A DNA stretch of 64,000 bases from Acidobacteriota bacterium (lineage in GTDB: Bacteria > Acidobacteriota > Terriglobia > Terriglobales > Acidobacteriaceae). The notes beneath the pieces are model-generated. The model made no database searches. It was not told the origin of the DNA and saw only the letters and a list, made by a program, of their open reading frames with translations. Location of the stretch: positions 1-64,000 of the forward strand of contig QIAU01000145.1 in assembly GCA_003225055.1 (NCBI GenBank). Reading direction: 5' to 3'. The translations under genes and the position numbers were made by a program. This document shows, one piece after another, positions 1 through 64,000 of this stretch (the stretch's first letter is position 1; each line of letters begins with the position of its first letter).

Positions 1-575
1 TTTCCAAGGACGCCCAGGTAGGGGAGATGGTGTCGCCAATTTCCGCTGGAGGCGGCTTCACTCGCACCGGCATTGCGACGCTGGTCGACATGAAATCGCT
101 GGAGATTGAAGTGGACGTGAACGAGTCCTACATCGCGCGCGTAAAGCCGGGACAGAAAGTGCTTGCCACGCTCGATGCTTATCCTAACTGGCAAATTCCG
201 GCGAAGGTGCGCACGGTCATTCCCACCGCCGATCGTCAAAAGGCGACGGTGAAGGTGCGGATCACCTTCGATCAGTTGGACCCTAGGATTCTGCCCGACA
301 TGGGCGTGAAGGTCGCGTTCCTGGGCCAGGAGAGACCGAGTGGAAAAGCGGCCGAGGCCAAGGCGCTGATTCCGAAGTCTGCGGTGCGCAGCGATGCCGG
401 AAGATCCACCGTTTTTCTAGTTAAGGATGAAAAGCTGGAGCGGCGCGCCGTCAGCGTCGGTGCGGAACATGGAGATGATGTCGAGGTCATGGCCGGGATC
501 GCGCCCGGCGATACCCTGGTACTTCGTGGGTCTGAGAACTTGCGCGAAGGCCAAACCGTAGAAATTAGGAAGTGA
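1..575 (+). CDS. HlyD-family efflux adaptor (membrane fusion protein), 5' truncated
   Basis: This is the C-terminal part of a periplasmic adaptor that links an inner-membrane ABC transporter to an outer-membrane channel. The frame is open to the window edge (from base 3), so the internal ATG at 27 is not the true start. The visible part begins in the lipoyl/beta-barrel region (G-x-M-V-S-P-I-S-A-G-G-G) and continues with the barrel segment around SYIARVKPGQKVLATLDAYP. It ends in a membrane-proximal domain with GDTLVLRGSENLREGQTVEI, as in HlyD/RND-type adaptors. The ATPase and two permease genes follow at short spacing, giving a DevBCA/MacAB-like operon. The substrate cannot be told from sequence. 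Confidence 0.85.
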   Translation, partial: SKDAQVGEMVSPISAGGGFTRTGIATLVDMKSLEIEVDVNESYIARVKPGQKVLATLDAYPNWQIPAKVRTVIPTADRQKATVKVRITFDQLDPRILPDMGVKVAFLGQERPSGKAAEAKALIPKSAVRSDAGRSTVFLVKDEKLERRAVSVGAEHGDDVEVMAGIAPGDTLVLRGSENLREGQTVEIRK

Positions 576-590
576 AGTAAGGAGAGCGAA

Positions 591-1316
591 ATGGTGCGGG
601 TCGATGGAAATGGCAATTCAAGCCTGATTTGCGTGCGCGGCCTGGATAAGAAGTACCAGCGTGGCAGCGAGGAGATTCACGTCCTACAGGGCCTGAACCT
701 GGATGTCGAGAAGGGCGAGTTTGTGGCCTTCATGGGGCCAAGCGGGTCGGGCAAAACGACCCTGCTCAATTTGCTCGGCGGGGTGGATGTGCCCACGCGA
801 GGACGCATCACCGTCGCGGGCGACGAGATCACCCATATGTCGGGCAGCAAGCTGACCAACTGGCGGGCAAGACACGTCGGCTTCGTTTTCCAGGTTTTCA
901 ATCTCATTCCGGTCCTGACCGCCTACCAAAACGTGGAACTACCGCTGCTGCTGACCAAGCTGAGTAAGGCGGAGCGGCGTAAGCACGTGGGAACGGCGTT
1001 GGCAGTCGTCGACTTGAGCGACCGCGTGGATCACTACCCGCGGCAACTCTCTGGTGGACAGGAACAGCGCGTGGCCATTGCCCGAGCCATCGTTTCCGAT
1101 CCGACCTTCCTGCTGTGCGATGAGCCGACCGGCGACCTGGATCGCAAGAGCGCCGACCAGATCATGACGCTGATCGAACGTCTAGTAGAGGAATACGGCA
1201 AGACGGTTTTGATGGTTACGCATGACCCGCTGGTGGCGAAGCGGGCGCATACCACCCTTCACTTGGAGAAGGGCGCTCTGGTGGAGGCGGCCACGAAGGA
1301 AGTTGGCGCATCATGA
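591..1316 (+). CDS. ABC transporter ATP-binding protein (MacB/LolD/DevA type)
   Basis: Cytoplasmic ATPase of the efflux operon, 241 aa, the usual length for this family. Visible motifs are Walker A GPSGSGKTT near residue 50, Q-loop VFQVFNLIPVLTAYQNV, signature LSGGQEQRVAIARA and Walker B LLCDEPTGDLD, with the family-typical VTHD switch histidine. It lies 15 bp after the adaptor gene behind a good Shine-Dalgarno (AAGGAG). Its stop overlaps the start of the first permease by 4 bp, which indicates translational coupling. Family membership is certain; the exported substrate is unknown. Confidence 0.95.
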   Translation: MVRVDGNGNSSLICVRGLDKKYQRGSEEIHVLQGLNLDVEKGEFVAFMGPSGSGKTTLLNLLGGVDVPTRGRITVAGDEITHMSGSKLTNWRARHVGFVFQVFNLIPVLTAYQNVELPLLLTKLSKAERRKHVGTALAVVDLSDRVDHYPRQLSGGQEQRVAIARAIVSDPTFLLCDEPTGDLDRKSADQIMTLIERLVEEYGKTVLMVTHDPLVAKRAHTTLHLEKGALVEAATKEVGAS

Positions 1317-2452
1317 GATTCCTGCCGTTCATCTTCGCCAATCTGTTCCGCAAGAAGATCCGCACCGTATTAACGGTGGGCTCGTTTGCGGTAGCGCTTT
1401 TTCTGTTTGGCTTGCTCTTTGTGGTGCGCGGGGCATTCACCGGCGGGGTGGATATTGCCGGCGCGGACCGCCTGGTTACCATCAACCGGACCTCGATCAT
1501 CCAGCCGTTGCCGCTCTCCTATCGAGACAGGCTGCTGAAAATTCGCGGCGTGAAGCAGGTTACATTTGCGAACTGGTTTGGTGGCGTCTATCAGGACGAG
1601 CGCAACTTTTTCCCCCAGTTCGCGGTCGATACCGATACTATGCGCCAAATGTTTCCGGAATTCCGGATCGCCGATGATCAGTGGCAGGCATTTGTTGCCG
1701 ATCGCGAAGGAGCGTTCGTGGGCGAAAGCACGGCCAAGAGATTTGGTTGGAAAATCGGCGATCGCATTCCCATCCGGGGCACGTTCATTCCGGGCGTATG
1801 GGAATTCAACATTCGTGGCATTTACCACGGCACCCGTCCGGCAGATGACACCACTCAGTTCTGGTTTCACTGGAAGTATTTCGACGAACGCAAGCCCTTC
1901 GGCAAGGGTTTTGTCGGATGGTACACGATTCGCATTGACAACCCCGACCGCGCGGTGGAAATCGTGAAAGCCATCGATCAGGAGTTCGTCAATTCGCCGT
2001 GGGAAACCAAGACCGACACCGAGAAGGCCTTTGCCGCTTCCTGGGTGAAGCAGTTCGGCAACATTCAGTTCCTGATTCTCACCATCGGCGGGGTCGTGTT
2101 CTTCACTCTCCTACTCGTTACCGGCAACACGATGGCGATTGCGGTTCGTGAGCGCATTGGCGAGCTGGCTGTGTTGAAGGCCATTGGCTATTCCGATGGA
2201 TTTGTTCTGCGGCTGGTTCTGGCGGAGTCGCTGATGGTGGCGGCGGTGGGCGGAGCGCTGGGGATGTCGCTGGCCAAACTATTTACCTTGGCCGGCGATC
2301 CCACACGTGGTCTGCTGCCGTTCTTCTACTTGCCTGCGAGCGCGATCGCGGCCGGGATTGTCACGGCATTGGCAGTTGGAATTGTCGCCGGTATGCTGCC
2401 GGCGATTAGCGCGATGCGGTTGCGCGTAGTGGATGCGCTGCGGAGGGTGTGA
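1313..2452 (+). CDS. ABC transporter permease (FtsX/MacB-type), first of pair
   Basis: Inner-membrane subunit of about 379 aa. It has one N-terminal membrane segment (residues about 15-40), a large periplasmic MacB_PCD-like domain, and three C-terminal segments of the FtsX domain. The cytoplasmic motif AVRERIGELAVLKAIGYSD is the FtsX coupling region. It starts inside the last codons of the ATPase gene (ATGA overlap) and its stop overlaps the next permease start. With the following gene it probably forms a heterodimeric permease served by the single upstream ATPase. Confidence 0.92.
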   Translation: MRFLPFIFANLFRKKIRTVLTVGSFAVALFLFGLLFVVRGAFTGGVDIAGADRLVTINRTSIIQPLPLSYRDRLLKIRGVKQVTFANWFGGVYQDERNFFPQFAVDTDTMRQMFPEFRIADDQWQAFVADREGAFVGESTAKRFGWKIGDRIPIRGTFIPGVWEFNIRGIYHGTRPADDTTQFWFHWKYFDERKPFGKGFVGWYTIRIDNPDRAVEIVKAIDQEFVNSPWETKTDTEKAFAASWVKQFGNIQFLILTIGGVVFFTLLLVTGNTMAIAVRERIGELAVLKAIGYSDGFVLRLVLAESLMVAAVGGALGMSLAKLFTLAGDPTRGLLPFFYLPASAIAAGIVTALAVGIVAGMLPAISAMRLRVVDALRRV

Positions 2453-3624
2453 GGATGGCGATTCCGGTTATCTACAACATGCGCAGCGTCAAAGCGCGCT
2501 GGACGTCCGCCGTGGTGGCGGTGTTGGGCATTGCCGGCACGGTGGGCGTGTTCGTCGCCATGTTGTCGCTGGCGCGCGGATTCAAAGCTACGCTGGTGCA
2601 CTCCGGATCGGCCCGCAATGCCATGGTGCGCCGCGCGGGTTCCACTTCCGAGATGGACAGCGTTATTCAGCTCGATCAGGAAAAAATCCTGGAAGATGCT
2701 CCCGGTGTCGCGCGCACCGCCGAGGGCCCGTTGGTGAGCCCCGAAGTAGTGGTCATTGCGCCCTTCCCAATGAGGTCTACGGGTACCGACGCAAACGTGC
2801 AGATCCGCGGCGTGTCGACGAAGGCGCCACAAGTTCATGAGAACGTGAAAATCATTGCTGGCCGGTTTTTCCAGCCGGGTGTCAGCGAGCTGGTCGTGGG
2901 AAAGAACGCGGTGCACAGCTACTCCGGCCTGGATCTGGGAAACACGGTTAGATTCGGCGGCGGCCAGTGGAAGATCGTGGGAGTGTTCGACGCGGGCGGC
3001 ACCGCCTTCGATTCGGAAGTCTGGTGTGACTCCAACATTTTGAGCCAGGTTTACAGCCGCCCCGCCAGTATCTTTTCATCTCTGGCGGTGCGCCTGAATT
3101 CCCCAGATGCGATGAGCGCGTTTAAAGATGCGCTCACCTCCGACCCGCGGCTCACGCTGCAGGCGGAGCGGGAAGTGGACTACTACGACAAGCAGTCGCG
3201 AGTGCTTACTACGTTGATCACGGTTTTGGGATCGATCGTGGCCGCAGTGATGGGAATCGGCGCGGTCTTTGGCGCGCTGAACACCATGTACTCGGCGGTG
3301 GCGGAACGCTCGCGGGAAATCGCCACCATTCGCGCCCTGGGCTTTGGCGCCGCAAGCGTTGTGTCCTCCTTTGTTCTGGAAGCGCTGCTGATCTCTTCGG
3401 TCGGTGGCGCGCTGGGGTGCGTGGCCGTACTCCCATTAAACGGGTTTACCACGGGCGCCATGAACTGGCAGACTTTTTCTCACTTGGCCTTTGCCTTCCG
3501 CGTGACGCCAATCCTGTTGGCTGGCGGCATTGTTTTTGCGCTGGTTATGGGGCTGGTCGGCGGGCTGCCCCCGGCGATTCGGGCAGCGCGCCGTCCCGTG
3601 GCGGACGCTTTGCGCGCACTATAA
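2449..3624 (+). CDS. ABC transporter permease (FtsX/MacB-type), second of pair
   Basis: About 391 aa with the same plan as its neighbour: an N-terminal membrane anchor, a periplasmic domain, and an FtsX module with AERSREIATIRALGFG as coupling motif. The first possible start is GTG at 2449, overlapping the upstream stop; ATG at 2455 is an equally reasonable start two codons in. It is the last gene of the adaptor-ATPase-permease-permease operon. The cysteine-poor periplasmic part and lack of a fused ATPase fit DevC-like subunits. Confidence 0.92.
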   Translation: MRMAIPVIYNMRSVKARWTSAVVAVLGIAGTVGVFVAMLSLARGFKATLVHSGSARNAMVRRAGSTSEMDSVIQLDQEKILEDAPGVARTAEGPLVSPEVVVIAPFPMRSTGTDANVQIRGVSTKAPQVHENVKIIAGRFFQPGVSELVVGKNAVHSYSGLDLGNTVRFGGGQWKIVGVFDAGGTAFDSEVWCDSNILSQVYSRPASIFSSLAVRLNSPDAMSAFKDALTSDPRLTLQAEREVDYYDKQSRVLTTLITVLGSIVAAVMGIGAVFGALNTMYSAVAERSREIATIRALGFGAASVVSSFVLEALLISSVGGALGCVAVLPLNGFTTGAMNWQTFSHLAFAFRVTPILLAGGIVFALVMGLVGGLPPAIRAARRPVADALRAL

Positions 3625-3781
3625 ACAAAAGCAGCTTCCTCGACTCGCGCAAAGAACGCGTTCGACGACAAAGGTGTTATTAAGAGAAAGAGATAAGACC
3701 ACGAATCGGCACCGATTCAAACTGATCGGACATCCGATATCCATGCGCATCCGTGACTCGGTTTCAGCAGGCGCGGGCAAT

Positions 3782-3810
3782 GCAGATTCTTTGCTTCGCT
3801 CGGAATGACA
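3782..3810 (+). repeat. Short interspersed repeat, family A, copy 1
   Basis: Begins GCAGATTC and ends CTCGGAATGACA, with the middle partly diverged. Related copies occur at 8680, 19217 (minus strand), 33457, 34988 and 63527. It lies in the gap between the convergent permease and PAP2 genes, a common place for REP-like elements. Confidence 0.6.
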
Positions 3811-3850
3811 AGCGTGCAGGGAAGGCCTTGGTCTTCACAGGCAGCTGCGT

Positions 3851-4525
3851 TCAGCGCTTACTCGGTTCATCGCCTCTGTCAAACATCCGCAAGACGCTGA
3901 TCCACGCCAATGCGATTGCCCATCCGCCCACCACGTCACTGGGGTAGTGCACGCCCAAATATACGCGGGAGAAGCTGATCGCCAGAACGAGCAACCCTGC
4001 GAAAATCCACACTGCCACTCGCCCTAATTGGCTCTTCAGCCTGGTGGACAGAAGCGCTGCCAGCATTCCGTAAAAGCAGATCGAAAACAGCGCGTGCCCG
4101 CTGGGAAAACTGTAGGTGTGCGGCGGTGGAATACCAAAAAATGGTTGCGGGCGAGGCCGATGAAAGACGTCCTTTAGGAAGGTGTTCAGCACAAGAGCCA
4201 TCGCCAGGTCAGTCGCAAGCAGAATTGTGGCGCGCTTCGACTTCACTTTGAGAAAGACGACTACGGTTACAACCGCTAGCGTGGTGACGGTCAGCGTTGA
4301 TCCCAGTTGCGTAATGCGTAGCATCAACCGGGTCAGGGCAGGGGACGCCCAGGCATGGACTCTGGTTCGCACTTGATTGTCGACGTCCTGCGTGCGGCTG
4401 GTATGGACATTCTCCCCCAACCACAGGAATAGAAGCAGCGCCGCAACCGCGAGCAGGGCGAGGCCAATGGTTCGGAGTTGTCTTGTCTCGGAAAGCTTCT
4501 GCTGCTCTCCTGCGACCGGCTCCAT
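3851..4525 (-). CDS. PAP2-family membrane phosphatase
   Basis: Integral membrane phosphatase of about 224 aa, likely acting on undecaprenyl pyrophosphate or another lipid phosphate at the periplasmic face. All three PAP2 motifs are visible: KDVFHRPRP (KxxxxxxRP), FPSGH, and SRVYLGVHYPSD (SRxxxxxHxxxD). There are about five to six hydrophobic segments. I chose the ATG at 4525; the frame stays open to a GTG at 4561, but the extra residues look non-conserved. The activity class is secure; the in vivo substrate is not. Confidence 0.88.
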   Translation of the reverse strand: MEPVAGEQQKLSETRQLRTIGLALLAVAALLLFLWLGENVHTSRTQDVDNQVRTRVHAWASPALTRLMLRITQLGSTLTVTTLAVVTVVVFLKVKSKRATILLATDLAMALVLNTFLKDVFHRPRPQPFFGIPPPHTYSFPSGHALFSICFYGMLAALLSTRLKSQLGRVAVWIFAGLLVLAISFSRVYLGVHYPSDVVGGWAIALAWISVLRMFDRGDEPSKR

Positions 4526-4607
4526 GGAAATCAGAGTATCAGAAGCCGCAACGGTTCCCACGAACCAGTGCGTCCTGAAACGGCAAACCGCGAGACAATA
4601 AGCTCAC

Positions 4608-4967
4608 ATGGACCCGACCAGAGGGGAACTCAATCCATCCCAGACCAAACGGCGCCGCTTTCCGCGTTACAAGCTAGATGCCGCGATCAGGGTGACCGAA
4701 GTGCACTCGGGGCTTCCCCACACTGTACAAGGCCGCTCGCGCGAGATCAGCGAAGGTGGAATGGGTGGAATTCTGGCGGGAGAGCTCTCCGCAGGACAAA
4801 CTGTGCTGGTGGAATTTCCGCTGCCTACGTCGCGTCAGGAGTTGACCCTGCGCGCGCTGGTCCACCGCCACTCGATGTCACACTACGGCTTCGAGTTCCT
4901 GCAAACCAGCGCTGTGGTTCTTCACGATATTCGACGCGCCTGCGAAAAGCTGCCGGCACACAACTGA
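4608..4967 (+). CDS. PilZ-domain protein (probable c-di-GMP receptor)
   Basis: A small single-domain protein of 119 aa. The N-terminal RRRFPRYKLD supplies the arginine-rich RxxxR c-di-GMP motif. It is followed by SREISEGGMGG, which matches the second PilZ motif ([D/N/E]xSxxG). The remainder has the six-stranded barrel pattern (VLVEFPLPTSRQELTLRALV). No output domain is attached, so it would act by protein-protein contact. It is transcribed divergently from the PAP2 gene. No obvious motility or exopolysaccharide genes adjoin it, so its target is unknown. Confidence 0.85.
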   Translation: MDPTRGELNPSQTKRRRFPRYKLDAAIRVTEVHSGLPHTVQGRSREISEGGMGGILAGELSAGQTVLVEFPLPTSRQELTLRALVHRHSMSHYGFEFLQTSAVVLHDIRRACEKLPAHN

Positions 4968-5025
4968 TTACGGGCCGGAAATACCACCCGAGCGATCTTG
5001 GGTTTCGGATCCTGGCCCACACATG

Positions 5026-5556
5026 TTAGGAAGCGGGTTTCTCAGCCTCTACTGCCAGGGTAGCCGTATTCGCCGGGTCCGATACCCACTCCCATGCGCG
5101 GCGGCCGTTTTCTTTGACTACCGTCCGAGCCTCTCCATATTCCACCAGACGATTAAGAACCGTGGTGACCGATGCCAGCGGATCTTTGTGACGCATGAGC
5201 AGGGGCGGGACCCTCTGCTGAATGTGTTCGCAGACCTCTCTCGCACCCAGCGGCTTGCCTGCTTCCATCAGCACCATGCGGCAAGCTTTGGTGAAACCGG
5301 GTTGGCGACCGTTGGTTTTGCGATCGATTAACTCCAGCAGTTCGTCGTTCAGGATCGTGTCGCCGAACATGTTGGCGAGGCCCACAATCGTCTGCTTGAC
5401 CGTCCCGATGCGCTTCATGATCTCGGCGCGCTGCTTGAGAAGACTGCAGAGTTCTTCGTGCGCTGATTTGACTACCTGCTGAACGTGATCCTCGGCCGGG
5501 CCTGACTTAGCTGCACTTCCGTTAGTTCCGTGGCTTCCGGTTCTCCCCAAATCCAT
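5026..5556 (-). CDS. Unknown protein with C-terminal winged-helix-like region
   Basis: About 176 aa. The N-terminal half looks helical (HEELCSLLKQRAEIMKRIGT, possible coiled coil). The second half resembles a winged helix (AREVCEHIQQRVPPLL, SVTTVLNRLVEYGEARTV, RRAWEWV), suggesting DNA or protein binding. I chose the ATG at 5556 because a GGAGG lies 6 nt upstream; the ATG at 5562 is too close to it. I do not recognise a named family; similar short proteins are common in Acidobacteriota. Convergent with the PilZ gene. Confidence 0.6.
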   Translation of the reverse strand: MDLGRTGSHGTNGSAAKSGPAEDHVQQVVKSAHEELCSLLKQRAEIMKRIGTVKQTIVGLANMFGDTILNDELLELIDRKTNGRQPGFTKACRMVLMEAGKPLGAREVCEHIQQRVPPLLMRHKDPLASVTTVLNRLVEYGEARTVVKENGRRAWEWVSDPANTATLAVEAEKPAS

Positions 5557-5890
5557 GACCATCCTCCGGTTACTTCACCGTGCTGCAACAGGCAGCGGTA
5601 AGGCGACAGAACCGCACCGCTCCTCGTCATCAATACGTAGACTTGCGCGCGGTTGTTTCAGAAAAAACCGGGCGTAAATCCACCGGCGTACGTCCGAGAG
5701 CACGCAGCGTCCTGGATGAGTGGGAATCCAGACACGACTCGGAACCTTTTCCAACATTAGACGTCTTGAGTTGGCAAAAGTAACTGTTAATTTTTGTAAA
5801 GAAATGCTTTGCCGCGCCGGGGCGGTGCTTTCCGGGAAAGGAGCCTCCCGGCGCCTGGGTCTGTGGAAAACTATTCAAACCACGGAAACT
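5557..5890. other. Intergenic region upstream of the MarR-ArsM locus
   Basis: No supported gene. Short frames on both strands have no recognisable composition or ribosome binding site. It contains the divergent upstream regions of the 5026-5556 gene and of the MarR-type gene. The last part is AT-rich and leads into the palindromic operator at 5891. Confidence 0.5.
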
Positions 5891-5911
5891 ATTTGCATGA
5901 ATCATGCAAAT
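5891..5911. promoter_or_regulatory. Perfect palindromic operator upstream of the MarR-type gene
   Basis: The arms ATTTGCATGA and TCATGCAAAT are exact reverse complements around a single central A, 21 bp in all. The site ends 25 bp before the ATG at 5937. This size and symmetry are typical of MarR-family operators. The neighbouring autoregulated MarR-type gene is the natural ligand, which is inference. A TTGCAT inside the left arm could also serve as a -35 element. Confidence 0.75.
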
Positions 5912-5917
5912 ATATTT

Positions 5918-5928
5918 GCTAGCCTAGC
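5918..5928. promoter_or_regulatory. Second small palindrome in the MarR promoter
   Basis: GCTAG and CTAGC flank one C (positions 5918-5928), directly after the larger operator and 8 bp before the start codon. It could be an extra half-site, part of the -10 region, or a chance palindrome. Confidence 0.35.
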
Positions 5929-5936
5929 ATAAGACC

Positions 5937-6614
5937 ATGGCGCAAGATTCTCAGCTGCAGAGCTGGTCCGAGGAACTGGAACAGTTGTCCCGTGTCTTGG
6001 GCCGCGTGGGTCCAGACGAGGTTTGTTGCGAGGGCATGACGCGGCGGCAATGCAGCATTCTGCGCACGCTGGCGGACAAGCAGGGCGCGCGGCTCTCCGA
6101 CCTCGCAGCGGATTCAGGTATTACGCCCAGTGCCATGACGCGCGTGCTGGAAAAACTCGAGGCACAGGGACTGGCGCAGCGGGTTCGCGGCAAGAGCAAA
6201 GATGGCCGCGCCGCAATGGTCTCGGTCACACCCGCGGGCCGGGATGTACGCCGGCGTATCGATCAACTCATGCTGGAACGCACCCAGAAGATCGTGAGCT
6301 CCATCCCTGCCGGGTGGCGGCCGCAACTTCTGGCCGCGCTGCGTCTGCTCAACCAGTCCATGGGCCCGGAAGGCTGCTGCGAATTCAATGGAGAGTGGTC
6401 GGAGGTTGCAATGAGAGCGGAATCGTGGACGTTGTACGCGAGCGCTATGGCGCGATCGCGCGTGGCGAAAAATCGGGTTGCGGATGTTCCGCTCCAACTG
6501 AAGTCGCCAAAGCCATCGGCTATTCTGAGGAAGAACTGGCCATCGCCCAGCAAGCCAACCTGGGGCTGGGATGCGGCAATCCGCTCGCCATGGCCGCAAT
6601 TCAGCCGGGCATGA
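5937..6614 (+). CDS. MarR-family transcriptional regulator, reading into arsM
   Basis: Residues about 1-150 form a MarR winged helix: GMTRRQCSILRTLADKQGAR, LAADSGITPSAMTRVLEKLE as recognition region, then the wing and VTPAGRDVRRRIDQLM. Two cysteine pairs, Cys30-Cys31 and Cys147-Cys148, plus Cys39, are unusual for MarR. They could bind arsenite, which is inference from the neighbour. The frame does not stop after the usual 150 residues. It runs about 65-75 codons into the methyltransferase gene in another frame, ending at 6614 with sequence that looks non-genuine. A frameshift near 6400-6420, breaking a regulator-enzyme fusion or a proper stop, is possible. The promoter carries the operator at 5891. 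Confidence 0.8.
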   Translation: MAQDSQLQSWSEELEQLSRVLGRVGPDEVCCEGMTRRQCSILRTLADKQGARLSDLAADSGITPSAMTRVLEKLEAQGLAQRVRGKSKDGRAAMVSVTPAGRDVRRRIDQLMLERTQKIVSSIPAGWRPQLLAALRLLNQSMGPEGCCEFNGEWSEVAMRAESWTLYASAMARSRVAKNRVADVPLQLKSPKPSAILRKNWPSPSKPTWGWDAAIRSPWPQFSRA

Positions 6615-7210
6615 CCGTGCTGGATTTGGGCAGTGGAGCAGGATTTGATGCCTTCCTGGCGTGGCAGCGGGTTGGCCCGACCGGGCGCGTGATCGGTGTG
6701 GACATGACCGACGAGATGCTGGAGCAGGCGCGAAAGAACGCTGTCGAGTTAGGCGCAACCAACATCGAATTCCGCAAAGGGCAAATCGAGACGCTCCCGG
6801 TGGAAGAGGCGTCGGTCGATTTGGTGATCAGCAATTGCGTCATCAATCTAAGCGTAGACAAGCCGGCGGTGTTCCGCGAGATTCGGCGCGTGCTGAAGCC
6901 GGGTGGCCAGTTTGCCGTCACCGATCTGGTCCTGCTGAAGAATCTGCCGCCTGAACTAGAAAAAGATGTGAACGCCTATGTAGGGTGTGTGGCCGGCGCC
7001 AGCCTTTTGAATGATTACATCCGATTCGCGCTGGATGCAGGTTTGACTGAGCTCAGCGTGCCCGAGATCGTGCCTACAGGCAAGCTCCTCGTGGCGTATG
7101 GGCTCGAAGAAAAAACAGAACAATCCTGTTGTGGCACAGCCGACCATTGGATGTATGAGGCGGCTGCCGCCGTGGCCTCCGTCAAGCTGCGCGGGAAGCG
7201 CGCGGGATAG
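6425..7210 (+). CDS. arsM: Arsenite S-adenosylmethionine methyltransferase (ArsM)
   Basis: Cytoplasmic SAM-dependent enzyme methylating As(III), about 261 aa from the GTG at 6425. The N-terminus (RERYGAIARGEKSGCGCS) is ArsM-like. The SAM-binding motif I is VLDLGSGAGFDAF. The arsenic-coordinating cysteines occur in the expected contexts GLGCGNP, SNCVINLS and VGCVAGA. The start is uncertain. GTG 6395 and GTG 6425 are in frame, but the best ribosome site (GGAGG at 6401) serves the ATG at 6411, which lies in the MarR frame. That argues for a one-base indel near 6411-6420 or for translational coupling. Function is well supported. Confidence 0.88.
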   Translation: MDVVRERYGAIARGEKSGCGCSAPTEVAKAIGYSEEELAIAQQANLGLGCGNPLAMAAIQPGMTVLDLGSGAGFDAFLAWQRVGPTGRVIGVDMTDEMLEQARKNAVELGATNIEFRKGQIETLPVEEASVDLVISNCVINLSVDKPAVFREIRRVLKPGGQFAVTDLVLLKNLPPELEKDVNAYVGCVAGASLLNDYIRFALDAGLTELSVPEIVPTGKLLVAYGLEEKTEQSCCGTADHWMYEAAAAVASVKLRGKRAG

Positions 7211-7898
7211 GGTGGGGAAAGGCCTCTTACCGCCGAGTACGCTGGGCCAAAACATGTGGCGACAGCGCCGCCCCGGCCGACAGCTCGGCAGCGACGGATC
7301 TGGGGGATCCGGTTACAGGCTCTCGTTACAGGTTAGTAGGCGAACCCATCCGGCGACCCGGTTCGTTCCTTCGCAAGGCATACGTGACAATGGGCGCTGA
7401 CGCTGCGCATCTCCGGTCCGTAGGAGGGTAGCCAGCTTACCTCCAGGCCTTCGCGCATTCCACAATGTCACAAAGGCCAGGAGGACCGGTAGGACTGTCA
7501 TAAGTCACCCCGCCCGAGGGCTTTTCTGAGCCACGTCACCCTCTGCAAAGCCAATTGCCGTGCTGCAGTGCGATCGCGGGCCGCCTTGGTTAGTGGTCGT
7601 GATGTAATTGAGGAAGAGGCAGATAGACGAGAGTCAGTGTTCTGTCGGTCAAGACTTGCGATGAAAGTTGCAAGGGGATCCTGATGAGAATGACAACGGG
7701 GGATTTTCCTTGCAATTTCAACGTTGCGAGAACTTTCTCAAGAGGAAGGAGAACAAAATCAGCGTCTTGCCGGGACAATCTTGCCGGATGAATCTCCCAA
7801 CAGGCAAGGATGAAGCATGCAACGCTGAATGGAGAGGTGTGGGGCGGGTATCTGACCCGCCCCAGCGAGACCGGGAGCTTGAGTTCTACAACTTGCCG
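7211..7898. other. Long intergenic region without a recognisable gene
   Basis: Nearly 700 bp. The start contains a family-B repeat piece (ACCGCCGAGTACGCTGGGCC near 7229). The end contains a perfect GC-rich hairpin (7841-7863). Short ORFs on both strands lack family features. Possible homes for a small RNA cannot be excluded. Confidence 0.5.
7841..7863. terminator. Perfect GC-rich hairpin, possible terminator
   Basis: Arms GGGGCGGGT and ACCCGCCCC are exact complements with a 5-nt loop. It lies 36 bp beyond the stop of the minus-strand DUF1326-like gene. There is no U-tract on either strand, so it may stabilise a 3' end rather than terminate by itself. Confidence 0.45.
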
Positions 7899-8564
7899 TT
7901 ACCGGGCAAAGCTCCCGATGAAGGCACTACGCTTGCCATGCAAATCCCAGGAAACGCCCAGCCCGGGACCGCGGTACTGGTCGGTGACCGCAACCGCCGG
8001 CATTGAATGGGCCAGTTCCGTTAATGGCGGGTAGAACGTGACCTCATTGCCGCAAAGGTGGTCTTTATCGCCGAGCGAACGAGTCTGGACCGTGGCGAAC
8101 TGGCCGGCGCGCAGCAATGCGAACCCGTGTTGTTGCTCGCTCACTTCAAATTGAACCGGCGCGGCAATCACGCGCTCCACGTGCTCCAGGAGTTTGCCGC
8201 CCATGTGGTGGGCGAAGTCTTCCAAGGCAACACGCTGGCGGTCGTTGGCCTGGTCGTCAACCATGAGGACGGCCTGCGCGGGATAAGGATTTTCGTAGGG
8301 ATCACCCAGCGTCCCTTTTGCGCGTACCGCCGCAGCGACAGAAAGGCCGCCGAGCGGCACTCCATTCCACGTTCCGCTTTGTACGTGCCAGGCCAGGATG
8401 GCCTCGTTTCCCACCAGGTTCACTTCGCCATTGGCGAAACACTGGCCGGTGTAGACATCGGCGCTGCGCGTTTCCAGATAGTCGCCCCTAATCTGCTGGG
8501 CGGCGGCAGTCAGAGAAATTACAAGAACTACCAGCAAGGTGCTGACGAGAACAGAGTAACGCAT
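7899..8564 (-). CDS. Secreted DUF1326-like protein
   Basis: About 221 aa. I chose the ATG at 8564 because GAGGAG lies 7 nt upstream and the protein then begins with a clean signal peptide (MRYSVLVSTLLVVLVISLTA, cleavage after AAA). The mature part reads DYLETRSADVYTGQCFANGE, then NGVPLGGLSVAAAVRA, DDQANDRQRVALEDF and HHMGGKL. This is the pattern of DUF1326. The molecular function of that family is not established. A longer frame to 8597 would put 11 residues before the signal peptide. Confidence 0.7.
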   Translation of the reverse strand: MRYSVLVSTLLVVLVISLTAAAQQIRGDYLETRSADVYTGQCFANGEVNLVGNEAILAWHVQSGTWNGVPLGGLSVAAAVRAKGTLGDPYENPYPAQAVLMVDDQANDRQRVALEDFAHHMGGKLLEHVERVIAAPVQFEVSEQQHGFALLRAGQFATVQTRSLGDKDHLCGNEVTFYPPLTELAHSMPAVAVTDQYRGPGLGVSWDLHGKRSAFIGSFAR

Positions 8565-8893
8565 ACGGAAACTCCTCGCCCCACTAAGGCTTGTCATTAT
8601 TGTACGAGAAACGAGGGTTTGGTTGTAAGAAATCAGTCCTCAAAATTTCCTAAATTGTGCAGCCAGAAACATAAAACTGAGATTCCTCGGCACCAAAGCC
8701 CACGGAATGACAAGGCTTGATAGATTTTGATTGTCCTCTGGCCCGGCTACTTACCTTTACAAATTGGAAACTATCCTGGATTTCCTAACGTACATAAACA
8801 ACCAGGACGCGTGATTTCTGAGAGCTCCTGTTTGACTACCATGCAGCTTGCACCTACCATCGGAAGTACCAGTCTTCCAGTCGCAGACTAATC
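8565..8893. other. Intergenic region between divergent genes
   Basis: It holds the upstream regions of the DUF1326-like gene (minus) and the kinase gene (plus). One family-A repeat copy lies at 8680. The stretch 8610-8810 is AT-rich, consistent with promoters, but I cannot assign -35/-10 boxes with confidence. Confidence 0.5.
8680..8712 (+). repeat. Short interspersed repeat, family A, copy 2
   Basis: Begins GATTCCTCGG and ends CACGGAATGACA. It is in the promoter region between two divergent genes. Confidence 0.6.
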
Positions 8894-11728
8894 ATGATCA
8901 GCGAAACCATCTCCCATTATCGCGTCCTGCAACAACTCGGTGGAGGCGGAATGGGCGTCGTGTACGAAGCCGAGGACCTCAACCTGGGCCGCCACGTCGC
9001 TCTCAAGTTCCTGCCCGAAGACCTGGAGAAGGATCCGCAGGCGCTGGAGCGCTTTCAGCGAGAGGCGCGTTCCGCATCGGCGCTGAATCACCCGAATCTC
9101 TGCACCATTTACGAGATTGGGCAGGAAAACGGGCGGCATTTCATCGCCATGGAGTTGCTGCAAGGCGGAACGTTGAAGAGCCTGATCGAAAAAGACCCGC
9201 TCGAGATGAGTCAGGTATTGGACCTGGCTATCCAGACCGCCGACGGCCTCGAAGCCGCCCACGTCAAGGCAATCGTGCACCGTGACATCAAGCCCGCCAA
9301 CATTTTTGTCACGGAACGGATGCAGGTCAAGATTCTCGACTTCGGCCTGGCCAAGTCGGCCAGGCCCGCTTCGGTCGCGATGGGAAACAACACCACGATG
9401 GGTAGCTCGCGGTTGAGCGACGTAATGCTCACGCATCCGGGCAGTACGGTGGGCACGGTGGCGTACATGTCTCCCGAGCAGGCCAAGGGTAAGGAACTGG
9501 ATGCACGCACCGACCTGTTTTCCTTCGGCGCCGTGTTATACGAAATGGCCACCGGCAATCTTCCTTTTCGTGGGGACACTTCCGCGATCATTTTTGAAGC
9601 CATCCTGAACCGTACTCCGGTCGCTCCGCTTCGCTTAAATCCCGAAGTTCCGCCCAAACTGGAAGAAATTATCGGCAAGCTGCTGGAGAAAGATCGTGAC
9701 TTACGCTATCAGAGTGCGGCTGAAGTTCGCGCCGATTTGAAGCGGCTCAAGCGCGACAGCGAGTCTTCGCAACTGCCCGCCATTTCCAGCGGAGAAGTTC
9801 GTCTTCCGGAAACCAAGTCATCCCGTAGGACGACACCTTTTGGCAAGTACGCGGCTATTGCCGGAGTCGTGGTGGCTGCCCTGGCTTTGGCGATGTTCTT
9901 CACCGCGCGCGGGGGCCGAGCCATGACGGAGAAGGACACCATCTTGCTCAGCGATTTGGTGAATACCACCGCTGATCCGGTATTTGACGGAACTCTGAAG
10001 AAAGCCCTCGCGGTTGACCTGGAACAGTCCCCTTACTTGAATGTTTTTCCGGAACGAAAAGCGCAACAAACCCTGCAATTCATGGGGCGCGCGCCGGATG
10101 AGCGCATCACCAGTGAAATCGGGCGTGAAATCTGCCAGCGCAACGGGATCAAGGCTATGCTCACCGGCTCCATCGCAAGCCTGGGCAATCAGTACGTCGT
10201 CACGCTGGAGGCGATGAATGCCGCCAACGGGGATTCTCTGGCCCGTGAACAGAGTCAGTCGGGCAGTAAAGAAGATGTTCTGAACGCTTTGCATAAGGCC
10301 ACCTCTGCGCTGCGCGGCAAGCTGGGCGAGTCGCTGGCCTCGGTGCAGAAGTTTGACAAGCCGCTCTCGGAAGCCACCACATCATCATTGGAAGCACTGA
10401 GGGTTTTCACGCTGGGAGACGTGAAGCACTCGGCCGGCCTGGAACTGGAAGCCCTGCCCAATTACCTGCGCGCGGTGGAACTGGATCCCAACTTCGCGAT
10501 GGCTCATGCGCGTCTGGGCGCGGTGTACGGCAATCTGGGACAGCCGCAAATGTCGGAGCACTACCGTCAAAGGGCTTTTGAGCTGCGGGACCGGGCGAGC
10601 GAACGTGAAAAGCTGTACATCATGTCGCATTACTACGCCGATGCCGGGCAACTGGACAAAGGAATTACGGCGCTGGAGATGTACAAGCAGACTTATCCTC
10701 GGGATTCGATTCCGTCCAACAACCTGTCCAGCATCTACCTGCAGTTGGGCCAGTTTGAGAACGCGATGCAGAACGCACGCTTATCTATCGACACCGACCC
10801 ATCCAGCGTGTCTGGCTATGAGAATCTTGCGGCAGCGTACATGGGTTTGGGCCGGCTGGACGAAGCCAAGGCCACACTGAACCAAGCCTTTCAGCACAAC
10901 TTGAACCTGCCCATCCTACATATCCAACTGGCTACGCTGGCTTGGGACCAGGGTGAGGAAGCCACGATGGAAAAAGAGTTACAGCTGGCCGCGGCCGAGT
11001 TCAACGGCGAGTACAGCGTGCTCGGATTCCGGGCCGGGTTGGCCGGTGCGCGCGGACAATTGAAGCAGGCCCGGGATTTCATTCACCGGGCTAATGAGGC
11101 GGCCATCCGTTTGAACCTGAAGGAGTCGGTGCCGCTTATGTTGGCCCAGCAGGCGGACTTGGAAGCGCTAGTGGGGAATCGTACACGGGCGGTTACCTGG
11201 GCCAGCGAAGCTCTGAAACTTTCCAATTCCCCACTGGTGGAAACCAGTGCGGCTTTTGCTCTGGCGATTGCAGGAGAAGAGAAAAGGGCACTCAGCCTGT
11301 CCAGGGATGTCAGCCGTCGGCGTCCGAACGACACGATGGCACAATTCGTTGATGTTCCGCTCATCCGAACCCTTATCGAGCTTCAGCATTCAGAGACGGC
11401 TAAGGCTATCGATCTGCTGGACACAGCGGCGGTTTACGGGCGTGCCAACTCCGGCGTTGGCTACACCCGTGGCTGGACTTACCTGAAGGCGAAGCAGGGC
11501 GCCGAAGCGGCGCAGGAATTTCAGAAGATTCTGGATCGGAAGGGCTGGTATGGGGTTGATGTGTTGGTTCCGCTTTCTCGACTTGGATTGGCGCGGGCCT
11601 ACGCCCTCCAAGGGGATAACGCGAAGAGCCGGGTTGCGTACCAGGACTTCTTCGCTTCGTGGAAAGATGCGGATCCGGATGTTCCTATTCTCAGGCAAGC
11701 CAAGGCTGAGTATGAGAAGGTGAAATAG
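8894..11728 (+). CDS. Serine/threonine protein kinase with TPR sensor region
   Basis: A 944-aa Pkn-type receptor kinase. The cytoplasmic kinase domain spans residues about 9-275: glycine loop [14 protein letters not shown] (16-27), ATP-binding Lys38, catalytic HRDIKPAN (129-136) and DFGLAK (149-154), followed by [21 protein letters not shown] juxtamembrane stretch precedes one transmembrane helix (about 319-340). The extracytoplasmic part begins with a region like those after Pkn kinases ([20 protein letters not shown]). It then carries several TPR-like repeats to the C-terminus. All catalytic residues are present. This architecture is expanded in Acidobacteriota. The ligand and targets are unknown. 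Confidence 0.93.
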
Positions 11729-11888
11729 GCCCTCGGCTTTAGGTTCCGGGCCTTAGGCCTAGGCCATTCTTGTCTTTCGATTGTTCCGCGAAATCGAGAG
11801 GACAAAACCTTCCCGGACGATTTCGTGAGAACTGATGAAATGCGGCCGGCCGCAAGAACCAGAACCTATACCGGAGTGTCCCTTACAG

Positions 11889-12212
11889 CTATTTCTTCAG
11901 TGTCCGGATGTACTTCACCAGTTCCTGGATCTGATCCTTACTGAGCTTGCCCTCATACGCCGGCATCGGTTTCTTGCCCTTCTCGACGACGGTGGTGAGT
12001 TCCGCATCGGACTGCTTCTGCACCTCGCCTGAGCCCAGATCTTTCAGCTTCAGGTTCTTGCCCATGGTGGTGTCCGCCGCGCCGCTTGCTCCGTGACACG
12101 AGGCACAATTTGCCTTGTACAGATCCGCTCCCGTGTCCGCCGCAAACGACGAGGTGGCAAATAAGAGAGCGAATGTCAGGACTGCCATTGAGACCCGGAT
12201 AAGATTCTTCAT
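11889..12212 (-). CDS. Small secreted c-type cytochrome (single haem)
   Basis: 107 aa with a signal peptide (MKNLIRVSMAVLTFALLFAT, cleaved after SFAA). One CASCH haem-binding site lies in LYKANCASCHGASGAADT. Distal methionine candidates include the KPMPAYEGKL loop, the usual sixth ligand in cytochrome c6/cbb3-type domains. A strong ribosome site (GGAGAGGCAAACAG) precedes the ATG. It would shuttle electrons in the periplasm. No oxidase or other redox partner is adjacent, so the pathway is open. Confidence 0.9.
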   Translation of the reverse strand: MKNLIRVSMAVLTFALLFATSSFAADTGADLYKANCASCHGASGAADTTMGKNLKLKDLGSGEVQKQSDAELTTVVEKGKKPMPAYEGKLSKDQIQELVKYIRTLKK

Positions 12213-12484
12213 CTGTTTGCCTCTCCTCTAGGATTCGTGAAGCTGGCTAGGGGACGCCCCTCCATGTCAAGAAAGACGCATTTGCTCAGCCCCACGAGAC
12301 GTTTTGCATGTCGCTGCAAATTAAGCCAAATAGACGTCAAAAATCAAGGGCACGGTGCTCTGGGGGCATCATGGCAACACACCTGGTGACTACCAGCACT
12401 GATTTTTCTCGTTTTCACCTTTGGCAGATGTCGAGAGCAAGGGAGAGCAAGGCACGCTCGGCTTGCCGATCATTGATATGATAA
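12213..12484. other. Intergenic region upstream of cytochrome c gene
   Basis: Contains the cytochrome promoter region and the unclear left edge of the Crp/Fnr pseudogene. No other feature seen. Confidence 0.4.
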
Positions 12485-13136
12485 CTGCGCCAGCTGCAAG
12501 CTGCGCCGCAGCAGATTTTTTTGCGCGCTCTCGCCAGAGCCAACACGCGGCCTGGCCGAGATCGAGCACACCAATTCTTGCCCGGAAGGCGCGCTGGTCT
12601 TTGTGGAGGGACAGGCGGCGCGTGGGGTTTATATTGTTTGCCAGGGTCGCGCGAAGTTGATGACCACGAATTGCGACGGCAAGACGCTTATCCTCAAGAT
12701 CGCTCAGCCGGGCGAGATCTTAGGTTTGCACTTGGTCATCAGCGGCAAAGCGCACGAACTCAGCGCACGAACTCACGCTTGAAACCCTGGCAGCCCTCCC
12801 AATTGGCATTCACCCCGCGAGGACTTTCTCAAGTTCCTCAAAGGCCCATGGCGACGCCTGATCTCAGTCGCGACTGCCAGTCGGCGTATGATTCGATCCG
12901 CTCCATTGGATTGAGTCATTCGCTAACGGAAAAAGTGGCCCGGCTGTTGCTGCGATGGGGTGGGGATGGCAAAGCGGTGGAGGGCATGATCCGTATCAAG
13001 CCCGCTTATCTGTTCGTCCCGGGAGACTGTGACGCGAGCCTTGGGAGAATTCAAGAAGCGGCGTGTGGCGGAACTGAATGGCTCTACGCTGCCGGTTCGC
13101 AACAAAGCGGCGCTCGAGGCTCTGGCTACCTGCTAG
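12485..13136 (+). pseudogene. Decayed Crp/Fnr-family regulator
   Basis: Three reading-frame pieces together spell a Crp/Fnr protein. The cyclic-nucleotide-binding fold reads PEGALVFVEGQAARGVYIVC, then GRAKLMTTNCDGKTLILKIA and QPGEILGLHLVISGKAHEL. The dimerisation helix is DCQSAYDSIRSIGLSHSLTE, followed by KVARLLLRWGGDGKAVEGM. The recognition-helix end is ETVTRALGEFKKRRVAELNG. Frame breaks are a 13-bp tandem duplication at 12749-12774, further indels around 12790-12860, and a deletion near 12995-13015 that removes the first part of the helix-turn-helix. The protein cannot be made intact. Confidence 0.85.
12749..12774 (+). repeat. 13-bp tandem duplication inactivating the Crp/Fnr gene
   Basis: AGCGCACGAACTC occurs twice back to back. 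With one copy removed the frame reads KAHELTLETL, as expected for the family. With two copies it runs into a TGA a few codons later. Confidence 0.85.
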
Positions 13137-13400
13137 TTGCTGCCGGAACGGGTTTCGGTCTCTTCCTGATCGGCGTGGATGAGACCGGCTTTCAAGGCAA
13201 GACTCTCACCGGGTGCGCCGCGAGGACGTGAGCGGCCTGACATCAAGGTGCTGTCCCTCTCCGGCGATGCCAGCCCGATGCTGCTGCAGCATGGGGGCGA
13301 CCGGACTGGAACCCATGTTCTTGCAGAAGCCCTTCACCTTGAAAATGCCAGCCTGGAAAGGCGACGCTCTCACCGAAATCAGAGCCGCATTCAGCGCCAG
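13137..13400 (+). pseudogene. Remnant of a histidine kinase/receiver protein
   Basis: A short stretch spells the end of a receiver domain across two frames: ERPDIKVLSLSGDASPMLL, then HGG, then LEPMFLQKPFTLK. These correspond to the conserved SG and KPF elements of response-regulator receivers. Just upstream, GTGFGLFLIGV resembles the G2 box of a histidine kinase ATPase. The spacing is too short for an intact protein, so large deletions have occurred. The receiver match is fairly clear; the kinase match is weaker. Confidence 0.55.
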
Positions 13401-13452
13401 TTTCCTGACCCGGCGCATTGTCCCGTATAATTTCAGGTTCCCGGAATCGTGC

Positions 13453-15312
13453 ATGAATCTTTCTGTGTCCACGCCGGACAGCGAACCCGGCCTTGCAACC
13501 CTAGCTCCCAATTTCACTCGCAAGCCCTCGACATCCCTGCTCATTCTTCTTTTCTTATGGCTGGTGATCTATGTTTCCAGCATCTTCACGCCTGCCCTGC
13601 TCGACGACGCAGACACGGTGCACGCCGAAGCCGCCCGGGAAATGGTCCTGCGGCGTGACTGGGTGACGCTTTACGCCAATGGCGTCCGCTACCTGGAAAA
13701 GGCTCCGCTGATGTACTGGGGCGTGGCCACGAGTTTTCGTTTGTTCGGTGTGGGGGAGTGGTCTGCCAGGCTGCCGCTGGCGATCGGCGTGCTCGCCTTG
13801 CTTCTCGCGACGTACTGGTTAGGGCGTCGTACTTATGGTGAGCTGGGCGGCCTCTATTCGGCGCTGGTCCTGTCGACCGCAGTCGGACCGTACATCTACA
13901 CACGCTTCCTCATTCCGGACATCTTGGTGGGACTGTGGCTAACGCTGGGCTTGGCGTTTTTCTTAAAGACGCTCGCGGAGGACCCGCCGTCTCGCCTCAC
14001 TTGTTGGGGCGTAGCGGCCTGCGCCGCTTTTAGTGTGCTCACCAAAGGCTTAATCGGTCTGATCTTCCCCATCGGAATGATGGGGATCTACTTAATCCTG
14101 ACCGGAAATTTGCGGCACATCCTACGCATGCGACCGATTTCGAGCCTAGCGGTCCTGCTCGCGATTGCAGCGCCCTGGCACATTCTGGCGGCTCAGCGCA
14201 ATCCCGACCAGGGTCCGGTGCGCGGCTTCTTGTGGTTCTACTTCGTCAACGAGCATTTCTTACGCTATCTGAATAAGCGAGTCCCTCGCGACTACGACAC
14301 GGTGCCTCTTCTCCTGTTCTGGTTCCTGACCCTGGTGTGGCTAATCCCCTGGACATTTTTTCTTCCGCAGGCACTTCGGCAGCTGCCGGAGCGGTGGCGC
14401 CAATGGCAATCGCAGCTTACGCGGCAACAAAGCGCGAAGCTGCTGTTCGCGATCTGGGGATTGCTGATCGTGGTCTTCTTTAGTTTTTCAACCCGCCAGG
14501 AGTATTACACCATCCCGGCAATCCCCGCATTCGCCCTGCTGATTGGTGGATGGCTGGCAAGCGAAACAGAAGAAACAACGGACGCCGGATCGCGGCGCGC
14601 GGGACGAATTTCCGCAGCACTTCTTTTTGCCACCGCTGTAGCTGCTTTTGCAACCGGCATGTTTTTTCTCTTCTTGTCGAAGGCGCCGCCTCCAGGAACC
14701 GATCTCGCCGAGCTGCTGAAGAAAAATCCGCAGGAGTATGCGCTCTCCATGGGACATTTCCTCGACCTGACTCCGCAAGCTCTGGGAGCGTTTCGCGGTC
14801 CCTTGCTGGCTACCGCGCTGGCTTTTTTGCTGGGAACGGGGCTGAACTGGTATTTGCGGAGACGCGAAGCGCCCCATAAGGCCAATCTCGGGCTGGCTGG
14901 CATGATGATTGTCATCCTGCTGGCGGTGCACTCCGCCTTGGTTGTCTTTTCGCCTATTCTTTCCTCGAAAGACCTGGCAATCGCAATCCAGCAGCATTAC
15001 CGTTCCGGCGACGTGGTAGTTGTGAAGGGCCTTTACGAGAACGCCTCGACGCTGAACTTCTACACCGGAATTCACCTGCGGAGCATGCCGCTGCACGCGC
15101 CGACCGGAAATATGTGGTACGGCTCAAAATTCCCCGATTCGCCGCCTGTCTGGGAAACTCCGCAGTCGTTTTCTGCTCTTTGGAGCAGTTCGACTCGCGT
15201 TTTTTTGTGGACCGATCAGGAGAATCCGGTTGAAATTCAGGGAAAACCCGCTTACGTTGTCGCCCGCAACGGCGGCAAGACAATCTTCACCAACCAGCCG
15301 CTGAACCGCTAG
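13453..15312 (+). CDS. ArnT/PMT-like membrane glycosyltransferase (GT83/GT39 type)
   Basis: About 620 aa from the ATG at 13453; the frame is open further upstream, but that part overlaps the receiver remnant. It has 11-12 hydrophobic segments. The first periplasmic loop carries DDADTVHAEAAREMVLRRDW with the acidic catalytic pair, then YLEKAPLMYW, both characteristic of ArnT-like enzymes. Later it has FYFVNEHFLRYLNKRVPRDYD. These enzymes transfer a sugar from a polyprenyl phosphate carrier to lipid A, protein or hopanoid-type acceptors. Its stop overlaps the end of the convergent HpnI-like gene by 4 bp. The acceptor is unknown. Confidence 0.85.
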   Translation: MNLSVSTPDSEPGLATLAPNFTRKPSTSLLILLFLWLVIYVSSIFTPALLDDADTVHAEAAREMVLRRDWVTLYANGVRYLEKAPLMYWGVATSFRLFGVGEWSARLPLAIGVLALLLATYWLGRRTYGELGGLYSALVLSTAVGPYIYTRFLIPDILVGLWLTLGLAFFLKTLAEDPPSRLTCWGVAACAAFSVLTKGLIGLIFPIGMMGIYLILTGNLRHILRMRPISSLAVLLAIAAPWHILAAQRNPDQGPVRGFLWFYFVNEHFLRYLNKRVPRDYDTVPLLLFWFLTLVWLIPWTFFLPQALRQLPERWRQWQSQLTRQQSAKLLFAIWGLLIVVFFSFSTRQEYYTIPAIPAFALLIGGWLASETEETTDAGSRRAGRISAALLFATAVAAFATGMFFLFLSKAPPPGTDLAELLKKNPQEYALSMGHFLDLTPQALGAFRGPLLATALAFLLGTGLNWYLRRREAPHKANLGLAGMMIVILLAVHSALVVFSPILSSKDLAIAIQQHYRSGDVVVVKGLYENASTLNFYTGIHLRSMPLHAPTGNMWYGSKFPDSPPVWETPQSFSALWSSSTRVFLWTDQENPVEIQGKPAYVVARNGGKTIFTNQPLNR

Positions 15313-16481
15313 GAATTGATGCGCCCGAGCTTGCCATCTTTCAGATAGAAATCGTCTCCACGCCAGTGGACCTTGTGACCCGCGTAGCTGGCCACCCAGA
15401 CCACTAGAGTAATCACGTCGCGCAGAGGAACCAGCCAGAGCAGGGAAGGCATTTGACGATCTTGAAGGACGTGGCGGCCGACCACGACTGCCATACATAA
15501 ACGCGCAGCGAGAGTCACGCCCAGCAGGGCCCATGCCCAGTTTGCGCCGCGGCTGAGAAGAAGGCCCAACAACGCCCAAGGGATCCCCATGGTCAGGATC
15601 AATCCGAAATATCCCCCTGCTCGAGAGCCGCGGACGCTGCGCGCCCACCGTAACTGGTGTTCAAAGAAGCGGCGCAAGGAATACGCCGGAAGGTGGGTTT
15701 CGACCACCACAGGCGCCAGCTTCACCTCCAAGGACTGAGCGGCAATGCGGGCTCCGAGCTCATAATCATCCGCAAGATAGTCCACGAGCGCCTCAAACCC
15801 GCCGATACTCTGCAACTCTCGCCGGCGAAAGGCCAGGGTCGACCCCAGGCCGAAACGTATCCCGCCCTCGAGTTCCTTTGCCAGCAGAACTCCGGCTGAA
15901 AAATCTGTGCTGATGCCTACGGCCTCGAGCCGCGAACCCAAGGTTGGGCCGGCAACTCCCCGATATAGGCAGGTCACCATTCCCACCTTTGGATCATCCA
16001 GCGGAGCCATGATCCGACGTAGGTAGTCCGCGCTCACCTGGATATCGCTGTCGTTGACAACCAGGTGGTCGTATTTTGCGACTGGAACCATGTGCGCGAG
16101 ATTGCTGACTTTGACGTTCGTTCCAAGAACTTGAGGACAGACCAGCGAACGAATATCGCGGTGAGGAAATTCAGCTTTCAGACGCTCTACCACCGCCAGA
16201 GCTGGATCATCGCGATCACTTGCTCCGAAAATTATTTCGTATCGCGGATAATCCTGCCGGCAATGGCTGCGGAAGCTCTCATGCATCTCCGGATCGGTGC
16301 CTTTCAGCGGTTTCAGAATCGAGACGGGAGGGAACGATGAATTAGCGGAGACGCTTGCACCCAGCCTTCTGGCCCGCAGAAACTTCGTCGCGCTCCAGAT
16401 GCAGAGCACGTAATAGGCAACGCCAGAAAATGTTCCCAGCAGCGCGACTGTCACAGCCGCTCGGATGGCGTGATGGAGCAT
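15309..16481 (-). CDS. hpnI: Membrane glycosyltransferase family 2/21, HpnI-like
   Basis: 390 aa with an N-terminal membrane helix, a GT-A catalytic domain and three or so C-terminal helices. Motifs: PPVSILKPLKGTDPEM, FGASDRDDPA, nucleotide-sugar acidic site VVNDSDIQVSADYL, ADDYELG, and the acceptor motif HQLRWARSVRGSR. This is the layout of ceramide glucosyltransferases and of HpnI, which adds N-acetylglucosamine to bacteriohopanetetrol. No other hopanoid gene is in the window, so the symbol rests on protein resemblance alone. Confidence 0.7.
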   Translation of the reverse strand: MLHHAIRAAVTVALLGTFSGVAYYVLCIWSATKFLRARRLGASVSANSSFPPVSILKPLKGTDPEMHESFRSHCRQDYPRYEIIFGASDRDDPALAVVERLKAEFPHRDIRSLVCPQVLGTNVKVSNLAHMVPVAKYDHLVVNDSDIQVSADYLRRIMAPLDDPKVGMVTCLYRGVAGPTLGSRLEAVGISTDFSAGVLLAKELEGGIRFGLGSTLAFRRRELQSIGGFEALVDYLADDYELGARIAAQSLEVKLAPVVVETHLPAYSLRRFFEHQLRWARSVRGSRAGGYFGLILTMGIPWALLGLLLSRGANWAWALLGVTLAARLCMAVVVGRHVLQDRQMPSLLWLVPLRDVITLVVWVASYAGHKVHWRGDDFYLKDGKLGRINS

Positions 16482-16501
16482 TGATGGTTAGGGCCGCCGA
16501 A

Positions 16502-17764
16502 CTATTCGTATCGGAGCGATTCGATCGGATCTAGATTCGCAGCTTTCCATGCCGGATAAATACCAAACAACAGGCCCTCGGCGGCCGCCGCGCTGAACCC
16601 GAACACAGACCAGAACATGGACATGCGCGCGGGCAGCGAGTTCCAGATCAGCGGGATGGTGTAAGTAATCATTGCGCCCAGCAGCACACCAAGAACGCCG
16701 CCCATGGCGGTCAGAGTAATTGCCTCCAGCGTGAACTGCAGCAGGACATCTCGCTTGCGGGCGCCGATCGCCTTGCGTACTCCAATCTCCCGAGTCCGCT
16801 CGGTCACCGAAACCAGCATGATATTCATGACGCCTACGCCGCCCACGATCAATCCCACGCTGGAGACAGCAAACATGAATACGAACACCGCGCCTGTAAT
16901 CTGGTTCCAGACATCGGAGATCGAATCCTGGGTGAAGACGGCGAAATTGTCGGGCTTGTTTACCGGAACTCGGCGCCGGCGCCGGAGCAATTCCCGGACC
17001 TCGTCAATGGTTTTGGGAATATCGTCGTGCGAGGTAGCTTTGATGCTGATCCAGTGCTGCTTCAATTCGGGATGAAGTTTCTTGAAAGTAGTCAGCGGGG
17101 AAAAGACTCTGTTGTCGTTCGGGTCCTTGCCACCGCCAAACACCGACTTGATCTTCTCCAGAACACCGATCACCTGGAACAGTTGCCCTTCAATATTTAT
17201 TTCCCGTCCCAACGGACTTTCGTTCGGGAACAATTCCTCGGCGGTATCATGCCCGAGAACGATGACCGGCGCGTGGCGCTCGTCGTCGATTTCACTGAAC
17301 CATCGCCCGCCACGCATCTGCAAATCGAAAACATCTTTTACCGAAGCGGTGTCGCCCTCGAGAATCGTGTTCTTGGCCTTGCGGTCCTTATATTTGACGG
17401 CAAATGTTCCGACGCCCAGTTCCGGGCGGAAGAAACGAATGCCCGCCGAAACCGCTTTTACGTGGGGCAGGTCCTTGAGGGCCATCGCATCTTCAAAGGT
17501 CAGTTCCTTGCGTGTGCGCATCTCTTCGCTTGGTCTGCCGAACGTAAACGGTTCGAGATGAAAGGCAAAAACGATGTTCGAACCCATGCTGCTGATGAGG
17601 TCACGAACATTGTCATTCAATCCACGTACGATGGACGAGATTCCGATAACCACGGCGACACCGATCACGATGCCTAGCACGGTCAAGCCAGAACGCAGTT
17701 TGTTGCCGCGAATAGTGTCCAGCGCCATCCCAACGATTTCGCGATAATCGCCTCTACGGACCAT
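16502..17764 (-). CDS. MacB-type ABC permease without ATPase domain (A)
   Basis: About 420 aa. I start it at ATG 17764 ([20 protein letters not shown]); the longer frame to 18013 would overlap the upstream gene's end and has no family features. An N-terminal helix is followed by a periplasmic MacB_PCD domain and an FtsX domain with [20 protein letters not shown]. There is no Walker motif and no ATPase gene within the cluster, so it must borrow an ATPase or act in another way. It is paired with a paralogue just upstream in the same orientation. Confidence 0.9.
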
Positions 17765-17895
17765 GGAGATTTTGTAATTGTGCAATCGGGTAATTGAGCA
17801 ACTGAAGAATTGTCGAATGTACGGATTGTCGAATTTGATTCCTAAATTCGAAGATCCGTAAATCCGTAAATTAGCCAACTGCCCAATTACGCATG
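17765..17895. repeat. AATTG-rich low-complexity spacer
   Basis: The space between two permease genes is filled with reiterated short words (GTAATTGTGCAATCGG, GGTAATTGAGCAACTG, AATTGTCGAATG, GATCCGTAAATCCGTAAATT). It is strikingly AT-rich against its surroundings. Similar text occurs at 44425-44460 and 46318-46345. Confidence 0.6.
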
Positions 17896-19128
17896 CTACA
17901 TCTCGTATCGCAACGCCGCTATCGGGTCGAGCGTGGCCGCACGCCGGGCGGGATATACGCCGAAGAACACGCCGACACTGGCGGAAACGACTAATCCCGC
18001 AGCCACGGCCCACAGCTTGATCACCGAAGGCATTCCAATGATGGCGGTAATACCCTTGGCGAGCGTGACTCCCAGGAGCACTCCTAAGGCGCCGCCGACC
18101 AGGGCCATGGTCACCGACTCAATCAGGAATTGCAGCAGCACGTCGGAACGGCGCGCACCCATCGCCTTACGAATCCCCACTTCCCGCGTGCGCTCGGTGA
18201 CCGAGACCAGCATGATATTCATGATCACGATGCCCCCAACCACCAGTGAAATCGCGGCAATTCCGATCATGGCGACAAAAAAAGTACCACTCAGGCTGGA
18301 CCAGATGCCAAGCAGACTGGCATTGGTTTCGATGTCGAAGCTGTCTCCCCCGTCAGGAGGATCGTGACGACGCGCACGCAGGACAGCGCGCGCCTCATCC
18401 ATGGCCGCCTCCAGCGAGGGACCCACGCCGGCAGCCTTGCCAGAAATGCGAACGCTGTTGTCATGCGTCCCGTACTGCTTCAGGTAAGTTGTGATGGGAA
18501 TCATGGCGTAATCGTCCAGACTCTGCCCCAGAGTCTTGCCCTTCGTCTTCCCGACCCCAATTACCTGGTACGTCCAGCCATCGATGCGGATTTCCTTGCC
18601 AATCGGGTCTACGCCGGGCATCAGGTTTTCCACGATGTCACTGCCGATGACCGCCACTGCCGCCCGGCTGTCGAGGTCGGTTTCGTTGAACATGCGGCCG
18701 GACTCCAGGTCCACGTCAAAGATCGGCGCCATGGACGGTGTCAGGCCTTGCACCCAGGTGTCGCTAATAGATTGCTCGTTGTATTTCACATGGCCATTCA
18801 GATTGCGTAGTGACGCGCCAACCAACAAGCAATGCTGGCATGCCTCCAGCACTGCCCGGTAATCTTCCATGGTCAGGTTTTTGCGTTTTTCGCCTTCCAG
18901 GAAGTGGTCAACATTGGTGACCGCGGGAGAGACCTTGAAAACAATGAACACGTCGGTGCCGAGCCGAAAAACCCGCTCGGCTACGTATCCGTTGATGCCG
19001 TTAACGAAGGTGACTACCGCAATCACTGCCGCTACGCCAATCACCACGCCCAGCAGGGTAAGAGCGGAGCGCAGCTTGTTTGCCCAGAGGGACTGGAGCG
19101 CTATGCGGATGGCTTCGGTAACATTCAT
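17896..19128 (-). CDS. MacB-type ABC permease without ATPase domain (B)
   Basis: About 410 aa from ATG 19128 ([20 protein letters not shown]). It has the same N-terminal helix, periplasmic domain and three C-terminal helices as its partner. The FtsX coupling motif is [20 protein letters not shown] and the C-terminus is PIAALRYEM. The longer frame to 19179 adds 17 poorly conserved residues. Lacks any nucleotide-binding domain. The pair may form a heterodimer. Confidence 0.9.
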
Positions 19129-19216
19129 GGGATTTCGGCCGAACCACGGGCGGCCCGCGCACTGCCCATTGCTGACCATTTCAGTCTAGCAGAGCGACCG
19201 GCTCAATTTGTTCTGG

Positions 19217-19243
19217 TCATTCCCAGCCCAGCGAGGAATCTGC
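19217..19243 (-). repeat. Short interspersed repeat, family A, copy 3
   Basis: On the minus strand it reads GCAGATTCCTCGCTGGGC and then GGGAATGA. It lies in the gap between two minus-strand genes. Confidence 0.55.
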
Positions 19244-19287
19244 TTTTCTTCCGGCGCCGTGAAGCATTGAATTGGCGGCGCCGCCCT

Positions 19288-20247
19288 TCAAGCATCTGCC
19301 GAGGATGTGCTGCTGTCACTTATCCATGCGTCAGTCTCAGGCTTCCTTGCTGGAGTGGTGGTAATCACGATCACGCTAACCAGAACCAGGAGCGTCCCCC
19401 CTATCGTGCGCGCTCCGATCGCTTCCCCGCCGACCAGATATCCCAGCGCCACTGCCACGACTGGGTTGACGTAGGCATACGTTCCCACCTTGGTCGGCGA
19501 CTCGTGGTGGATCAGCCACACGTAAGCCGTGAAGGCGACGATGGAGCCGGCAATCACCAGGTATCCCAGCGCGATCCATGCCGTTCCCGAAACCGTTTGC
19601 AGATGGAATCCGCGAAATTCTCCGAGAACGCCAGCTGCCAGGGTGAGCAACACGCCTCCGCTAAGCATCTGCGCGGCTGAACTCATTGCCTTGGAGGGTG
19701 GCAATGGCAGCTTTTTCGTCAGCGCGCTGGACACCGACCAGCTGATTGCCGCTGCTACCAGCGCAATTGCGCCCGAGGTTTCGATCGGGACCTCGCCAAA
19801 ATTCAGCGAGCGACTCACCAGAACGGCGACACCACCAATTCCTATCAGAAGCGCCAATACCAAACGAACCGTGAGCCTCTGTGTCCCCAGAAAAAGAATC
19901 TCCGAGAGAACCATGAACACCGGAGTGGTCGCCATCATCACCGCAGCGACGCCCGACGGCACACGCTGTTCCGCCCAGAAGAGGAGACCGTAATCAAACA
20001 CGAAGATCAGAACGGCCAGCAGCGACGCAGACACCCATTCGCGTCTTGACGGGGAAGCCGCGCCTTTGGCGAGCATCCAAACATACAGAATCATTCCCGC
20101 CAGCAAAAAACGCATGGCGGCGAGGAGGAATGGCGGGACTTCCCGCACGCCTACGCGGATCGCGAGAAATGTCGAACCCCAAACGAAATAGACCAGGCTG
20201 AACGCCAGCAGCGTTTGCCAGGTGGGCGGGCGGTCGGTGGGACGCAT
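19288..20247 (-). CDS. DMT-superfamily transporter (EamA family)
   Basis: 319 aa with ten hydrophobic segments forming two EamA repeats. The first repeat starts at FVWGSTFLAIRVGVREVPPF; the second contains ALVAAAISWSVSSALTKKLP. The helix pair SPTKVGTYAYVNPVVAVALG is the family's most conserved block. It resembles YedA/RhtA-type metabolite exporters. The substrate cannot be inferred. Single gene. Confidence 0.9.
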   Translation of the reverse strand: MRPTDRPPTWQTLLAFSLVYFVWGSTFLAIRVGVREVPPFLLAAMRFLLAGMILYVWMLAKGAASPSRREWVSASLLAVLIFVFDYGLLFWAEQRVPSGVAAVMMATTPVFMVLSEILFLGTQRLTVRLVLALLIGIGGVAVLVSRSLNFGEVPIETSGAIALVAAAISWSVSSALTKKLPLPPSKAMSSAAQMLSGGVLLTLAAGVLGEFRGFHLQTVSGTAWIALGYLVIAGSIVAFTAYVWLIHHESPTKVGTYAYVNPVVAVALGYLVGGEAIGARTIGGTLLVLVSVIVITTTPARKPETDAWISDSSTSSADA

Positions 20248-20600
20248 CGAAAGCTCCCTGCGGTGTGTCTACAATCGGACCGGCAGGTTGAATAGATTAC
20301 TTCCAGGTTCCCCCCGACGCAGCTCTCGCTATAAAAAATTTTTATGAGCCAATCAAGGGGCCAAGAGCGCCCCAAATTTGCGGTTTGTGCAAACCTGGGA
20401 AACAGCCTTCCGCCGCCGCGAACGTCGAGAGCGCCGAGAGATTCTTGTCATTCCCACCCGCAAAAGCGGCTACAGATGCGCACTGATCTCACGGATTCGT
20501 GATCCGTCGACTCCGTGCCAGTCCATGGCTTTTTCCGCGCAGGTTGTAATCACGAGCAGGCGTCGACAAGAGGGTCCGCGCCATACAACTGCACGTAGAA
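20248..20600. other. Intergenic region upstream of rnpB
   Basis: No supported gene. It contains an AT-rich piece at 20325-20345 and a degenerate family-B repeat around 20411-20440. Confidence 0.45.
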
Positions 20601-20606
20601 TATAAT
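20601..20606 (+). promoter_or_regulatory. -10 element of rnpB
   Basis: A perfect TATAAT, 5-8 bp before the inferred 5' end of RNase P RNA. No convincing -35 at 17 bp spacing. Confidence 0.55.
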
Positions 20607-20611
20607 AACCC

Positions 20612-21006
20612 TGTGGGCAGCTGGGCCGGACGGTCGCTCCCGGCAAGGGAGAGGAAAGTCCGAACTCCGCAGAGCAGTGTGCCGGATAACGTCCGGGAGG
20701 CCGGGTTCAAGCCCGTCCGACGGAAAGTGCCACAGAAAACATACCGCCTGGGCTGCGAAGTCCGGGTAAGGGTGAAAAGGTGCGGCAAGAGCGCACCGCC
20801 GCCGCAGTAATGCGGCGGGCAGGGCAAACCCCACATGGAGCAAGACCAAATAGGGAGGAAGTTCCGGCTTCGGCTGGACGCGTGTCGGCTCGGTGCGCCA
20901 AACCTCCGGGTAGGTCGCTAGAGCTGTGCAGCAATGCGCGGCCCAGAGGAATGGCCGTCCTGCCGGATCTTCCGGCAGACAGAATTCGGCTTATAGGTCC
21001 GGCTGC
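20612..21006 (+). ncRNA. rnpB: RNase P RNA (bacterial type A)
   Basis: The RNA subunit of RNase P, which cleaves tRNA 5' leaders. Conserved blocks appear in order: GAGGAAAGTCCGAACTCC at 20651, CACAGAAAACATACCGCC at 20731, GGTAAGGGTGAAAAGGTGCG near 20764, AAGAGCGCACCG, AGGGCAAACCCC at 20821, and the 3' block AGAATTCGGCTTATAGGTCC at 20981. The length of about 395 nt fits type A. The ends are approximate. Confidence 0.95.
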
Positions 21007-21321
21007 CACACTTCTTTTCAAGCTTCAATAATCGGTTTTCAAAGGATCGGTTTTCTTTATCGGTTTTGACTCCCGGACCTTACGGGAGCACAATTCGCCC
21101 GCATCGCCTCTCCGAAGAGCAGTTTCCAAGCGTTCGGAATGCAACACCCTGAGGCGAACGGTTAGTCACGCCGATCTAGAAGCGAACCCAATCGGAAAAC
21201 TTCGACCAAGACCGCTCTCTGCCAGGGGGGAGTGCAGCATGTACGAGCATGTATCGCATGTACATAAAGATGGAATGTGTGTACATTGGTGGTATGCAAG
21301 GGGTCGGAAGGGGACACTTTG
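21007..21321. other. Spacer between rnpB and the toxin-antitoxin pair
   Basis: Contains three direct copies of ATCGGTTTT at 21031, 21046 and 21059, and the putative vapBC operator repeats at 21237-21285. No gene seen. Confidence 0.5.
21237..21285. promoter_or_regulatory. Phased GCATGTA repeats, putative vapBC operator
   Basis: GCATGTA occurs at 21237, 21247 and 21256, i.e. about one helical turn apart. The last copy extends into the palindrome ATGTACAT (21258-21265). A further TGTACA follows at 21280. Iterated sites like this upstream of an antitoxin gene fit cooperative autoregulation by VapB or VapBC. Confidence 0.5.
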
Positions 21322-21549
21322 ATGGGAACAACAAGGAATCGGTCACACAAACACTTTCAGTTAGATTCGGCGAAAATCAAGCGCGCCCAAAAAGCCTTGC
21401 GAGCGAAAACGGAGACTGAGGCCATCGAGCGTGCGTTGGATTTGGCAATTGCCGAACACGAAAGCAATCGATTGGTTCTCGAAGCCACGGAGCGTTTCGT
21501 CAAGAGTGGCATTGACATCAAGGACGTATACGGCACGCTGGGTGGTTAG
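21322..21549 (+). CDS. vapB: VapB-type antitoxin
   Basis: 75 aa from ATG 21322, preceded by a purine-rich ribosome site (GGAAGGGGAC); the frame is open to 21277, but that start lacks one. It has the small charged layout of antitoxins. An N-terminal beta strand and helix (HKHFQLDSAKIKRAQKAL, then TETEAIERALDLAIAEHE) fit a ribbon-helix-helix DNA-binding fold. The C-terminal part would wrap the toxin. Its stop is immediately followed by the toxin ATG with no gap, so the two are coupled. Confidence 0.8.
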   Translation: MGTTRNRSHKHFQLDSAKIKRAQKALRAKTETEAIERALDLAIAEHESNRLVLEATERFVKSGIDIKDVYGTLGG

Positions 21550-21978
21550 ATGCAGCCCGCTCTGTTCGACTCTTCCATTTACATTACTGCATTGCGGCGA
21601 GGAGACGATGCGGCCTTGGTGCTGCGCCGGTGCACTATCGATGTGCCCCTGTGGCTCAGTGCAGTGGTGCTCGAAGAACTCTATGCCGGCGCAGCCGACC
21701 GTGATCGCCAGGTTGTGGAGCGGCTGCAGCGAGATTTTGACAGGGCGAAGCGAATCCTGGTGCCGAATCTCAGCGACTGGACTCAGGCCGGCAGAGTGCT
21801 TGCTCGCTTGGCGGCCAAGTATCGTTACGAACAGATCGGACAGGGACGATTGACCAATGACGCACTGATCGCGATGAGCGCGGGGCGACTGGGCATCAGA
21901 GTGATCACAGCCAACGAACGAGACTTCAGCCGGCTTGCCGAGTTTCGCGCCTTCCAGTGGCAAGTGAACGTGGTTTAA
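21550..21978 (+). CDS. vapC: VapC-type PIN-domain toxin ribonuclease
   Basis: 142 aa PIN-domain protein. Acidic active-site residues are visible: Asp in LFDSSIYI near the N-terminus, Glu in EELYAGA, Asp in TNDALIAMSA, and Asp in TANERDFSRL. It would cleave RNA (commonly tRNA or rRNA) in a Mg-dependent manner when freed from the antitoxin. It sits directly after vapB and just before an integrase stub, a typical mobile-island setting. Confidence 0.88.
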   Translation: MQPALFDSSIYITALRRGDDAALVLRRCTIDVPLWLSAVVLEELYAGAADRDRQVVERLQRDFDRAKRILVPNLSDWTQAGRVLARLAAKYRYEQIGQGRLTNDALIAMSAGRLGIRVITANERDFSRLAEFRAFQWQVNVV

Positions 21979-22195
21979 TGCAGGTCAGCCGGGTTAAACC
22001 CGAGGAATGGCATCTCCACCGCTTCCGTGACACAGTGGCGACGCGTTGGCTCCTGGTGGGGATTGACGTGCGCACCGTGCAGGTCTGGCTAGGCCACGAG
22101 TCGCTTGCGACCACGCAGAAATATTTGGAACCCTCGAAGGAAACGCAGGAGCAGCTCGACCGGATGAAACTGCCGTTTTACGAGCCAGTGGAGCG
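21979..22195 (+). pseudogene. C-terminal stub of a tyrosine recombinase (integrase)
   Basis: About 70 codons match the end of phage-type integrases: LHRFRDTVATRWLLVGIDVR, TVQVWLGHESLATTQKYLEP. The second-half catalytic set is visible (HxxR in HRFR, His in GHES, Tyr in QKYL). The N-terminal domains and the first catalytic Arg are missing. It begins directly at the vapC stop, so the break point lies there. It cannot recombine by itself. Confidence 0.8.
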
Positions 22196-22759
22196 CGACA
22201 CTGACACGCTACGTGTTCTTGGGGGCGGTAGTTGTTTCCGTCAATACATTTGTCGTATGCGGCACGATCAATCTGTATCCAATCTGTGCCGTTGATCCCG
22301 TCCCTGTTGCCGTATGTCGGCGAATGCATGAGTTTTACCGGCAGATGTATCGCGTCGAGGCGACCAACGTAATCGACGCTATAAAGCCTGCCGTTGTCGG
22401 TCCCTTTGATGCACGGCGGAAATCCAAACCTACCATGAAGCTTCTCGAGGAGGTGAGGAAAGCATAGTGTTCCTGATGCCTCCAAGAAAAATAGCTCCAC
22501 CGTCTCTACCATCAAGTCCATTGACGAGTGGTCCCCTGCGGATATTAAAGTTCTGGGCCGTCCCGGCTAACCACGCAGGAAATAGCAGGTTCGAGGTGCA
22601 AGACCTGGAGCGCACCCATGCTTCGGCTCGATACCAGAAGTATTGCCTTACACCACCACGCAAATCCGAGACCCACATCTCACGAAAAATGCCTGACCTA
22701 GCTAGCCCGGCACAATCCGCATCCCGCTTCGAACCCGGCCTCAAGGGTCCACCTAAGTG
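22196..22759. other. Region with no recognisable gene
   Basis: Short ORFs on both strands have no family features. GAGGAGGTGAGG near 22448 looks like a ribosome site, but no convincing protein follows. Probably degraded accessory DNA after the integrase stub. Confidence 0.45.
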
Positions 22760-23188
22760 TCAGGCATCCAGATCAATCCGAACGGAGAGCAGGTCAGTCC
22801 CGAAGAGGCGCACCGCAGCCGCATTCTTGGCGCTTCCAGGCACTTGATCGCCAAGCCAGCGTTGGCGCTCGTGCGGATCATCATCGGTGAGCAAATGTGC
22901 CGTGCCGATGTACCAGTGAGCGCGTATCCCGTCGCGCAACTTCAGCCGCACGCGTGGGTTCTGTGCAACATTGCGGACGTATCCGGCTTTCATGCCGTGC
23001 TCTGCCACGATCCAGAACTGCCTGCCAACACGTCCGTCGCCTACCGGCGTGCGCCGACTCTTTCCGGTCTTGCGACCGGTGGTTTCCAGGATCGCATACC
23101 CCGGCGGTGCGAGGCCGATAGCGAACAAAAGCTTAATCGGGGGGTTGAGCAAGTACTTTTGAAGCGCGTGAACGATCCGATGTTTCAT
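22760..23188 (-). CDS. Deazaflavin (F420)-dependent nitroreductase-family protein
   Basis: 142 aa of the Ddn/DUF385 type. The conserved block is ILETTGRKTGKSRRTPVGDG, followed by FWIVAEHGMKAGYVRNVAQN and PRVRLKLRDGIRAHWYIG. These enzymes bind F420 or flavin and reduce small molecules. Which cofactor this organism supplies cannot be seen here. It sits 6 bp after the small upstream gene at 23195, so the two are probably cotranscribed. Confidence 0.82.
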   Translation of the reverse strand: MKHRIVHALQKYLLNPPIKLLFAIGLAPPGYAILETTGRKTGKSRRTPVGDGRVGRQFWIVAEHGMKAGYVRNVAQNPRVRLKLRDGIRAHWYIGTAHLLTDDDPHERQRWLGDQVPGSAKNAAAVRLFGTDLLSVRIDLDA

Positions 23189-23194
23189 TTTTGG

Positions 23195-23458
23195 TTACGA
23201 AGCCGCAGGCACCATTTTCGAAACAATCCCGCCGATAACTCGCGGCTCATGCTGACCCGCCGCGCCTTCGAGCGTATACGAGCGTTCAAAGGCATTGGGG
23301 CCGAAGATCTTCATTTCCCACCGGTCGCTTTCCTGCGAGCCGACGATCACAACCCGCCAATCTCCGGACCGATCCGAAAGCACGTGCTCGATCATCACGG
23401 CCACGTCTCGCTGTAACTCCGGATCACCCGTGTTGTGCATCTCCACCGTTACGGCCAT
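23195..23458 (-). CDS. Unknown small protein, cotranscribed with nitroreductase-like gene
   Basis: 87 aa, acidic, starting MAVTVEMHNTGDPELQRDVA, with a beta-rich second half (DWRVVIVGSQESDRWEMKIF). I do not recognise the family. Protein-like composition and the close spacing to the downstream gene support it being real. Confidence 0.6.
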   Translation of the reverse strand: MAVTVEMHNTGDPELQRDVAVMIEHVLSDRSGDWRVVIVGSQESDRWEMKIFGPNAFERSYTLEGAAGQHEPRVIGGIVSKMVPAAS

Positions 23459-23650
23459 ACGTCAGTGTATGCGGGATTAGCCTTCGTGCCGCGCGAATTC
23501 ATTTTCATGTCAGCAAACTGCACCATTATTGAGCAATTGACCCTGCTCTCGAACGGGCGTACGTTGTCCGTCAACAACAGCCTAAGCATAGAGTACATTC
23601 TTCCGGCTGGGTCCCCGACCCACCCCGCATTCCAGAAAGGAGTGCCCGCC

Positions 23651-23848
23651 ATGCCAACAGATACGACCAGAAGGCCGCAGACGAACATAGCCATCCAGCC
23701 TAATCCGAACCTTGCAGATCAGATCCGCCGCCGGGCATACGAGCTCTACGAGGAACGCGGCCGGGAAGAAGGCCACGAACTAGAGGACTGGCTCCGCGCC
23801 GAAGAGGAAGTTAGGGGTAGGAGAGTTCGTGATGTGACTGCCAATTAG
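23651..23848 (+). CDS. DUF2934 small protein
   Basis: 65 aa from ATG 23651, preceded by AAAGGAG at good spacing; the frame is open further upstream without a ribosome site. The core IRRRAYELYEERGREEGHEL followed by EDWLRAEEE is the DUF2934 signature, common and often multicopy in Acidobacteriota and soil Proteobacteria. Function unknown. Confidence 0.85.
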   Translation: MPTDTTRRPQTNIAIQPNPNLADQIRRRAYELYEERGREEGHELEDWLRAEEEVRGRRVRDVTAN

Positions 23849-24146
23849 GCCTGCCGCTAAACCATGCCCCTCCTGATGTCAGGGGGGATTTTGTGCGCAC
23901 GGAAAAACTTCCCTGCGGGCTGAACATGGGCTCAACGTCCTATCCGACGAGCGCAGCGCTCGATACGTTGGTGCTATAGATTGCATCGGGGAGGCCATTC
24001 CCGACTCCGTCCGGGAATTCAACAAGGCAATTCATTCTCACGGCTTTGCGGGAAGCCAATTCCAGCGGAGACAAAGAGTGGATGCTGACGGCTGTGTTGT
24101 CTATGGGCTGGGTTCGGTTTTGACGATCAGATACTGCTAGCTAGCC
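23849..24146. other. Spacer without a recognisable gene
   Basis: No gene-like frame. A hairpin-like CCTCCTGATGTCAGGGGGG at about 23871 could terminate the DUF2934 gene. Confidence 0.4.
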
Positions 24147-24437
24147 TTGAAGAACGACGATCCGGAGATACACTACGAGGCAGTCATCGCAGCTGGCAAC
24201 TGGGATCTGGACGCGGCCTGGTCTCGCATCGTCGAACTCGTCCATGACCCGCACTCCCCAAAGCCCTTACTGCTTGCCGCCATCGGCGCCCTCGGCAGTA
24301 TCCGTCCCGCGGAGGCGCGGGAAATCCTGCTCGACTTAGCCGACTCCAACGACAAAGAAATCGCCGAGGCCGTCAAGGAGGCCCCGGCGGCGGCTGAAGT
24401 ACTTTCAGACGACGAAGAGGATGATTGGATCAATTGA
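24147..24437 (+). pseudogene. C-terminal fragment of a HEAT-repeat protein
   Basis: 96 codons from a TTG, with a TAG only three codons upstream. The text DPEIHYEAVIAAGNWDLDAA, then PLLLAAIGALGSIRPAEARE and ILLDLADSNDKEIAEAVKEA is HEAT/PBS-lyase repeat style. The acidic tail DDEEDDWIN is the usual end of such proteins. The parent family has several hundred residues, so the 5' part is lost. A short expressed remnant is possible. Confidence 0.6.
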
Positions 24438-24838
24438 GCAGCAGCACGCGTTCGCGAATAGGGAATGGCGGTGGAGTGAATACGTGCGCGTGATCGATCC
24501 GCTATCCGCTATCCGCTCTCAGGCTTGCGGATCTCGATTCTCGAGGCTTTCTGAAAGGGTAAACAGGCCACTTTCCAAAGCCAGCTATTCCAAGCCAGCT
24601 GTTCCAAGCCAGCATGATCAACTCATCGAGCTACCATAACCTCTGTGCGCCCATCACTGACACCCTTTTAAAGGGATCGGCACAAGTTTCAGCTTTTCGC
24701 ACCGAATGCGGTCTCTAAACATATGGAAGCATCCGGTAAAAAGACGCAAGTTGTAGGTAGAGGGTGAATGTGGGTAACGTGCTCTCTCACAGACTCGATG
24801 CCAGAACCTTTAGCCAATGATTACAAACTGCTCGGGCA
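24438..24838. other. Gene-free stretch with short direct repeats
   Basis: Contains a triple repeat of TTCCAAGCCAGC (24573-24613) and the duplicated GCTATCC near 24502-24512. No gene seen. Confidence 0.45.
24573..24613 (+). repeat. Three tandem copies of a 14-15 bp unit
   Basis: The units are TTCCAAAGCCAGCTA, TTCCAAGCCAGCTG and TTCCAAGCCAGC, adjoining each other. They lie in a non-coding accessory stretch. Confidence 0.65.
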
Positions 24839-24973
24839 ATGCGCGGGGGCGATGAAAATGCCTCTCGCTTGCTTTACGAATGGCACCAAGGCGCACTGTT
24901 TCGCTTTGTCCTGTTTATGAACGGAGCGTCAGCCGCGCAGCCGGGTGTCAGCACCCTTATGACGCCGCTGTGA
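24839..24973 (+). pseudogene. N-terminal fragment of an ECF sigma factor
   Basis: The frame ATG 24839 to TGA 24971-24973 reads GGDENASRLLYEWHQGALFR and FVLFMNGASAA, matching region 2.1 of ECF sigma factors (GDEAAFRxLYxRHxxxLFRFVxRM). Homology continues upstream in another frame (DYKLLGQCA) and then stops after about 45 codons. Regions 2.2 onward are missing. Confidence 0.6.
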
Positions 24974-25161
24974 CGTAAAGCCTGCCAAGGCGGCCAAAGT
25001 TGGTGACCATTGACAGTTTGCGCTCACTTCCACTTAAGTGGCTGCAACGGGGTCAGGAGAATTCGGTTTCCAGGTCCAGCTGGCACAAGAAATTCTTTTA
25101 AGCCCACCTCTCGTCGCATCAATTGCCTACCCTACAGGGAATTAGGTGATAATAGCCCGCC

Positions 25162-25431
25162 ATGCATGCCCGTTCGGAAGACAGCACGTCCGCGGTGTTG
25201 GATCGTGAGCTCGATGAAGAGAAAGGGACTGGTCCATCCGGTCCGCGCATTCGATGTCCGCGTTGCGGATGGTCACCTTGCCAAGGAGACCGCTGGTCTT
25301 GTAGCTGCGGCCATGAATGGAATACGTTCGATACGGGAGGAGTGTGCCCGGCGTGCCTCCACCAGTGGACTTCCACGCAATGTCTCTCCTGCGCCCGCTG
25401 GTCGCCGCATTCCGACTGGTATGCGCATTAA
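25162..25431 (+). CDS. Small zinc-ribbon protein (multiple CxxC)
   Basis: 89 aa. Four cysteine knuckles are visible: RCPRCGW, WSCSCGHEWNTF, GGVCPACLHQWT and TQCLSCARWSPHSDWYAH. This suggests two structural zinc sites, possibly a rubredoxin-like fold. The same C-terminal wording (WSPHSDWY) recurs in small proteins of soil bacteria, as far as I recall. It precedes two small membrane-protein genes on the same strand with a 20-bp gap. Function unknown. Confidence 0.75.
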   Translation: MHARSEDSTSAVLDRELDEEKGTGPSGPRIRCPRCGWSPCQGDRWSCSCGHEWNTFDTGGVCPACLHQWTSTQCLSCARWSPHSDWYAH

Positions 25432-25451
25432 GTTAGGAATAGGCAATACAA

Positions 25452-25850
25452 ATGCAGCCTGGGACAACTGACGATTCAATCCCGCTCTCGCCACGCACGC
25501 GATTTCGAATCGCCATGATTCTGGCCATGGCGGCCGACGCGTTTCAAATTTTTGTGTTCCCGTTGTTCGCCGAAGGAGCGTTGTCGCCCGCCGACGATGT
25601 GCTTGATATTGCCACCGCGGCAGTGTTGGTCCGCCTGCTCGGATGGCACTGGGAATTTCTGCCGACTTTCTTTGCCGAGCTGGTGCCCGGAGTCGATTTG
25701 GTGCCCTTCTGGACGCTCGCGGTCTCCAACGTTTATCGCAAATGGAAACAGATCAGGATGACCGAGGAAGAAGCTCGTGAACAGCGCCCTGCGTTGCCGG
25801 AGCCCGCAAAAGTCCTGCTAGGCCGCGAATCCAACGAAAGGCCCAAATGA
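25452..25850 (+). CDS. Small membrane protein of unknown function
   Basis: 132 aa with two to three hydrophobic segments (IAMILAMAADAFQIFVFPLF, DIATAAVLVRLLGWHWEFLP and FAELVPGVDLVPFWTLAVSN) and a charged cytoplasmic tail. Its stop overlaps the next start by 4 bp (ATGA), so the two are translationally coupled. I do not recognise a named family. Confidence 0.7.
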   Translation: MQPGTTDDSIPLSPRTRFRIAMILAMAADAFQIFVFPLFAEGALSPADDVLDIATAAVLVRLLGWHWEFLPTFFAELVPGVDLVPFWTLAVSNVYRKWKQIRMTEEEAREQRPALPEPAKVLLGRESNERPK

Positions 25851-26110
25851 GCAACGGAAATTACCCTTCGCCCGAAGTGGCTTACCAAGGCGTGCACGCT
25901 CTGATTGGTTATGGGACCGTGCTAACTGCCGGCTTCAGATTCCACGACTGGACGTATGGTTTCCTGGCTGTGCTGGTGTTTGCTCTGGTGAAGGAATTCA
26001 TCATCGATATTTTCGGCAAAGAGCACGACTCTTCCTCTCAGCCTGAAAGATTTTGTATTCTACATGATTGGCGCCGCCGTCAAGGCATCGTTGTCGCAGT
26101 GGTCAATTGA
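25847..26110 (+). CDS. Small membrane protein, possibly frameshifted at its end
   Basis: About 87 aa. Residues 1-60 include one or two membrane segments (HALIGYGTVLTAGFRF, YGFLAVLVFALVKEFIID). After EHDSS the frame becomes arginine-rich and unlikely. An alternative frame at the same place reads LKDFVFYMIGAAVKASLS, a better match to a membrane-protein end. A single-base indel near 26035 is therefore likely. Confidence 0.6.
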   Translation: MSNGNYPSPEVAYQGVHALIGYGTVLTAGFRFHDWTYGFLAVLVFALVKEFIIDIFGKEHDSSSQPERFCILHDWRRRQGIVVAVVN

Positions 26111-26319
26111 AAAGCCAGAGTCACAGGTGCCGGCATACGCGTTCGTCTTGGAATCTATCGGATGCCGCTCTGAATCAAGGCCGTGCGGCGACCAGCCGCG
26201 TGGAACTTCGTAAAGGCTCGGATCGTAATGAGTTCTAGAAGCGCGGCACTCGTTGGTAATTTGTTGAGGCAAGGCCTGGGTTCATTTCATGCCTTCAAGA
26301 AAGTAACAGGTGGGAGTAC

Positions 26320-26794
26320 ATGCCAAAAATCATTCCATTCTTGTGGTTTAACAATGAAGCCGAAGAGGCGATGAGGTTCTACGTCTCGATTTTTCAAGAA
26401 TGCAAAGATCATCAGCATGAACCGCTGTGGAGAGGCGGGACCTGGCCCGGCGGGAACCGTCATGTCGGGAACCTTCCAGCTTGAGGGACAAGAATTCATG
26501 GCCCTGAACGGTGGCCCGCAGTTCAAATTCACGCCTGCCATATCACTGTTCGTCAACTGCGAGACGCAGCCAGAGGTCGACGAATTGTGGGAGAAACTCT
26601 CCGCAGGCGGACAGAAAGAGAGATGCGGCTGGCTCACCGACAAGTATGGCCTGTCCTAGCAAATCATTCCTACTACTTTAGGTAAGATGTTAGCCGACAA
26701 GAACCCTGAAAAATCGAAAAGAGTGATGCAGGCAATGCTGCAAATGCAAAAGATCGACATCGACGGCCTAAAGCGGGCATCCGAGCAGAAATAG
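26320..26794 (+). pseudogene. PhnB-like VOC-family protein, two disabling mutations
   Basis: The gene starts MPKIIPFLWFNNEAEEAMRF and would continue YVSIF, NAKIISMNRCGEAGPGP, AGTVMSGTFQLEGQEFMALN and CETQPEVDELWEKLSAGG. It ends IDIDGLKRASEQK before the TAG at 26792. One extra T in the TTTTT run near 26390 shifts the frame. A TAG at about 26657 replaces the Trp codon of the conserved GLSWQIIP motif. Both lesions are needed to explain the text; neither is in a repeat-prone site apart from the T-run. Confidence 0.85.
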
Positions 26795-26807
26795 GGGTTC
26801 CAGTCGC

Positions 26808-27722
26808 ATGGCCCCGCTGAACCCAATGATCGAGTCGCTATCCTCGTTCTGGCGCTGCGGTACGCGGGCGGAGCGTGCGGGGTATCTCGTGGGCACACTG
26901 CTTATGATCAGCGGCTTTCTTCACCTCGTGATCCTGATGGCCAGTGGCGGTTCCTGGGAGGGTCCGGTATCGCTGCGCAAGCCGGCTACCTTCGGGTTCT
27001 CTTTCGGTCTAGCCCTGATCACGATCGTGTGGGTGGCATCGTTTCTGGACCTCGGCAGCAGGGTCCGGGCGATACTGCTCACGGTATTCACAGCGGCGTG
27101 CACTCTCGAGACCGCATTGGTATCGCTGCAGGCATGGCGCGGGGTGCCCTCTCACTTCAACACGGAAACCACCCTGGATGCCATGGTCGCACGAGCCCTC
27201 GCAGTAGGTGGAGTCGCGCTCGTTATTGTCATCCTTGCCTTGACCATCACCTCTTTCCGCGCGAATACGAAGGTCCCCATGAGCCTGCTGATCGCGATTC
27301 GCGCCGGCCTTGCAGCCTTGCTGGGTGCGCAAGTAATCGGCGGCCTGATGATTGCCCGAGGAATGACCTTTGTGTTCCGCGGAAATCCCCAGGCAGCTTA
27401 TGCCACAGGCGGGATGCTGAAGCCGACGCACGCCGTGACTATGCACGGCGTGCTGGTGCTTCCGGCGATGGCGTGGCTGCTGTCGTTCACCGACTGGAGC
27501 GAGAGACGCCGACTGGGTGTAGTCCTCCTAGCGATGGGCGGTTACTTGATGGTGGTCGGAATCGTTGCCGTGGCGAATGTCTCAGGCTTGAGCCTGCAGC
27601 GACTCCCGCTTGCTCTGGTTGCCCTTTTGGTCCTGGGTGCAGCATCGCTGGTGGTTGCCGGTGGAGTGGCTCTTGTCGGCGTCACCCGCGCTCCGATGGT
27701 CAACGGTATCCGTCACAGTTAG
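26808..27722 (+). CDS. Unknown polytopic membrane protein
   Basis: 304 aa with about eight hydrophobic segments, first at YLVGTLLMISGFLHLVILM. Conserved-looking loops are SWEGPVSLRKPATFGFSFGL and GGMLKPTHAVTMHGVLVLPA, with polar residues and histidine that might bind a cofactor or substrate. It is not a recognised transporter class. It starts 13 bp after the PhnB-like pseudogene. Confidence 0.75.
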   Translation: MAPLNPMIESLSSFWRCGTRAERAGYLVGTLLMISGFLHLVILMASGGSWEGPVSLRKPATFGFSFGLALITIVWVASFLDLGSRVRAILLTVFTAACTLETALVSLQAWRGVPSHFNTETTLDAMVARALAVGGVALVIVILALTITSFRANTKVPMSLLIAIRAGLAALLGAQVIGGLMIARGMTFVFRGNPQAAYATGGMLKPTHAVTMHGVLVLPAMAWLLSFTDWSERRRLGVVLLAMGGYLMVVGIVAVANVSGLSLQRLPLALVALLVLGAASLVVAGGVALVGVTRAPMVNGIRHS

Positions 27723-27812
27723 TGGTGATGCCGCCTGTGGACGGGGGGGAACCCAGCGCTTTCCCGTCCGGCCGCGAAAATGAAATTCAGTGCGGAAAGG
27801 AGCATCGTAGAA

Positions 27813-28574
27813 ATGCGCTTGAGCTTGGCACTCCCAGTTGCGCTGTTATTTTCTGTCTTCACGTTCGGACAGCAAGCGATGGAGACCGCGGATGCGGTTC
27901 GGCACCTGGACCGATGGCGCCTGTCCAGAATCCCAGTTCTGATGGACGATTTTGGTGAACTGGGGCGTTATCGTGACGCGAATGCAAGCTTGCTGGCTCT
28001 GGCCCCGGGTGAATCTCGAGTCGTATTCTTCGGCGATTCAATCACAGATGGGTGGAGATTGGCGGACTACTTCCCCGCCAAGCCTTACATCAATCGCGGC
28101 ATAGGGGGACAGACGACGCCGCAGATGCTGGTCCGATTCCGCCAGGACGTGATCGATCTCGGGCCGAAAGCCGTGGTGATTCTGGCCGGTACAAACGACG
28201 TGGCCGGCAACACCGGCCCCATGACCTTGCAAGATATCGAGGCAAACTACGCTTCCATGGCGGAACTTGCCCACGCTCACCGTATACCTGTAGTTTTTTC
28301 CTCAGTCCTGCCCGTGCATAACTACACGCCGCGATCGCAGGACTTTTTTGCTACGCGTCCAATGGAAAAGATCCGAGAACTCAATCGCTGGCTGAGAGAT
28401 TACTGCGCCGCCAACGGACACGTGTATCTCGACTACTTCAGCGCCATGTTGGACGACAAGGGACTGCTGAAAAGAGAACTCTCTGAGGACGGCCTTCATC
28501 CCAATGCCGCAGGATACAAAGTGATGGCGCCGCTGGCGGAGCAAGCGATTCAGAAAGCTCTGAGTGCGGCTTAA
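27813..28574 (+). CDS. Secreted SGNH/GDSL hydrolase
   Basis: 253 aa from ATG 27813 (AAAGGAG upstream); the frame also contains ATG 27780 with no ribosome site. A signal peptide MRLSLALPVALLFSVFTFG precedes the enzyme. Block I VVFFGDSITDGW holds the nucleophile Ser; block II NRGIGGQT; block III LAGTNDVAGN; block V DGLHPNAAGY with the catalytic Asp-His. Probably an esterase or carbohydrate deacetylase in the periplasm. It is convergent with the GH2 gene, 24 bp apart. Confidence 0.9.
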   Translation: MRLSLALPVALLFSVFTFGQQAMETADAVRHLDRWRLSRIPVLMDDFGELGRYRDANASLLALAPGESRVVFFGDSITDGWRLADYFPAKPYINRGIGGQTTPQMLVRFRQDVIDLGPKAVVILAGTNDVAGNTGPMTLQDIEANYASMAELAHAHRIPVVFSSVLPVHNYTPRSQDFFATRPMEKIRELNRWLRDYCAANGHVYLDYFSAMLDDKGLLKRELSEDGLHPNAAGYKVMAPLAEQAIQKALSAA

Positions 28575-28598
28575 AGCCGATGCACAACCGCTGCACAA

Positions 28599-30920
28599 TC
28601 AGACTCTCTCAGGCATCGCTTGTGTGATCTCAATATTTACAGCTTGCGGTCCTAACTGCGGGTGAGTGGCCGTGAGTCGTACCGTTCCGGGTTGTTCTTT
28701 TGCACGAATCCAAACGGCGCCCGTTCCGCCCACCAATGAAAAAGGGTTGTCGCCAATAATCTCAGCCGGGCCTTCGATCTCCAGCCGGATGGAATCATCA
28801 GCGAAGGGTTTAATCGCGCCGAATTCGTCGGTGACGCGCATGACAACGCGAGTAGAATCGGCGCCCTCGGCGATCAGTTGGGTGTCGTCCGGGCGGAGCA
28901 CAAATTTTTTGTCGACGCCGGCTCCCGAATAATTCCTCGCGATGACCTGCTTGCCCTGAATGTAGCCTTCAATACGCAGGTCGCCCCACTTGTGAAAGAG
29001 TTCACCCAGGTTAACGCTGAACGGTGGATAGCGAAGATGCTGAAATTCGGCGCGGTCCGGATCGACCTCCGCAACCAGCTTCTCGGCGATGTAGAACTTC
29101 AGGTGATCGCAATTGGAGCAGACAACCGCCTTGGAAAAGCCTATGGATTCGTCGCCCCGGGCCCAGTGAAATGCCGGCTCGAGCACAATTTCTTCCGCAG
29201 GATCGCATTGCGATTTGTAGAATCCGGCCGCGGGTTTAGGTTCACGGAAGATGTCGGTCACGCCGTGATAGCAGATGCGGTCGCCTGAACCGAAATTGCC
29301 ATGGGTGTTGTAGTCAAACGCGCACCATCCGATGCCGCCGGCATAGTGCGGGTTCGACGCGAGCTGGTCGTGAATGCGTGCATGGCGCAGCGTGTGCTCT
29401 CTGAGGCGCTCGACGTTGTCAATCGTTTTCGTCGGATAGGTGTGACCGACAAACTCGGTGTTGAGATATCGCGGGTGGTTAGGCGGCTTCAAGGGGAAGC
29501 CGAAGTCGTTCATGGTGAAAACGTCTTCGAGAAACTCCGATTGCTGGAAATAGCGGATGCCGCCCGTCTGGCGCGTGGGATCGAGTTGATGCGCAAGCGC
29601 ATTCGTTCGGGTGTAAAAGTCATGGTCGTCTTTGGACTCATTGATGCGCACTCCCCATAGAACGATTGCGGGATGATTCCAGTCGCGACGGATCATGCGC
29701 CGCACGTTGTCGATCGAAAGCTGCTTCCACGCCTCATCGCCAATGTGTTGCCAGCCCGGAATCTCTTCCAGTACAAGCAGGCCAAGCTCGTCGCAGGCGT
29801 CGAGGAAGTGGCGAGATTGGGGATAATGCGAAGTACGGACAATATTGCACTTGAGCTGCTGGCGAAGGATCTCCGCGTCGCGGCGCTGAACGCGGCCCGG
29901 CATGGCCTGGCCTACAAAGGGGAACGTCTGATGACGGTCGAGGCCTCGCAGTTTGATGACCTTGCCGTTCAACTCAAAGCCGTGATCGGTGAATTGTGCT
30001 TCCCGGAAACCGAAACGGCGGGAGTCTTCATCCAGTAGCTGAGTTCCGCGGAGCAGGCGGACGCGAACCGTGTAGAGGTTCCGCTGTTCGAGGCCCCACA
30101 GTTTCATGCCGTTCAAATTTTCAAAGTGCACCGTGTATGCAACCGGCTCAGTCTGCGGCCCGGAAGGAAGAACCCGTTGCGCGGCTTTAGATACGATGTG
30201 ATCGCCGTCGAGCAACTCGGCTTGAAGACTCAGCGGAGCGCGTGAAGACTCGGAGGCCTGGAGGAAGCACTCAACGTCGAGGCCGGGTTTCCCCGAGAGC
30301 ATGTCCCTGGTCTTGGCAAAGATATTTTCGATAAACGTTGCTGGAACAATGCGCAAAGATACCTCACGATAGATGCCGCCAAAGGTGAGATAGTCGATTT
30401 CATATCCGAAGGGGGGGATATCCGAGCGTTCGGTGGAGTCAACATCGACACTGAGCACGTTATCGCCATCGAGGTTCACATGGGGCGTCAGGTCGAAGGA
30501 GAACGGAGTGTACCCGCCCTTATACTCACCGAGGCGCACGCCGTTGATCCAAACAGTAGATGCCGTCATCGCGCCTTCAAAGTCCACGAAGACTCGCTGG
30601 CCGCGAGCTTCGGGCGGAAGCCTGAAACGGCGGCGATAGACGGAGACGAACTCGTATTCCTTTTCATCGAAGCCGTGCCATTTGAGCCGGACGTTGGTAT
30701 GAGGAATCACAACACGATCGAAACCGGAATCGTCAAAATCCTTCGCGTGAGCAGCTTCGGAAGAATTGCGGCTGAAACGCCAATTGCGATTCATGGGGAG
30801 GACCAGACGTCCACTCATGCTCGAACTACTCGCTTGCGAAACCCCGGATAAAGCGCTGGGTGCAACCGTAGCTCCTGCCATCAGAACACCTGCGTTGCGA
30901 AGGAAGTCGCGTCGATCCAT
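28599..30920 (-). CDS. Glycoside hydrolase family 2 (beta-galactosidase-like), Tat-exported
   Basis: 773 aa. The N-terminus MDRRDFLRNAGVLMAGATVA is a twin-arginine signal. The sugar-binding jelly roll follows (VYRRRFRLPPEARGQRVFVD, FEGAMTASTVWINGVRLGEY, GGYTPFSFDLT). The TIM barrel contains GLDRHQTFPF, RTSHYPQSRHFLDACDELGL, and VLWGVRINES with acid/base Glu. The likely nucleophile Glu is in LNTEFVGHTY. Acts on a plant- or microbe-derived beta-galactoside or related sugar outside the cytoplasm; the exact specificity is open. Confidence 0.9.
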   Translation of the reverse strand: MDRRDFLRNAGVLMAGATVAPSALSGVSQASSSSMSGRLVLPMNRNWRFSRNSSEAAHAKDFDDSGFDRVVIPHTNVRLKWHGFDEKEYEFVSVYRRRFRLPPEARGQRVFVDFEGAMTASTVWINGVRLGEYKGGYTPFSFDLTPHVNLDGDNVLSVDVDSTERSDIPPFGYEIDYLTFGGIYREVSLRIVPATFIENIFAKTRDMLSGKPGLDVECFLQASESSRAPLSLQAELLDGDHIVSKAAQRVLPSGPQTEPVAYTVHFENLNGMKLWGLEQRNLYTVRVRLLRGTQLLDEDSRRFGFREAQFTDHGFELNGKVIKLRGLDRHQTFPFVGQAMPGRVQRRDAEILRQQLKCNIVRTSHYPQSRHFLDACDELGLLVLEEIPGWQHIGDEAWKQLSIDNVRRMIRRDWNHPAIVLWGVRINESKDDHDFYTRTNALAHQLDPTRQTGGIRYFQQSEFLEDVFTMNDFGFPLKPPNHPRYLNTEFVGHTYPTKTIDNVERLREHTLRHARIHDQLASNPHYAGGIGWCAFDYNTHGNFGSGDRICYHGVTDIFREPKPAAGFYKSQCDPAEEIVLEPAFHWARGDESIGFSKAVVCSNCDHLKFYIAEKLVAEVDPDRAEFQHLRYPPFSVNLGELFHKWGDLRIEGYIQGKQVIARNYSGAGVDKKFVLRPDDTQLIAEGADSTRVVMRVTDEFGAIKPFADDSIRLEIEGPAEIIGDNPFSLVGGTGAVWIRAKEQPGTVRLTATHPQLGPQAVNIEITQAMPERV

Positions 30921-31398
30921 AAGTTCTCCACCGTTGTTTCCTTGAGGATGCTAATTATTTGCTGGCTAGGCTGTCCAGTAACTCAGCCAAACAATGTGAG
31001 TACCCTCAAAGATCGTTACCGCGTTGTGGGGCCCGAACTATTCACCATGGCTGTTCCAACGCACACTTCCGATAATTCTTTCGCGATAGGCCTTCTGCAG
31101 GATATAAAAAGCCTGCTTCTTCTCGCCGACTCTTTTCTGTCCCTTGCGGCACCGGTCGGTCCGACGCGTGTCCACGCGTGTCTGCAAAATCACTTCTTGT
31201 GCTCGACAAAAGTGTCTTCAATGCCCTCACACCTCTCGTTACGCCACCTCCAGGGCACGCCTAGCGCTCGGGCGCAGACTTATGGCTGACATAAACGCTC
31301 CCATCAGGTGAGCGCTCTGGTTCGAGCGGAGCGGATATGGTGGCTGAATCCAGCGGTCATGCTTCATCATCGAAAAGAATAACCAATGGAGTTTGGTA
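30921..31398. other. Intergenic region between divergent genes
   Basis: Holds the promoters of the GH2 gene (minus) and the DUF5519 gene (plus). No gene with support. The minus strand around 31080-31130 reads protein-like in one frame (KQAFYILQKAYRERIIGS), without start or stop context; it may be a relic. Confidence 0.45.
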
Positions 31399-31839
31399 AT
31401 GGACGACTGGAAGAAACTCGAGCACGAACTATCGGCCTGGCCAAGTATCTCAACTCATGCGCACCGCTTTGGCGGACGAGAATTCCGCTTTGGAAGCGCA
31501 GAGGTCGGACACATTCACCGCGGAGGGATCGTTGACATTCCGTTCCCCCGCTCAGTTCATGACATTCTGCTCGCTGACGGTCTTGCTGAGGAGCACCGTT
31601 GGGTCCCCAACTCAGGTTGGATCACTTTCCACATTCGCAGGGAAGAAGATTTGAAACATGCGCTTTGGCTCATGCGGGTGTCGTACTTGCGCTATGCCCT
31701 CAAGGCGGCGAGCGATCCCCATGCATTACTACGACAGGAAAGCGAAGAACTGCGGTTGAGCCCTCAGCTCAAGTCTCTCCTCGAAAATTTCATACCTTCA
31801 AAAGCAAAGCAGATTCCGAGGGAGCCGCTCCCCGCGTAA
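31399..31839 (+). CDS. Luciferase-like DUF5519 protein
   Basis: 147 aa from ATG 31399. The core reads HRFGGREFRFGSAEVGHIHR, GGIVDIPFPRSVHDILLADG, and WVPNSGWITFHIRREEDLKH, the fingerprint of DUF5519 (named luciferase-family in databases by weak similarity). No cofactor site is evident. Function unknown. Confidence 0.78.
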   Translation: MDDWKKLEHELSAWPSISTHAHRFGGREFRFGSAEVGHIHRGGIVDIPFPRSVHDILLADGLAEEHRWVPNSGWITFHIRREEDLKHALWLMRVSYLRYALKAASDPHALLRQESEELRLSPQLKSLLENFIPSKAKQIPREPLPA

Positions 31840-31970
31840 TCTCGGCAGATGCTCAATGTGGCTGTTAGCGTTGCGCTGGAGTGCTCCTACGACTAAAATT
31901 TGCGGGGTGGCAGCCGGGAACTTAGAAACGAGGCTGCACCATTCCTTGCATTAAGATTGGAGCCGAACTC

Positions 31971-32144
31971 ATGTCAGCACCGTCGCGACGGCCCGAGATC
32001 CGTCGCCGTCGTACCCGCAAAGAAAAGATCGCCAAGCTCCGCAAGCGCCTTGCTAAGGCTACATCGGATTCAGAGCGGACGACCCTCACAGAGAAACTCA
32101 ATCTGCTCGCACTGCGGTCTCCGGGTCACCCGCTGCTGAAGTAA
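31971..32144 (+). CDS. Tiny basic protein (RPEIRRRR type)
   Basis: 57 aa, ATG 31971 to TAA. The start MSAPSRRPEIRRRRTRKEKI is followed by AKLRKRLAKATSDSERTTLT. It is strongly basic and probably helical. I recall a DUF6800-like group with this opening in Acidobacteriota and Verrucomicrobiota. Could bind nucleic acid; unproven. The reading frame and conserved opening support it. Confidence 0.7.
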   Translation: MSAPSRRPEIRRRRTRKEKIAKLRKRLAKATSDSERTTLTEKLNLLALRSPGHPLLK

Positions 32145-32156
32145 CGGGCCAGTTGG

Positions 32157-33350
32157 TTAGGAGTTGGCTGCTTTCTGAGGAAGTTCGATCCGTTCTCGGG
32201 GTCGCGGCGTTACGGAAGCTTTTCCGGCAACTTCTTCGTATACCTGCAGAACGCGCCGGGCTGAGCTCTCCCAAGAGAAGCGCTTCGATTGCTCATAACT
32301 GCGAGCCTTCATCTTCTCGCGCAGAGATTGGTCAATCAGTACACGGTGTAAGGCCCGCATGATCTCGAACACGTTCTCGGGGTTGACCATCACCGCCGCG
32401 TTTCCCACTACCTCCGGCAAGGAGGACGCATTCGAGGTGACAACCGGTGTCCCGTGTGCCATCGCCTCTAGCGGCGGCAGCCCGAAGCCCTCGTACAGGG
32501 AGGGAAATACGAAAACCTTGGCCGTGTCGTAGAAAATTTGCAGGACCTCGATAGGAACAAATCCTAAGAATCTCACGTCATTCTGCACGCCGCTTTTGAT
32601 GACGGTGCGCCGCAGGTCCGGGTGTTTCGAGAGTTCGTCGCCGATAATGATCAGTTTGAGGTCAGGAAATTTGTCGTCCTTTTCCAGTTCGGTTTTCAGA
32701 GCCGAGAAGGCTTCGATGATGCGCACCAGATTTTTGTGTGGGCTGATGCGCCCGGCATATAGCAAGAAAGGATAAGTTACCTGATAACGCTGCGCGATCA
32801 TTTCGTGATCCGCAGGCGTAGCGTGGCCGTGCAGGAAGCGCTCATCGATCGCGTTGTAAACCACTTCCATTCGTCCCGGCGGAATCCCGAACAGCTTCTC
32901 AAGTTCACTCTCGGTGAATTGCGACACCGCGAAGATCCGCGACGCGCCTAGCAAGACCCGCCGCGTCAGGTGAAAGTGCAGGGAACGACGCATGCCCGAG
33001 TGGTCGCGCGTCCTGGCCATATGTTCGAGCACGTCGTGAACCGTCATCACGTAAGGGCAGGGCAGCGCTCGAGGCAGCCAGAACAGGTGAGGTACGTGGA
33101 CCAGATCGCACCCCAGGCGCCGCAGGATCACGCGAAATTCGAAATAGCCGCGTGGCGAGGTGTCGGGTGCGGTAAAGGGAACAGTGTGAAAACTGGCAGC
33201 GAGTGGCCCGATTTCCCGGGCTTTCTCAGGCGATCCGATCAGGTAGTACTTGTTCTCGCGATCCAGGCGGCTGAGGGCGCGAACAATGTTCCGAATGTAA
33301 GTTCCGACACCGAAGTCCGTAATCCGCCGCATATCAATCGCGACTTTCAC
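32157..33350 (-). CDS. Glycosyltransferase family 4 (GT-B), retaining
   Basis: 397 aa beginning with GTG at 33350 (MKVAIDMRRITDFGVGTYIR). GT-B fold. The N-terminal domain contains HVPHLFWLPRALPCPYVMTV, then HDVLEHMARTRDH; the C-terminal domain has YAGRISPHKNLVRIIEAF and the EX7E region FPSLYEGFGLPPLEAMAHGT. It transfers a sugar from a nucleotide donor in envelope polysaccharide or glycolipid synthesis. No polysaccharide cluster adjoins it. The two-residue extension after the last helix is ordinary. Confidence 0.9.
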   Translation of the reverse strand: MKVAIDMRRITDFGVGTYIRNIVRALSRLDRENKYYLIGSPEKAREIGPLAASFHTVPFTAPDTSPRGYFEFRVILRRLGCDLVHVPHLFWLPRALPCPYVMTVHDVLEHMARTRDHSGMRRSLHFHLTRRVLLGASRIFAVSQFTESELEKLFGIPPGRMEVVYNAIDERFLHGHATPADHEMIAQRYQVTYPFLLYAGRISPHKNLVRIIEAFSALKTELEKDDKFPDLKLIIIGDELSKHPDLRRTVIKSGVQNDVRFLGFVPIEVLQIFYDTAKVFVFPSLYEGFGLPPLEAMAHGTPVVTSNASSLPEVVGNAAVMVNPENVFEIMRALHRVLIDQSLREKMKARSYEQSKRFSWESSARRVLQVYEEVAGKASVTPRPRERIELPQKAANS

Positions 33351-33456
33351 GCCAGAGATTTAACCACAAGCGACGGCGGGGTTCATAGGACTTTGCTTGC
33401 GGTCCAGGGGCTATTCCGAGGAGGGCACGCAGCCGAGTGGCAAGCCTGCTGAAACC

Positions 33457-33491
33457 CAGATTCCTCGCGTCTGAAGCCGCTCGGAATGACA
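33457..33491 (+). repeat. Short interspersed repeat, family A, copy 4
   Basis: Reads CAGATTCCTCGCGTCTGAAG and then CCGCTCGGAATGACA. It lies between the glyA stop and the GT4 start. Confidence 0.7.
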
Positions 33492-33512
33492 TGATAAATT
33501 CTGATACCCGCC

Positions 33513-34805
33513 TTAGGCGCGCACTTCGGCCTGGGCCTTGGCTCTCCGCTCCGGATAAAGCGGGAATGCTTCAGCCATATCCAGCACCTGTTTCCGGACC
33601 CGCTCCAGCACGCTGGCATCGGTACGGTTGTGCAGGACTTCGGAGATCCACTGCCCGATCTGCCGCATTTCGCGTTCTTTCATGCCACGGGTCGTGAGGG
33701 CGGGTGTGCCGATGCGGATTCCGCTGGGCTTCAGCGGAGGGTTGGTATCGAACGGAATGGCATTTTTGTTGACCGTAATGCCCGCCTGTCCCAGGGCTTT
33801 TTCCGCCTCGCTGCCCAGCATGCCTTGGGAGAAAACATCCACCAGCATCAGGTGAGTGTCGGTTCCTCCGGAAATGATGCGGTAACCTTCCGCCGCCAGA
33901 GTCTCGGCCAAGACTTTGGCGTTGCTGACGATCTGCCGCGCGTAATCGCGGAAAGAAGGCTGCATCGCCTCATGGAAGCACACTGCCTTGGCGGCAATGA
34001 TATGAACCAGCGGGCCGCCCTGGGTACCCGGGAAAACCGTTTTGTCCACCGCAGCCGCATATTCAGTCTTGCAGAGAATCAGGCCGGCCCGCGGTCCACG
34101 CAGGGTCTTGTGGGTCGTCGAGGTCACAATTTGCGCATGCGGCACCGGCGAGGGATGCAGTCCGCCGGCGACCAGACCCGCGAAGTGTGCCATATCCACC
34201 AAGTACAGCGCGCCAACTTTGTCGGCGATTTGCCGCATGCGGGCGAAATCAATGATTCTCGGGTAGGCGCTGCCGCCGCCGATGATTAGCTTGGGGCGCT
34301 CTTTCTCGGCCAACTTTTTCAGATCGTCATAGTCGACGGTTTCGGTTTCCTTGGTCACCCCATAGGGCACGATCTTGTAGGTCTTACCGGAGAAATTCAG
34401 ATGGTGCCCATGAGTGAGGTGTCCGCCGTGGGCGAGGTTCAGACCGAGGATGGTGTCGCCAGGCTGCAGTACGGCGGCGTAGGCCGCCATGTTGGCCTGG
34501 GAACCGGCATGGGGTTGCACGTTGGCATGATCGGCGCCGAACAGCTTCTTGGCTCTCTCGCGGGCCAGGTCTTCGACCACATCCGTGAATTCACAGCCGC
34601 CGTAGTAGCGCTTGCCGGGATAGCCCTCCGCGTATTTGTTGGTGAATACAGAACCCATGGCCTCGAGCACCGCTTCGCTCACGAAGTTTTCCGAGGCGAT
34701 CAGTTCCAGGCCTTCGTGCTGGCGGCGAACTTCGTTGTCAATCGCCATCGCGACTTGCGGATCGACCTCATACAACGGGCGGGACATATCATTATGATTT
34801 TTCAT
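33513..34805 (-). CDS. glyA: Serine hydroxymethyltransferase
   Basis: About 430 aa from ATG 34805. It interconverts serine and glycine while loading one-carbon units on tetrahydrofolate (PLP-dependent, cytoplasmic). Motifs: [40 protein letters not shown], and the PLP lysine in [14 protein letters not shown]. An extra 12 codons to 34841 lack support. FolD lies 9 kb away on the other strand and works in the same folate cycle. Family-A repeat copy 5 lies upstream. Confidence 0.97.
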
Positions 34806-34841
34806 GGCACCCACTCTTAATTGGTTAAGAATTCTCGACAA

Positions 34842-35095
34842 TTACGGACTCGAGACGGGGTCGTCCCTGACGGGACTCGTAGATTGTTTTTGTTCGACCC
34901 GGCTCCGCCGTGCCGGGCTTTCCCCTTCCGCTAGGCGGCTGAGACCGATCTTGGTTCCCCACCCAAGACCAGCGAAAAGCTCAACTCTGATTCCTCCGCG
35001 GCTGAAGCCGCCTCGGAACGAAGCCGCTGAGCGGCACCTCTGAAGCCAGGCCCTTGCGAAGAAGGATTTATGAAACCTCTTCCACGGATGAATCT
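34842..35095. other. Spacer between rpiB and glyA with family-A repeat
   Basis: Holds repeat copy 5 at 34988-35021 with a perfect CGGCT-GA-AGCCG hairpin. Could host the glyA promoter; no motif is certain. Confidence 0.5.
34988..35021 (+). repeat. Short interspersed repeat, family A, copy 5
   Basis: Starts TGATTCCTCCGCGG and ends CCTCGGAACGA. The centre CGGCTGAAGCCG (34999-35010) is self-complementary with a 2-nt loop. Confidence 0.7.
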
Positions 35096-35557
35096 CTAAC
35101 ACCTTGCGACGCGAGAATCTTCCTTTTCGAGGGCTGCGATCTTTTCGACGCGGCGCTCGTGGTGGCCGCCCGCGAAGGAACTGCTGAGCCAGCGATCCAC
35201 AATCTTGAGCGCCCGAGATTCCTCCAGGAGCCGCGCTCCGAGAGTCAGCACATTGGCGTCGTTGTGCTCCCGGCTCAGCCGGGCCTCGACCTCGGTGGTC
35301 ACGTGAGCAGCGCGAATGCCCGGCACCTTGTTGGCGGCAATCGACATGCCAATCCCGCTTCCACAGACAAGAATGCCCCAGTCCGCTTTCCGCGCCGCAA
35401 CTTCTTCGGCAACGACACGGGCGTAGTCGGGATAATCCACCGAGTGGCTGGAGTTGGTCCCGCGATCGTCCACGAGGATTCCTTTGTCCAGAAGGTGCTG
35501 CCTGATTTTTTCTTTCAGCTCGAAACCCGCGTGGTCGGCGCCCAGGGCGATCTTCAT
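35096..35557 (-). CDS. rpiB: Ribose-5-phosphate isomerase B
   Basis: 153 aa. Isomerises ribose-5-phosphate and ribulose-5-phosphate in the non-oxidative pentose phosphate pathway. Signature blocks: MKIALGADHAGFELKEKI, VDYPDYARVVAEEVA, the catalytic Cys in GILVCGSGIGMSIAANKV, and HNDANVLTLGARL. Lies 9 bp after the alpha/beta hydrolase gene, so probably cotranscribed. Confidence 0.96.
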   Translation of the reverse strand: MKIALGADHAGFELKEKIRQHLLDKGILVDDRGTNSSHSVDYPDYARVVAEEVAARKADWGILVCGSGIGMSIAANKVPGIRAAHVTTEVEARLSREHNDANVLTLGARLLEESRALKIVDRWLSSSFAGGHHERRVEKIAALEKEDSRVARC

Positions 35558-35566
35558 GAGGCCATT

Positions 35567-36685
35567 CTACGCCTCAAATGCGGTTCTCAGGAACGATGCG
35601 ATCTGCCAGCCGTCCACGTATTTATAGGGTGTTTCTCCGGTGGTGTAGTGGCCACAAGGCAGAGCCACCACCCTGTGATCGAGCCCGTGTCGCTCGAATT
35701 CGGCGACCACCTCCCGTGAGAATTGCGGCAGGAACGTCAGATCATAACTTGCGTACACGATGAGCGATTTTTTGGGGAAGCGGGAAAACTGTTTGAAATA
35801 GGACATCGGGCTGATGGCTGACCACAAATGCCGCAAGCGCTGCGCATCAACTTGAGCTTCGAGTCCGGCACGGATGTGGCGCGTTGACTGTCCGTGCCAG
35901 ACTACATCGGCGAAGTACGTGGACACATGGTTGAAGGCTGCTACCCGAATACGGGGATCATGGGCGGCGGCAAGAAATGCGTAGCACGAGCCTAAACTGG
36001 TGCCCACAATGCCCAGGCGGTCATAGCCCTGCTGCTGCAGCCAATCGAGACAGCAACGAGCGTCCACCACACCCTGGCGGGCCGCGTCGAGAGTTCGTCC
36101 GATGTTGGCCGAGACAGCATAATCAGCTCGCCGAATTTCCGCCGGCATGCGGATATCGTGATACGGCATGCTCAGACGCAAAACGGCAATACCCAGCAGA
36201 TTCAGAACACGGCACAGGCTGGTATAGGCGATAGCGTCGGAATTCCAGTGCGGTAAGAGCACCAGCGCACGCCGCCCGCGCGCCGGGAACCAGCGCGCAT
36301 TGGCCAGATTGTTTTCTTGAAATGGAGTCTTGACCGGCGAAGTAAATCGTAAGAACTTCGAGTAAGTCCCTTTCACCTTTGCTTCCAGTCCAGGATCGGG
36401 CATTTCGCGAGTGCTGAACACCTCGACCTCGCGCTTCTCCAGGCGAAAGTCGGTCGGAGTGCGGTAAGAGTAAAACTCGTCGCTATCAGAAAGGATGCGC
36501 CGGTTGTAGTCGCACAGAAACTCTTCTGGATCGGCAGGTATTTGCCCGGCTGGCAAGCCATTCCGGCAGGGCCAGTTCTCGGCCCACTCCAAACCCCAGT
36601 CCAGCGGACGGACTACGCGGTTGTTGTCCACCGACGTAAGCCGGGTCTCCCAAGCGTACATCCACTGCTGATAGCGTTCGTGCAT
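35567..36685 (-). CDS. Alpha/beta hydrolase, unknown substrate
   Basis: About 372 aa from ATG 36685 (MHERYQQWMYAWETRLTSVD); the longer frame to 36766 overlaps hom. The nucleophile elbow is GIVGTSLGSCYAFLAA with the Ser between Thr and Leu. The probable catalytic acid lies in YASYDLTFLP and the His in ALPCGHYTTGE. A dienelactone-hydrolase-like fold is likely. It lies between hom and rpiB with no clear metabolic link. Confidence 0.75.
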   Translation of the reverse strand: MHERYQQWMYAWETRLTSVDNNRVVRPLDWGLEWAENWPCRNGLPAGQIPADPEEFLCDYNRRILSDSDEFYSYRTPTDFRLEKREVEVFSTREMPDPGLEAKVKGTYSKFLRFTSPVKTPFQENNLANARWFPARGRRALVLLPHWNSDAIAYTSLCRVLNLLGIAVLRLSMPYHDIRMPAEIRRADYAVSANIGRTLDAARQGVVDARCCLDWLQQQGYDRLGIVGTSLGSCYAFLAAAHDPRIRVAAFNHVSTYFADVVWHGQSTRHIRAGLEAQVDAQRLRHLWSAISPMSYFKQFSRFPKKSLIVYASYDLTFLPQFSREVVAEFERHGLDHRVVALPCGHYTTGETPYKYVDGWQIASFLRTAFEA

Positions 36686-36755
36686 GTTTTTTTGAGGATA
36701 ACAAATGGAAGCCAGAAGGGTCAGCGGGAGCGCAGCCAGCGTCGAAATTGGCGGG

Positions 36756-38024
36756 TCAAGCGGCAATCTTCAGGGATGTAACGTTCCCCTTCAGCACGCC
36801 AGAATCGGAAATGCACCGCAAGGCGTCCCGCACCGCGCCTTCGCTGGAAAGGAGAGTGAGAATCGTGACCCGGTTATTCATTGCCGGATTTTTTGCCCAG
36901 CTCGCAGCGGCCCGGGCTACCCCGACGTGGTGCTTCTCCAGAATCGCGCTGATGGAACCGATCGCGCTGGGCTCCTCCACCGGGAAGCGGAGATAATGCT
37001 GGCATTCTGTGTTCCGTTTGGACGTCTCGAGTGCGCGGCCGGAGATGCGTGGGAAGGCTCTTCGGCGGCTCGCGATTTCTACGATGTCGGATAGAACCGC
37101 ACTGGCGCTGGGCAAGGAACCCGCGCCTTTGCCGTGGAAAAAGATCTCGCCCACAGCATCGCCTTTGACCAGAACCGCATTATTTTCGTCGCGAACCGAA
37201 GCAAGCGGGTGGTTGTTGGGAAGAAGTACGGGGTGGACACGCAGAGAAACGGCTTGCGTATCGGACTGCGCGTGAGCGACCTGTTTGATCGTGTAGCCCC
37301 ACTTGCGTGCGGCTTCTACATCCTCAGCGGTGATGTTGCGAATGCCTTCCACCTCGACCGAGTCGGGCGGCAGGGCGCCGCCGAAGGCAAGCTCGGAGAG
37401 GATTTTAAGTTTCTGGGCAGCATCGTAGCCGTCAACATCCAACGTGGGATCGGCTTCGGCGAAGCCCTCGGCTTGCGCTTTCTTCAGAGCTTCTTCAAGG
37501 CTCACCCCGGCTTCGCTCATGCGTGTGAGAATGTAGTTGCAGGTGCCGTTCAGAATTCCGGTGATGCTTTCGATGTGGTTGCCAACCAGGCCGCCCTCGA
37601 GGGCACGGACAATCGGGATGCCCCCGCACACGCTGGCTTCGAAACCAAACTGCACACGCTGCTCGGCAGCAGCTCTGAGTAGGGCCATGCCATCAGCCGC
37701 GAGCAGTGCCTTGTTTGCCGTGACAACATGTTTGCGATTGGATAGCGCATGCCGGATAAAAGTTCGGGCTGGTTCCAGACCTCCAACTAACTCGACCACC
37801 ATATCGCATCCGTTGTTGATCACCTTTTCGGGGTGGGTGGTCAGGAGGTCGTAATCAACTCCGGGACGCTTCTTGCCCGGATCGCGCACGAGAATTTGCG
37901 TGAAGCGCAGGTCAATGCCGGCGCGCTCGCGGATCAACGCGCGATTGCGCGCAACGAGTTCGACCAGACCCTGGCCGACCGTCCCGCAACCGAGCAGACC
38001 GAGTTTGTAGTGCCGAACAGACAT
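36756..38024 (-). CDS. hom: Homoserine dehydrogenase with ACT domain
   Basis: 422 aa. Reduces aspartate semialdehyde to homoserine, the branch point to threonine and methionine. NAD(P) motif GLLGCGTVGQGLVELV; catalytic domain with HVVTANKALLAADG, GGIPIVRALEGGLVGN, ILNGTCNYILTRM and AEADPTLDVDGYDAAQKLKI. The C-terminal ACT domain (YLRFPVEEPSAIGSISAILE) allows allosteric control, often by threonine. It follows the sulfur carrier gene by 29 bp in the operon thrC-carrier-hom. Confidence 0.96.
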   Translation of the reverse strand: MSVRHYKLGLLGCGTVGQGLVELVARNRALIRERAGIDLRFTQILVRDPGKKRPGVDYDLLTTHPEKVINNGCDMVVELVGGLEPARTFIRHALSNRKHVVTANKALLAADGMALLRAAAEQRVQFGFEASVCGGIPIVRALEGGLVGNHIESITGILNGTCNYILTRMSEAGVSLEEALKKAQAEGFAEADPTLDVDGYDAAQKLKILSELAFGGALPPDSVEVEGIRNITAEDVEAARKWGYTIKQVAHAQSDTQAVSLRVHPVLLPNNHPLASVRDENNAVLVKGDAVGEIFFHGKGAGSLPSASAVLSDIVEIASRRRAFPRISGRALETSKRNTECQHYLRFPVEEPSAIGSISAILEKHHVGVARAAASWAKNPAMNNRVTILTLLSSEGAVRDALRCISDSGVLKGNVTSLKIAA

Positions 38025-38053
38025 ATCTTTTCTGCTAGAACGGGGCTCGCCCC

Positions 38054-38335
38054 CTAGTTACAGCCGCCTGCGATCGACGGCACCAACAGCACCTCATCTC
38101 CATCCTGGAATGCGTAGCTCGGGCCACCCAGGAATCGGATGTCTTCCTCGTTCACATAAATATTCAGGAAGCGGCGCACCTGGCCGGTCTCGTCGCGCAA
38201 GTGCGGTTTAAGGTCGGGAAATTTTTCGTCCAAGGCGGAGAACAGTTCTCCGAGATTGGATGCGCTACATTCCACCTGTCCGACTCCGGCGGTATGACGC
38301 CGCAATGCACTGGGGATTTGTACTCTGATGCTCAT
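38054..38335 (-). CDS. ThiS/MoaD-family sulfur carrier ending GGCN
   Basis: 93 aa beta-grasp protein (MSIRVQIPSALRRHTAGVGQ ... FLNIYVNEEDIRFLGG ... DGDEVLLVPSIAGGCN). Sulfur carriers need a free C-terminal Gly-Gly for thiocarboxylation. Here two residues follow (Gly90-Gly91-Cys92-Asn93). This matches QbsE and HcyS, where a JAMM-type protease first trims the tail. It overlaps thrC by 4 bp and precedes hom by 29 bp. The whole operon is under a SAM riboswitch, so a role in homocysteine or methionine synthesis is a strong inference. The protease is not in this window. Confidence 0.85.
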   Translation of the reverse strand: MSIRVQIPSALRRHTAGVGQVECSASNLGELFSALDEKFPDLKPHLRDETGQVRRFLNIYVNEEDIRFLGGPSYAFQDGDEVLLVPSIAGGCN

Positions 38336-39594
38336 GCGGATGCCTCCACGGGCGCTGGAACTTCCAGCGCGTTCTGCAAAAAGGTTTCAAAAGCGGTGAT
38401 CTTGGGCGCGATCGGTTCTTCCGCTTCGTAGTGGCCAACCAGCGCGTCGGTCGTCTTCAGCCCGTTGCCGGTGATGCACAAGACGGTAGTCTCGTCGGGC
38501 GCAATGCGGCCTTGCTGGTAGAGTTTGCGAGCCGTGCCGACCGTGACTCCGCCCGCGGTTTCGGTGAAGATGCCTTCCCTTTCCGCAAGCAGCTGGATGG
38601 ATTCGACGATCTCGGGATCGGAGACATCTTCGGACCAGCCTCCGCTGCCGGTGATCGCCCGAATCGCATAGTGCCCGTCGGCGGGATTGCCGATAGCAAG
38701 CGAGCGGGCAATTGTCGAGGGTCTCTGCGGCAGAATTTCTTCCTGGGCTCCCTTCACTGCCGTCGAGATTGGCGAACATCCTGTCGCCTGAGCCCCGAAG
38801 AACCTAACCTGCTTCTTCTCGACCAGGCCAAGCGTGATCAGCTCGTCAAAAGCTTTCTTGATCTTTGTGATTAGCGAGCCGCCGGCCATGGGTACTACTA
38901 CGTTATCCGGCAAACGCCAGCCAAGTTGTTCGGCGATTTCAAAGCCTACTGTTTTTGAGCCCTCGGCGTAATACGGACGCAGGTTGACGTTCACAAAGCC
39001 CCAGCGATGCTCGTCGGCGATCTGCGAGCAGAGGCGATTGACTTGATCGTAACTGCCGGCGATGCGCACCAGCTGAGCTCCGTAGACCTGGGTGCCGAGC
39101 ACCTTGGCCGGCTCAAGATCGGCAGGAACAAAGATCCAGGCCTTGAACCCTTCTCGCGCAGCCTGAGCGGCCACGGCATTGGCCAGATTGCCGGTCGAGG
39201 AGCAGGCGACCGTATCGAATCCAAAGCTGCGGGCCTGGGCAAGCGCGACCGCGACTACCCGGTCCTTGAAGCTCAAAGTCGGCAGGCAGACCGCGTCGTT
39301 CTTGATCGAGAGCCGCTTTGCGCCCAGTTCTTTCGCCAGATGCGGCGCGCTGATCAGCGGCGTAAATCCGGTCGGCAATGACGGGTGGAAATCCTTTGGC
39401 AGCGGTAGCAGTTCGGCATAGCGCCACATGTTGGGCGGGCGCCGGGCAATCTGCTCGCGCGAAATTCTGGCGCGCAGGCCGTCGTAGTCATAGGTAACTT
39501 CGAGTGGAGAGAAGCAGCCTTCGCAGATCGAGCGCGGCTGGTTACCCCACAATTTGCCGCACTCGCGGCAGCGCAGTTCGTAGGAGGTGCTCAT
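38332..39594 (-). CDS. thrC: Threonine synthase
   Basis: 420 aa PLP enzyme converting O-phosphohomoserine to threonine. A small N-terminal zinc ribbon (Cys9, Cys12, Cys24, Cys27) precedes the fold, as in several thrC of this class. The PLP lysine is in LPTLSFKDRVV; the phosphate-binding loop is ACSSTGNLANAVAA, and VVPMAGGSLITKIKKAFD follows. First gene of the operon, with ATGA overlap to the carrier gene. Its leader holds a SAM-I riboswitch, unusual for a threonine gene unless the operon also makes methionine. Confidence 0.95.
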   Translation of the reverse strand: MSTSYELRCRECGKLWGNQPRSICEGCFSPLEVTYDYDGLRARISREQIARRPPNMWRYAELLPLPKDFHPSLPTGFTPLISAPHLAKELGAKRLSIKNDAVCLPTLSFKDRVVAVALAQARSFGFDTVACSSTGNLANAVAAQAAREGFKAWIFVPADLEPAKVLGTQVYGAQLVRIAGSYDQVNRLCSQIADEHRWGFVNVNLRPYYAEGSKTVGFEIAEQLGWRLPDNVVVPMAGGSLITKIKKAFDELITLGLVEKKQVRFFGAQATGCSPISTAVKGAQEEILPQRPSTIARSLAIGNPADGHYAIRAITGSGGWSEDVSDPEIVESIQLLAEREGIFTETAGGVTVGTARKLYQQGRIAPDETTVLCITGNGLKTTDALVGHYEAEEPIAPKITAFETFLQNALEVPAPVEASA

Positions 39595-39641
39595 CAGCTA
39601 CTCTTTCGCGAGTAACTGAGGACGAGCCCGGAAAAGAGAGT

Positions 39642-39684
39642 CCTTAAAAAGGGAAACCTCTTTTCCCGGAATAAGGAAAAGAGG
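39642..39684 (-). terminator. Intrinsic terminator in the thrC leader
   Basis: On the minus strand, arms CCTCTTTTCC and GGAAAAGAGG form a 10-bp stem with a 7-8 nt loop (39657-39684), followed after six bases by a run of five Us. It lies 30 bp downstream of the SAM aptamer and about 50 bp before the thrC ATG, in the position expected of a riboswitch expression platform. Confidence 0.8.
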
Positions 39685-39713
39685 CTGCGAAGTGCTTACG
39701 GCTTGCACCCCGA

Positions 39714-39827
39714 ATCTCATGTTCCCCGCTACCGGGCGAGAGTTGACACCGGACGACCGGGATATATGATCCCGATCCGGTTGTCGTGGCTTCGCAGGGC
39801 TCGTCCCTCAGCCACTCTTCATGAAAT
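39714..39827 (-). promoter_or_regulatory. SAM-I (S-box) riboswitch
   Basis: On the minus strand the P1 strands ATTTCATG (39827-39820) and CATGAGAT (39721-39714) pair over 8 bp, with one G-U. Between them lie the S-box core blocks AGAGTGGCTGAGGGACGAG, GCCCTGCGAAGCCACG, CAACC, the P3 hairpin around ATCGGGATCATATATCCCGG, and GGTGTCAACTC. The order, spacing and 114-nt length fit the SAM-I aptamer. SAM binding would favour the downstream terminator and switch off thrC-carrier-hom. Confidence 0.88.
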
Positions 39828-39830
39828 CCA

Positions 39831-40721
39831 GGTCTGCTCAAAACGAGCAAACTTGTGATGATGATGGTACCTAGGAGGTGGGTATGATGTCAACAACGGA
39901 AAATCTGATCTGCGGAGAATCTGATCTGTCTGATCTGTACGGAATCTGTACCGGGCGTAGCGAAGTTTTCAATTCGTCGTATCCAACTTCAGACCACGCC
40001 GCGAGCACTGCTCTAGCTACCAGCTTCATGTCAGCAGTCGTGAGGGCCAGAGAATCTAGGCCATCAAAATTCTCGTCTACCTTTGCCCCTCCGATCTTGC
40101 CGGACATGGTCCGCACCTTGCCCCACCATTCTTTGACGCCATCCTCTTCAACGACTGCGTAACAGCACCGGAGACATCCGCCGACTGCCTTGTCTGTCTG
40201 CCACAAAGGTGCAGTCCGTGTTTTTCATCCAGTGCCCATTTGCCCAGACATCAGCAAATCCTTCACCGTGGTACATGTATCGTCAAGATGATGTCACCTG
40301 CACGCAGTGACAGCTCAGGGATCCCTTTCAGAACTCGAATTACGCCGTTTTTTTGTTGTGTGCACTCCCCTCAAGCCTGCAACTTTCTGTCCCTTCAGCA
40401 TCCTCCTGATCGCGGTGCGATTTGATTCCCAGGAGTTGAAGAGGACCGTATCGGCGATGACTTTCCACTCTCCGACGTACACCCTTCGAATGGACAGGCA
40501 TTCTTCTCTATCGCGGGCACATCAGGCCGATTCAATGACCGCGATGCTCTTGTTGTATTGCTTTACGTAAACGCAGCTTGACTGACCAGGAGCAGAAAAA
40601 TCAAAGCCAGGTCGCGCATGTAGGCAATGCTACCTCTGTCCGAACAGCCGGAGTCCGCATAAGAAACAGGCGGCAAAACCGAACTAATCCGGATTGCAGG
40701 ATCCGGTTGGTCGGCCCTTTC
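39831..40721. other. Long gene-free region between thrC leader and ddl
   Basis: Nearly 900 bp without a supported gene. A 111-codon frame on the minus strand (39871-40206) has no family features and mixed composition. ATCTGATCTG words repeat at 39903-39945. Some minus-strand text around 40420-40500 looks protein-like in one frame (EWKVIADTVLFNSWESNR) but is broken by stops, so a relic is possible. Confidence 0.5.
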
Positions 40722-41912
40722 CTAGCGCCCGTACTGGTTCCTCCTTTTCTCTTCATGGCGGTCGAGGCCCAGCTGGACCAGGCGGTCAATCAGGTCGGAA
40801 TAGGAGAGGCCGGTCGCCCCCCACAGCTTGGGATACATGCTGATCGCCGTGAAGCCCGGCATGGTGTTGATCTCGTTGACGTAGATCTTGCGGGTCTTAG
40901 GATCCATCAGGAAATCCACTCGCGCCAGCCCGGAGCAGTCCACGGCCTGAAAAGCGGCAATCGCCAGTTCTCGCACCTTCTTGGTTTCTGACTTGGTCAG
41001 CTTGGCAGGGATGATCAACTGCGAGCCTTCGTCCAGGTATTTGGCGGTGTAATCGTAGAACTCTTTACCAGGAACAATTTCTCCCGGTACCGACGCTTCC
41101 GGCTTGTCATTGCCCAGCACCGAGCACTCAATTTCGCGGGCTTTCTGCTTCTTGCCGCCCACCCCCTGCTCAACGATGATCTTGCGGTCGAATTTCGCCG
41201 CTTCCTGAACGCAGGGTCCCAGCTCGCTGCGATTGTGCGCCTTGGTGATGCCTACCGAGGAGCCCAGGTTTGCGGGCTTCACAAATACCGGATAGGTCAG
41301 CTTGCTTTCCACCAGCTTCTGGATTCCCTTGGTATCGGCCTCCCATGCGGCGCGTAAAAACGTAACGTGCTTCACGATCGGCAGCCCGGCGGCGCGAAAC
41401 AGCGACTTCATGATGTCTTTGTCCATGCCGGCAGCCGAGCCGAGTACGCCGGCTCCTACGTACGGGATGTCCGCGAGTTCGAGCAGGCCCTGGATTGTGC
41501 CGTCCTCTCCAAAGGTGCCGTGCAGGACCGGAAATATGATGTCCACGTTGATGGCACGGTCTGTCGCGCGACGGGCGAGCGCCGGACCTTCGAAGGGTAC
41601 AAGTCCGCCTCCTTGCCGATGTATGGGTTCGGGCGGGACGACCACCGCCTCCCCCTTAGCCAACAGCGCGGCGCCAGGCGTCGCGTCGGGATCGCCGGCC
41701 CTGAGATGGCGCGCATCGTCGGCGGGCTTGCCGTGCAACAGGCGCTCGGCGGCGCCGGCGGTCAGCCAGCGGCCTTGCTTGGTGATGCCGATCGGCACCA
41801 CGTCGTATTTGTTCTTGTCGATTGCGTTGAGAACGGAGGCGGCTGACAGGAGCGAGACTTCGTGCTCGCCACTTCGGCCGCCGAACAGGACACCGACCCG
41901 CAACTTACTCAT
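40722..41912 (-). CDS. ddl: D-alanine-D-alanine ligase
   Basis: 396 aa ATP-grasp enzyme joining two D-alanines for peptidoglycan. N-terminal [38 protein letters not shown]; the ATP-grasp core [15 protein letters not shown]; and C-terminal [20 protein letters not shown] with [15 protein letters not shown]. Length and motifs fit the DdlA/B group, with an insertion ([15 protein letters not shown]) typical of the longer DdlA type. Single gene. Confidence 0.95.
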
Positions 41913-42127
41913 GACTCTCAGTGTGGACGGGCAGGGAGATTACGTCAATCGCCGCTCTGGTTCCGAAGGAACATCGTCCGAGCGGTTGTGCTTCCATCAT
42001 CACCCGAAACTCTGGCAGCCTGTACCGGAGAATTCATGTGTTCTGGCACGCTCGTGCCATTCCCAACCGGATGTTGCCAGCGTAGTTTTGCCCCCATAAA
42101 TCAGCGCCACACACGTCTAGGTGCCTT

Positions 42128-42316
42128 ATGAAGGACCAGGAACGCTTTTCGCAGGTTTTTGCGGATATTTGGGAGTACTCACCTTTTCGTCCCAGTTCAC
42201 GGGTCGCGGAATTCCTTAAGAATTTCGTCGTTTCCGGACGCTTCGACGCGGAGCGCTTTTGGGAGTTTGTGACTGTGCAGGAACCGCTCAGGCGGGAGCG
42301 ACTTTCGTCCAGATAA
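42128..42316 (+). CDS. Small unknown protein
   Basis: 62 aa (MKDQERFSQVFADIWEYSPF ... RVAEFLKNFVVSGRFDAERF WEF). Amphipathic helix-rich. The ribosome site is weak. A terminator-like hairpin follows at 42438. No family recognised; coding status is moderately likely. Confidence 0.45.
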   Translation: MKDQERFSQVFADIWEYSPFRPSSRVAEFLKNFVVSGRFDAERFWEFVTVQEPLRRERLSSR

Positions 42317-42437
42317 GGCGGGCGAAAACTGAGAACCCCCGCCCGGGCTTGACAAGAGCAATTGCGCTCCAGAGGCCAGATCGAGGGCGCCCCTAACGAA
42401 TATTCAACGTGCAGAATTGGGTCACAAAAACAACAAT

Positions 42438-42465
42438 GCCGGGCTGGTTGGCCCGGCTTTTCTTG
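42438..42465 (+). terminator. Rho-independent terminator
   Basis: Perfect stem GCCGGGC / GCCCGGC with a 6-nt loop TGGTTG, directly followed by TTTTCTTG. It lies downstream of the small plus-strand gene at 42128-42316. Confidence 0.8.
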
Positions 42466-42516
42466 TTGCTACTGCTTTCGGGGTGCGACTTGGTTTGAGG
42501 ACCCCGGAAGATCTTG

Positions 42517-42747
42517 TTACATCACCAGCGCCAGATTCTCGAGCTCCTGTTGGAGGATCGGCATGGAGCAACCTGCGCTCTCTACCCGGAAGGCAGCGTC
42601 CAGGGCCGCCTGTGGCGACACCCCGTAGCCTCGACCCATCAGAAACACCTGCAACAGCTCAGCGGCCTCGCGGGAATCGATCATCCCACCTTGCAGGAGA
42701 TCATTCCGTAATGCCGTTAATTCGGTAGTGGAGAATCTCTCTTTCAT
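42517..42747 (-). CDS. Small unknown protein
   Basis: 76 aa from ATG 42747 with GGAGG 11 nt upstream; ATG 42756 and GTG 42759 are too close to that site. Sequence: KERFSTTELTALRNDLLQGG, then IDSREAAELLQVFLMGRGYG and SPQAALDAAFRVESAGCSMP. Helical, acidic-neutral, no named family recognised. The sound ribosome site and amino-acid pattern suggest a real gene. Confidence 0.6.
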   Translation of the reverse strand: MKERFSTTELTALRNDLLQGGMIDSREAAELLQVFLMGRGYGVSPQAALDAAFRVESAGCSMPILQQELENLALVM

Positions 42748-43032
42748 GGCCGTCATCACCTCCGACCTCTAGCCTTCCGTTGAGTATTAGACTCAGCAGG
42801 TGCCACGTTCGTTGCATGCAATTCAGTTGCCGCACCTACCATCTAATCCGCCAGCTTCTCGGAAACGCTTTCTATTGTTAGTAACCCCAATGTCTTTGGA
42901 GAGTTGCAGGCAACCTTTTTGTCAAAGGAGGTAGCAGCAAGGGCGCCGAGGTGTCTAACCGCTTGACACTTTATGTCAATTTAGGACGCGAAGACCGGTG
43001 CTGCGCCAAGGAATGGCGCTAAAAAAGCTGAC

Positions 43033-43197
43033 TTAGGTGGGGTCGGTGGTGGCTTCGTCGACCAGCATGACCGGAATATTGTCCTTGATGGGGTAGACTC
43101 GCCGACACTGGCCGCACTTCAGGCTCTCGCCCTTCACTATCAGCGGCTTTTTGCAGACTGGGCAGACCAGGATTTCCAGTAGTTCCTTGTCAATCAT
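43033..43197 (-). CDS. Trm112-family small zinc protein
   Basis: 54 aa from ATG 43197 ([19 protein letters not shown]); the frame runs back to 43239 without support. CxxC pairs in [10 protein letters not shown] and [20 protein letters not shown] bind one zinc, as in UPF0434/Trm112 proteins. In other organisms these activate methyltransferases or act in lipid A pathways. Here the partner is unknown. Confidence 0.85.
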
Positions 43198-43430
43198 CTC
43201 CGAGATTCTACGCCTAAAAACCTTAGCTGGGAAAAACACCGCTGCTCAAGGCCGGGGCGCGGGTGGAATTGGGAAAAATGTGCGCTGCGCAGGGTGCAAA
43301 TTCGTCAATTGGGGAATTGAGCCCCAGCGCTAGGTGCTTTTCTCATTTCGTGACGGGGTGTCTCAAGCAGTCTCAGCCCAGCTTGCGCTAAAATCGTCCA
43401 CTCGATTGTTCCTGGTTCCAACGAGGCCGG

Positions 43431-44372
43431 ATGCCCGCCATTATCCTGGACGGCAAGAAAATCGCTGCCGAAATCCGAGCGGAAGTTACGGTGGAAATCC
43501 AGGGGCTGCGCGCGGCAGGCGTACGGCCCGGCTTAGCCGTGGTGCTGGTGGGAAGCAACCCGGCCTCGGCGGTTTATGTTCGACAAAAAGTAAAGGCGTG
43601 TGAAGAGATCGGCATTCACAGCGAAACCCATGCGCCTCCCCAGGCAGTCTCGAATCGAGACTTGGTGGCTTTAATAAATCAGTTAAACCAGCGCGACGAG
43701 ATTGATGGAATTCTCGTGCAGCTGCCGTTGCCTTCTCAGGTGGACATGAAGCAGGTGCTGATTACCATTGATCCGGCGAAGGATGTAGACGGCTTTCATC
43801 CTATGAACGTGGGTTTCCTGTCGACGCAACTGCCGGGGCTGGTGCCCTGTACTCCCGCGGGGATCCTTGAGATTCTCAAGCGCAGCCGTATCCCGATTGC
43901 CGGACAGGAGGCGGTGGTGGTAGGACGCAGCCAAATCGTGGGAAAACCCACCGCGATGCTGTTGCTCAACAACAACGCGACCGTGACGGTCTGCCATTCC
44001 AAGACGCGCAATCTCGCTTCTATCTGTCGGCGGGCCGACATTCTGGTGGTCGCCGTCGGACGCGCCGGCATGATCACTCAGGAATACGTCAAACCCGGGG
44101 CGTCGGTCATTGATGTAGGGGCGAACCAGGTTACCGACCGCAGGGAATTCGACAAGTTCTTTCGAGGAAATAAGAAGCGGGAACACAGTTTCACCAAGAA
44201 CGGCAGCACGTTAATGGGGGATGTGCACCCTCGAGTGGTAGAAGTGGCCGGCGCTATTACTCCCGTGCCAGGAGGGGTCGGGCCCTTAACGATTGCCATG
44301 CTGATGGTCAACACCGTCAAGGCGGCGAACCTGCGGCGAGGGGCAGGAATTCAGGAGCTGTCCAAAGTTTGA
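43431..44372 (+). CDS. folD: Methylenetetrahydrofolate dehydrogenase/cyclohydrolase
   Basis: 313 aa bifunctional enzyme of the folate one-carbon cycle. The Lys in SAVYVRQKVKACEEIGI is catalytic; ILVQLPLPSQVD and DVDGFHPMNVG are the two FolD signatures; the NADP site is VVVGRSQIVGKPTAMLL and PVPGGVGPLTIAMLMVNT ends the domain. Followed by coaE with a 113-bp gap. Confidence 0.96.
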   Translation: MPAIILDGKKIAAEIRAEVTVEIQGLRAAGVRPGLAVVLVGSNPASAVYVRQKVKACEEIGIHSETHAPPQAVSNRDLVALINQLNQRDEIDGILVQLPLPSQVDMKQVLITIDPAKDVDGFHPMNVGFLSTQLPGLVPCTPAGILEILKRSRIPIAGQEAVVVGRSQIVGKPTAMLLLNNNATVTVCHSKTRNLASICRRADILVVAVGRAGMITQEYVKPGASVIDVGANQVTDRREFDKFFRGNKKREHSFTKNGSTLMGDVHPRVVEVAGAITPVPGGVGPLTIAMLMVNTVKAANLRRGAGIQELSKV

Positions 44373-44424
44373 TGTCCTCGCCGACGGCGCCGCGCAAGGA
44401 TTTTCAATCTATCGCAACTTGACC

Positions 44425-44460
44425 ATTCATTTGGCAATTGGAAATTGGCAATCGGGGAGC
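44425..44460 (+). repeat. AATTGG-type intergenic words
   Basis: TTGGCAATTGGAAATTGGCAAT between folD and coaE repeats one word; similar text lies at 17765 and 46318. Confidence 0.5.
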
Positions 44461-44485
44461 GGACAATCCAAGCTATGAGGAAGCC

Positions 44486-45130
44486 TTGCTGAAAGTTGGG
44501 CTGACGGGTGGGATTGCTTCCGGCAAGTCCGTGGTGGGCGAGATGTTCCAAGCCCTGGGGGCTCACGTTGTACAGGCCGACCAGATCGCGCACCAGCTGC
44601 TCGAACCCGGGGAAGCGGTCTACGGCGAAGTAGTTCGCCACTTCGGGGCGGGAATCTTGAATGGCGACGGCACGGTGAATCGGGCCAAGCTGGCGGAAGC
44701 GGCATTCGGCTCGCCTAACGGGAAGGTCCCTTCGCGCGTCCAACAGTTGAACCGGATCGTCCATCCCGCCGTAATCCAACGACAGGAGGAATGGATGGAA
44801 GCCGAGGGCAGGAAAGATCCGCACGGAATCGCGATGGTGGAAGCGGCCTTGATTCTCGAGGCCGGAGCCGGCAAGCGCTTCGACCGCCTGGTGGTCGTCA
44901 CTTGTCGGCCGGAGCAGAGGGCTCAGCACTGGGCGAGCCGACTTGGAGTCGATGAAGACACTGCCCGGCAAGAAGTCACGCGACGCATGGCGGCGCAGCT
45001 GCCGGATGAAGAAAAAATCAAAGCGGCCGATTTTGTGATAGATAACTCCGGTTCACTGGATGAAACTCGCCGCCAGGTCGCGACGGTGTATTCCAAGCTT
45101 CGTCAGGAAGCAGAGAGGACTGGGACCTGA
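44486..45130 (+). CDS. coaE: Dephospho-CoA kinase
   Basis: About 214 aa; last step of CoA synthesis. P-loop GLTGGIASGKSVV; substrate loops VVQADQIAHQLLEPG and RFDRLVVVTCRPEQR; the C-terminal VIDNSGSLDETRRQV is typical. The family begins with a few residues before the P-loop, so I place the start at TTG 44486 (GAGGA upstream), a non-ATG codon. A farther ATG 44438 would add 16 unlike residues. Confidence 0.92.
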   Translation: MLKVGLTGGIASGKSVVGEMFQALGAHVVQADQIAHQLLEPGEAVYGEVVRHFGAGILNGDGTVNRAKLAEAAFGSPNGKVPSRVQQLNRIVHPAVIQRQEEWMEAEGRKDPHGIAMVEAALILEAGAGKRFDRLVVVTCRPEQRAQHWASRLGVDEDTARQEVTRRMAAQLPDEEKIKAADFVIDNSGSLDETRRQVATVYSKLRQEAERTGT

Positions 45131-45173
45131 GACCCGACAACCGAAAACTGAGAACTGGGAACCGAGAACTGCC

Positions 45174-46313
45174 ATGAGACTAATACGACCAATCCTAATT
45201 GCTGTGGTGCTGGCGGGAGCCTTCTTTTACTTCACGACTTACCGGCCAAACGGGTTCCAGGCTGTTGAGTGGTTTGGGCGTCCCCACAAGGTCCAGATTA
45301 CCGAGGCTGCGAGCAACGAAGCGCTCGATAGCGAAGAACAGAACAACATTAGCGTCTATCGCAAGAACATCCCCGCGGTAGTTAATATCACCTCGCGAGC
45401 CGTGACTTTTGATTTCTTTTACGGGCTGGTTCCGCAGGAAGGCCAAGGGTCGGGGTTCGTTATCGACAAGGAAGGCCACATCCTGACCAACTATCACGTT
45501 ATTGCCGACGCGCAGCGCGTCGAGGTCACCCTCCACAATCGCAAGAAGTATCGCGCGAAAGTGGTGGGTACAGACCGTTCGCACGATCTGGCCATCGTTC
45601 AGATTGAGGCTCCCAATCTGACCTCGGCGGTGCTGGGCGACTCGCGCAATCTCCAAGTCGGACAGAAGGTCTATGCGATCGGTAACCCGTTTGGGTTGAG
45701 CGGGACCCTCACCACAGGAATTGTGAGTTCGATTCGTTCCGTGCGGGAGCCGGATGGCATGACGATTGACGAGGCTATCCAGACCGACGCGGCCATCAAT
45801 CCCGGCAATTCCGGTGGTCCCTTGATGAATTCGCACGGGGAAGTGATTGGGATTAATACCATGATCGCTTCCAGCGTGGGCCAAAGCGCCGGAATCGGCT
45901 TTGCCATTCCCATCAATACTGCCAAGGCCGTGCTCAGTGACCTGGTCACGCTGGGGCGGGTGCGGCGCCCGGCCCTGGGAGTCCGAACCATCCCCATCGA
46001 TCCGGAACTGGCGAATGAGATGGGCCTTGCCGCCGACTATGGGCTGCTGATTGTGCAGGTCGTGCCCGGGGGAGCCGCCGAACGCGCAGGCCTGCGCGGC
46101 GGCAGCGAGCGGGCGATGTTGGGAAATATCCCGATCACGATTGGCGGCGATTTGATCACCGCCATTGACGGTCAGCGCGTCGAAGATCAACAGACTCTCT
46201 CACAAATCATGAACAATCACCGGGCGGGAGACACGGTCCGCGTGACGGTGTATCGCGGCAAAAAGAAGATGGATGTGGATGTGACCTTGGGCGAGGCGAG
46301 AGAGCAGGTCTAG
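45174..46313 (+). CDS. HtrA/DegP-type serine protease with PDZ domain
   Basis: 379 aa from ATG 45174. An N-terminal hydrophobic segment (IRPILIAVVLAGAFFYFT) anchors or exports it to the periplasm. Trypsin-like domain with His in ILTNYHVIADA, Asp in GTDRSHDLAIV and Ser in INPGNSGGPLM. One PDZ domain (GLLIVQVVPGGAAERAGLRG, then GGDLITAIDGQRVEDQQTLS). Removes or refolds damaged envelope proteins. A CTGAGAACTGGGAAC type repeat lies immediately upstream. Confidence 0.95.
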   Translation: MRLIRPILIAVVLAGAFFYFTTYRPNGFQAVEWFGRPHKVQITEAASNEALDSEEQNNISVYRKNIPAVVNITSRAVTFDFFYGLVPQEGQGSGFVIDKEGHILTNYHVIADAQRVEVTLHNRKKYRAKVVGTDRSHDLAIVQIEAPNLTSAVLGDSRNLQVGQKVYAIGNPFGLSGTLTTGIVSSIRSVREPDGMTIDEAIQTDAAINPGNSGGPLMNSHGEVIGINTMIASSVGQSAGIGFAIPINTAKAVLSDLVTLGRVRRPALGVRTIPIDPELANEMGLAADYGLLIVQVVPGGAAERAGLRGGSERAMLGNIPITIGGDLITAIDGQRVEDQQTLSQIMNNHRAGDTVRVTVYRGKKKMDVDVTLGEAREQV

Positions 46314-46317
46314 GAAA

Positions 46318-46345
46318 ATAGGTAATTGTGTAATTGTGTAATTGA
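46318..46345 (+). repeat. Iterated GTAATTGT words
   Basis: GTAATTGTGTAATTGTGTAA directly after the protease gene; same style as 17765-17895. Confidence 0.55.
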
Positions 46346-46392
46346 ACCGGCCGGTGTGACCTCGCTGCTCTCGGCCGTGAACTGCTTTTTTG

Positions 46393-46761
46393 ATGGATGT
46401 GGACTCAATTCGACGGTACTGCCTTTCGTTTCCCCACACCAAGGAAAAGCTTCAGTGGGGCGAGACCCTATGCTTCAAGGTGGGCGAGAAGATCTTCACC
46501 CTGTTGAGCCTCGACGTCGGCTCCGAAACGCGGCTGTCGCTCAAATGTGCCCCGGAGCGCTTTGCGGAACTGATTGAACTGGAAGGCGTGCGCCCAGCGC
46601 CCTATGTTGGCCGGTACCACTGGGTCGCTCTGGAGCAACTGGATTCCTTGCCTGATCAGCAGATTCGGGAACTCATTGCGGCCTCTTACGAGGTGGTGGC
46701 GGCGAAGGCAAAAATCATTCGCCGCCGAGATCGCAGAGCACGCCGAGCCAAAAAGACGTAA
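46393..46761 (+). CDS. MmcQ/YjbR-family protein
   Basis: 122 aa from ATG 46393. Core: SIRRYCLSFPHTKEKLQWGE, ETLCFKVGEKIFTLLSLDVG, SLKCAPERFAELIELEGVRP and VGRYHWVALEQLDSLPDQQI. This is the DNA-binding-like YjbR fold with no certain function. The C-terminal arginine-rich tail (IIRRRDRRARRAKKT) is encoded by a family-B intergenic repeat, so the repeat has been captured as coding sequence. Confidence 0.85.
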   Translation: MDVDSIRRYCLSFPHTKEKLQWGETLCFKVGEKIFTLLSLDVGSETRLSLKCAPERFAELIELEGVRPAPYVGRYHWVALEQLDSLPDQQIRELIAASYEVVAAKAKIIRRRDRRARRAKKT

Positions 46762-46931
46762 GCCACCGCCGCCCCTGGCGGTCGGGCCGAGCGCCAGTTC
46801 GCCCGTCCAGCTTCTCTATTTGACTGTCCCTGCTGCGCTGGGCTAGCCTCAGAAGTCTGTCCAAGGCCTTGGCTTTCGAGCCTGAATATATATATGGACG
46901 GGGTGCTTCGTCCCTCCCCATTTCTGAGTTC

Positions 46932-48662
46932 ATGCGAAACCATCGCAAGTTCCTGATCTGGCTGCTCTTTGCGGCTCTGCTGGCGAGTGTGCCCGCTACC
47001 TGGGCGGCGGCTATGCGGCCGGTACACGCCCCGCATGCCATGGTGGCCAGTGTTCACGAACTGGCTTCCCGGGCGGGCTTGGAGATGATGCGGGCGGGAG
47101 GCAATGCGGTGGATGCTGCTGTGGCTGCCGGATTTGCGCTGGCTGTCGTCCATCCTCAGGCGGGAAACCTTGGCGGCGGGGGGTTCATGCTCCTCCGCCT
47201 TGCCGACGGGAATACGCACTTCATCGACTATCGCGAAAAAGCTCCTGCCCGGGCAAGCGCTGATATGTATCTCGACCTCCAGGGCAATGTAATCCCAAAG
47301 GTGAGCTTAGTAGGCTTCAAAGCAATTGGTGTACCGGGCTCGGTCGCCGGAATGGTCTATGCCGAAAAGAAATATGGCAAGCTCACGCTCGAGCGGGTGA
47401 TGGCCCCTGCCATCCGGCTGGCGCGCGATGGCTTTTTCTTGGCCTGGGAGGACGCGCAGGACCTTCACGATGAGGACCTCGCCAAGTTTCCAGAATCACG
47501 CCGCATCTTTCAGCGGAACGGGAACTACTACGAGGCGGGTGAGGTCTTTCGCCAACCCGACCTGGCTCAAACCCTGGAGCGGATTGAGAAGAATCCCGAT
47601 GACTTTTATCACGGGGCCATGGCGAAGGAGATTGCCGTCGCGATTCAAAAGGGAGGGGGCCTGATTGCCGCCGAAGACCTCGCCAACTACGAAGTAAAGG
47701 AGCGCGAGCCGATCCGGGGCAGCTATCGGGAATATGACATCATCAGCGCGCCGCCTCCTTCTTCGGGCGGGGTTGCCTTGATGGAGATCCTGAACATCCT
47801 CGAAGGTTACGATCTGAGCAAATATGGAAACCGCTCGGCGGCGGCCATTCATCTCATTTCCGAAGCCTTCCGAAGGGCGTTTTTCGACCGCGCCGAGTTC
47901 CTGGGAGATCCTGACTTTTCGAAGATTCCGGTGGCCCAGCTTATCGACAAAAAGTATGGCGTGGCCTGGCGCGAGTCGATCAACCCGGAGCGAGCCAGCC
48001 TGAGCAAAGATCTGAAGCGGCCGGTAATCTTCAACGAACTGGAGCGCTACGCAAAGCTGAATCTTCAACCGTGGAGCGGGCCCGAGCCGGAGAACACGAC
48101 TCATTATTCAGTGATTGATCCTGAAGGAAACGCGGTTGCGGTCACGACCACTTTGAATGACAGCTTCGGCTCGCGGGTCACAGCCTTGGGCTTTCTTCTC
48201 AATGATGAAATGGACGATTTCTCTTCCAAGCAGGGAGTACCCAACGCTTATGGTTTAATCCAGGGAGCGGCGAATGCGATTGGGCCGGGCAAGCGGCCTT
48301 TGTCGGCGATGACGCCCACGATCGTCCTGAAAGACGGCAAGCTGTTCCTGGTTCTGGGGTCTCCGGGCGGCCCTACCATTATTACTACGGTGGCCAACAT
48401 CTTGATCGGCGTCGTGGATTTTGGGCTGGACATCCAGGAGGCGGTGAACGCGCCGCGCTTCCACCACCAGTGGCTTCCGGACATTCTTTTATTAGAAGAC
48501 CAGATCTCGCCCGACACCAGACGCCTGCTCGAGGCTAAGGGACACAAGCTGGTGGTAAGACATCTGTGGGGAGACGGCGAGTGTATTCGGGTGGACTTGA
48601 ATACTGGCGAGCGGCTGGGCGCCAGCGATGGACGCAATAACGGAAAGGCGGTCGGCTACTAA
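46932..48662 (+). CDS. ggt: Gamma-glutamyltransferase
   Basis: About 576 aa from ATG 46932; an earlier ATG 46869 would precede the signal peptide. Signal sequence MRNHRKFLIWLLFAALLASV, then periplasmic enzyme. The precursor self-cleaves before the Thr in PENTTHYSVIDPEGNAVAV, forming the N-terminal nucleophile. RPLSAMTPTIVLKDGK and LGSPGGPTIITTV shape the glutamyl pocket. It hydrolyses or transfers the gamma-glutamyl group of glutathione and related compounds. Confidence 0.94.
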   Translation: MRNHRKFLIWLLFAALLASVPATWAAAMRPVHAPHAMVASVHELASRAGLEMMRAGGNAVDAAVAAGFALAVVHPQAGNLGGGGFMLLRLADGNTHFIDYREKAPARASADMYLDLQGNVIPKVSLVGFKAIGVPGSVAGMVYAEKKYGKLTLERVMAPAIRLARDGFFLAWEDAQDLHDEDLAKFPESRRIFQRNGNYYEAGEVFRQPDLAQTLERIEKNPDDFYHGAMAKEIAVAIQKGGGLIAAEDLANYEVKEREPIRGSYREYDIISAPPPSSGGVALMEILNILEGYDLSKYGNRSAAAIHLISEAFRRAFFDRAEFLGDPDFSKIPVAQLIDKKYGVAWRESINPERASLSKDLKRPVIFNELERYAKLNLQPWSGPEPENTTHYSVIDPEGNAVAVTTTLNDSFGSRVTALGFLLNDEMDDFSSKQGVPNAYGLIQGAANAIGPGKRPLSAMTPTIVLKDGKLFLVLGSPGGPTIITTVANILIGVVDFGLDIQEAVNAPRFHHQWLPDILLLEDQISPDTRRLLEAKGHKLVVRHLWGDGECIRVDLNTGERLGASDGRNNGKAVGY

Positions 48663-49483
48663 TGTTGCGGGCGATGTCGACTTACGTTTATGTGAAAGAG
48701 CGGTTGCATCCTGGGTTGCTGGATGGGCTGGCACGCGGCGGTGCGCAGGCCGTCGAAATTTTTGCGGCGCGCCAGCACCTGGACTATGCCAACCGCAAAC
48801 AGCATGTGCGCGAAATTGCCGAGTGGTTCCGCACCAGCGGAGTGCCGCTGCACTCGGTGCATTCGCCCATGTTCGCCGATTATGAGTGGGGACGCACCGG
48901 GGCTCCGCCCATCAACGTGACCTCCACCGACCGGGCAGCCCGCATCGAAGCCATGGACGAGATCAAGCGGGCGCTGGAGATTGCCGAACAGATTCCCTTT
49001 CGCTACCTGGTGCAGCATTTGGGAACTGGCAACGAAGGCTTTGACGATCGCAAATTTGAAGCGGCTATGACTTCAATCGAGCACCTGCGGGCTTTTGCCA
49101 AACCGTTGGGAGTACGCATCTTGCTGGAGAACATTCCCAACGAGATGTCGACGCCCGACAGGCTGGTGGGGTTCATTCAGACGTCCCATTTTGATGACGT
49201 CGGTGTGTGCTTCGATATCGGGCATGCGCACATCATGAGCAATGTGGCGGAGGCGTTTGAGATTCTGAAAGACCACATCCGGTCTACTCACTTGCATGAC
49301 AACGCCAAGGATAAAGACTCCCACCTTTGGCCCGGCAAGGGGAGCATTAATTGGACCGAAGCCATGCAGATGCTGCGGTCGGCTCCGCATACTCCGCCCA
49401 TGCTGCTGGAAATCGAGGCGGATGAGAAAGTCAATCCCATCGAGCGCATGGGGGATGCTTTCGCTAGCTTGGAAAAGAATTGA
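48662..49483 (+). CDS. Sugar phosphate isomerase/epimerase-like TIM barrel
   Basis: 273 aa. The ATG overlaps the stop of ggt (TAATG). Xylose-isomerase-like/AP-endonuclease-2 fold: GGAQAVEIFAARQHLDY, PLHSVHSPMFADYEW, VRILLENIPNEMSTPDRLVG, VGVCFDIGHAHIM and STHLHDNAKDKDSHLWPG. Metal-binding His/Glu/Asp of the barrel are present. Substrate unknown. Confidence 0.82.
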   Translation: MLRAMSTYVYVKERLHPGLLDGLARGGAQAVEIFAARQHLDYANRKQHVREIAEWFRTSGVPLHSVHSPMFADYEWGRTGAPPINVTSTDRAARIEAMDEIKRALEIAEQIPFRYLVQHLGTGNEGFDDRKFEAAMTSIEHLRAFAKPLGVRILLENIPNEMSTPDRLVGFIQTSHFDDVGVCFDIGHAHIMSNVAEAFEILKDHIRSTHLHDNAKDKDSHLWPGKGSINWTEAMQMLRSAPHTPPMLLEIEADEKVNPIERMGDAFASLEKN

Positions 49484-49540
49484 CCGCCGAGTGCGCCGGG
49501 CCGAACGCTTTCCTCGGCGCTCTCGGCGTGCTCGGCGGCA
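49484..49540. repeat. Family-B repeat with inverted ends
   Basis: CCGCCGAG at the left end and CTCGGCGG at the right end are inverted; the middle repeats CTCGGCG. It fills the space between two plus-strand genes. Related text lies at 7229, 20411, 46720 and 50910. Confidence 0.6.
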
Positions 49541-49555
49541 AATGGTTTTTAATTT

Positions 49556-50899
49556 ATGGACTCAACCACAACGACGCAAGCACCGATCACAACCATAGCC
49601 GAAGTGGGGCGACACGAAGGCGAGACCGTCACGCTTCGTGGTTGGCTCTACAATTTGCGCGAGAGCGGCAAGCTGCTCTTTCCGATTTTTCGCGACGGCT
49701 CCGGATTAATTCAGGGAGTCGTTGCGAAGAACGCTGTGTCGCCGGAAATCTTTGATGCGGTCAAGGGTCTGACCCAGGAGTCGAGCGTCATCGTCGGGGG
49801 CAAGGTGCGGGCTGACAAACGTGCACCCGGCGGATATGAACTCGACGTCGGCAATGTGCAAGTCTTACAGCGGGTATCGGAAGCAGATCCTTATCCCATT
49901 ACTCCCAAAGAGCATGGCGTCGATTTTCTGATGGAGCACCGCCATTTGTGGCTGCGTTCTCCGCGGCAGGCCGCGATCCTGCGGGTGCGAGCAGAGATTA
50001 TCAAGGCGGCGCGCGGCTTCTTCGATGAGCGCGGATTTACCTTGACCGATCCTCCCATTCTGACTCCGGCAGCTTGCGAAGGAACCACTACACTTTTTCC
50101 CGTCGACTACTTCGAAGAACAGGCCTACCTCACCCAGTCAGGACAGCTTTACATCGAAGCTACGGCGATGGCTCTGGGCAAGGTGTATTCGTTTGGTCCG
50201 ACATTTCGCGCGGAGAAATCCAAGACCCGGCGCCACCTGACCGAGTTCTGGATGGTCGAACCGGAAGTCGCCTACGCGACCCTGGACGACCTTATGGACC
50301 TCGCCGAGGGACTCATTTCGTTTCTCGTGAAGCGCTGCCTGGAGCGGCGGCGCGCCGATCTGGAAATCATCGGACGGGATGTTTCGAAGCTGGAGAAAAT
50401 TGCCCCGCCTTTTCCGCGAATCACGTACGACGATGCTGTGAAGATGCTGCAGGAAGGGCACGCCAAGGGAGCCGTCGAGAACCGATTCGAATGGGGTGGC
50501 GATTTAGGGTCGCCCGATGAGACTTATCTTTCCTCCCAGTTCGAAAAGCCCGTTATGGTGCACCGCTATCCGGCCACCGTGAAGGCGTTCTACATGGAGC
50601 CTGATCCGCGACGGCCCGAGTTGGCCCTATGCGTGGACGTGCTCGCGCCCGAAGGCTACGGCGAGATTATCGGGGGATCACAACGTATGGCGTCGTATGA
50701 CCTTCTGGTAAAACGTATCCGCGAACATAATTTGCCGGAGTCAGCATTTAAGTGGTATCTCGACTTGCGCAAGTACGGTAGCGTGCCGCATGGCGGCTTC
50801 GGCATGGGCATCGAGCGAGCCGTAGCCTGGATCTGCGGATTGGAGCATGTACGGGAGACGATTCCTTTCCCGCGGATGCTGCATCGGTTGTATCCATAG
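49556..50899 (+). CDS. asnS: Asparaginyl-tRNA synthetase
   Basis: 447 aa class IIb enzyme. N-terminal OB fold for anticodon recognition ([36 protein letters not shown]). Catalytic core with motif 2 [20 protein letters not shown] and motif 3 [20 protein letters not shown]. The TEFWMVEPE stretch is that of AsnRS rather than AspRS. It loads tRNA-Asn with Asn. Confidence 0.95.
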
Positions 50900-50909
50900 A
50901 GAATATTTA

Positions 50910-50940
50910 ACCGCAGGGTTCGCTGAGTTCGCAGAGAAGA
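50910..50940 (+). repeat. Family-B-like repeat (CGCAGAG words)
   Basis: ACCGCAGGGTTCGCTGAGTT followed by CGCAGAGAAGA, a type common between genes of this group. Confidence 0.5.
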
Positions 50941-51107
50941 ATTCGGCGGGAGCCATGAACGAGCGCGAGCGGCCGAATGCGATCATGTCTGAACTCTCAT
51001 GCCTCCCTTCTGAAGCACGGAATTCTACGAATTGGGGATGAATTTCCTGACTCTGCAGTCTCCGCCAACTCTGCGATTAAAAGCTTTTCGCTGGACCAGC
51101 AAACAGC

Positions 51108-52052
51108 ATGACCACCACCACCACGCCCTTCACTAGCATCAGTCCCCGGAAGATTCGTGTTATCGGCGTTCCGCTCGATTTAGGTCAATCACGTCGAGGC
51201 GTGGACATGGGCCCTTCGGCGGTGCGGGTTGCGGGACTGGAAGCGCGCCTGGAAGCGTTGGGACATGTCGTCGAAGATGCCGGCAATGTCTCGGTAGCCA
51301 TCGCTGAGCAGAAAAAAGAAGGCGACCCTCGGGCAAAATATCTGAAGGAGATTACCGCCACCTGCACCAAGCACGCCGAGCTCGTGCTGAAGACTCTGGA
51401 AGCCGGCAAAGTTCCTATCGTGCTGGGTGGAGATCATTCCGTTGCGGCTGGGACTGTGGCCGGCGTGGCGGAGTTCTACCGTCGTCAGGAGCAGAAGATC
51501 GGCCTGATCTGGATCGATGCCCACAGCGATATCAACACCCCCGATTCCTCCCCCAGCGGCAACGTGCACGGCATGCCGCTGGCGGCTATCATGGGGCTCG
51601 GACCTCCGGAGCTTTCTAATATTTTTAACTTCTCACCCAAGGTGAACCCCGACAATTGTGTGCTCGTGGGTGTGCGCGATATTGATGGCATCGAGAAGGA
51701 GCACATCCGCCGGGCGGGCGTGGAAGTCTTTACCATGCGCGACATTGACGAGCGCGGAATGCGAGCGGTCATGGAAGACGCTCTGCGCATGGCGGGCCGA
51801 GGCACCGCCGGCTATCACGTGTCGCTCGATATGGACTGGATCGATCCCGAGGATGCCCCGGGCGTCGGGACACCAGTGCGTGGCGGAGCGACCTATCGGG
51901 AGGCCCACCTGGCAATGGAGATCATTGCGGATCACGGGCGGATGCTCAGCTTCGAGATCGTGGAAGTGAATCCGGTCATCGATGAGCACAACCGAACTGC
52001 AGTCTTGGCGGTCGAACTTACACTCTCAGCGTTCGGGAAGAAAATTCTGTAA
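51108..52052 (+). CDS. rocF: Arginase
   Basis: 314 aa. Hydrolyses arginine to ornithine and urea with a binuclear manganese site. Metal motifs: VLGGDHSVAAG, WIDAHSDINTPDSSPSGNVH and SLDMDWIDPEDAPGVGTPV. RVIGVPLDLGQSRRGVDMGP opens the fold. Agmatinase is less likely given the GxNVHGMPL loop. No other urea-cycle gene is adjacent. Confidence 0.93.
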   Translation: MTTTTTPFTSISPRKIRVIGVPLDLGQSRRGVDMGPSAVRVAGLEARLEALGHVVEDAGNVSVAIAEQKKEGDPRAKYLKEITATCTKHAELVLKTLEAGKVPIVLGGDHSVAAGTVAGVAEFYRRQEQKIGLIWIDAHSDINTPDSSPSGNVHGMPLAAIMGLGPPELSNIFNFSPKVNPDNCVLVGVRDIDGIEKEHIRRAGVEVFTMRDIDERGMRAVMEDALRMAGRGTAGYHVSLDMDWIDPEDAPGVGTPVRGGATYREAHLAMEIIADHGRMLSFEIVEVNPVIDEHNRTAVLAVELTLSAFGKKIL

Positions 52053-52141
52053 ACCGCAGTGTCTGCCGGTGGTGCAGGCCCGATCTTCGCCGGCTGGGCG
52101 CCGGGATGATGCCATGTTAGTAAGAGTTAGAGCCTGAAGGT

Positions 52142-53389
52142 CTACTCGTAGCGCAGGCTTTCTACCGGATCCAGTCGGGCTGCACGAGACGCAGGCATTG
52201 TCCCAAACAAGATTCCCACCGTTGACGACACCACGAGTGCGATGATCGCCGACCAGCCAGAGATTGGAAGACGATATGTTGTGAAGAAGCGTACCGAGAA
52301 CGGCAAGGCGAGGCCGATGATAATCCCTATAATTCCGCCGAACAGCGATATGAGGATGGCCTCGGACAGGAACTGAAATTTGATCTCGCGTCTGGTCGCT
52401 CCAATCGCTTTTCGAATCCCAATCTCGCGAATGCGGGCGCTCACCGTCGCCAGCATGATGTTCATGATGCCGATGCCGCTCACCAGCAACACCACCAAGG
52501 CAATCGCCAGCAGAACCACGGTCAGCGCGTTGGCAGTCTTGCCTGCTACCACCAGCAGTTGCGTGAGGTTCTGCACGTTGTACACAGATTCCGGACGGTG
52601 GCGGGATTGCAAAACCCGTTTGATTTGTTCTGTCGCTGACACCACCATGCTGGGATCGGCTACCGAGAAGTACATAAGCCGGACCGTGGGCGTATTCGTG
52701 AAATAACGGCTCACGGTGTAGGGAATGATCATGGTGTTGTTCTGGACCTCGGACTGGCCGAAGGTTTCCACTCCCTCTTTGAACGTGCCGATCACCGTGA
52801 AGGGGAGACTACTGAGCTTCAGCACTTGGCCTACCGCGGCGTCCGTCGAACCATAGAGCTCCTCGGCCAACTTGTTGGTAATGACTCCGACCTTGCTGCG
52901 GGCCTGCGCATCCTCCTCGTCGAAATAACGTCCGGAAATGATTACGAGATTCCTCACCAGACGATATTCCGGATCAACTCCCAGTACGCGGATATCGCGC
53001 TCCTTGCCGCCTCCAACCGGTACGCGATCGTCCAGGGGAACCACGGGCGAAGCGTGCACGATTCCAGTGACCTGTTCGCGGACCATGTGCAAGTCGTCAA
53101 TGGTCAAGGGGTCCGGAGTGGTCTGCGTGATCCGGTCGGCGCCGCCCGAGTACTCGGCATAAATCATGTTGGCGCCGATGGCCTGAATCTGGTTGAGGAC
53201 GTACTGCTTGCCAGTCATGCCGATCGTGACGACCAGGATGAGCGAGGCGGTGCCGATCATCATCCCCAGGGAGGTCAGCAGAAACTTGATCTTGTTGCTG
53301 CAGAACGTATCGTAAGCGAAATTCAGAATCTCGCTCAGGACCAGCGTGGGACGATGCTCGGTGGGCGGGCTGGCACTCGCAGTCGCCAT
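52142..53389 (-). CDS. MacB-type ABC permease without ATPase domain (C)
   Basis: 415 aa. N-terminal helix (IKFLLTSLGMMIGTASLILV), periplasmic PCD domain, then FtsX domain with RIREIGIRKAIGATRREIKF and C-terminal SRAARLDPVESLRYE. Single gene, no ATPase neighbour. Starts at ATG 53389. Confidence 0.9.
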   Translation of the reverse strand: MATASASPPTEHRPTLVLSEILNFAYDTFCSNKIKFLLTSLGMMIGTASLILVVTIGMTGKQYVLNQIQAIGANMIYAEYSGGADRITQTTPDPLTIDDLHMVREQVTGIVHASPVVPLDDRVPVGGGKERDIRVLGVDPEYRLVRNLVIISGRYFDEEDAQARSKVGVITNKLAEELYGSTDAAVGQVLKLSSLPFTVIGTFKEGVETFGQSEVQNNTMIIPYTVSRYFTNTPTVRLMYFSVADPSMVVSATEQIKRVLQSRHRPESVYNVQNLTQLLVVAGKTANALTVVLLAIALVVLLVSGIGIMNIMLATVSARIREIGIRKAIGATRREIKFQFLSEAILISLFGGIIGIIIGLALPFSVRFFTTYRLPISGWSAIIALVVSSTVGILFGTMPASRAARLDPVESLRYE

Positions 53390-53557
53390 TCTGCATTAGA
53401 TGCTAAACGGTAGCGAATTGAGGCGCAACGTTACCTTATCGACGCTCTCTACGTGTCGGCGGGTGGTATCCCTGGTGTCCTTCGGGTAAACCTGCGTGAA
53501 TTCCACTGAGCCATTCTGTTAGCGTCAGCTGTCGATGAAGTGTTTAGAAGACAGCTG

Positions 53558-53965
53558 ATGCAAACCACGAATAACCTAGTTGTTGGCGGTCAGGTCGAGC
53601 AAGTTCGCCGGCGCTTCGAGCAATGGCGTCGCCGTCATCCGGGACGGTGTCGGCTGACGCAGAGTCTGTGGTCAGCAGCCGCGAAATTGGCTCAGCATTA
53701 CGGTTTGAACCACGCAGCGCGAACGCTTCGCCTCAGCTATTACTCGTTGAAGGAGCATCTGCCGGTGGCGGATGCCGCTGAGGCGAGGACCCAGATCCTC
53801 CTGCCAAAGTTTGTCGAGCTGAGGCCGTACGGCTCGGCGACCCTGCCCGAGTGCAGCTTGGAATTGGAGAATGGGCGGGGTGCGAAGATGAAGATGAAGA
53901 TGGAGTTGACGGGTGCGGCCGTGAGCGAGCTGTCTACTCCCGCCCGCCATTCTGGAGCGCGCGAT
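53558..53965 (+). pseudogene. IS66 tnpA-like gene, frameshifted near its end
   Basis: From ATG 53558. Residues about 15-90 match the IS66 OrfA HTH region (VRRRFEQWRRRHPGRCRLTQ, SLWSAAAKLAQHYGLNHAAR, TLRLSYYSLKEHL). The C-terminus should read RHFWSAR then TGA at 53963, but one T is missing near 53948, so the frame fuses into tnpB. Confidence 0.7.
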
Positions 53966-54124
53966 GATTCAAATCGTTCCCCCAATGCGCATCCTGGTGG
54001 CGGTCGAGGCGGTGGATTTTTGCAACGGTTAGACGGCTTGGCGGGCATTTGTAAGCAGCAGCTCGAAGCCGATCCTTTCTCGGGATGGCTGTTCGTGTTT
54101 CATCAAGGTATCGAAAGCATTTAA
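53962..54124 (+). pseudogene. IS66 tnpB-like gene, frameshifted and truncated
   Basis: Starts ATG 53962 (MIQIVPPMRILVAVEAVDF) and, after a one-base break near 54017, continues LDGLAGICKQQLEADPFSGW and LFVFHQ. This matches the first half of IS66 OrfB (about 115 aa when intact). The rest is missing. Confidence 0.7.
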
Positions 54125-54181
54125 CCCCGGTAAGCGAAAACCGGCTTGGGTTCCGTCGGCGAAACTGCTACCTTGCCTGCC

Positions 54182-55068
54182 ATGGAGGGTCGGCTTACCT
54201 ATCGGCGTCGAACGGTCAGCGACGCCGACGTAAATTTCATTCGCCAACTCATCGCCCAACATCCGGGCGCGAGTCGACGCCAGCTCTCGCAGAAAACTGT
54301 GTCATGCGTGGAATTGGGTGCAACCTAATGGGGCCTTGCGCGACATGGTGTGCCGTGGATTGATGTTGCAGCTGCACCGCGCAAGGCTGATCGAGCTTCC
54401 GCCGGTTCGCCGCTTTCCCCGCAACCCGCTGGCCCAGCGCAGCCAGCCCGCCCTGGTGCGAGTCGAAACCAAACCGCTTTGCGCCCGTCTGGATCAGATC
54501 CAGCCGCTTGAGTTCCGCCAAGTGCGGCGGACACCGGAGGAGGATCTGTTCAACAGTCTGCTCCAGCAGTACCACTACTTGGGCCATGTGCAGCCGGTCG
54601 GCGAACATCTTAAGTTTTTGGTCTATGCCCAGCAGCGACCGATTGCTTGCTTGGCCTGGTCCTCCGCTCCGCGTCATCTGAGTAGCCGCGATCGCTTTAT
54701 CGGCTGGTCGGCCCAAGCGCGGTGCCAGAACCTGCGCCTCCTGGCTTATAACCCACGCTTTCTGATTCTGCCCTGGGTGCATGGCGGGCTTGGCTTCGCA
54801 CATTCTGGCGCGCATGGCGCGCAGCTTGAGTGAAGCTTGGCAGCGCGTGTACCGACATCCCCTCTACTTCTTGGAGACCTTCATCGATCCGGCACGCTTC
54901 CGCGGCACCTGCTATCGCGCTGCCAACTGGATTCTGTTGGGCTCCACCACGGGGCGAGGTAAAGATGACGTCCACCATCAAGGGGTGAACCGCTCCATCA
55001 AGCAAGTGCTGGGTTATTCTTTGTGCCCAGATTTTCGTCGGCGTTTGCAGGAAGTCGCGATAGGATGA
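54182..55068 (+). pseudogene. DUF4338/DruA-like gene, two frameshifts
   Basis: The full text over three frame pieces starts MEGRLTYRRRTVSDADVNFI and passes RQLIAQHPGASRRQLSQK, HAWNWVQPNGALRDMVCRGL, EFRQVRRTPEEDLFNSLLQQ, YHYLGHVQPVGEHLKFLVYA, FIGWSAQARCQNLRLLAYNP, HPLYFLETFIDPARFRGTCY and RAANWILLGSTTGRGKDDVH. It ends LCPDFRRRLQEVAIG. Breaks are an extra A near 54295 and an indel near 54778. PF14236 (DUF4338, DruA) includes the Druantia defence protein A and many standalone mobile-element copies. Confidence 0.75.
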
Positions 55069-55092
55069 ACCCTACCACGACTGGAACTGAGC

Positions 55093-55693
55093 ATGGAAGA
55101 TCTGGACCAACTGGTGGAGCGCGCTCGGCCGGCGCGGTCGACAAAAGAGTATGAACAGCTCAAAGCTGCCGTGGATACTCCGGCGTATTTAACCCAATTG
55201 GTAGAGGACAAGGACACCACCATTCAGCGACTTCGCCAGATCCTGTTCGGAGTGAGCACGGAAAAAACTGACAAGGTACTGAACAACGAGGTGGACAGCC
55301 AGGAATCCTGGGCGGAAAGGGATTCCGCCGATGCGCTGCTGGCGGATCGCACTCCGGAAAAAAACCAAGCCTCGGCCAGGCGGAGTCCTGGACATGGTCG
55401 CAACCGGGTGCAGGCGTATGGCGGAGCCGACACGAGCCAAGTATCCCACGGCTGGGCGAGAAGGGCGATCGCTGCCCGGGGTACAAGAAAGGCAAGCTGT
55501 ATGAGCCGGGAACACCGGGAATGGTGGTGCGGGTCAAGGGGCAGGCGCCGCTGGCGAGGCGGGGGCCCTGTTCATGAGCCTCATTCACACTTGCGAACTA
55601 CATTATGCTAATCCGTTTGACTATTTGACCGAGGTGCACAGACACGCGGGCGAGCTATCCCGCAGTCCTCAGGACTGGATGCTTTGGAATTAG
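55093..55693 (+). pseudogene. IS66 tnpC (transposase) with internal deletion
   Basis: N-terminal part: LKAAVDTPAYLTQLVEDKDT, RLRQILFGVSTEKTDKVLNN, then GHGRNRVQAYGGADTSQVSH and, in another frame, GDRCPGYKKGKLYEPGTPGM. Only the end of the catalytic part remains: MSLIHTCELHYANPFDYLTE and VHRHAGELSRSPQDWMLWN, then TAG at 55691. The whole DDE core (several hundred residues) is deleted at about 55570. Confidence 0.75.
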
Positions 55694-55763
55694 CGAGACA
55701 CACTCGAGCGGCGCGGCCTATCCTTGCAGATGGCATAGCGCCTGTTCGCGGAGGGACACCACC

Positions 55764-56411
55764 ATGACAAAACCGGAAACCCGATATCAGAAGTACCTGG
55801 CGCGCAAGCGGCAAAAGCAGCAGGGACAGAAGGCAACGCCCGCCCCTCCGCGAGCGGCAATGGCCTGGCAGATGCGCTGGGTGGCTCATGCCCCGATCCA
55901 TGAATGTTTGGTCCCTGCCGTTCTGTTCGAGCAGGGGCTGGGTAACTTGGTTTTCAGTCGCTCGCTGCCGGATGGGCGCATTGCCCTGTCTGTGTTCCTG
56001 CTGGACATGTTCTGCCTGGGAGTCAAGAATGCCTTTTTCACCATCACGACCAAACCTCAATACGCCGAGCGCCTGAGCGGTTGGTCGACGTCGGAGAGGC
56101 TCGAGGCGATGCATCCGGCCTGCTTCAGGAAACTGGTGGAAGGCGGAGTCGCCTACGCAGGTGAGCTAGGATTCAACCCCCATGCTGATTATCTCGTGGC
56201 ACGCCAGATCTTCGGCGATGTAGACGCGGTGGCCTGCCCAACCCATTTCGAGTATGGGCATGAGGGTAAGCCCTTCTATATCGCCGGTCCCCATGACACC
56301 GCCACACAGGTGCAGACTATAGTCAACCAGCTCGAGCGCCGTTTGGGCACCGGGAACTTTGACTATCTCGTAATGACAGATCCCAGCGAACTGGGAGAGT
56401 GGATTCGCTGA
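55764..56411 (+). CDS. Unknown conserved protein next to the IS66 remnant
   Basis: 215 aa with a strong ribosome site (GGAGGGACACCACC). Lysine/arginine-rich start (ETRYQKYLARKRQKQQGQKA), then APIHECLVPAVLFEQGLGNL, VFLLDMFCLGVKNAFFTITT, LGFNPHADYLVARQIFGDVD and CPTHFEYGHEGKPFYIAGPH. Looks like a full-length soluble protein, frequently seen beside mobile DNA as far as I recall. I do not know its function. Confidence 0.7.
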   Translation: MTKPETRYQKYLARKRQKQQGQKATPAPPRAAMAWQMRWVAHAPIHECLVPAVLFEQGLGNLVFSRSLPDGRIALSVFLLDMFCLGVKNAFFTITTKPQYAERLSGWSTSERLEAMHPACFRKLVEGGVAYAGELGFNPHADYLVARQIFGDVDAVACPTHFEYGHEGKPFYIAGPHDTATQVQTIVNQLERRLGTGNFDYLVMTDPSELGEWIR

Positions 56412-56494
56412 CTGTCGACCAGACCGAGAATAGCGGCCGCTGAATTTGCGCGGGCTCACCGGAAGGACACAATCCTTGTGCCCCCGAAGCGCAG

Positions 56495-57967
56495 CTACTC
56501 CAGGCGACACACTAATACCGCGTTGTTTTGGTAGGGGCACGGGAGACCCATCACCCCGGGCCTCTGGAGCACCACCCAATCCACCCCGAACTTCTGTTGC
56601 AGGCCGGGAAAGTCAGACAACTGGAAGTCTTTCCATCTCCGCTGAGCTCGGACCTGCTGGCGCCAGGTTTCGGCCAAAGCAGGGAACATGGTGACCGCTC
56701 CACTGTCTTTCACAACGTCTGCCAGACGGGAGCGCTCGGCAATAGCACGAAAGCCATGTTGGTCTTCCCCTGCCAGCGCCATGTAATCAGGATCGAGCGC
56801 GAAGTAAGCTTCGCGCGGCGTGTTCTGCCGAATCCAGAGGAATGCCTGGACCCAGTCGTTCTTGGGCTTGGCTCCTGGCCATTCGACGTGCGGCGTGGCG
56901 GGAAACAGTTGGCGCTGCGCGTACCACATGCCAGAGGAGAGCGGCAGAAACAATACAGCCCACCGCCAGATGTGGTCTCTGAGGACCCACTGAGCCACAA
57001 GTCCGCCAAGAAAGACGAACAACAGAATGTAGATCAGATGGAGACCGCGCATGGGTTGCAGTTCGGCAAAGTTGGCAAGGCGCTGCGGGATCGTGATGGT
57101 CAGAGAAACACAAAAGAAGACGAGACCAGAAACAACTGACGCCGAGCACATGGCTTCGAGTACCGGCAGGTCCTGGCTGCGCGCAAGCCAGCGGATGAGC
57201 CCTAACAGTGCGAGAGGAGCGAAAATCCCCAGCCACTCATACCATCGCCACTCGCGCAAAAAGAAGTAGGGCCGCGTTGTAAGCACTTCACGGTAAGCGT
57301 CGGTGATCGGCGGAAATAGGCCTAAAGGAAACAACAGCAGGGCGCTCGTTGCCTCCAGGCGAGAACTGCTCAAGGTCTCCGGTTGTCGCCGATTCATCCA
57401 GAGAAACAGAACTACGTAGGCAACGCCAAACACCGCCATCAGCGGATGAATCAGCACGGTAAAGATGATCCAGAGCAACGCACGCGCGAACTTGCGCTCG
57501 ACGGCATTAATGAGGATGAATAGTACGGCGGGCGTGGACAACGAGCGCGTGCTCAGGTACTCGTCCATGATGTAGAGGGCGGTGCCTGCGACGGGAATGG
57601 TTAGCAGTGCCGCGATCAGTGCCACGCTGCCCCATCGTGCCAGCGCGTCGCGAAACGTCAGCCGGCCGAGATGCCAACAGCCAAGCAGCAATAAAAAAAT
57701 CGAGAACCACTGCCAAAGAAACAGCGCCCAGTCCACTGGCAGGTTTGAAATCCGAATGGACCCGGCAATCAAACTCGGAAACAGCGTCATGTGGGCATGA
57801 GAAGCGAAGAAAGCGGAGTTATGTGGGTAGAGCGCGGGATTCAGCGCCTTCTTAATTCCGGGGAGATAGATTTCTGCGTCTTCGACGCCGGGGTGGTAGC
57901 CGTGCACCATCAGGGCGCAGAATGCCAGTAGGATAAGGATGGGCACATCCCGAGGATAGTTTTTCAA
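56495..57967 (-). CDS. Polytopic membrane protein (DUF6798-like)
   Basis: 490 aa with about ten hydrophobic segments. The N-terminal HGYHPGVEDAEIYLPGIKKA and LNPALYPHNSAFFASHAHMT resemble the first loop of GT-C-like proteins; the C-terminal soluble part has FLWIRQNTPREAYFALDPDY and an IAERSRLADVVKDSGAV stretch, the usual DUF6798 tail. Possibly a membrane glycosyltransferase. Two GT2 genes follow nearby. Confidence 0.7.
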   Translation of the reverse strand: MKNYPRDVPILILLAFCALMVHGYHPGVEDAEIYLPGIKKALNPALYPHNSAFFASHAHMTLFPSLIAGSIRISNLPVDWALFLWQWFSIFLLLLGCWHLGRLTFRDALARWGSVALIAALLTIPVAGTALYIMDEYLSTRSLSTPAVLFILINAVERKFARALLWIIFTVLIHPLMAVFGVAYVVLFLWMNRRQPETLSSSRLEATSALLLFPLGLFPPITDAYREVLTTRPYFFLREWRWYEWLGIFAPLALLGLIRWLARSQDLPVLEAMCSASVVSGLVFFCVSLTITIPQRLANFAELQPMRGLHLIYILLFVFLGGLVAQWVLRDHIWRWAVLFLPLSSGMWYAQRQLFPATPHVEWPGAKPKNDWVQAFLWIRQNTPREAYFALDPDYMALAGEDQHGFRAIAERSRLADVVKDSGAVTMFPALAETWRQQVRAQRRWKDFQLSDFPGLQQKFGVDWVVLQRPGVMGLPCPYQNNAVLVCRLE

Positions 57968-58000
57968 GTCGCGAACCTTTAGAATCGCTGTCTTATTCTG

Positions 58001-58789
58001 ATGAACGTTGCCGAGCCTTCAACGATGCCCGACATGCCTTCTTCCAGCCAACTGTCGGACTCTGCGACCGAGTCGTCTCAAAAGCTTGCGCTCATCGTGC
58101 CAACCCTCTACGAGTCCGGGAACATCGGTGCCTTGATCGAGCGCATCCGACGCGCACTCGCCCCGCTGGGGATATGTTATGAGTTGATTGTAGTCGATGA
58201 TGACAGCCGCGATGGGATAGACGAGATCGTCGGCGAGATTGCGGGCCAGGATCCGCGGGTGCGATTGCTGGTTCGCAAGGGCGTGCGGGGCCTGGCGGGC
58301 GCGGTGATTCATGGCTGGCAGAATACGGATGCCGAGTTCCTGGGCGTGATTGATGCCGACCTGCAGCACCCGCCCGAATTATTGCCGCAAATGTGGGAGG
58401 AACTCACATCTGGGACAGATGTCGTGGTTGCGAGCCGGTACGCTCCGCAGGGCAGCCGCAGGAATTGGAATCGCTTTCGTCACCTGCTCTCGCAAATCGC
58501 CATCTGGGTGACCTGGCCGTTGCAGAAACCCGGGATTCGGGTGCAGGACCCGATGTCCGGGTTTTTTCTGGTGCGCCGTTCCTGCACAAAAGACGGAGCC
58601 CTGCAGCCGCAGGGCTTCAAAATTCTCCTGGAGATCCTGGTCCGCGGAGATATCCGGTCCTCCCGCGAGGTTCCGTTCACCTTTGGCCGGAGACACTCCG
58701 GCAGAAGCAAAGCCAGCCTGAAGGTAGGACTCGACTACCTGATCCTGCTGCGCAAATTGTGGAAGACGCGTCGAAATCCCAGGTCGTAA
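58001..58789 (+). CDS. Polyprenol-phosphate sugar synthase-like GT2
   Basis: 262 aa without C-terminal membrane helices. LIVPTLYESGNIGALIERIR, LIVVDDDSRDGIDEIVGEIA, GLAGAVIHGWQNTDAEFLGV and the acidic site DADLQHPPELLPQMW match dolichol-phosphate mannose synthases (Dpm1 type). It would make a polyprenyl-phosphate sugar donor for GT-C enzymes such as the ArnT-like protein in this window. Divergent from the DUF6798-like gene, 33 bp apart. Confidence 0.88.
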   Translation: MNVAEPSTMPDMPSSSQLSDSATESSQKLALIVPTLYESGNIGALIERIRRALAPLGICYELIVVDDDSRDGIDEIVGEIAGQDPRVRLLVRKGVRGLAGAVIHGWQNTDAEFLGVIDADLQHPPELLPQMWEELTSGTDVVVASRYAPQGSRRNWNRFRHLLSQIAIWVTWPLQKPGIRVQDPMSGFFLVRRSCTKDGALQPQGFKILLEILVRGDIRSSREVPFTFGRRHSGRSKASLKVGLDYLILLRKLWKTRRNPRS

Positions 58790-58848
58790 TCCTGAGCGGA
58801 CGCAATCCGCGAACAATCCGGCGTCGCACAGCCGAGATGCTGCGTAAA

Positions 58849-59646
58849 TCAACCAGCCCGCCCGTTGATCGCGCTGCGGGCATAGTAGCCGAGGTCCAGC
58901 TTCCGCCCCTGCGCGCTGAACCGGGGCAGCCGCACTAAGCCCCATTTCTGGAGCACGAATTCGAGCGCGGTGGCGATTACGCCCAAGCCATACTTCACGC
59001 TGCGGCGGAAGTTGATGGACGATGCCTCTTGAAAATATTTTGTTGGACACGACACCTCGCCGATGCGAAACCCGAAGTAGACACATTGCGCCAACACCTG
59101 GTTGTCGAAAACAAAATCATCGGAATTTTCCAGCAGAGGCAACTCGGTGAGTACCTTGCGGCTGAAGGCGCGGTAGCCGGTGTGATATTCGGAAAGCTTG
59201 GCCCCGAGAAACAGATTCTCGAACGCGGTCAGCAGGCGGTTGGCAACGTACTTGTAAAACGGCATACCGCCACGCAGCGCGTGTCCGCCGATAATGCGGG
59301 AGCCCAGCACGACATCGTAAACGTCATTCGCCACCATGCTGGCCATGGCTGTAACCAATAGCGGCGTGTACTGGTAGTCGGGGTGGAGCATGATGATGAC
59401 GTCGGCCCCCGCCGCCAGGGCCTCGCGATAACAGGTCTGTTGGTTGCGGCCGTACCCGTAATTCTTGTCATGCACGTAAACGTGCAGGCCCAACCGCTCG
59501 GCGAGTTGCACCGTCTTATCCGAGCTGTAGTCGTCCACCAGGATGCGGATATCCACCAGGTCAGGAAGCTCTCCCACGGTGGCTTCCAGAGTCTTTTCGG
59601 CATTAAAGGCGGGCATAACCACCGCCACGCGCATACCGTTGATCAT
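58849..59646 (-). CDS. GT2-family glycosyltransferase (DPM1/DPG synthase-like)
   Basis: 265 aa: [80 protein letters not shown] and the acceptor region [20 protein letters not shown]. Acidic DYQY replaces the usual DxD. Lacks clear membrane helices. Convergent with the neighbouring GT2, both probably in envelope sugar metabolism. Confidence 0.85.
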
Positions 59647-59971
59647 GAGTTTCAGCGAGTCTGGGAACGCGAGCTAAACTCGGGCTGTGTCTATATTATC
59701 GTGACGGCTAATTCTGGCGCTGCGTTCTAAAAGGTTGGACATCAAAAGCAAGACTTACGGGTAATCAGCGGCTTTCCTACCAGGAATTCCGGATTGACAG
59801 TCAGTTCTGCCCCATACTACCGTCCCCCGCGCTCCGTTTAGGGTGAAGTCATCCGCGGATTTGTGCCCGTTTCTATAGAACAGCCGAATTTCGTTGCCGC
59901 TCGCCAATTCGCGAATGCACGGCTCTCGACGTGGGGTTCGAGAGGATATCCAATTTCAAACAGGAGGACGT
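59647..59971. other. Intergenic region upstream of EXORDIUM-like gene
   Basis: No gene. The end carries the ribosome site CAGGAGGACGT of the next gene. Confidence 0.45.
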
Positions 59972-60919
59972 ATGCGGAAAGGGGTTTGGACTCTTCTGCT
60001 GGTACTTGCTTGTCTGACGTTGGCAAGCGCGCAAACAACCCGTGATGCCAAGCATGTGGTGCCCACCGGCAAAGGCTGGGGTGTCGAATCCACAACGGCA
60101 CCGCCGGTCGATCCCTATTCGGTTACACAGGGTAATGGCATCAACTACCACGGCGGCCCGGTGATGGCGGGCAATCCGGTGAATGTCTATTTCATATGGT
60201 ACGGAAACTGGACGAATGGACCGCGCCCTTCCGACAGCCAGGTAACGGTCGGGTTGCTCGAGTCGCTGTTTGGTTCAGGGGGCATCGGCGGATCGGGCTA
60301 TGAGAAAATCAATACCACTTACGGGGACAACACCAACAATGTGAGCGGCAACATCGCACGGGTCTCTTCCACGACCGACAACTACTCGCACGGAACACGG
60401 CTAAGCGATTCGGGCGTGCAGGCGGTCGTATCCAGCGCGATCAGCAGCGGCCGGTTGCCGAAAGACACGAATGGCGTTTATTTCGTGCTGACTTCGTCCG
60501 ACGTTCGAGAGACCTCAGGCTTCTGTACCCAGTACTGCGGCTGGCATACCCGTGGCACCATCTCGGGCGCGGACATCAAGTACTCGTTCGTGGGCAACCC
60601 AGACCGGTGTCCGTCTGCCTGCGAGATGCAGACTGTCAGTCCGAACGGGGATAGTGGCGCCGATGGCATGGCCAACGTCATGGCCCACGAGTCGGAAGAA
60701 ACTGCGTCCGACCCGGACCTCAACGCCTGGTATGACTCTTCGGGCGCAGAAAACGCTGACAAATGCGCGTGGAAGTTTGGCCCCACCACGGGTGGTATCG
60801 GGAACGGCGCCTACAACGAGACGTTTGGTAATCACAACTGGTTGATCCAGATGAACTGGGAGAACGCCCGCGGCGGCGGTTGCGACCAGAGGCTGGGTGG
60901 CACTTTCTATACCAGGTAG
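59972..60919 (+). CDS. Secreted EXORDIUM/PHI-1-like protein
   Basis: 315 aa from ATG 59972 (CAGGAGGACGT upstream). Signal peptide MRKGVWTLLLVLACLTLASA. The mature chain has YHGGPVMAGNPVNVYFIWYG, VSSAISSGRLPKDTNGVYFV, SGFCTQYCGWHTRGTISGAD, NVMAHESEETASDPDLNAWY and NADKCAWKFG, the hallmarks of plant EXORDIUM/phosphate-induced proteins (family IPR006766). The conserved HES..E motif might bind metal; it does not form a standard HExxH. Function in bacteria is unknown. Confidence 0.85.
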   Translation: MRKGVWTLLLVLACLTLASAQTTRDAKHVVPTGKGWGVESTTAPPVDPYSVTQGNGINYHGGPVMAGNPVNVYFIWYGNWTNGPRPSDSQVTVGLLESLFGSGGIGGSGYEKINTTYGDNTNNVSGNIARVSSTTDNYSHGTRLSDSGVQAVVSSAISSGRLPKDTNGVYFVLTSSDVRETSGFCTQYCGWHTRGTISGADIKYSFVGNPDRCPSACEMQTVSPNGDSGADGMANVMAHESEETASDPDLNAWYDSSGAENADKCAWKFGPTTGGIGNGAYNETFGNHNWLIQMNWENARGGGCDQRLGGTFYTR

Positions 60920-60973
60920 CTGGAGCAAACCTCGGGCCGTCCGCCTTTTTCCTGGGGAGATGATTGCAAGAAA

Positions 60974-61495
60974 ATGAAAATCCCATTCGTCGCCGTAATG
61001 GTTTTTCTAGGCAGCTGTGCCGCCCTCCCGCAGAATCAGGGACCCCGTCAGACGCCCGGCCGAATTGTCACCACCACCCGCCTGGTGGCGCTCTTCTCCC
61101 AGATGGAAGCGGGTTGGCTGGAGGCGATCCAGCAGCAGGATCAGGCCACCTTGACCCGTTTCCTGGCAGACGATTTTCAGGTCTGGACGCCGACCCCGCC
61201 CGGCGAGCCTGTTCCGCGCGAGCAGTGGTTGCAGCAGGCCATGGCCGAGAAGCTAGATTCATTCCGCATCCGCCAGATGGCGGCGCGCGCTGTGAACAGC
61301 AGCACGGTGGTCGTGAGCTTCGTTTTGGGTGAGACCGTCCAACAAGCCGGGAAACCTCGCGCCACCGACTATTTCATCGTTGATCTATGGCAGAAGAAAG
61401 ATGAAAACTGGCAGGTGACGGATCGGTATTTGTCCCAAGTCAGAGGAATCTCAGGAAACCAGCCGGGCGACGTGAAGCCGACAGGAAAGAACTGA
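60974..61495 (+). CDS. Secreted DUF4440/SnoaL-like protein
   Basis: 173 aa with a signal peptide (MKIPFVAVMVFLGSCAALPQ; the Cys15 may make it a lipoprotein). The cone-fold reads MEAGWLEAIQQQDQATLTRF, LADDFQVWTPTPPGEPVPRE and ATDYFIVDLWQKKDENWQVT, typical of NTF2-like DUF4440. 54 bp after the EXORDIUM-like gene, probably cotranscribed. Function unknown. Confidence 0.8.
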   Translation: MKIPFVAVMVFLGSCAALPQNQGPRQTPGRIVTTTRLVALFSQMEAGWLEAIQQQDQATLTRFLADDFQVWTPTPPGEPVPREQWLQQAMAEKLDSFRIRQMAARAVNSSTVVVSFVLGETVQQAGKPRATDYFIVDLWQKKDENWQVTDRYLSQVRGISGNQPGDVKPTGKN

Positions 61496-61554
61496 ACGGG
61501 GTGCCTTCAGCGATAACCTGGGTTTTGACCTCAGGCGCTCATTGTCAAGGCTCC

Positions 61555-61900
61555 CTAGGTGCCTGCGATTGAGCCTAATGAAAAATCGCGCCTTAGCGGA
61601 TAGTCGACAATCAGGGCCCGACCGTCCCCGCAGAGCCTTCACCCAAGGGCGAACATTCCTGGGCACGATCCCCACCACTCCCGGTCGCGCGATCTGCGTC
61701 ACTCCGTCGTTGGTCATCTCCATTTCGCCCTCGATCACGTTCCAAACTTCTTCCTGAGGATGGCAGTGCTCGTGAACGGACGAGCCGCGCACGAACTCGT
61801 AGTGCGCAAAAGTCATGCTTGGCGAATGGAAATAGCGACCAGACCAGCCCGGCAAGCGCTCGATTACCTTCAGATTGCGTGTGTCGACAAAAGGCTTGCG
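61555..61900 (-). pseudogene. Cupin-domain gene disrupted by a frameshift
   Basis: The cupin fold is clear: KPFVDTRNLKVIERLPGWSG, RYFHSPSMTFAHYEFVRGSS, HEHCHPQEEVWNVIEGEMEM and IARPGVVGIVPRNVRPWVKA. Metal ligands His-His-Glu are in VHEHCHPQEE. Near 61615-61635 the frame is lost; the correct ending RALIVDYPLRRDF lies in another frame and stops at 61555. No ATG is found before the visible N-terminus (a TAG precedes), so the start is also in doubt. Confidence 0.65.
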
Positions 61901-62102
61901 ACTCCTCTTCGGGAGGGGATTCTACCACCGGCGACTGGCCAGCAAACGGCACCCAGGAGGCCCTCTTGCCAATTCTTTCGAATCCCGCGCCCTATGCATC
62001 CAGCTAGCTTTCTCGTCGGACCGGGCCTCTATCTTCCGCATGCACGGAAATTTCTGTTCATTGGTAAACTAATGGGATCCTCGGAAAGCCACAAAACGCA
62101 CT

Positions 62103-63515
62103 ATGGTGGGCGAGCGCACTTTATTCGAGAAGGTCTGGGACGGCCACGTAGTCTGCGAGCCGGCGGGCGGAAGTCCTCTCCTTTATATAGACCTCCATCT
62201 GGTGCACGAGGTGACTTCGCCGCAAGCATTCGATGGCCTGCGAGCTGCCGGGCGGCGTGTGCGTCAGCCGCATCGCACCGTGGCTACCGTGGATCACAAT
62301 GTCCCGACCACTCCGCGGGGTCTGCCCATCACTGATCCCATTGCCGCTCGCCAGATCGAAGCCCTGCAGCAAAACTGCAAAGAGTTCGGCATTCCCTTGT
62401 TCGACATGGATTCACCCCAGCAGGGCATAGTCCACGTTATTGGGCCGGAGCTGGGCTTGACTCAGCCCGGCATGACGATCGTGTGCGGCGACAGTCATAC
62501 CAGCACCCACGGTGCTTTCGGCGCGCTGGCCTTTGGCGTGGGTACTTCCGAGGTCGAGCATGTTCTGGCGACTCAGTGCCTGCCCCAACGCAAGCCCAAG
62601 ACCATGCTCATCGATATTCAGGGCGCCCTGCCGGAAGGAGTCACGGCGAAAGATCTTATTCTCGGCATCATTGGGCAGATCGGGACCGATGGCGCTACCG
62701 GCCACGCGATCGAGTATGCAGGCGAGGCGGTCCGTGCGCTCTCCATGGAGGGGCGCATGACGGTCTGCAACATGAGCATTGAGGCTGGTGCACGCGCCGG
62801 CATGGTCGCGCCCGACGAGACTACCTTTGCGTACATAAAAGGACGCCGTTTCGCCCCGCAAGACGATGATTGGGAGAAGGCGCTGGCTTACTGGCGTACG
62901 CTGCCGTCCGAGCTAGGAGCCCAGTACGACAAGGTGGTTAAGATCGATGCCTCCCAGCTCGCGCCTTTTGTGACCTGGGGCACAAATCCGGGCATGGTGG
63001 TGGCGGTCACCGAGCGTGTGCCGGAATTGAATGGCTTCCACAACGATGCCGACCGGCACGCCGCTGAGCGCATGTTTGAATACATGGCGCTCGAGCCGGG
63101 TACCCGCGTGCAGGATATTTCTGTGGATCGCGTATTCATCGGTTCCTGCACCAACTCGCGTCTGGAAGACTTGCGCGCGGCCGCCCGGGTCGCCAAGGGA
63201 TACAAAGTCAATTCCAAGGTGCGGGCCATGGTGGTTCCGGGATCGCAGGCTGTCAAGCACGCGGCCGAGCAGGAAGGCCTGCATAGGATCTTCCTGGAAG
63301 CCGGTTTTGAGTGGCGGGAGTCAGGATGTTCGATGTGCCTCGGTATGAACCCAGACATCCTTCAACCCGGCGAGCGCTGCGCTTCGACCAGCAATCGGAA
63401 TTTTGAGGGACGTCAGGGGCGAGGCGGGCGCACTCATTTAGTTAGTCCGATGATGGCGGCGGCAGCGGCCATTGCAGGACACTTCACCGATGTTCGGAAT
63501 TGGCAGTTTCACTGA
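62103..63515 (+). CDS. leuC: 3-isopropylmalate dehydratase large subunit
   Basis: 470 aa aconitase-family enzyme of leucine synthesis. Iron-sulfur cysteines are in [12 protein letters not shown] and [10 protein letters not shown]. Other fingerprints: [32 protein letters not shown] and [19 protein letters not shown]. The next gene encodes the small subunit; the 91-bp gap holds family-A repeat copy 6. Confidence 0.97.
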
Positions 63516-63526
63516 GGAAAATCAAA

Positions 63527-63563
63527 GCAGATTCCTCCCGGCTGAAGCCGCCTGGGAGTGAGG
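63527..63563 (+). repeat. Short interspersed repeat, family A, copy 6
   Basis: Reads GCAGATTCCTCCCGGCTGAA then GCCGCCTGGGAGTGAGGA. The inner CGGCT/AGCCG is complementary. Located between leuC and leuD, so it would be transcribed. Confidence 0.65.
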
Positions 63564-63606
63564 AGACGTCGAATGCGCGGACAACAGTGTTCGCGCACAC
63601 AACACA

Positions 63607-64000
63607 ATGCACTCTTTTCGCGTACATACCGGCATAGTCGCTCCCCTGGATCGGGCTAACGTGGACACCGATCAGATCATCCCCAAACAGTTTCTGAAGC
63701 GCATCGAGCGAACTGGTTTTGGGGAGTTCCTCTTTTTCGATTGGCGACGCAAGAATGGCGGTGACGAGGACCCATCTTTTGTGCTCAACAAGCCCCGCTA
63801 CAAAGGCGCCAGCATCCTGGTTGCTGGCAAAAACTTTGGCTGCGGATCTTCGCGCGAACATGCCGTGTGGGCTCTGGCTGATTTTGGTTTTCGCGCCGTG
63901 ATTGCCCCATCCTTCGCCGACATTTTCGCCAACAATAGCGTTAAGAATGGCTTTCTGACCGTCGTGCTGTCCGAGAACCAAGTCAACGAATTACTCCGGC
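63607..64000 (+). CDS. leuD: 3-isopropylmalate dehydratase small subunit, 3' truncated
   Basis: The first 131 residues of LeuD run off the window end. Start ATG 63607. [49 protein letters not shown] and [18 protein letters not shown] are diagnostic. It pairs with LeuC to isomerise 2- and 3-isopropylmalate. Confidence 0.96.

Follow-up and report, generated by a model that had tools for sequence, protein, structure and literature searches.

The locus studied here lies on the minus strand of the window, the 64,000-nucleotide stretch of an Acidobacteriota contig that we analysed. From 39893 to 36756, a promoter-like site, a SAM-I riboswitch, a terminator-like hairpin, a gene resembling threonine synthase (ThrC-like), a sulfur carrier gene, and a homoserine dehydrogenase gene (hom) follow one another:

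39864..39893, minus strand: sigma-70-like promoter (TTGACA, 18 nt, TACCAT), a consensus match only, at 10/12 positions
39714..39827, minus strand: SAM-I (S-box) riboswitch aptamer (RF00162, 70.8 bits, gathering score 44.4 bits)
39675..39725, minus strand: predicted antiterminator, formed by the P1 3' strand and the terminator 5' arm (nascent-transcript folds, -16.6 kcal/mol)
39645..39686, minus strand: expression platform, with a hairpin resembling an intrinsic terminator and a U run (13-pair stem 39686-39655, T-rich tail TCCCTTTTTA)
38332..39594, minus strand: putative metM-type gene (thrC, threonine synthase, in databases), 420 aa (TIGR00260, 266 bits; member of an 81-row clade)
38054..38335, minus strand: putative metO-type sulfur carrier gene, 93 aa, C-terminus ...SIAGG-CN (PF02597, 46.4 bits)
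36756..38024, minus strand: hom, homoserine dehydrogenase (PF00742, 221 bits; PRK06349, 461.6 bits, cut-off 205)

The aptamer matches the RF00162 covariance model over its full length (model positions 1-108 of 108, E 1.6e-14, cmscan against Rfam), followed by a terminator-type platform, and the RNA shows no difference from the SAM-I family. It is the sole SAM-I match in the whole assembly (7.41 Mb in 301 contigs, 98.7% complete). An 8-bp P1 (39827-39820 with 39721-39714) appears both in the RF00162 alignment and when the leader is folded freely; this fold, at -80.3 kcal/mol, is more stable than that of any of 200 shuffled sequences (-60.65 ± 4.44). An earlier, sequence-only reading of this DNA had proposed the 8-bp P1, the S-box core, a U-run terminator behind the aptamer, and the gene order thrC, ThiS/MoaD-type carrier, hom, and had suggested a minus-strand search with RF00162; all of these proposals stand, the terminator as a predicted hairpin. 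Two overlapping terminator-like sites fall within the 441-nt leader stretch (0.5 ± 0.6 in shuffles), and between 33300 and 39700 seven such sites occur against 7.2 expected by chance, the leader hairpin having the most pairs. A consensus scan of the 441-nt stretch found two promoter-like sites, one per strand (0.2 ± 0.5 in shuffles). When nascent transcripts of growing length are folded, the antiterminator is displaced by the terminator at -28.6 kcal/mol, and in the platform predicted from these folds and the hairpin, P1 and the antiterminator are mutually exclusive. Since this is the usual S-box layout, a SAM-bound P1 should mean termination, and we infer that SAM would switch the operon off. 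The genes under SAM-I control here are not among the commonest methionine-related targets. A second structured RNA, the bacterial RNase P class A RNA, is found elsewhere in the window (20618-21009, plus strand, 282 bits).

The start of the carrier gene overlaps the stop of the ThrC-like gene (38332-38335). After a gap of 29 nt behind the carrier comes hom, which is one of three copies in the genome (three PF00742 matches). Across 30 carrier loci of the class, viewed with 1.5-kb flanks, hom stands behind the carrier in two, the window and G244. We also collected 80 named loci, the best 80 of 586, by searching genome contigs with an alignment of ten members; hom lies near the metM-type gene in three of these, all Nitrospirota (L134, L142, and L190). 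It is an optional passenger of the metM/metO pair. The idea that SAM control regulates homoserine supply only was rejected, given this rarity of hom beside the pair in the class and the three hom genes of the genome.

Curated models name the first gene threonine synthase: its product passes TIGR00260 (cut-off 167 bits) and falls just under the PRK08197 cut-off (295.9 vs 303). The TIGR00260 match is unable to settle the choice between MetM and ThrC. Five further relatives of the 420-aa protein are encoded in the genome. One (L080, 34% identity) scores 561.9 against the PRK08197 cut-off, and another (L081, 32% identity) scores 271.6 on TIGR00260 and is directly followed by a homoserine kinase gene, thrB (TIGR00191, 226.5 bits). 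A third ThrC-like paralogue (L082, 30% identity) stays below the threonine synthase cut-offs, and two more are weaker. The need for threonine can be met by L080 and L081. A 91-protein tree places the window protein in a clade of 81 rows (support 100/100) that includes relatives from 13 named phyla, among them Nonomuraea and 25 cyanobacterial rows. All 10 threonine-synthase-type rows lie outside it, including those of Thermus thermophilus (1uim) and Bacillus subtilis (6cgq), L080, and L081. The threonine synthases have long branches, and we rely solely on the 100/100 branch that unites the 81 rows. A stop or length filter removed L136, which belongs to the 80 named loci, and paralogue L082 was left out. 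Twenty-five alignment columns are at least 95% fixed within the clade and common to at most one of the ten outside proteins. Residues T88, S155, and R160 of T. thermophilus ThrC, which we take to be active-site residues, correspond to L137, N204, and Y209 in the window protein, a possible change of the active site that serves as a lead only.

The 'thrC' gene is most likely a MetM-type homocysteine synthase rather than a threonine synthase. The sequence-only reading had called it thrC, a name at odds with a fully supported clade apart from the genome's two clear threonine synthases and the two solved ones. It had also found SAM control of a threonine synthase odd and had made homoserine the key product of the operon. 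Because the first gene very probably forms homocysteine, homocysteine would be the key product and its control by SAM would not be odd; that hom adjoins the pair so rarely in the class also speaks against homoserine. What stands of that reading is SAM-I control and a methionine route via a protein thiocarboxylate, an interpretation that is well supported; its product and its key gene are replaced.

The carrier belongs to the beta-grasp ThiS family and has the Gly-Gly motif, followed by Cys-Asn. Its closest solved relative is chain 3dwg_C (E 1.1e-19), presumably CysO of Mycobacterium tuberculosis. Among the best 80 of 586 loci, all 23 adjacent cyanobacterial carriers end exactly at GG, and 15 of 17 adjacent acidobacterial carriers do not. 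The GG-CN tail and the acidobacterial carriers that mostly do not end at GG make trimming likely, a step known for the tails behind Gly-Gly of HcyS and QbsE. The operon has no protease gene for the two residues past Gly-Gly, and trimming and loading would take place in trans; a CysM-JAMM-CysO-MoeBR cluster elsewhere in the genome, on contig 23, could be the source of both protease and E1. The genome has four other ThiS/MoaD-family matches, and the operon carrier is unlikely to serve thiamine or molybdopterin. A search of phage sequences with the carrier gave no match.

Gene and carrier are widely linked. Of the best 80 of 586 loci, 70 have a carrier no more than 300 nt behind the metM-type gene; they come from 13 named phyla and include 23 of the 25 cyanobacterial loci; of the remaining ten, four have a carrier farther off or cut by a contig end and six have none. 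With a SAM-I model built from 22 sequences, none of them among the 80, a riboswitch was found upstream in 26 of these best 80 of 586 loci, at 74-244 nt in 25 and at 1002 nt in the 26th, where another gene intervenes. By phylum, the riboswitch is present at 14 of 20 loci of Acidobacteriota and 0 of 25 of Cyanobacteriota. Neighbouring genes, at most four per locus and named by best BLAST match, include MoeB-like genes at at least 18 of the best 80 of 586 loci, CysM-like at at least 10, JAMM-like at at least 4, and hom at at least 3.

The closest precedent comes from Streptomyces albulus, in which, as Hasebe and colleagues reportedly found in 2024, MetO is the thiocarboxylate donor for MetM. Those parts of PMC12172450 that describe the system credit Hasebe et al. 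2024 (doi 10.1128/aem.01247-24) with the discovery of MetM, a homocysteine synthase of Streptomyces. They state that S. albulus metM has a SAM riboswitch upstream, that O-phosphohomoserine is the substrate from which MetM forms homocysteine, that metO, a gene for a carrier, is present, and that homologues occur in cyanobacteria (PMC12172450). As far as this description goes, the two systems have in common a ThrC-like enzyme followed by a carrier, an upstream SAM riboswitch, and O-phosphohomoserine as the proposed substrate; the window operon differs in having hom as a third gene, a carrier ending GG-CN (GG in Nonomuraea), a host of another phylum, and an activity that is predicted. Our comparison with S. 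albulus MetM is by description, with a locus of Nonomuraea gerenzanensis as a stand-in for sequence: a SAM-I riboswitch (68.7 bits) is followed there by an enzyme 52.5% identical to that of the window and then by a carrier ending AVAGG. This locus came from a plasmid search, on a chromosome-sized record filed as a plasmid, and is the sole close actinobacterial relative there. The published MetM/MetO system and the matching Nonomuraea locus together make it very probable that the window operon is itself a MetM/MetO system, with the same mode of action.

In vitro, a homologue from Microcystis aeruginosa, 51.6% identical to S. albulus MetM, yields threonine and 2-ketobutyrate. The authors, in the part of the article that covers it, doubt a full MetM role in vivo and favour threonine synthase plus deaminase activity (PMC12172450). 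The gene pair described there, ThrC with a MetO-like carrier, is the same as in the window, and its enzyme would belong to the same clade, judging by the 25 cyanobacterial rows. The cyanobacterial loci among the best 80 of 586 have no SAM riboswitch (0/25) and carriers that end at GG, unlike the window with its SAM-I and GG-CN.

In M. tuberculosis, CysM, CysO, and Mec synthesise cysteine from a phosphorylated amino acid. Like that system, the window operon pairs a PLP enzyme of fold-type II with a carrier resembling CysO; its enzyme is of ThrC rather than CysM type, the proposed reaction is a gamma rather than a beta replacement, and the genome has its separate CysM-JAMM-CysO-MoeBR cluster. 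The HcyS/HcyD/HcyF-MetY methionine route of Wolinella succinogenes, which Krishnamoorthy and Begley are said to have described in 2011, draws the sulfur of homocysteine from a thiocarboxylate. Wolinella HcyS carries a residue behind Gly-Gly, and the acceptor is a PF01053 protein, MetY, acting on O-acetylhomoserine. Protein-thiocarboxylate sulfur for homocysteine, here proposed, and a carrier with residues past Gly-Gly are common to both; no clear Wolinella-type pair of MetX and MetY was found in the window genome, in which the best MetX match has E 1.6e-29, no intact PF01053 protein passes the O-acetylhomoserine sulfhydrylase cut-off, and the operon holds no PF01053 gene. A literature search that covered few subscription journals found nothing that joins Acidobacteriota, a SAM riboswitch, and such a carrier. 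The enzyme pair is known from Streptomyces; new here is a probable acidobacterial member with a dedicated hom and a GG-CN carrier.

To place the operon in its class, we searched a sample of 250 genomes, counting the window-type gene at E 1e-110 or better, a threshold at which cut or diverged copies are missed. The gene was found in 137 genomes, and SAM-I matches numbered 132, in 124 genomes. In 94 cases (94 of the 137 genes and 94 of the 132 matches) the riboswitch lies 85-272 nt upstream of the gene; 43 of the 137 genomes have the gene with no SAM-I match upstream. In at least four genomes SAM-I stands directly before a lone carrier. For the 38 matches not before a window-type gene, the downstream DNA of up to 30 was inspected; genes behind the class SAM-I matches were called with a simple gene caller. 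Behind the riboswitch, thrB is found in L096, and a homoserine kinase gene also in L107; an aspartate kinase gene follows the riboswitch in L096 and L106. The SAM-I unit of L110 encodes a MoeB/ThiF-like E1 under its curated cut-off and a cysteine desulfurase over its own, and that of L112, which has no metM, an E1-like protein and a cysteine desulfurase over the SufS cut-off. Kinase, E1, and desulfurase are parts needed for a reaction of O-phosphohomoserine with a thiocarboxylate. In genomes of two genera (L107 and L108) the gene shares one SAM-I unit with metY, metX, metW, and thrB, with no adjacent carrier.

Other SAM-I loci of the class have different contents. In L211 and L212 the riboswitch precedes cysteine desulfurase-like genes (that of L211 nearest NifS, under the cut-off); in these two and in L112, SAM seems to control the provision of sulfur as such. 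L109 (genome G046) has CysM-like and JAMM-like genes and a 485-aa frame with a carrier-like start and a MoeB-rhodanese match, a fusion that leaves the carrier no free C-terminus unless cleaved. In L111, SAM-I stands before the gene for a protein of some 517 aa with no NCBIfam match at E 1e-20, which is conserved at 46-56% in four other genomes (L213, L216, L217, and L218) of f5, a family in which most genomes bear MetX. A weak SAM-I match (51.4 bits) in L219 (G194) has sufB and sufC, each scoring above its cut-off, downstream of it, with some 900 nt to the first of them.

The distribution of the gene was set beside that of MetX and MetA. Profile searches gave for the window genome no MetA match and no clear MetX, its best match scoring at background level, well under the break in the list of scores. 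MetX scores across the sample lie at 340 bits or more, with two partial matches at 257 and 177, and then at 163 or less; the curated cut-off of 500 was reached by 0/250 genomes and 0/14 control genomes, and presence was counted at three thresholds. The window-type gene alone was found in 126 genomes, MetX/MetA alone in 78, both in 11, and neither in 35 (odds ratio 0.039, p 4e-25, uncorrected for kinship); with MetX thresholds of 340 and 130 bits the odds ratios are 0.043 and 0.11. Counted by genus (95 genera; two genomes have no genus label), the corresponding figures are 41, 35, 9, and 10. In one family of 55 genomes, the window-type gene is found in none at E 1e-110 and MetX/MetA in 54. Some assemblies are fragmentary; G144, for instance, entered the counts under MetX alone although it has a truncated metM-type gene behind SAM-I. 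The window-type gene and MetX/MetA thus largely exclude each other, kinship uncorrected. A further candidate, the DUF39/HcyBio route, was rejected: the family has no match in the window genome and was found in 0/250 genomes of the sample and in 3/14 control genomes.

Eleven of the 35 genomes with neither have a SAM-I riboswitch directly followed by an aspartate-kinase-like and/or a cystathionine-gamma-synthase-like gene, and so seem to use another route. The order is SAM-I, kinase, PF01053 in L099, L115, L203, and L204, and SAM-I, PF01053 in L100, L101, L202, L206, L207, L214, and L215. The kinase-like protein of L099 has 274 aa and matches only the first 254 of 407 model positions; loci of this type look like transsulfuration, perhaps from O-phosphohomoserine, with a kinase that has no regulatory half. 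A like arrangement (SAM-I with a kinase-like and/or PF01053 gene) occurs in L201 and L209, in genomes with a MetA match.

We consider it highly probable that this operon is of the MetM/MetO type, makes homocysteine, and is repressed by SAM. The dedicated hom and the other copies would supply homoserine, which the product of thrB, encoded elsewhere (a copy is seen at L081), would phosphorylate. Once the residues past Gly-Gly had been removed, an E1 would adenylate MetO, which would then take up sulfur as a thiocarboxylate; the MoeB-rhodanese and JAMM proteins encoded in the CysO-type cluster of contig 23 are the probable agents. MetM would then exchange the phosphate of O-phosphohomoserine for the sulfur of MetO, and the resulting homocysteine would be methylated to methionine and converted to SAM. 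With enough SAM, P1 would close, the terminator would be freed, and the operon would stop.

Three other explanations have to be weighed. A cystathionine gamma-synthase that uses O-phosphohomoserine could be the main source of homocysteine here, the operon being auxiliary. Proteins of the cystathionine gamma-lyase/synthase type (L009 and L010) and a beta-lyase (L011) are indeed encoded in the genome, and other genomes of the class place such a protein behind SAM-I (L099-L101, L115, and others). We nevertheless regard this as improbable, since none of L009, L010, and L011 is near the genome's only SAM-I, and the position of L009 after a CBS-like gene (so called by its sequence) would suit reverse transsulfuration.

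It is also doubtful, to a high degree, that the first gene encodes a true or bifunctional threonine synthase, with the riboswitch adjusting homoserine flow and the carrier a mere neighbour. The TIGR00260 and PRK08197 scores, and the threonine formed by the Microcystis protein as described in part in PMC12172450, are what such an enzyme would give. Against it stand the two other genes over the cut-off, one beside thrB, and the third paralogue below; the separate clade; the linkage to a carrier across 13 named phyla in 70 of the best 80 of 586 loci; the riboswitch before lone carriers; and the rarity of the gene together with MetX/MetA. A threonine synthase would explain none of these. The L107/L108 units, the Microcystis threonine, and the 43 genes lacking SAM-I count against the MetM/MetO reading, as do the TIGR00260 score, the GG-CN tail in an operon that has no protease gene, and the lyase-type proteins of the genome; the first three do not favour a plain threonine synthase, but the MetM-type protein may have a double activity.

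Very remote is the third explanation, that the carrier is loaded but serves as sulfur donor to a different enzyme (a PF01053 sulfhydrylase, as in Wolinella HcyS/MetY, or the contig-23 CysM), the ThrC-like gene being only co-operonic: the relatedness to 3dwg_C (CysO), the CysM-JAMM-CysO-MoeBR cluster, and three intact PF01053 proteins plus one in two pieces would fit it, but the operon has no PF01053 gene, 0/3 intact PF01053 proteins reach the O-acetylhomoserine sulfhydrylase cut-off, the broken one is nearest cystathionine gamma-lyase, MetX/MetA were not clearly found, and the CysO cluster has its own carrier.

The MetM/MetO reading can be extended to the whole sulfur economy of these bacteria, a proposal that is finely balanced and against which we lean slightly. 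In many genomes of the class, sulfur for cysteine (CysM/CysO) and for methionine (MetM/MetO) might both come from protein thiocarboxylates served by a common JAMM protease and a common E1-rhodanese, with the short tail of a pro-MetO first being trimmed off behind Gly-Gly; the sole SAM-I of the genome would put the methionine half under the control of SAM, with the dedicated hom lying in the same operon.

If the MetM/MetO assignment is true, the 'threonine synthase' of curated models is a misnamed methionine enzyme in many relatives, the close ones coming from 14 named phyla among the best 80 of 586 loci. A SAM riboswitch before 'thrC' would then be found because SAM-I in this class mostly marks a homocysteine-forming module (94 of 132 matches), and 137 of 250 class genomes would have a homocysteine route that pathway tools expecting MetX/MetA call a gap.
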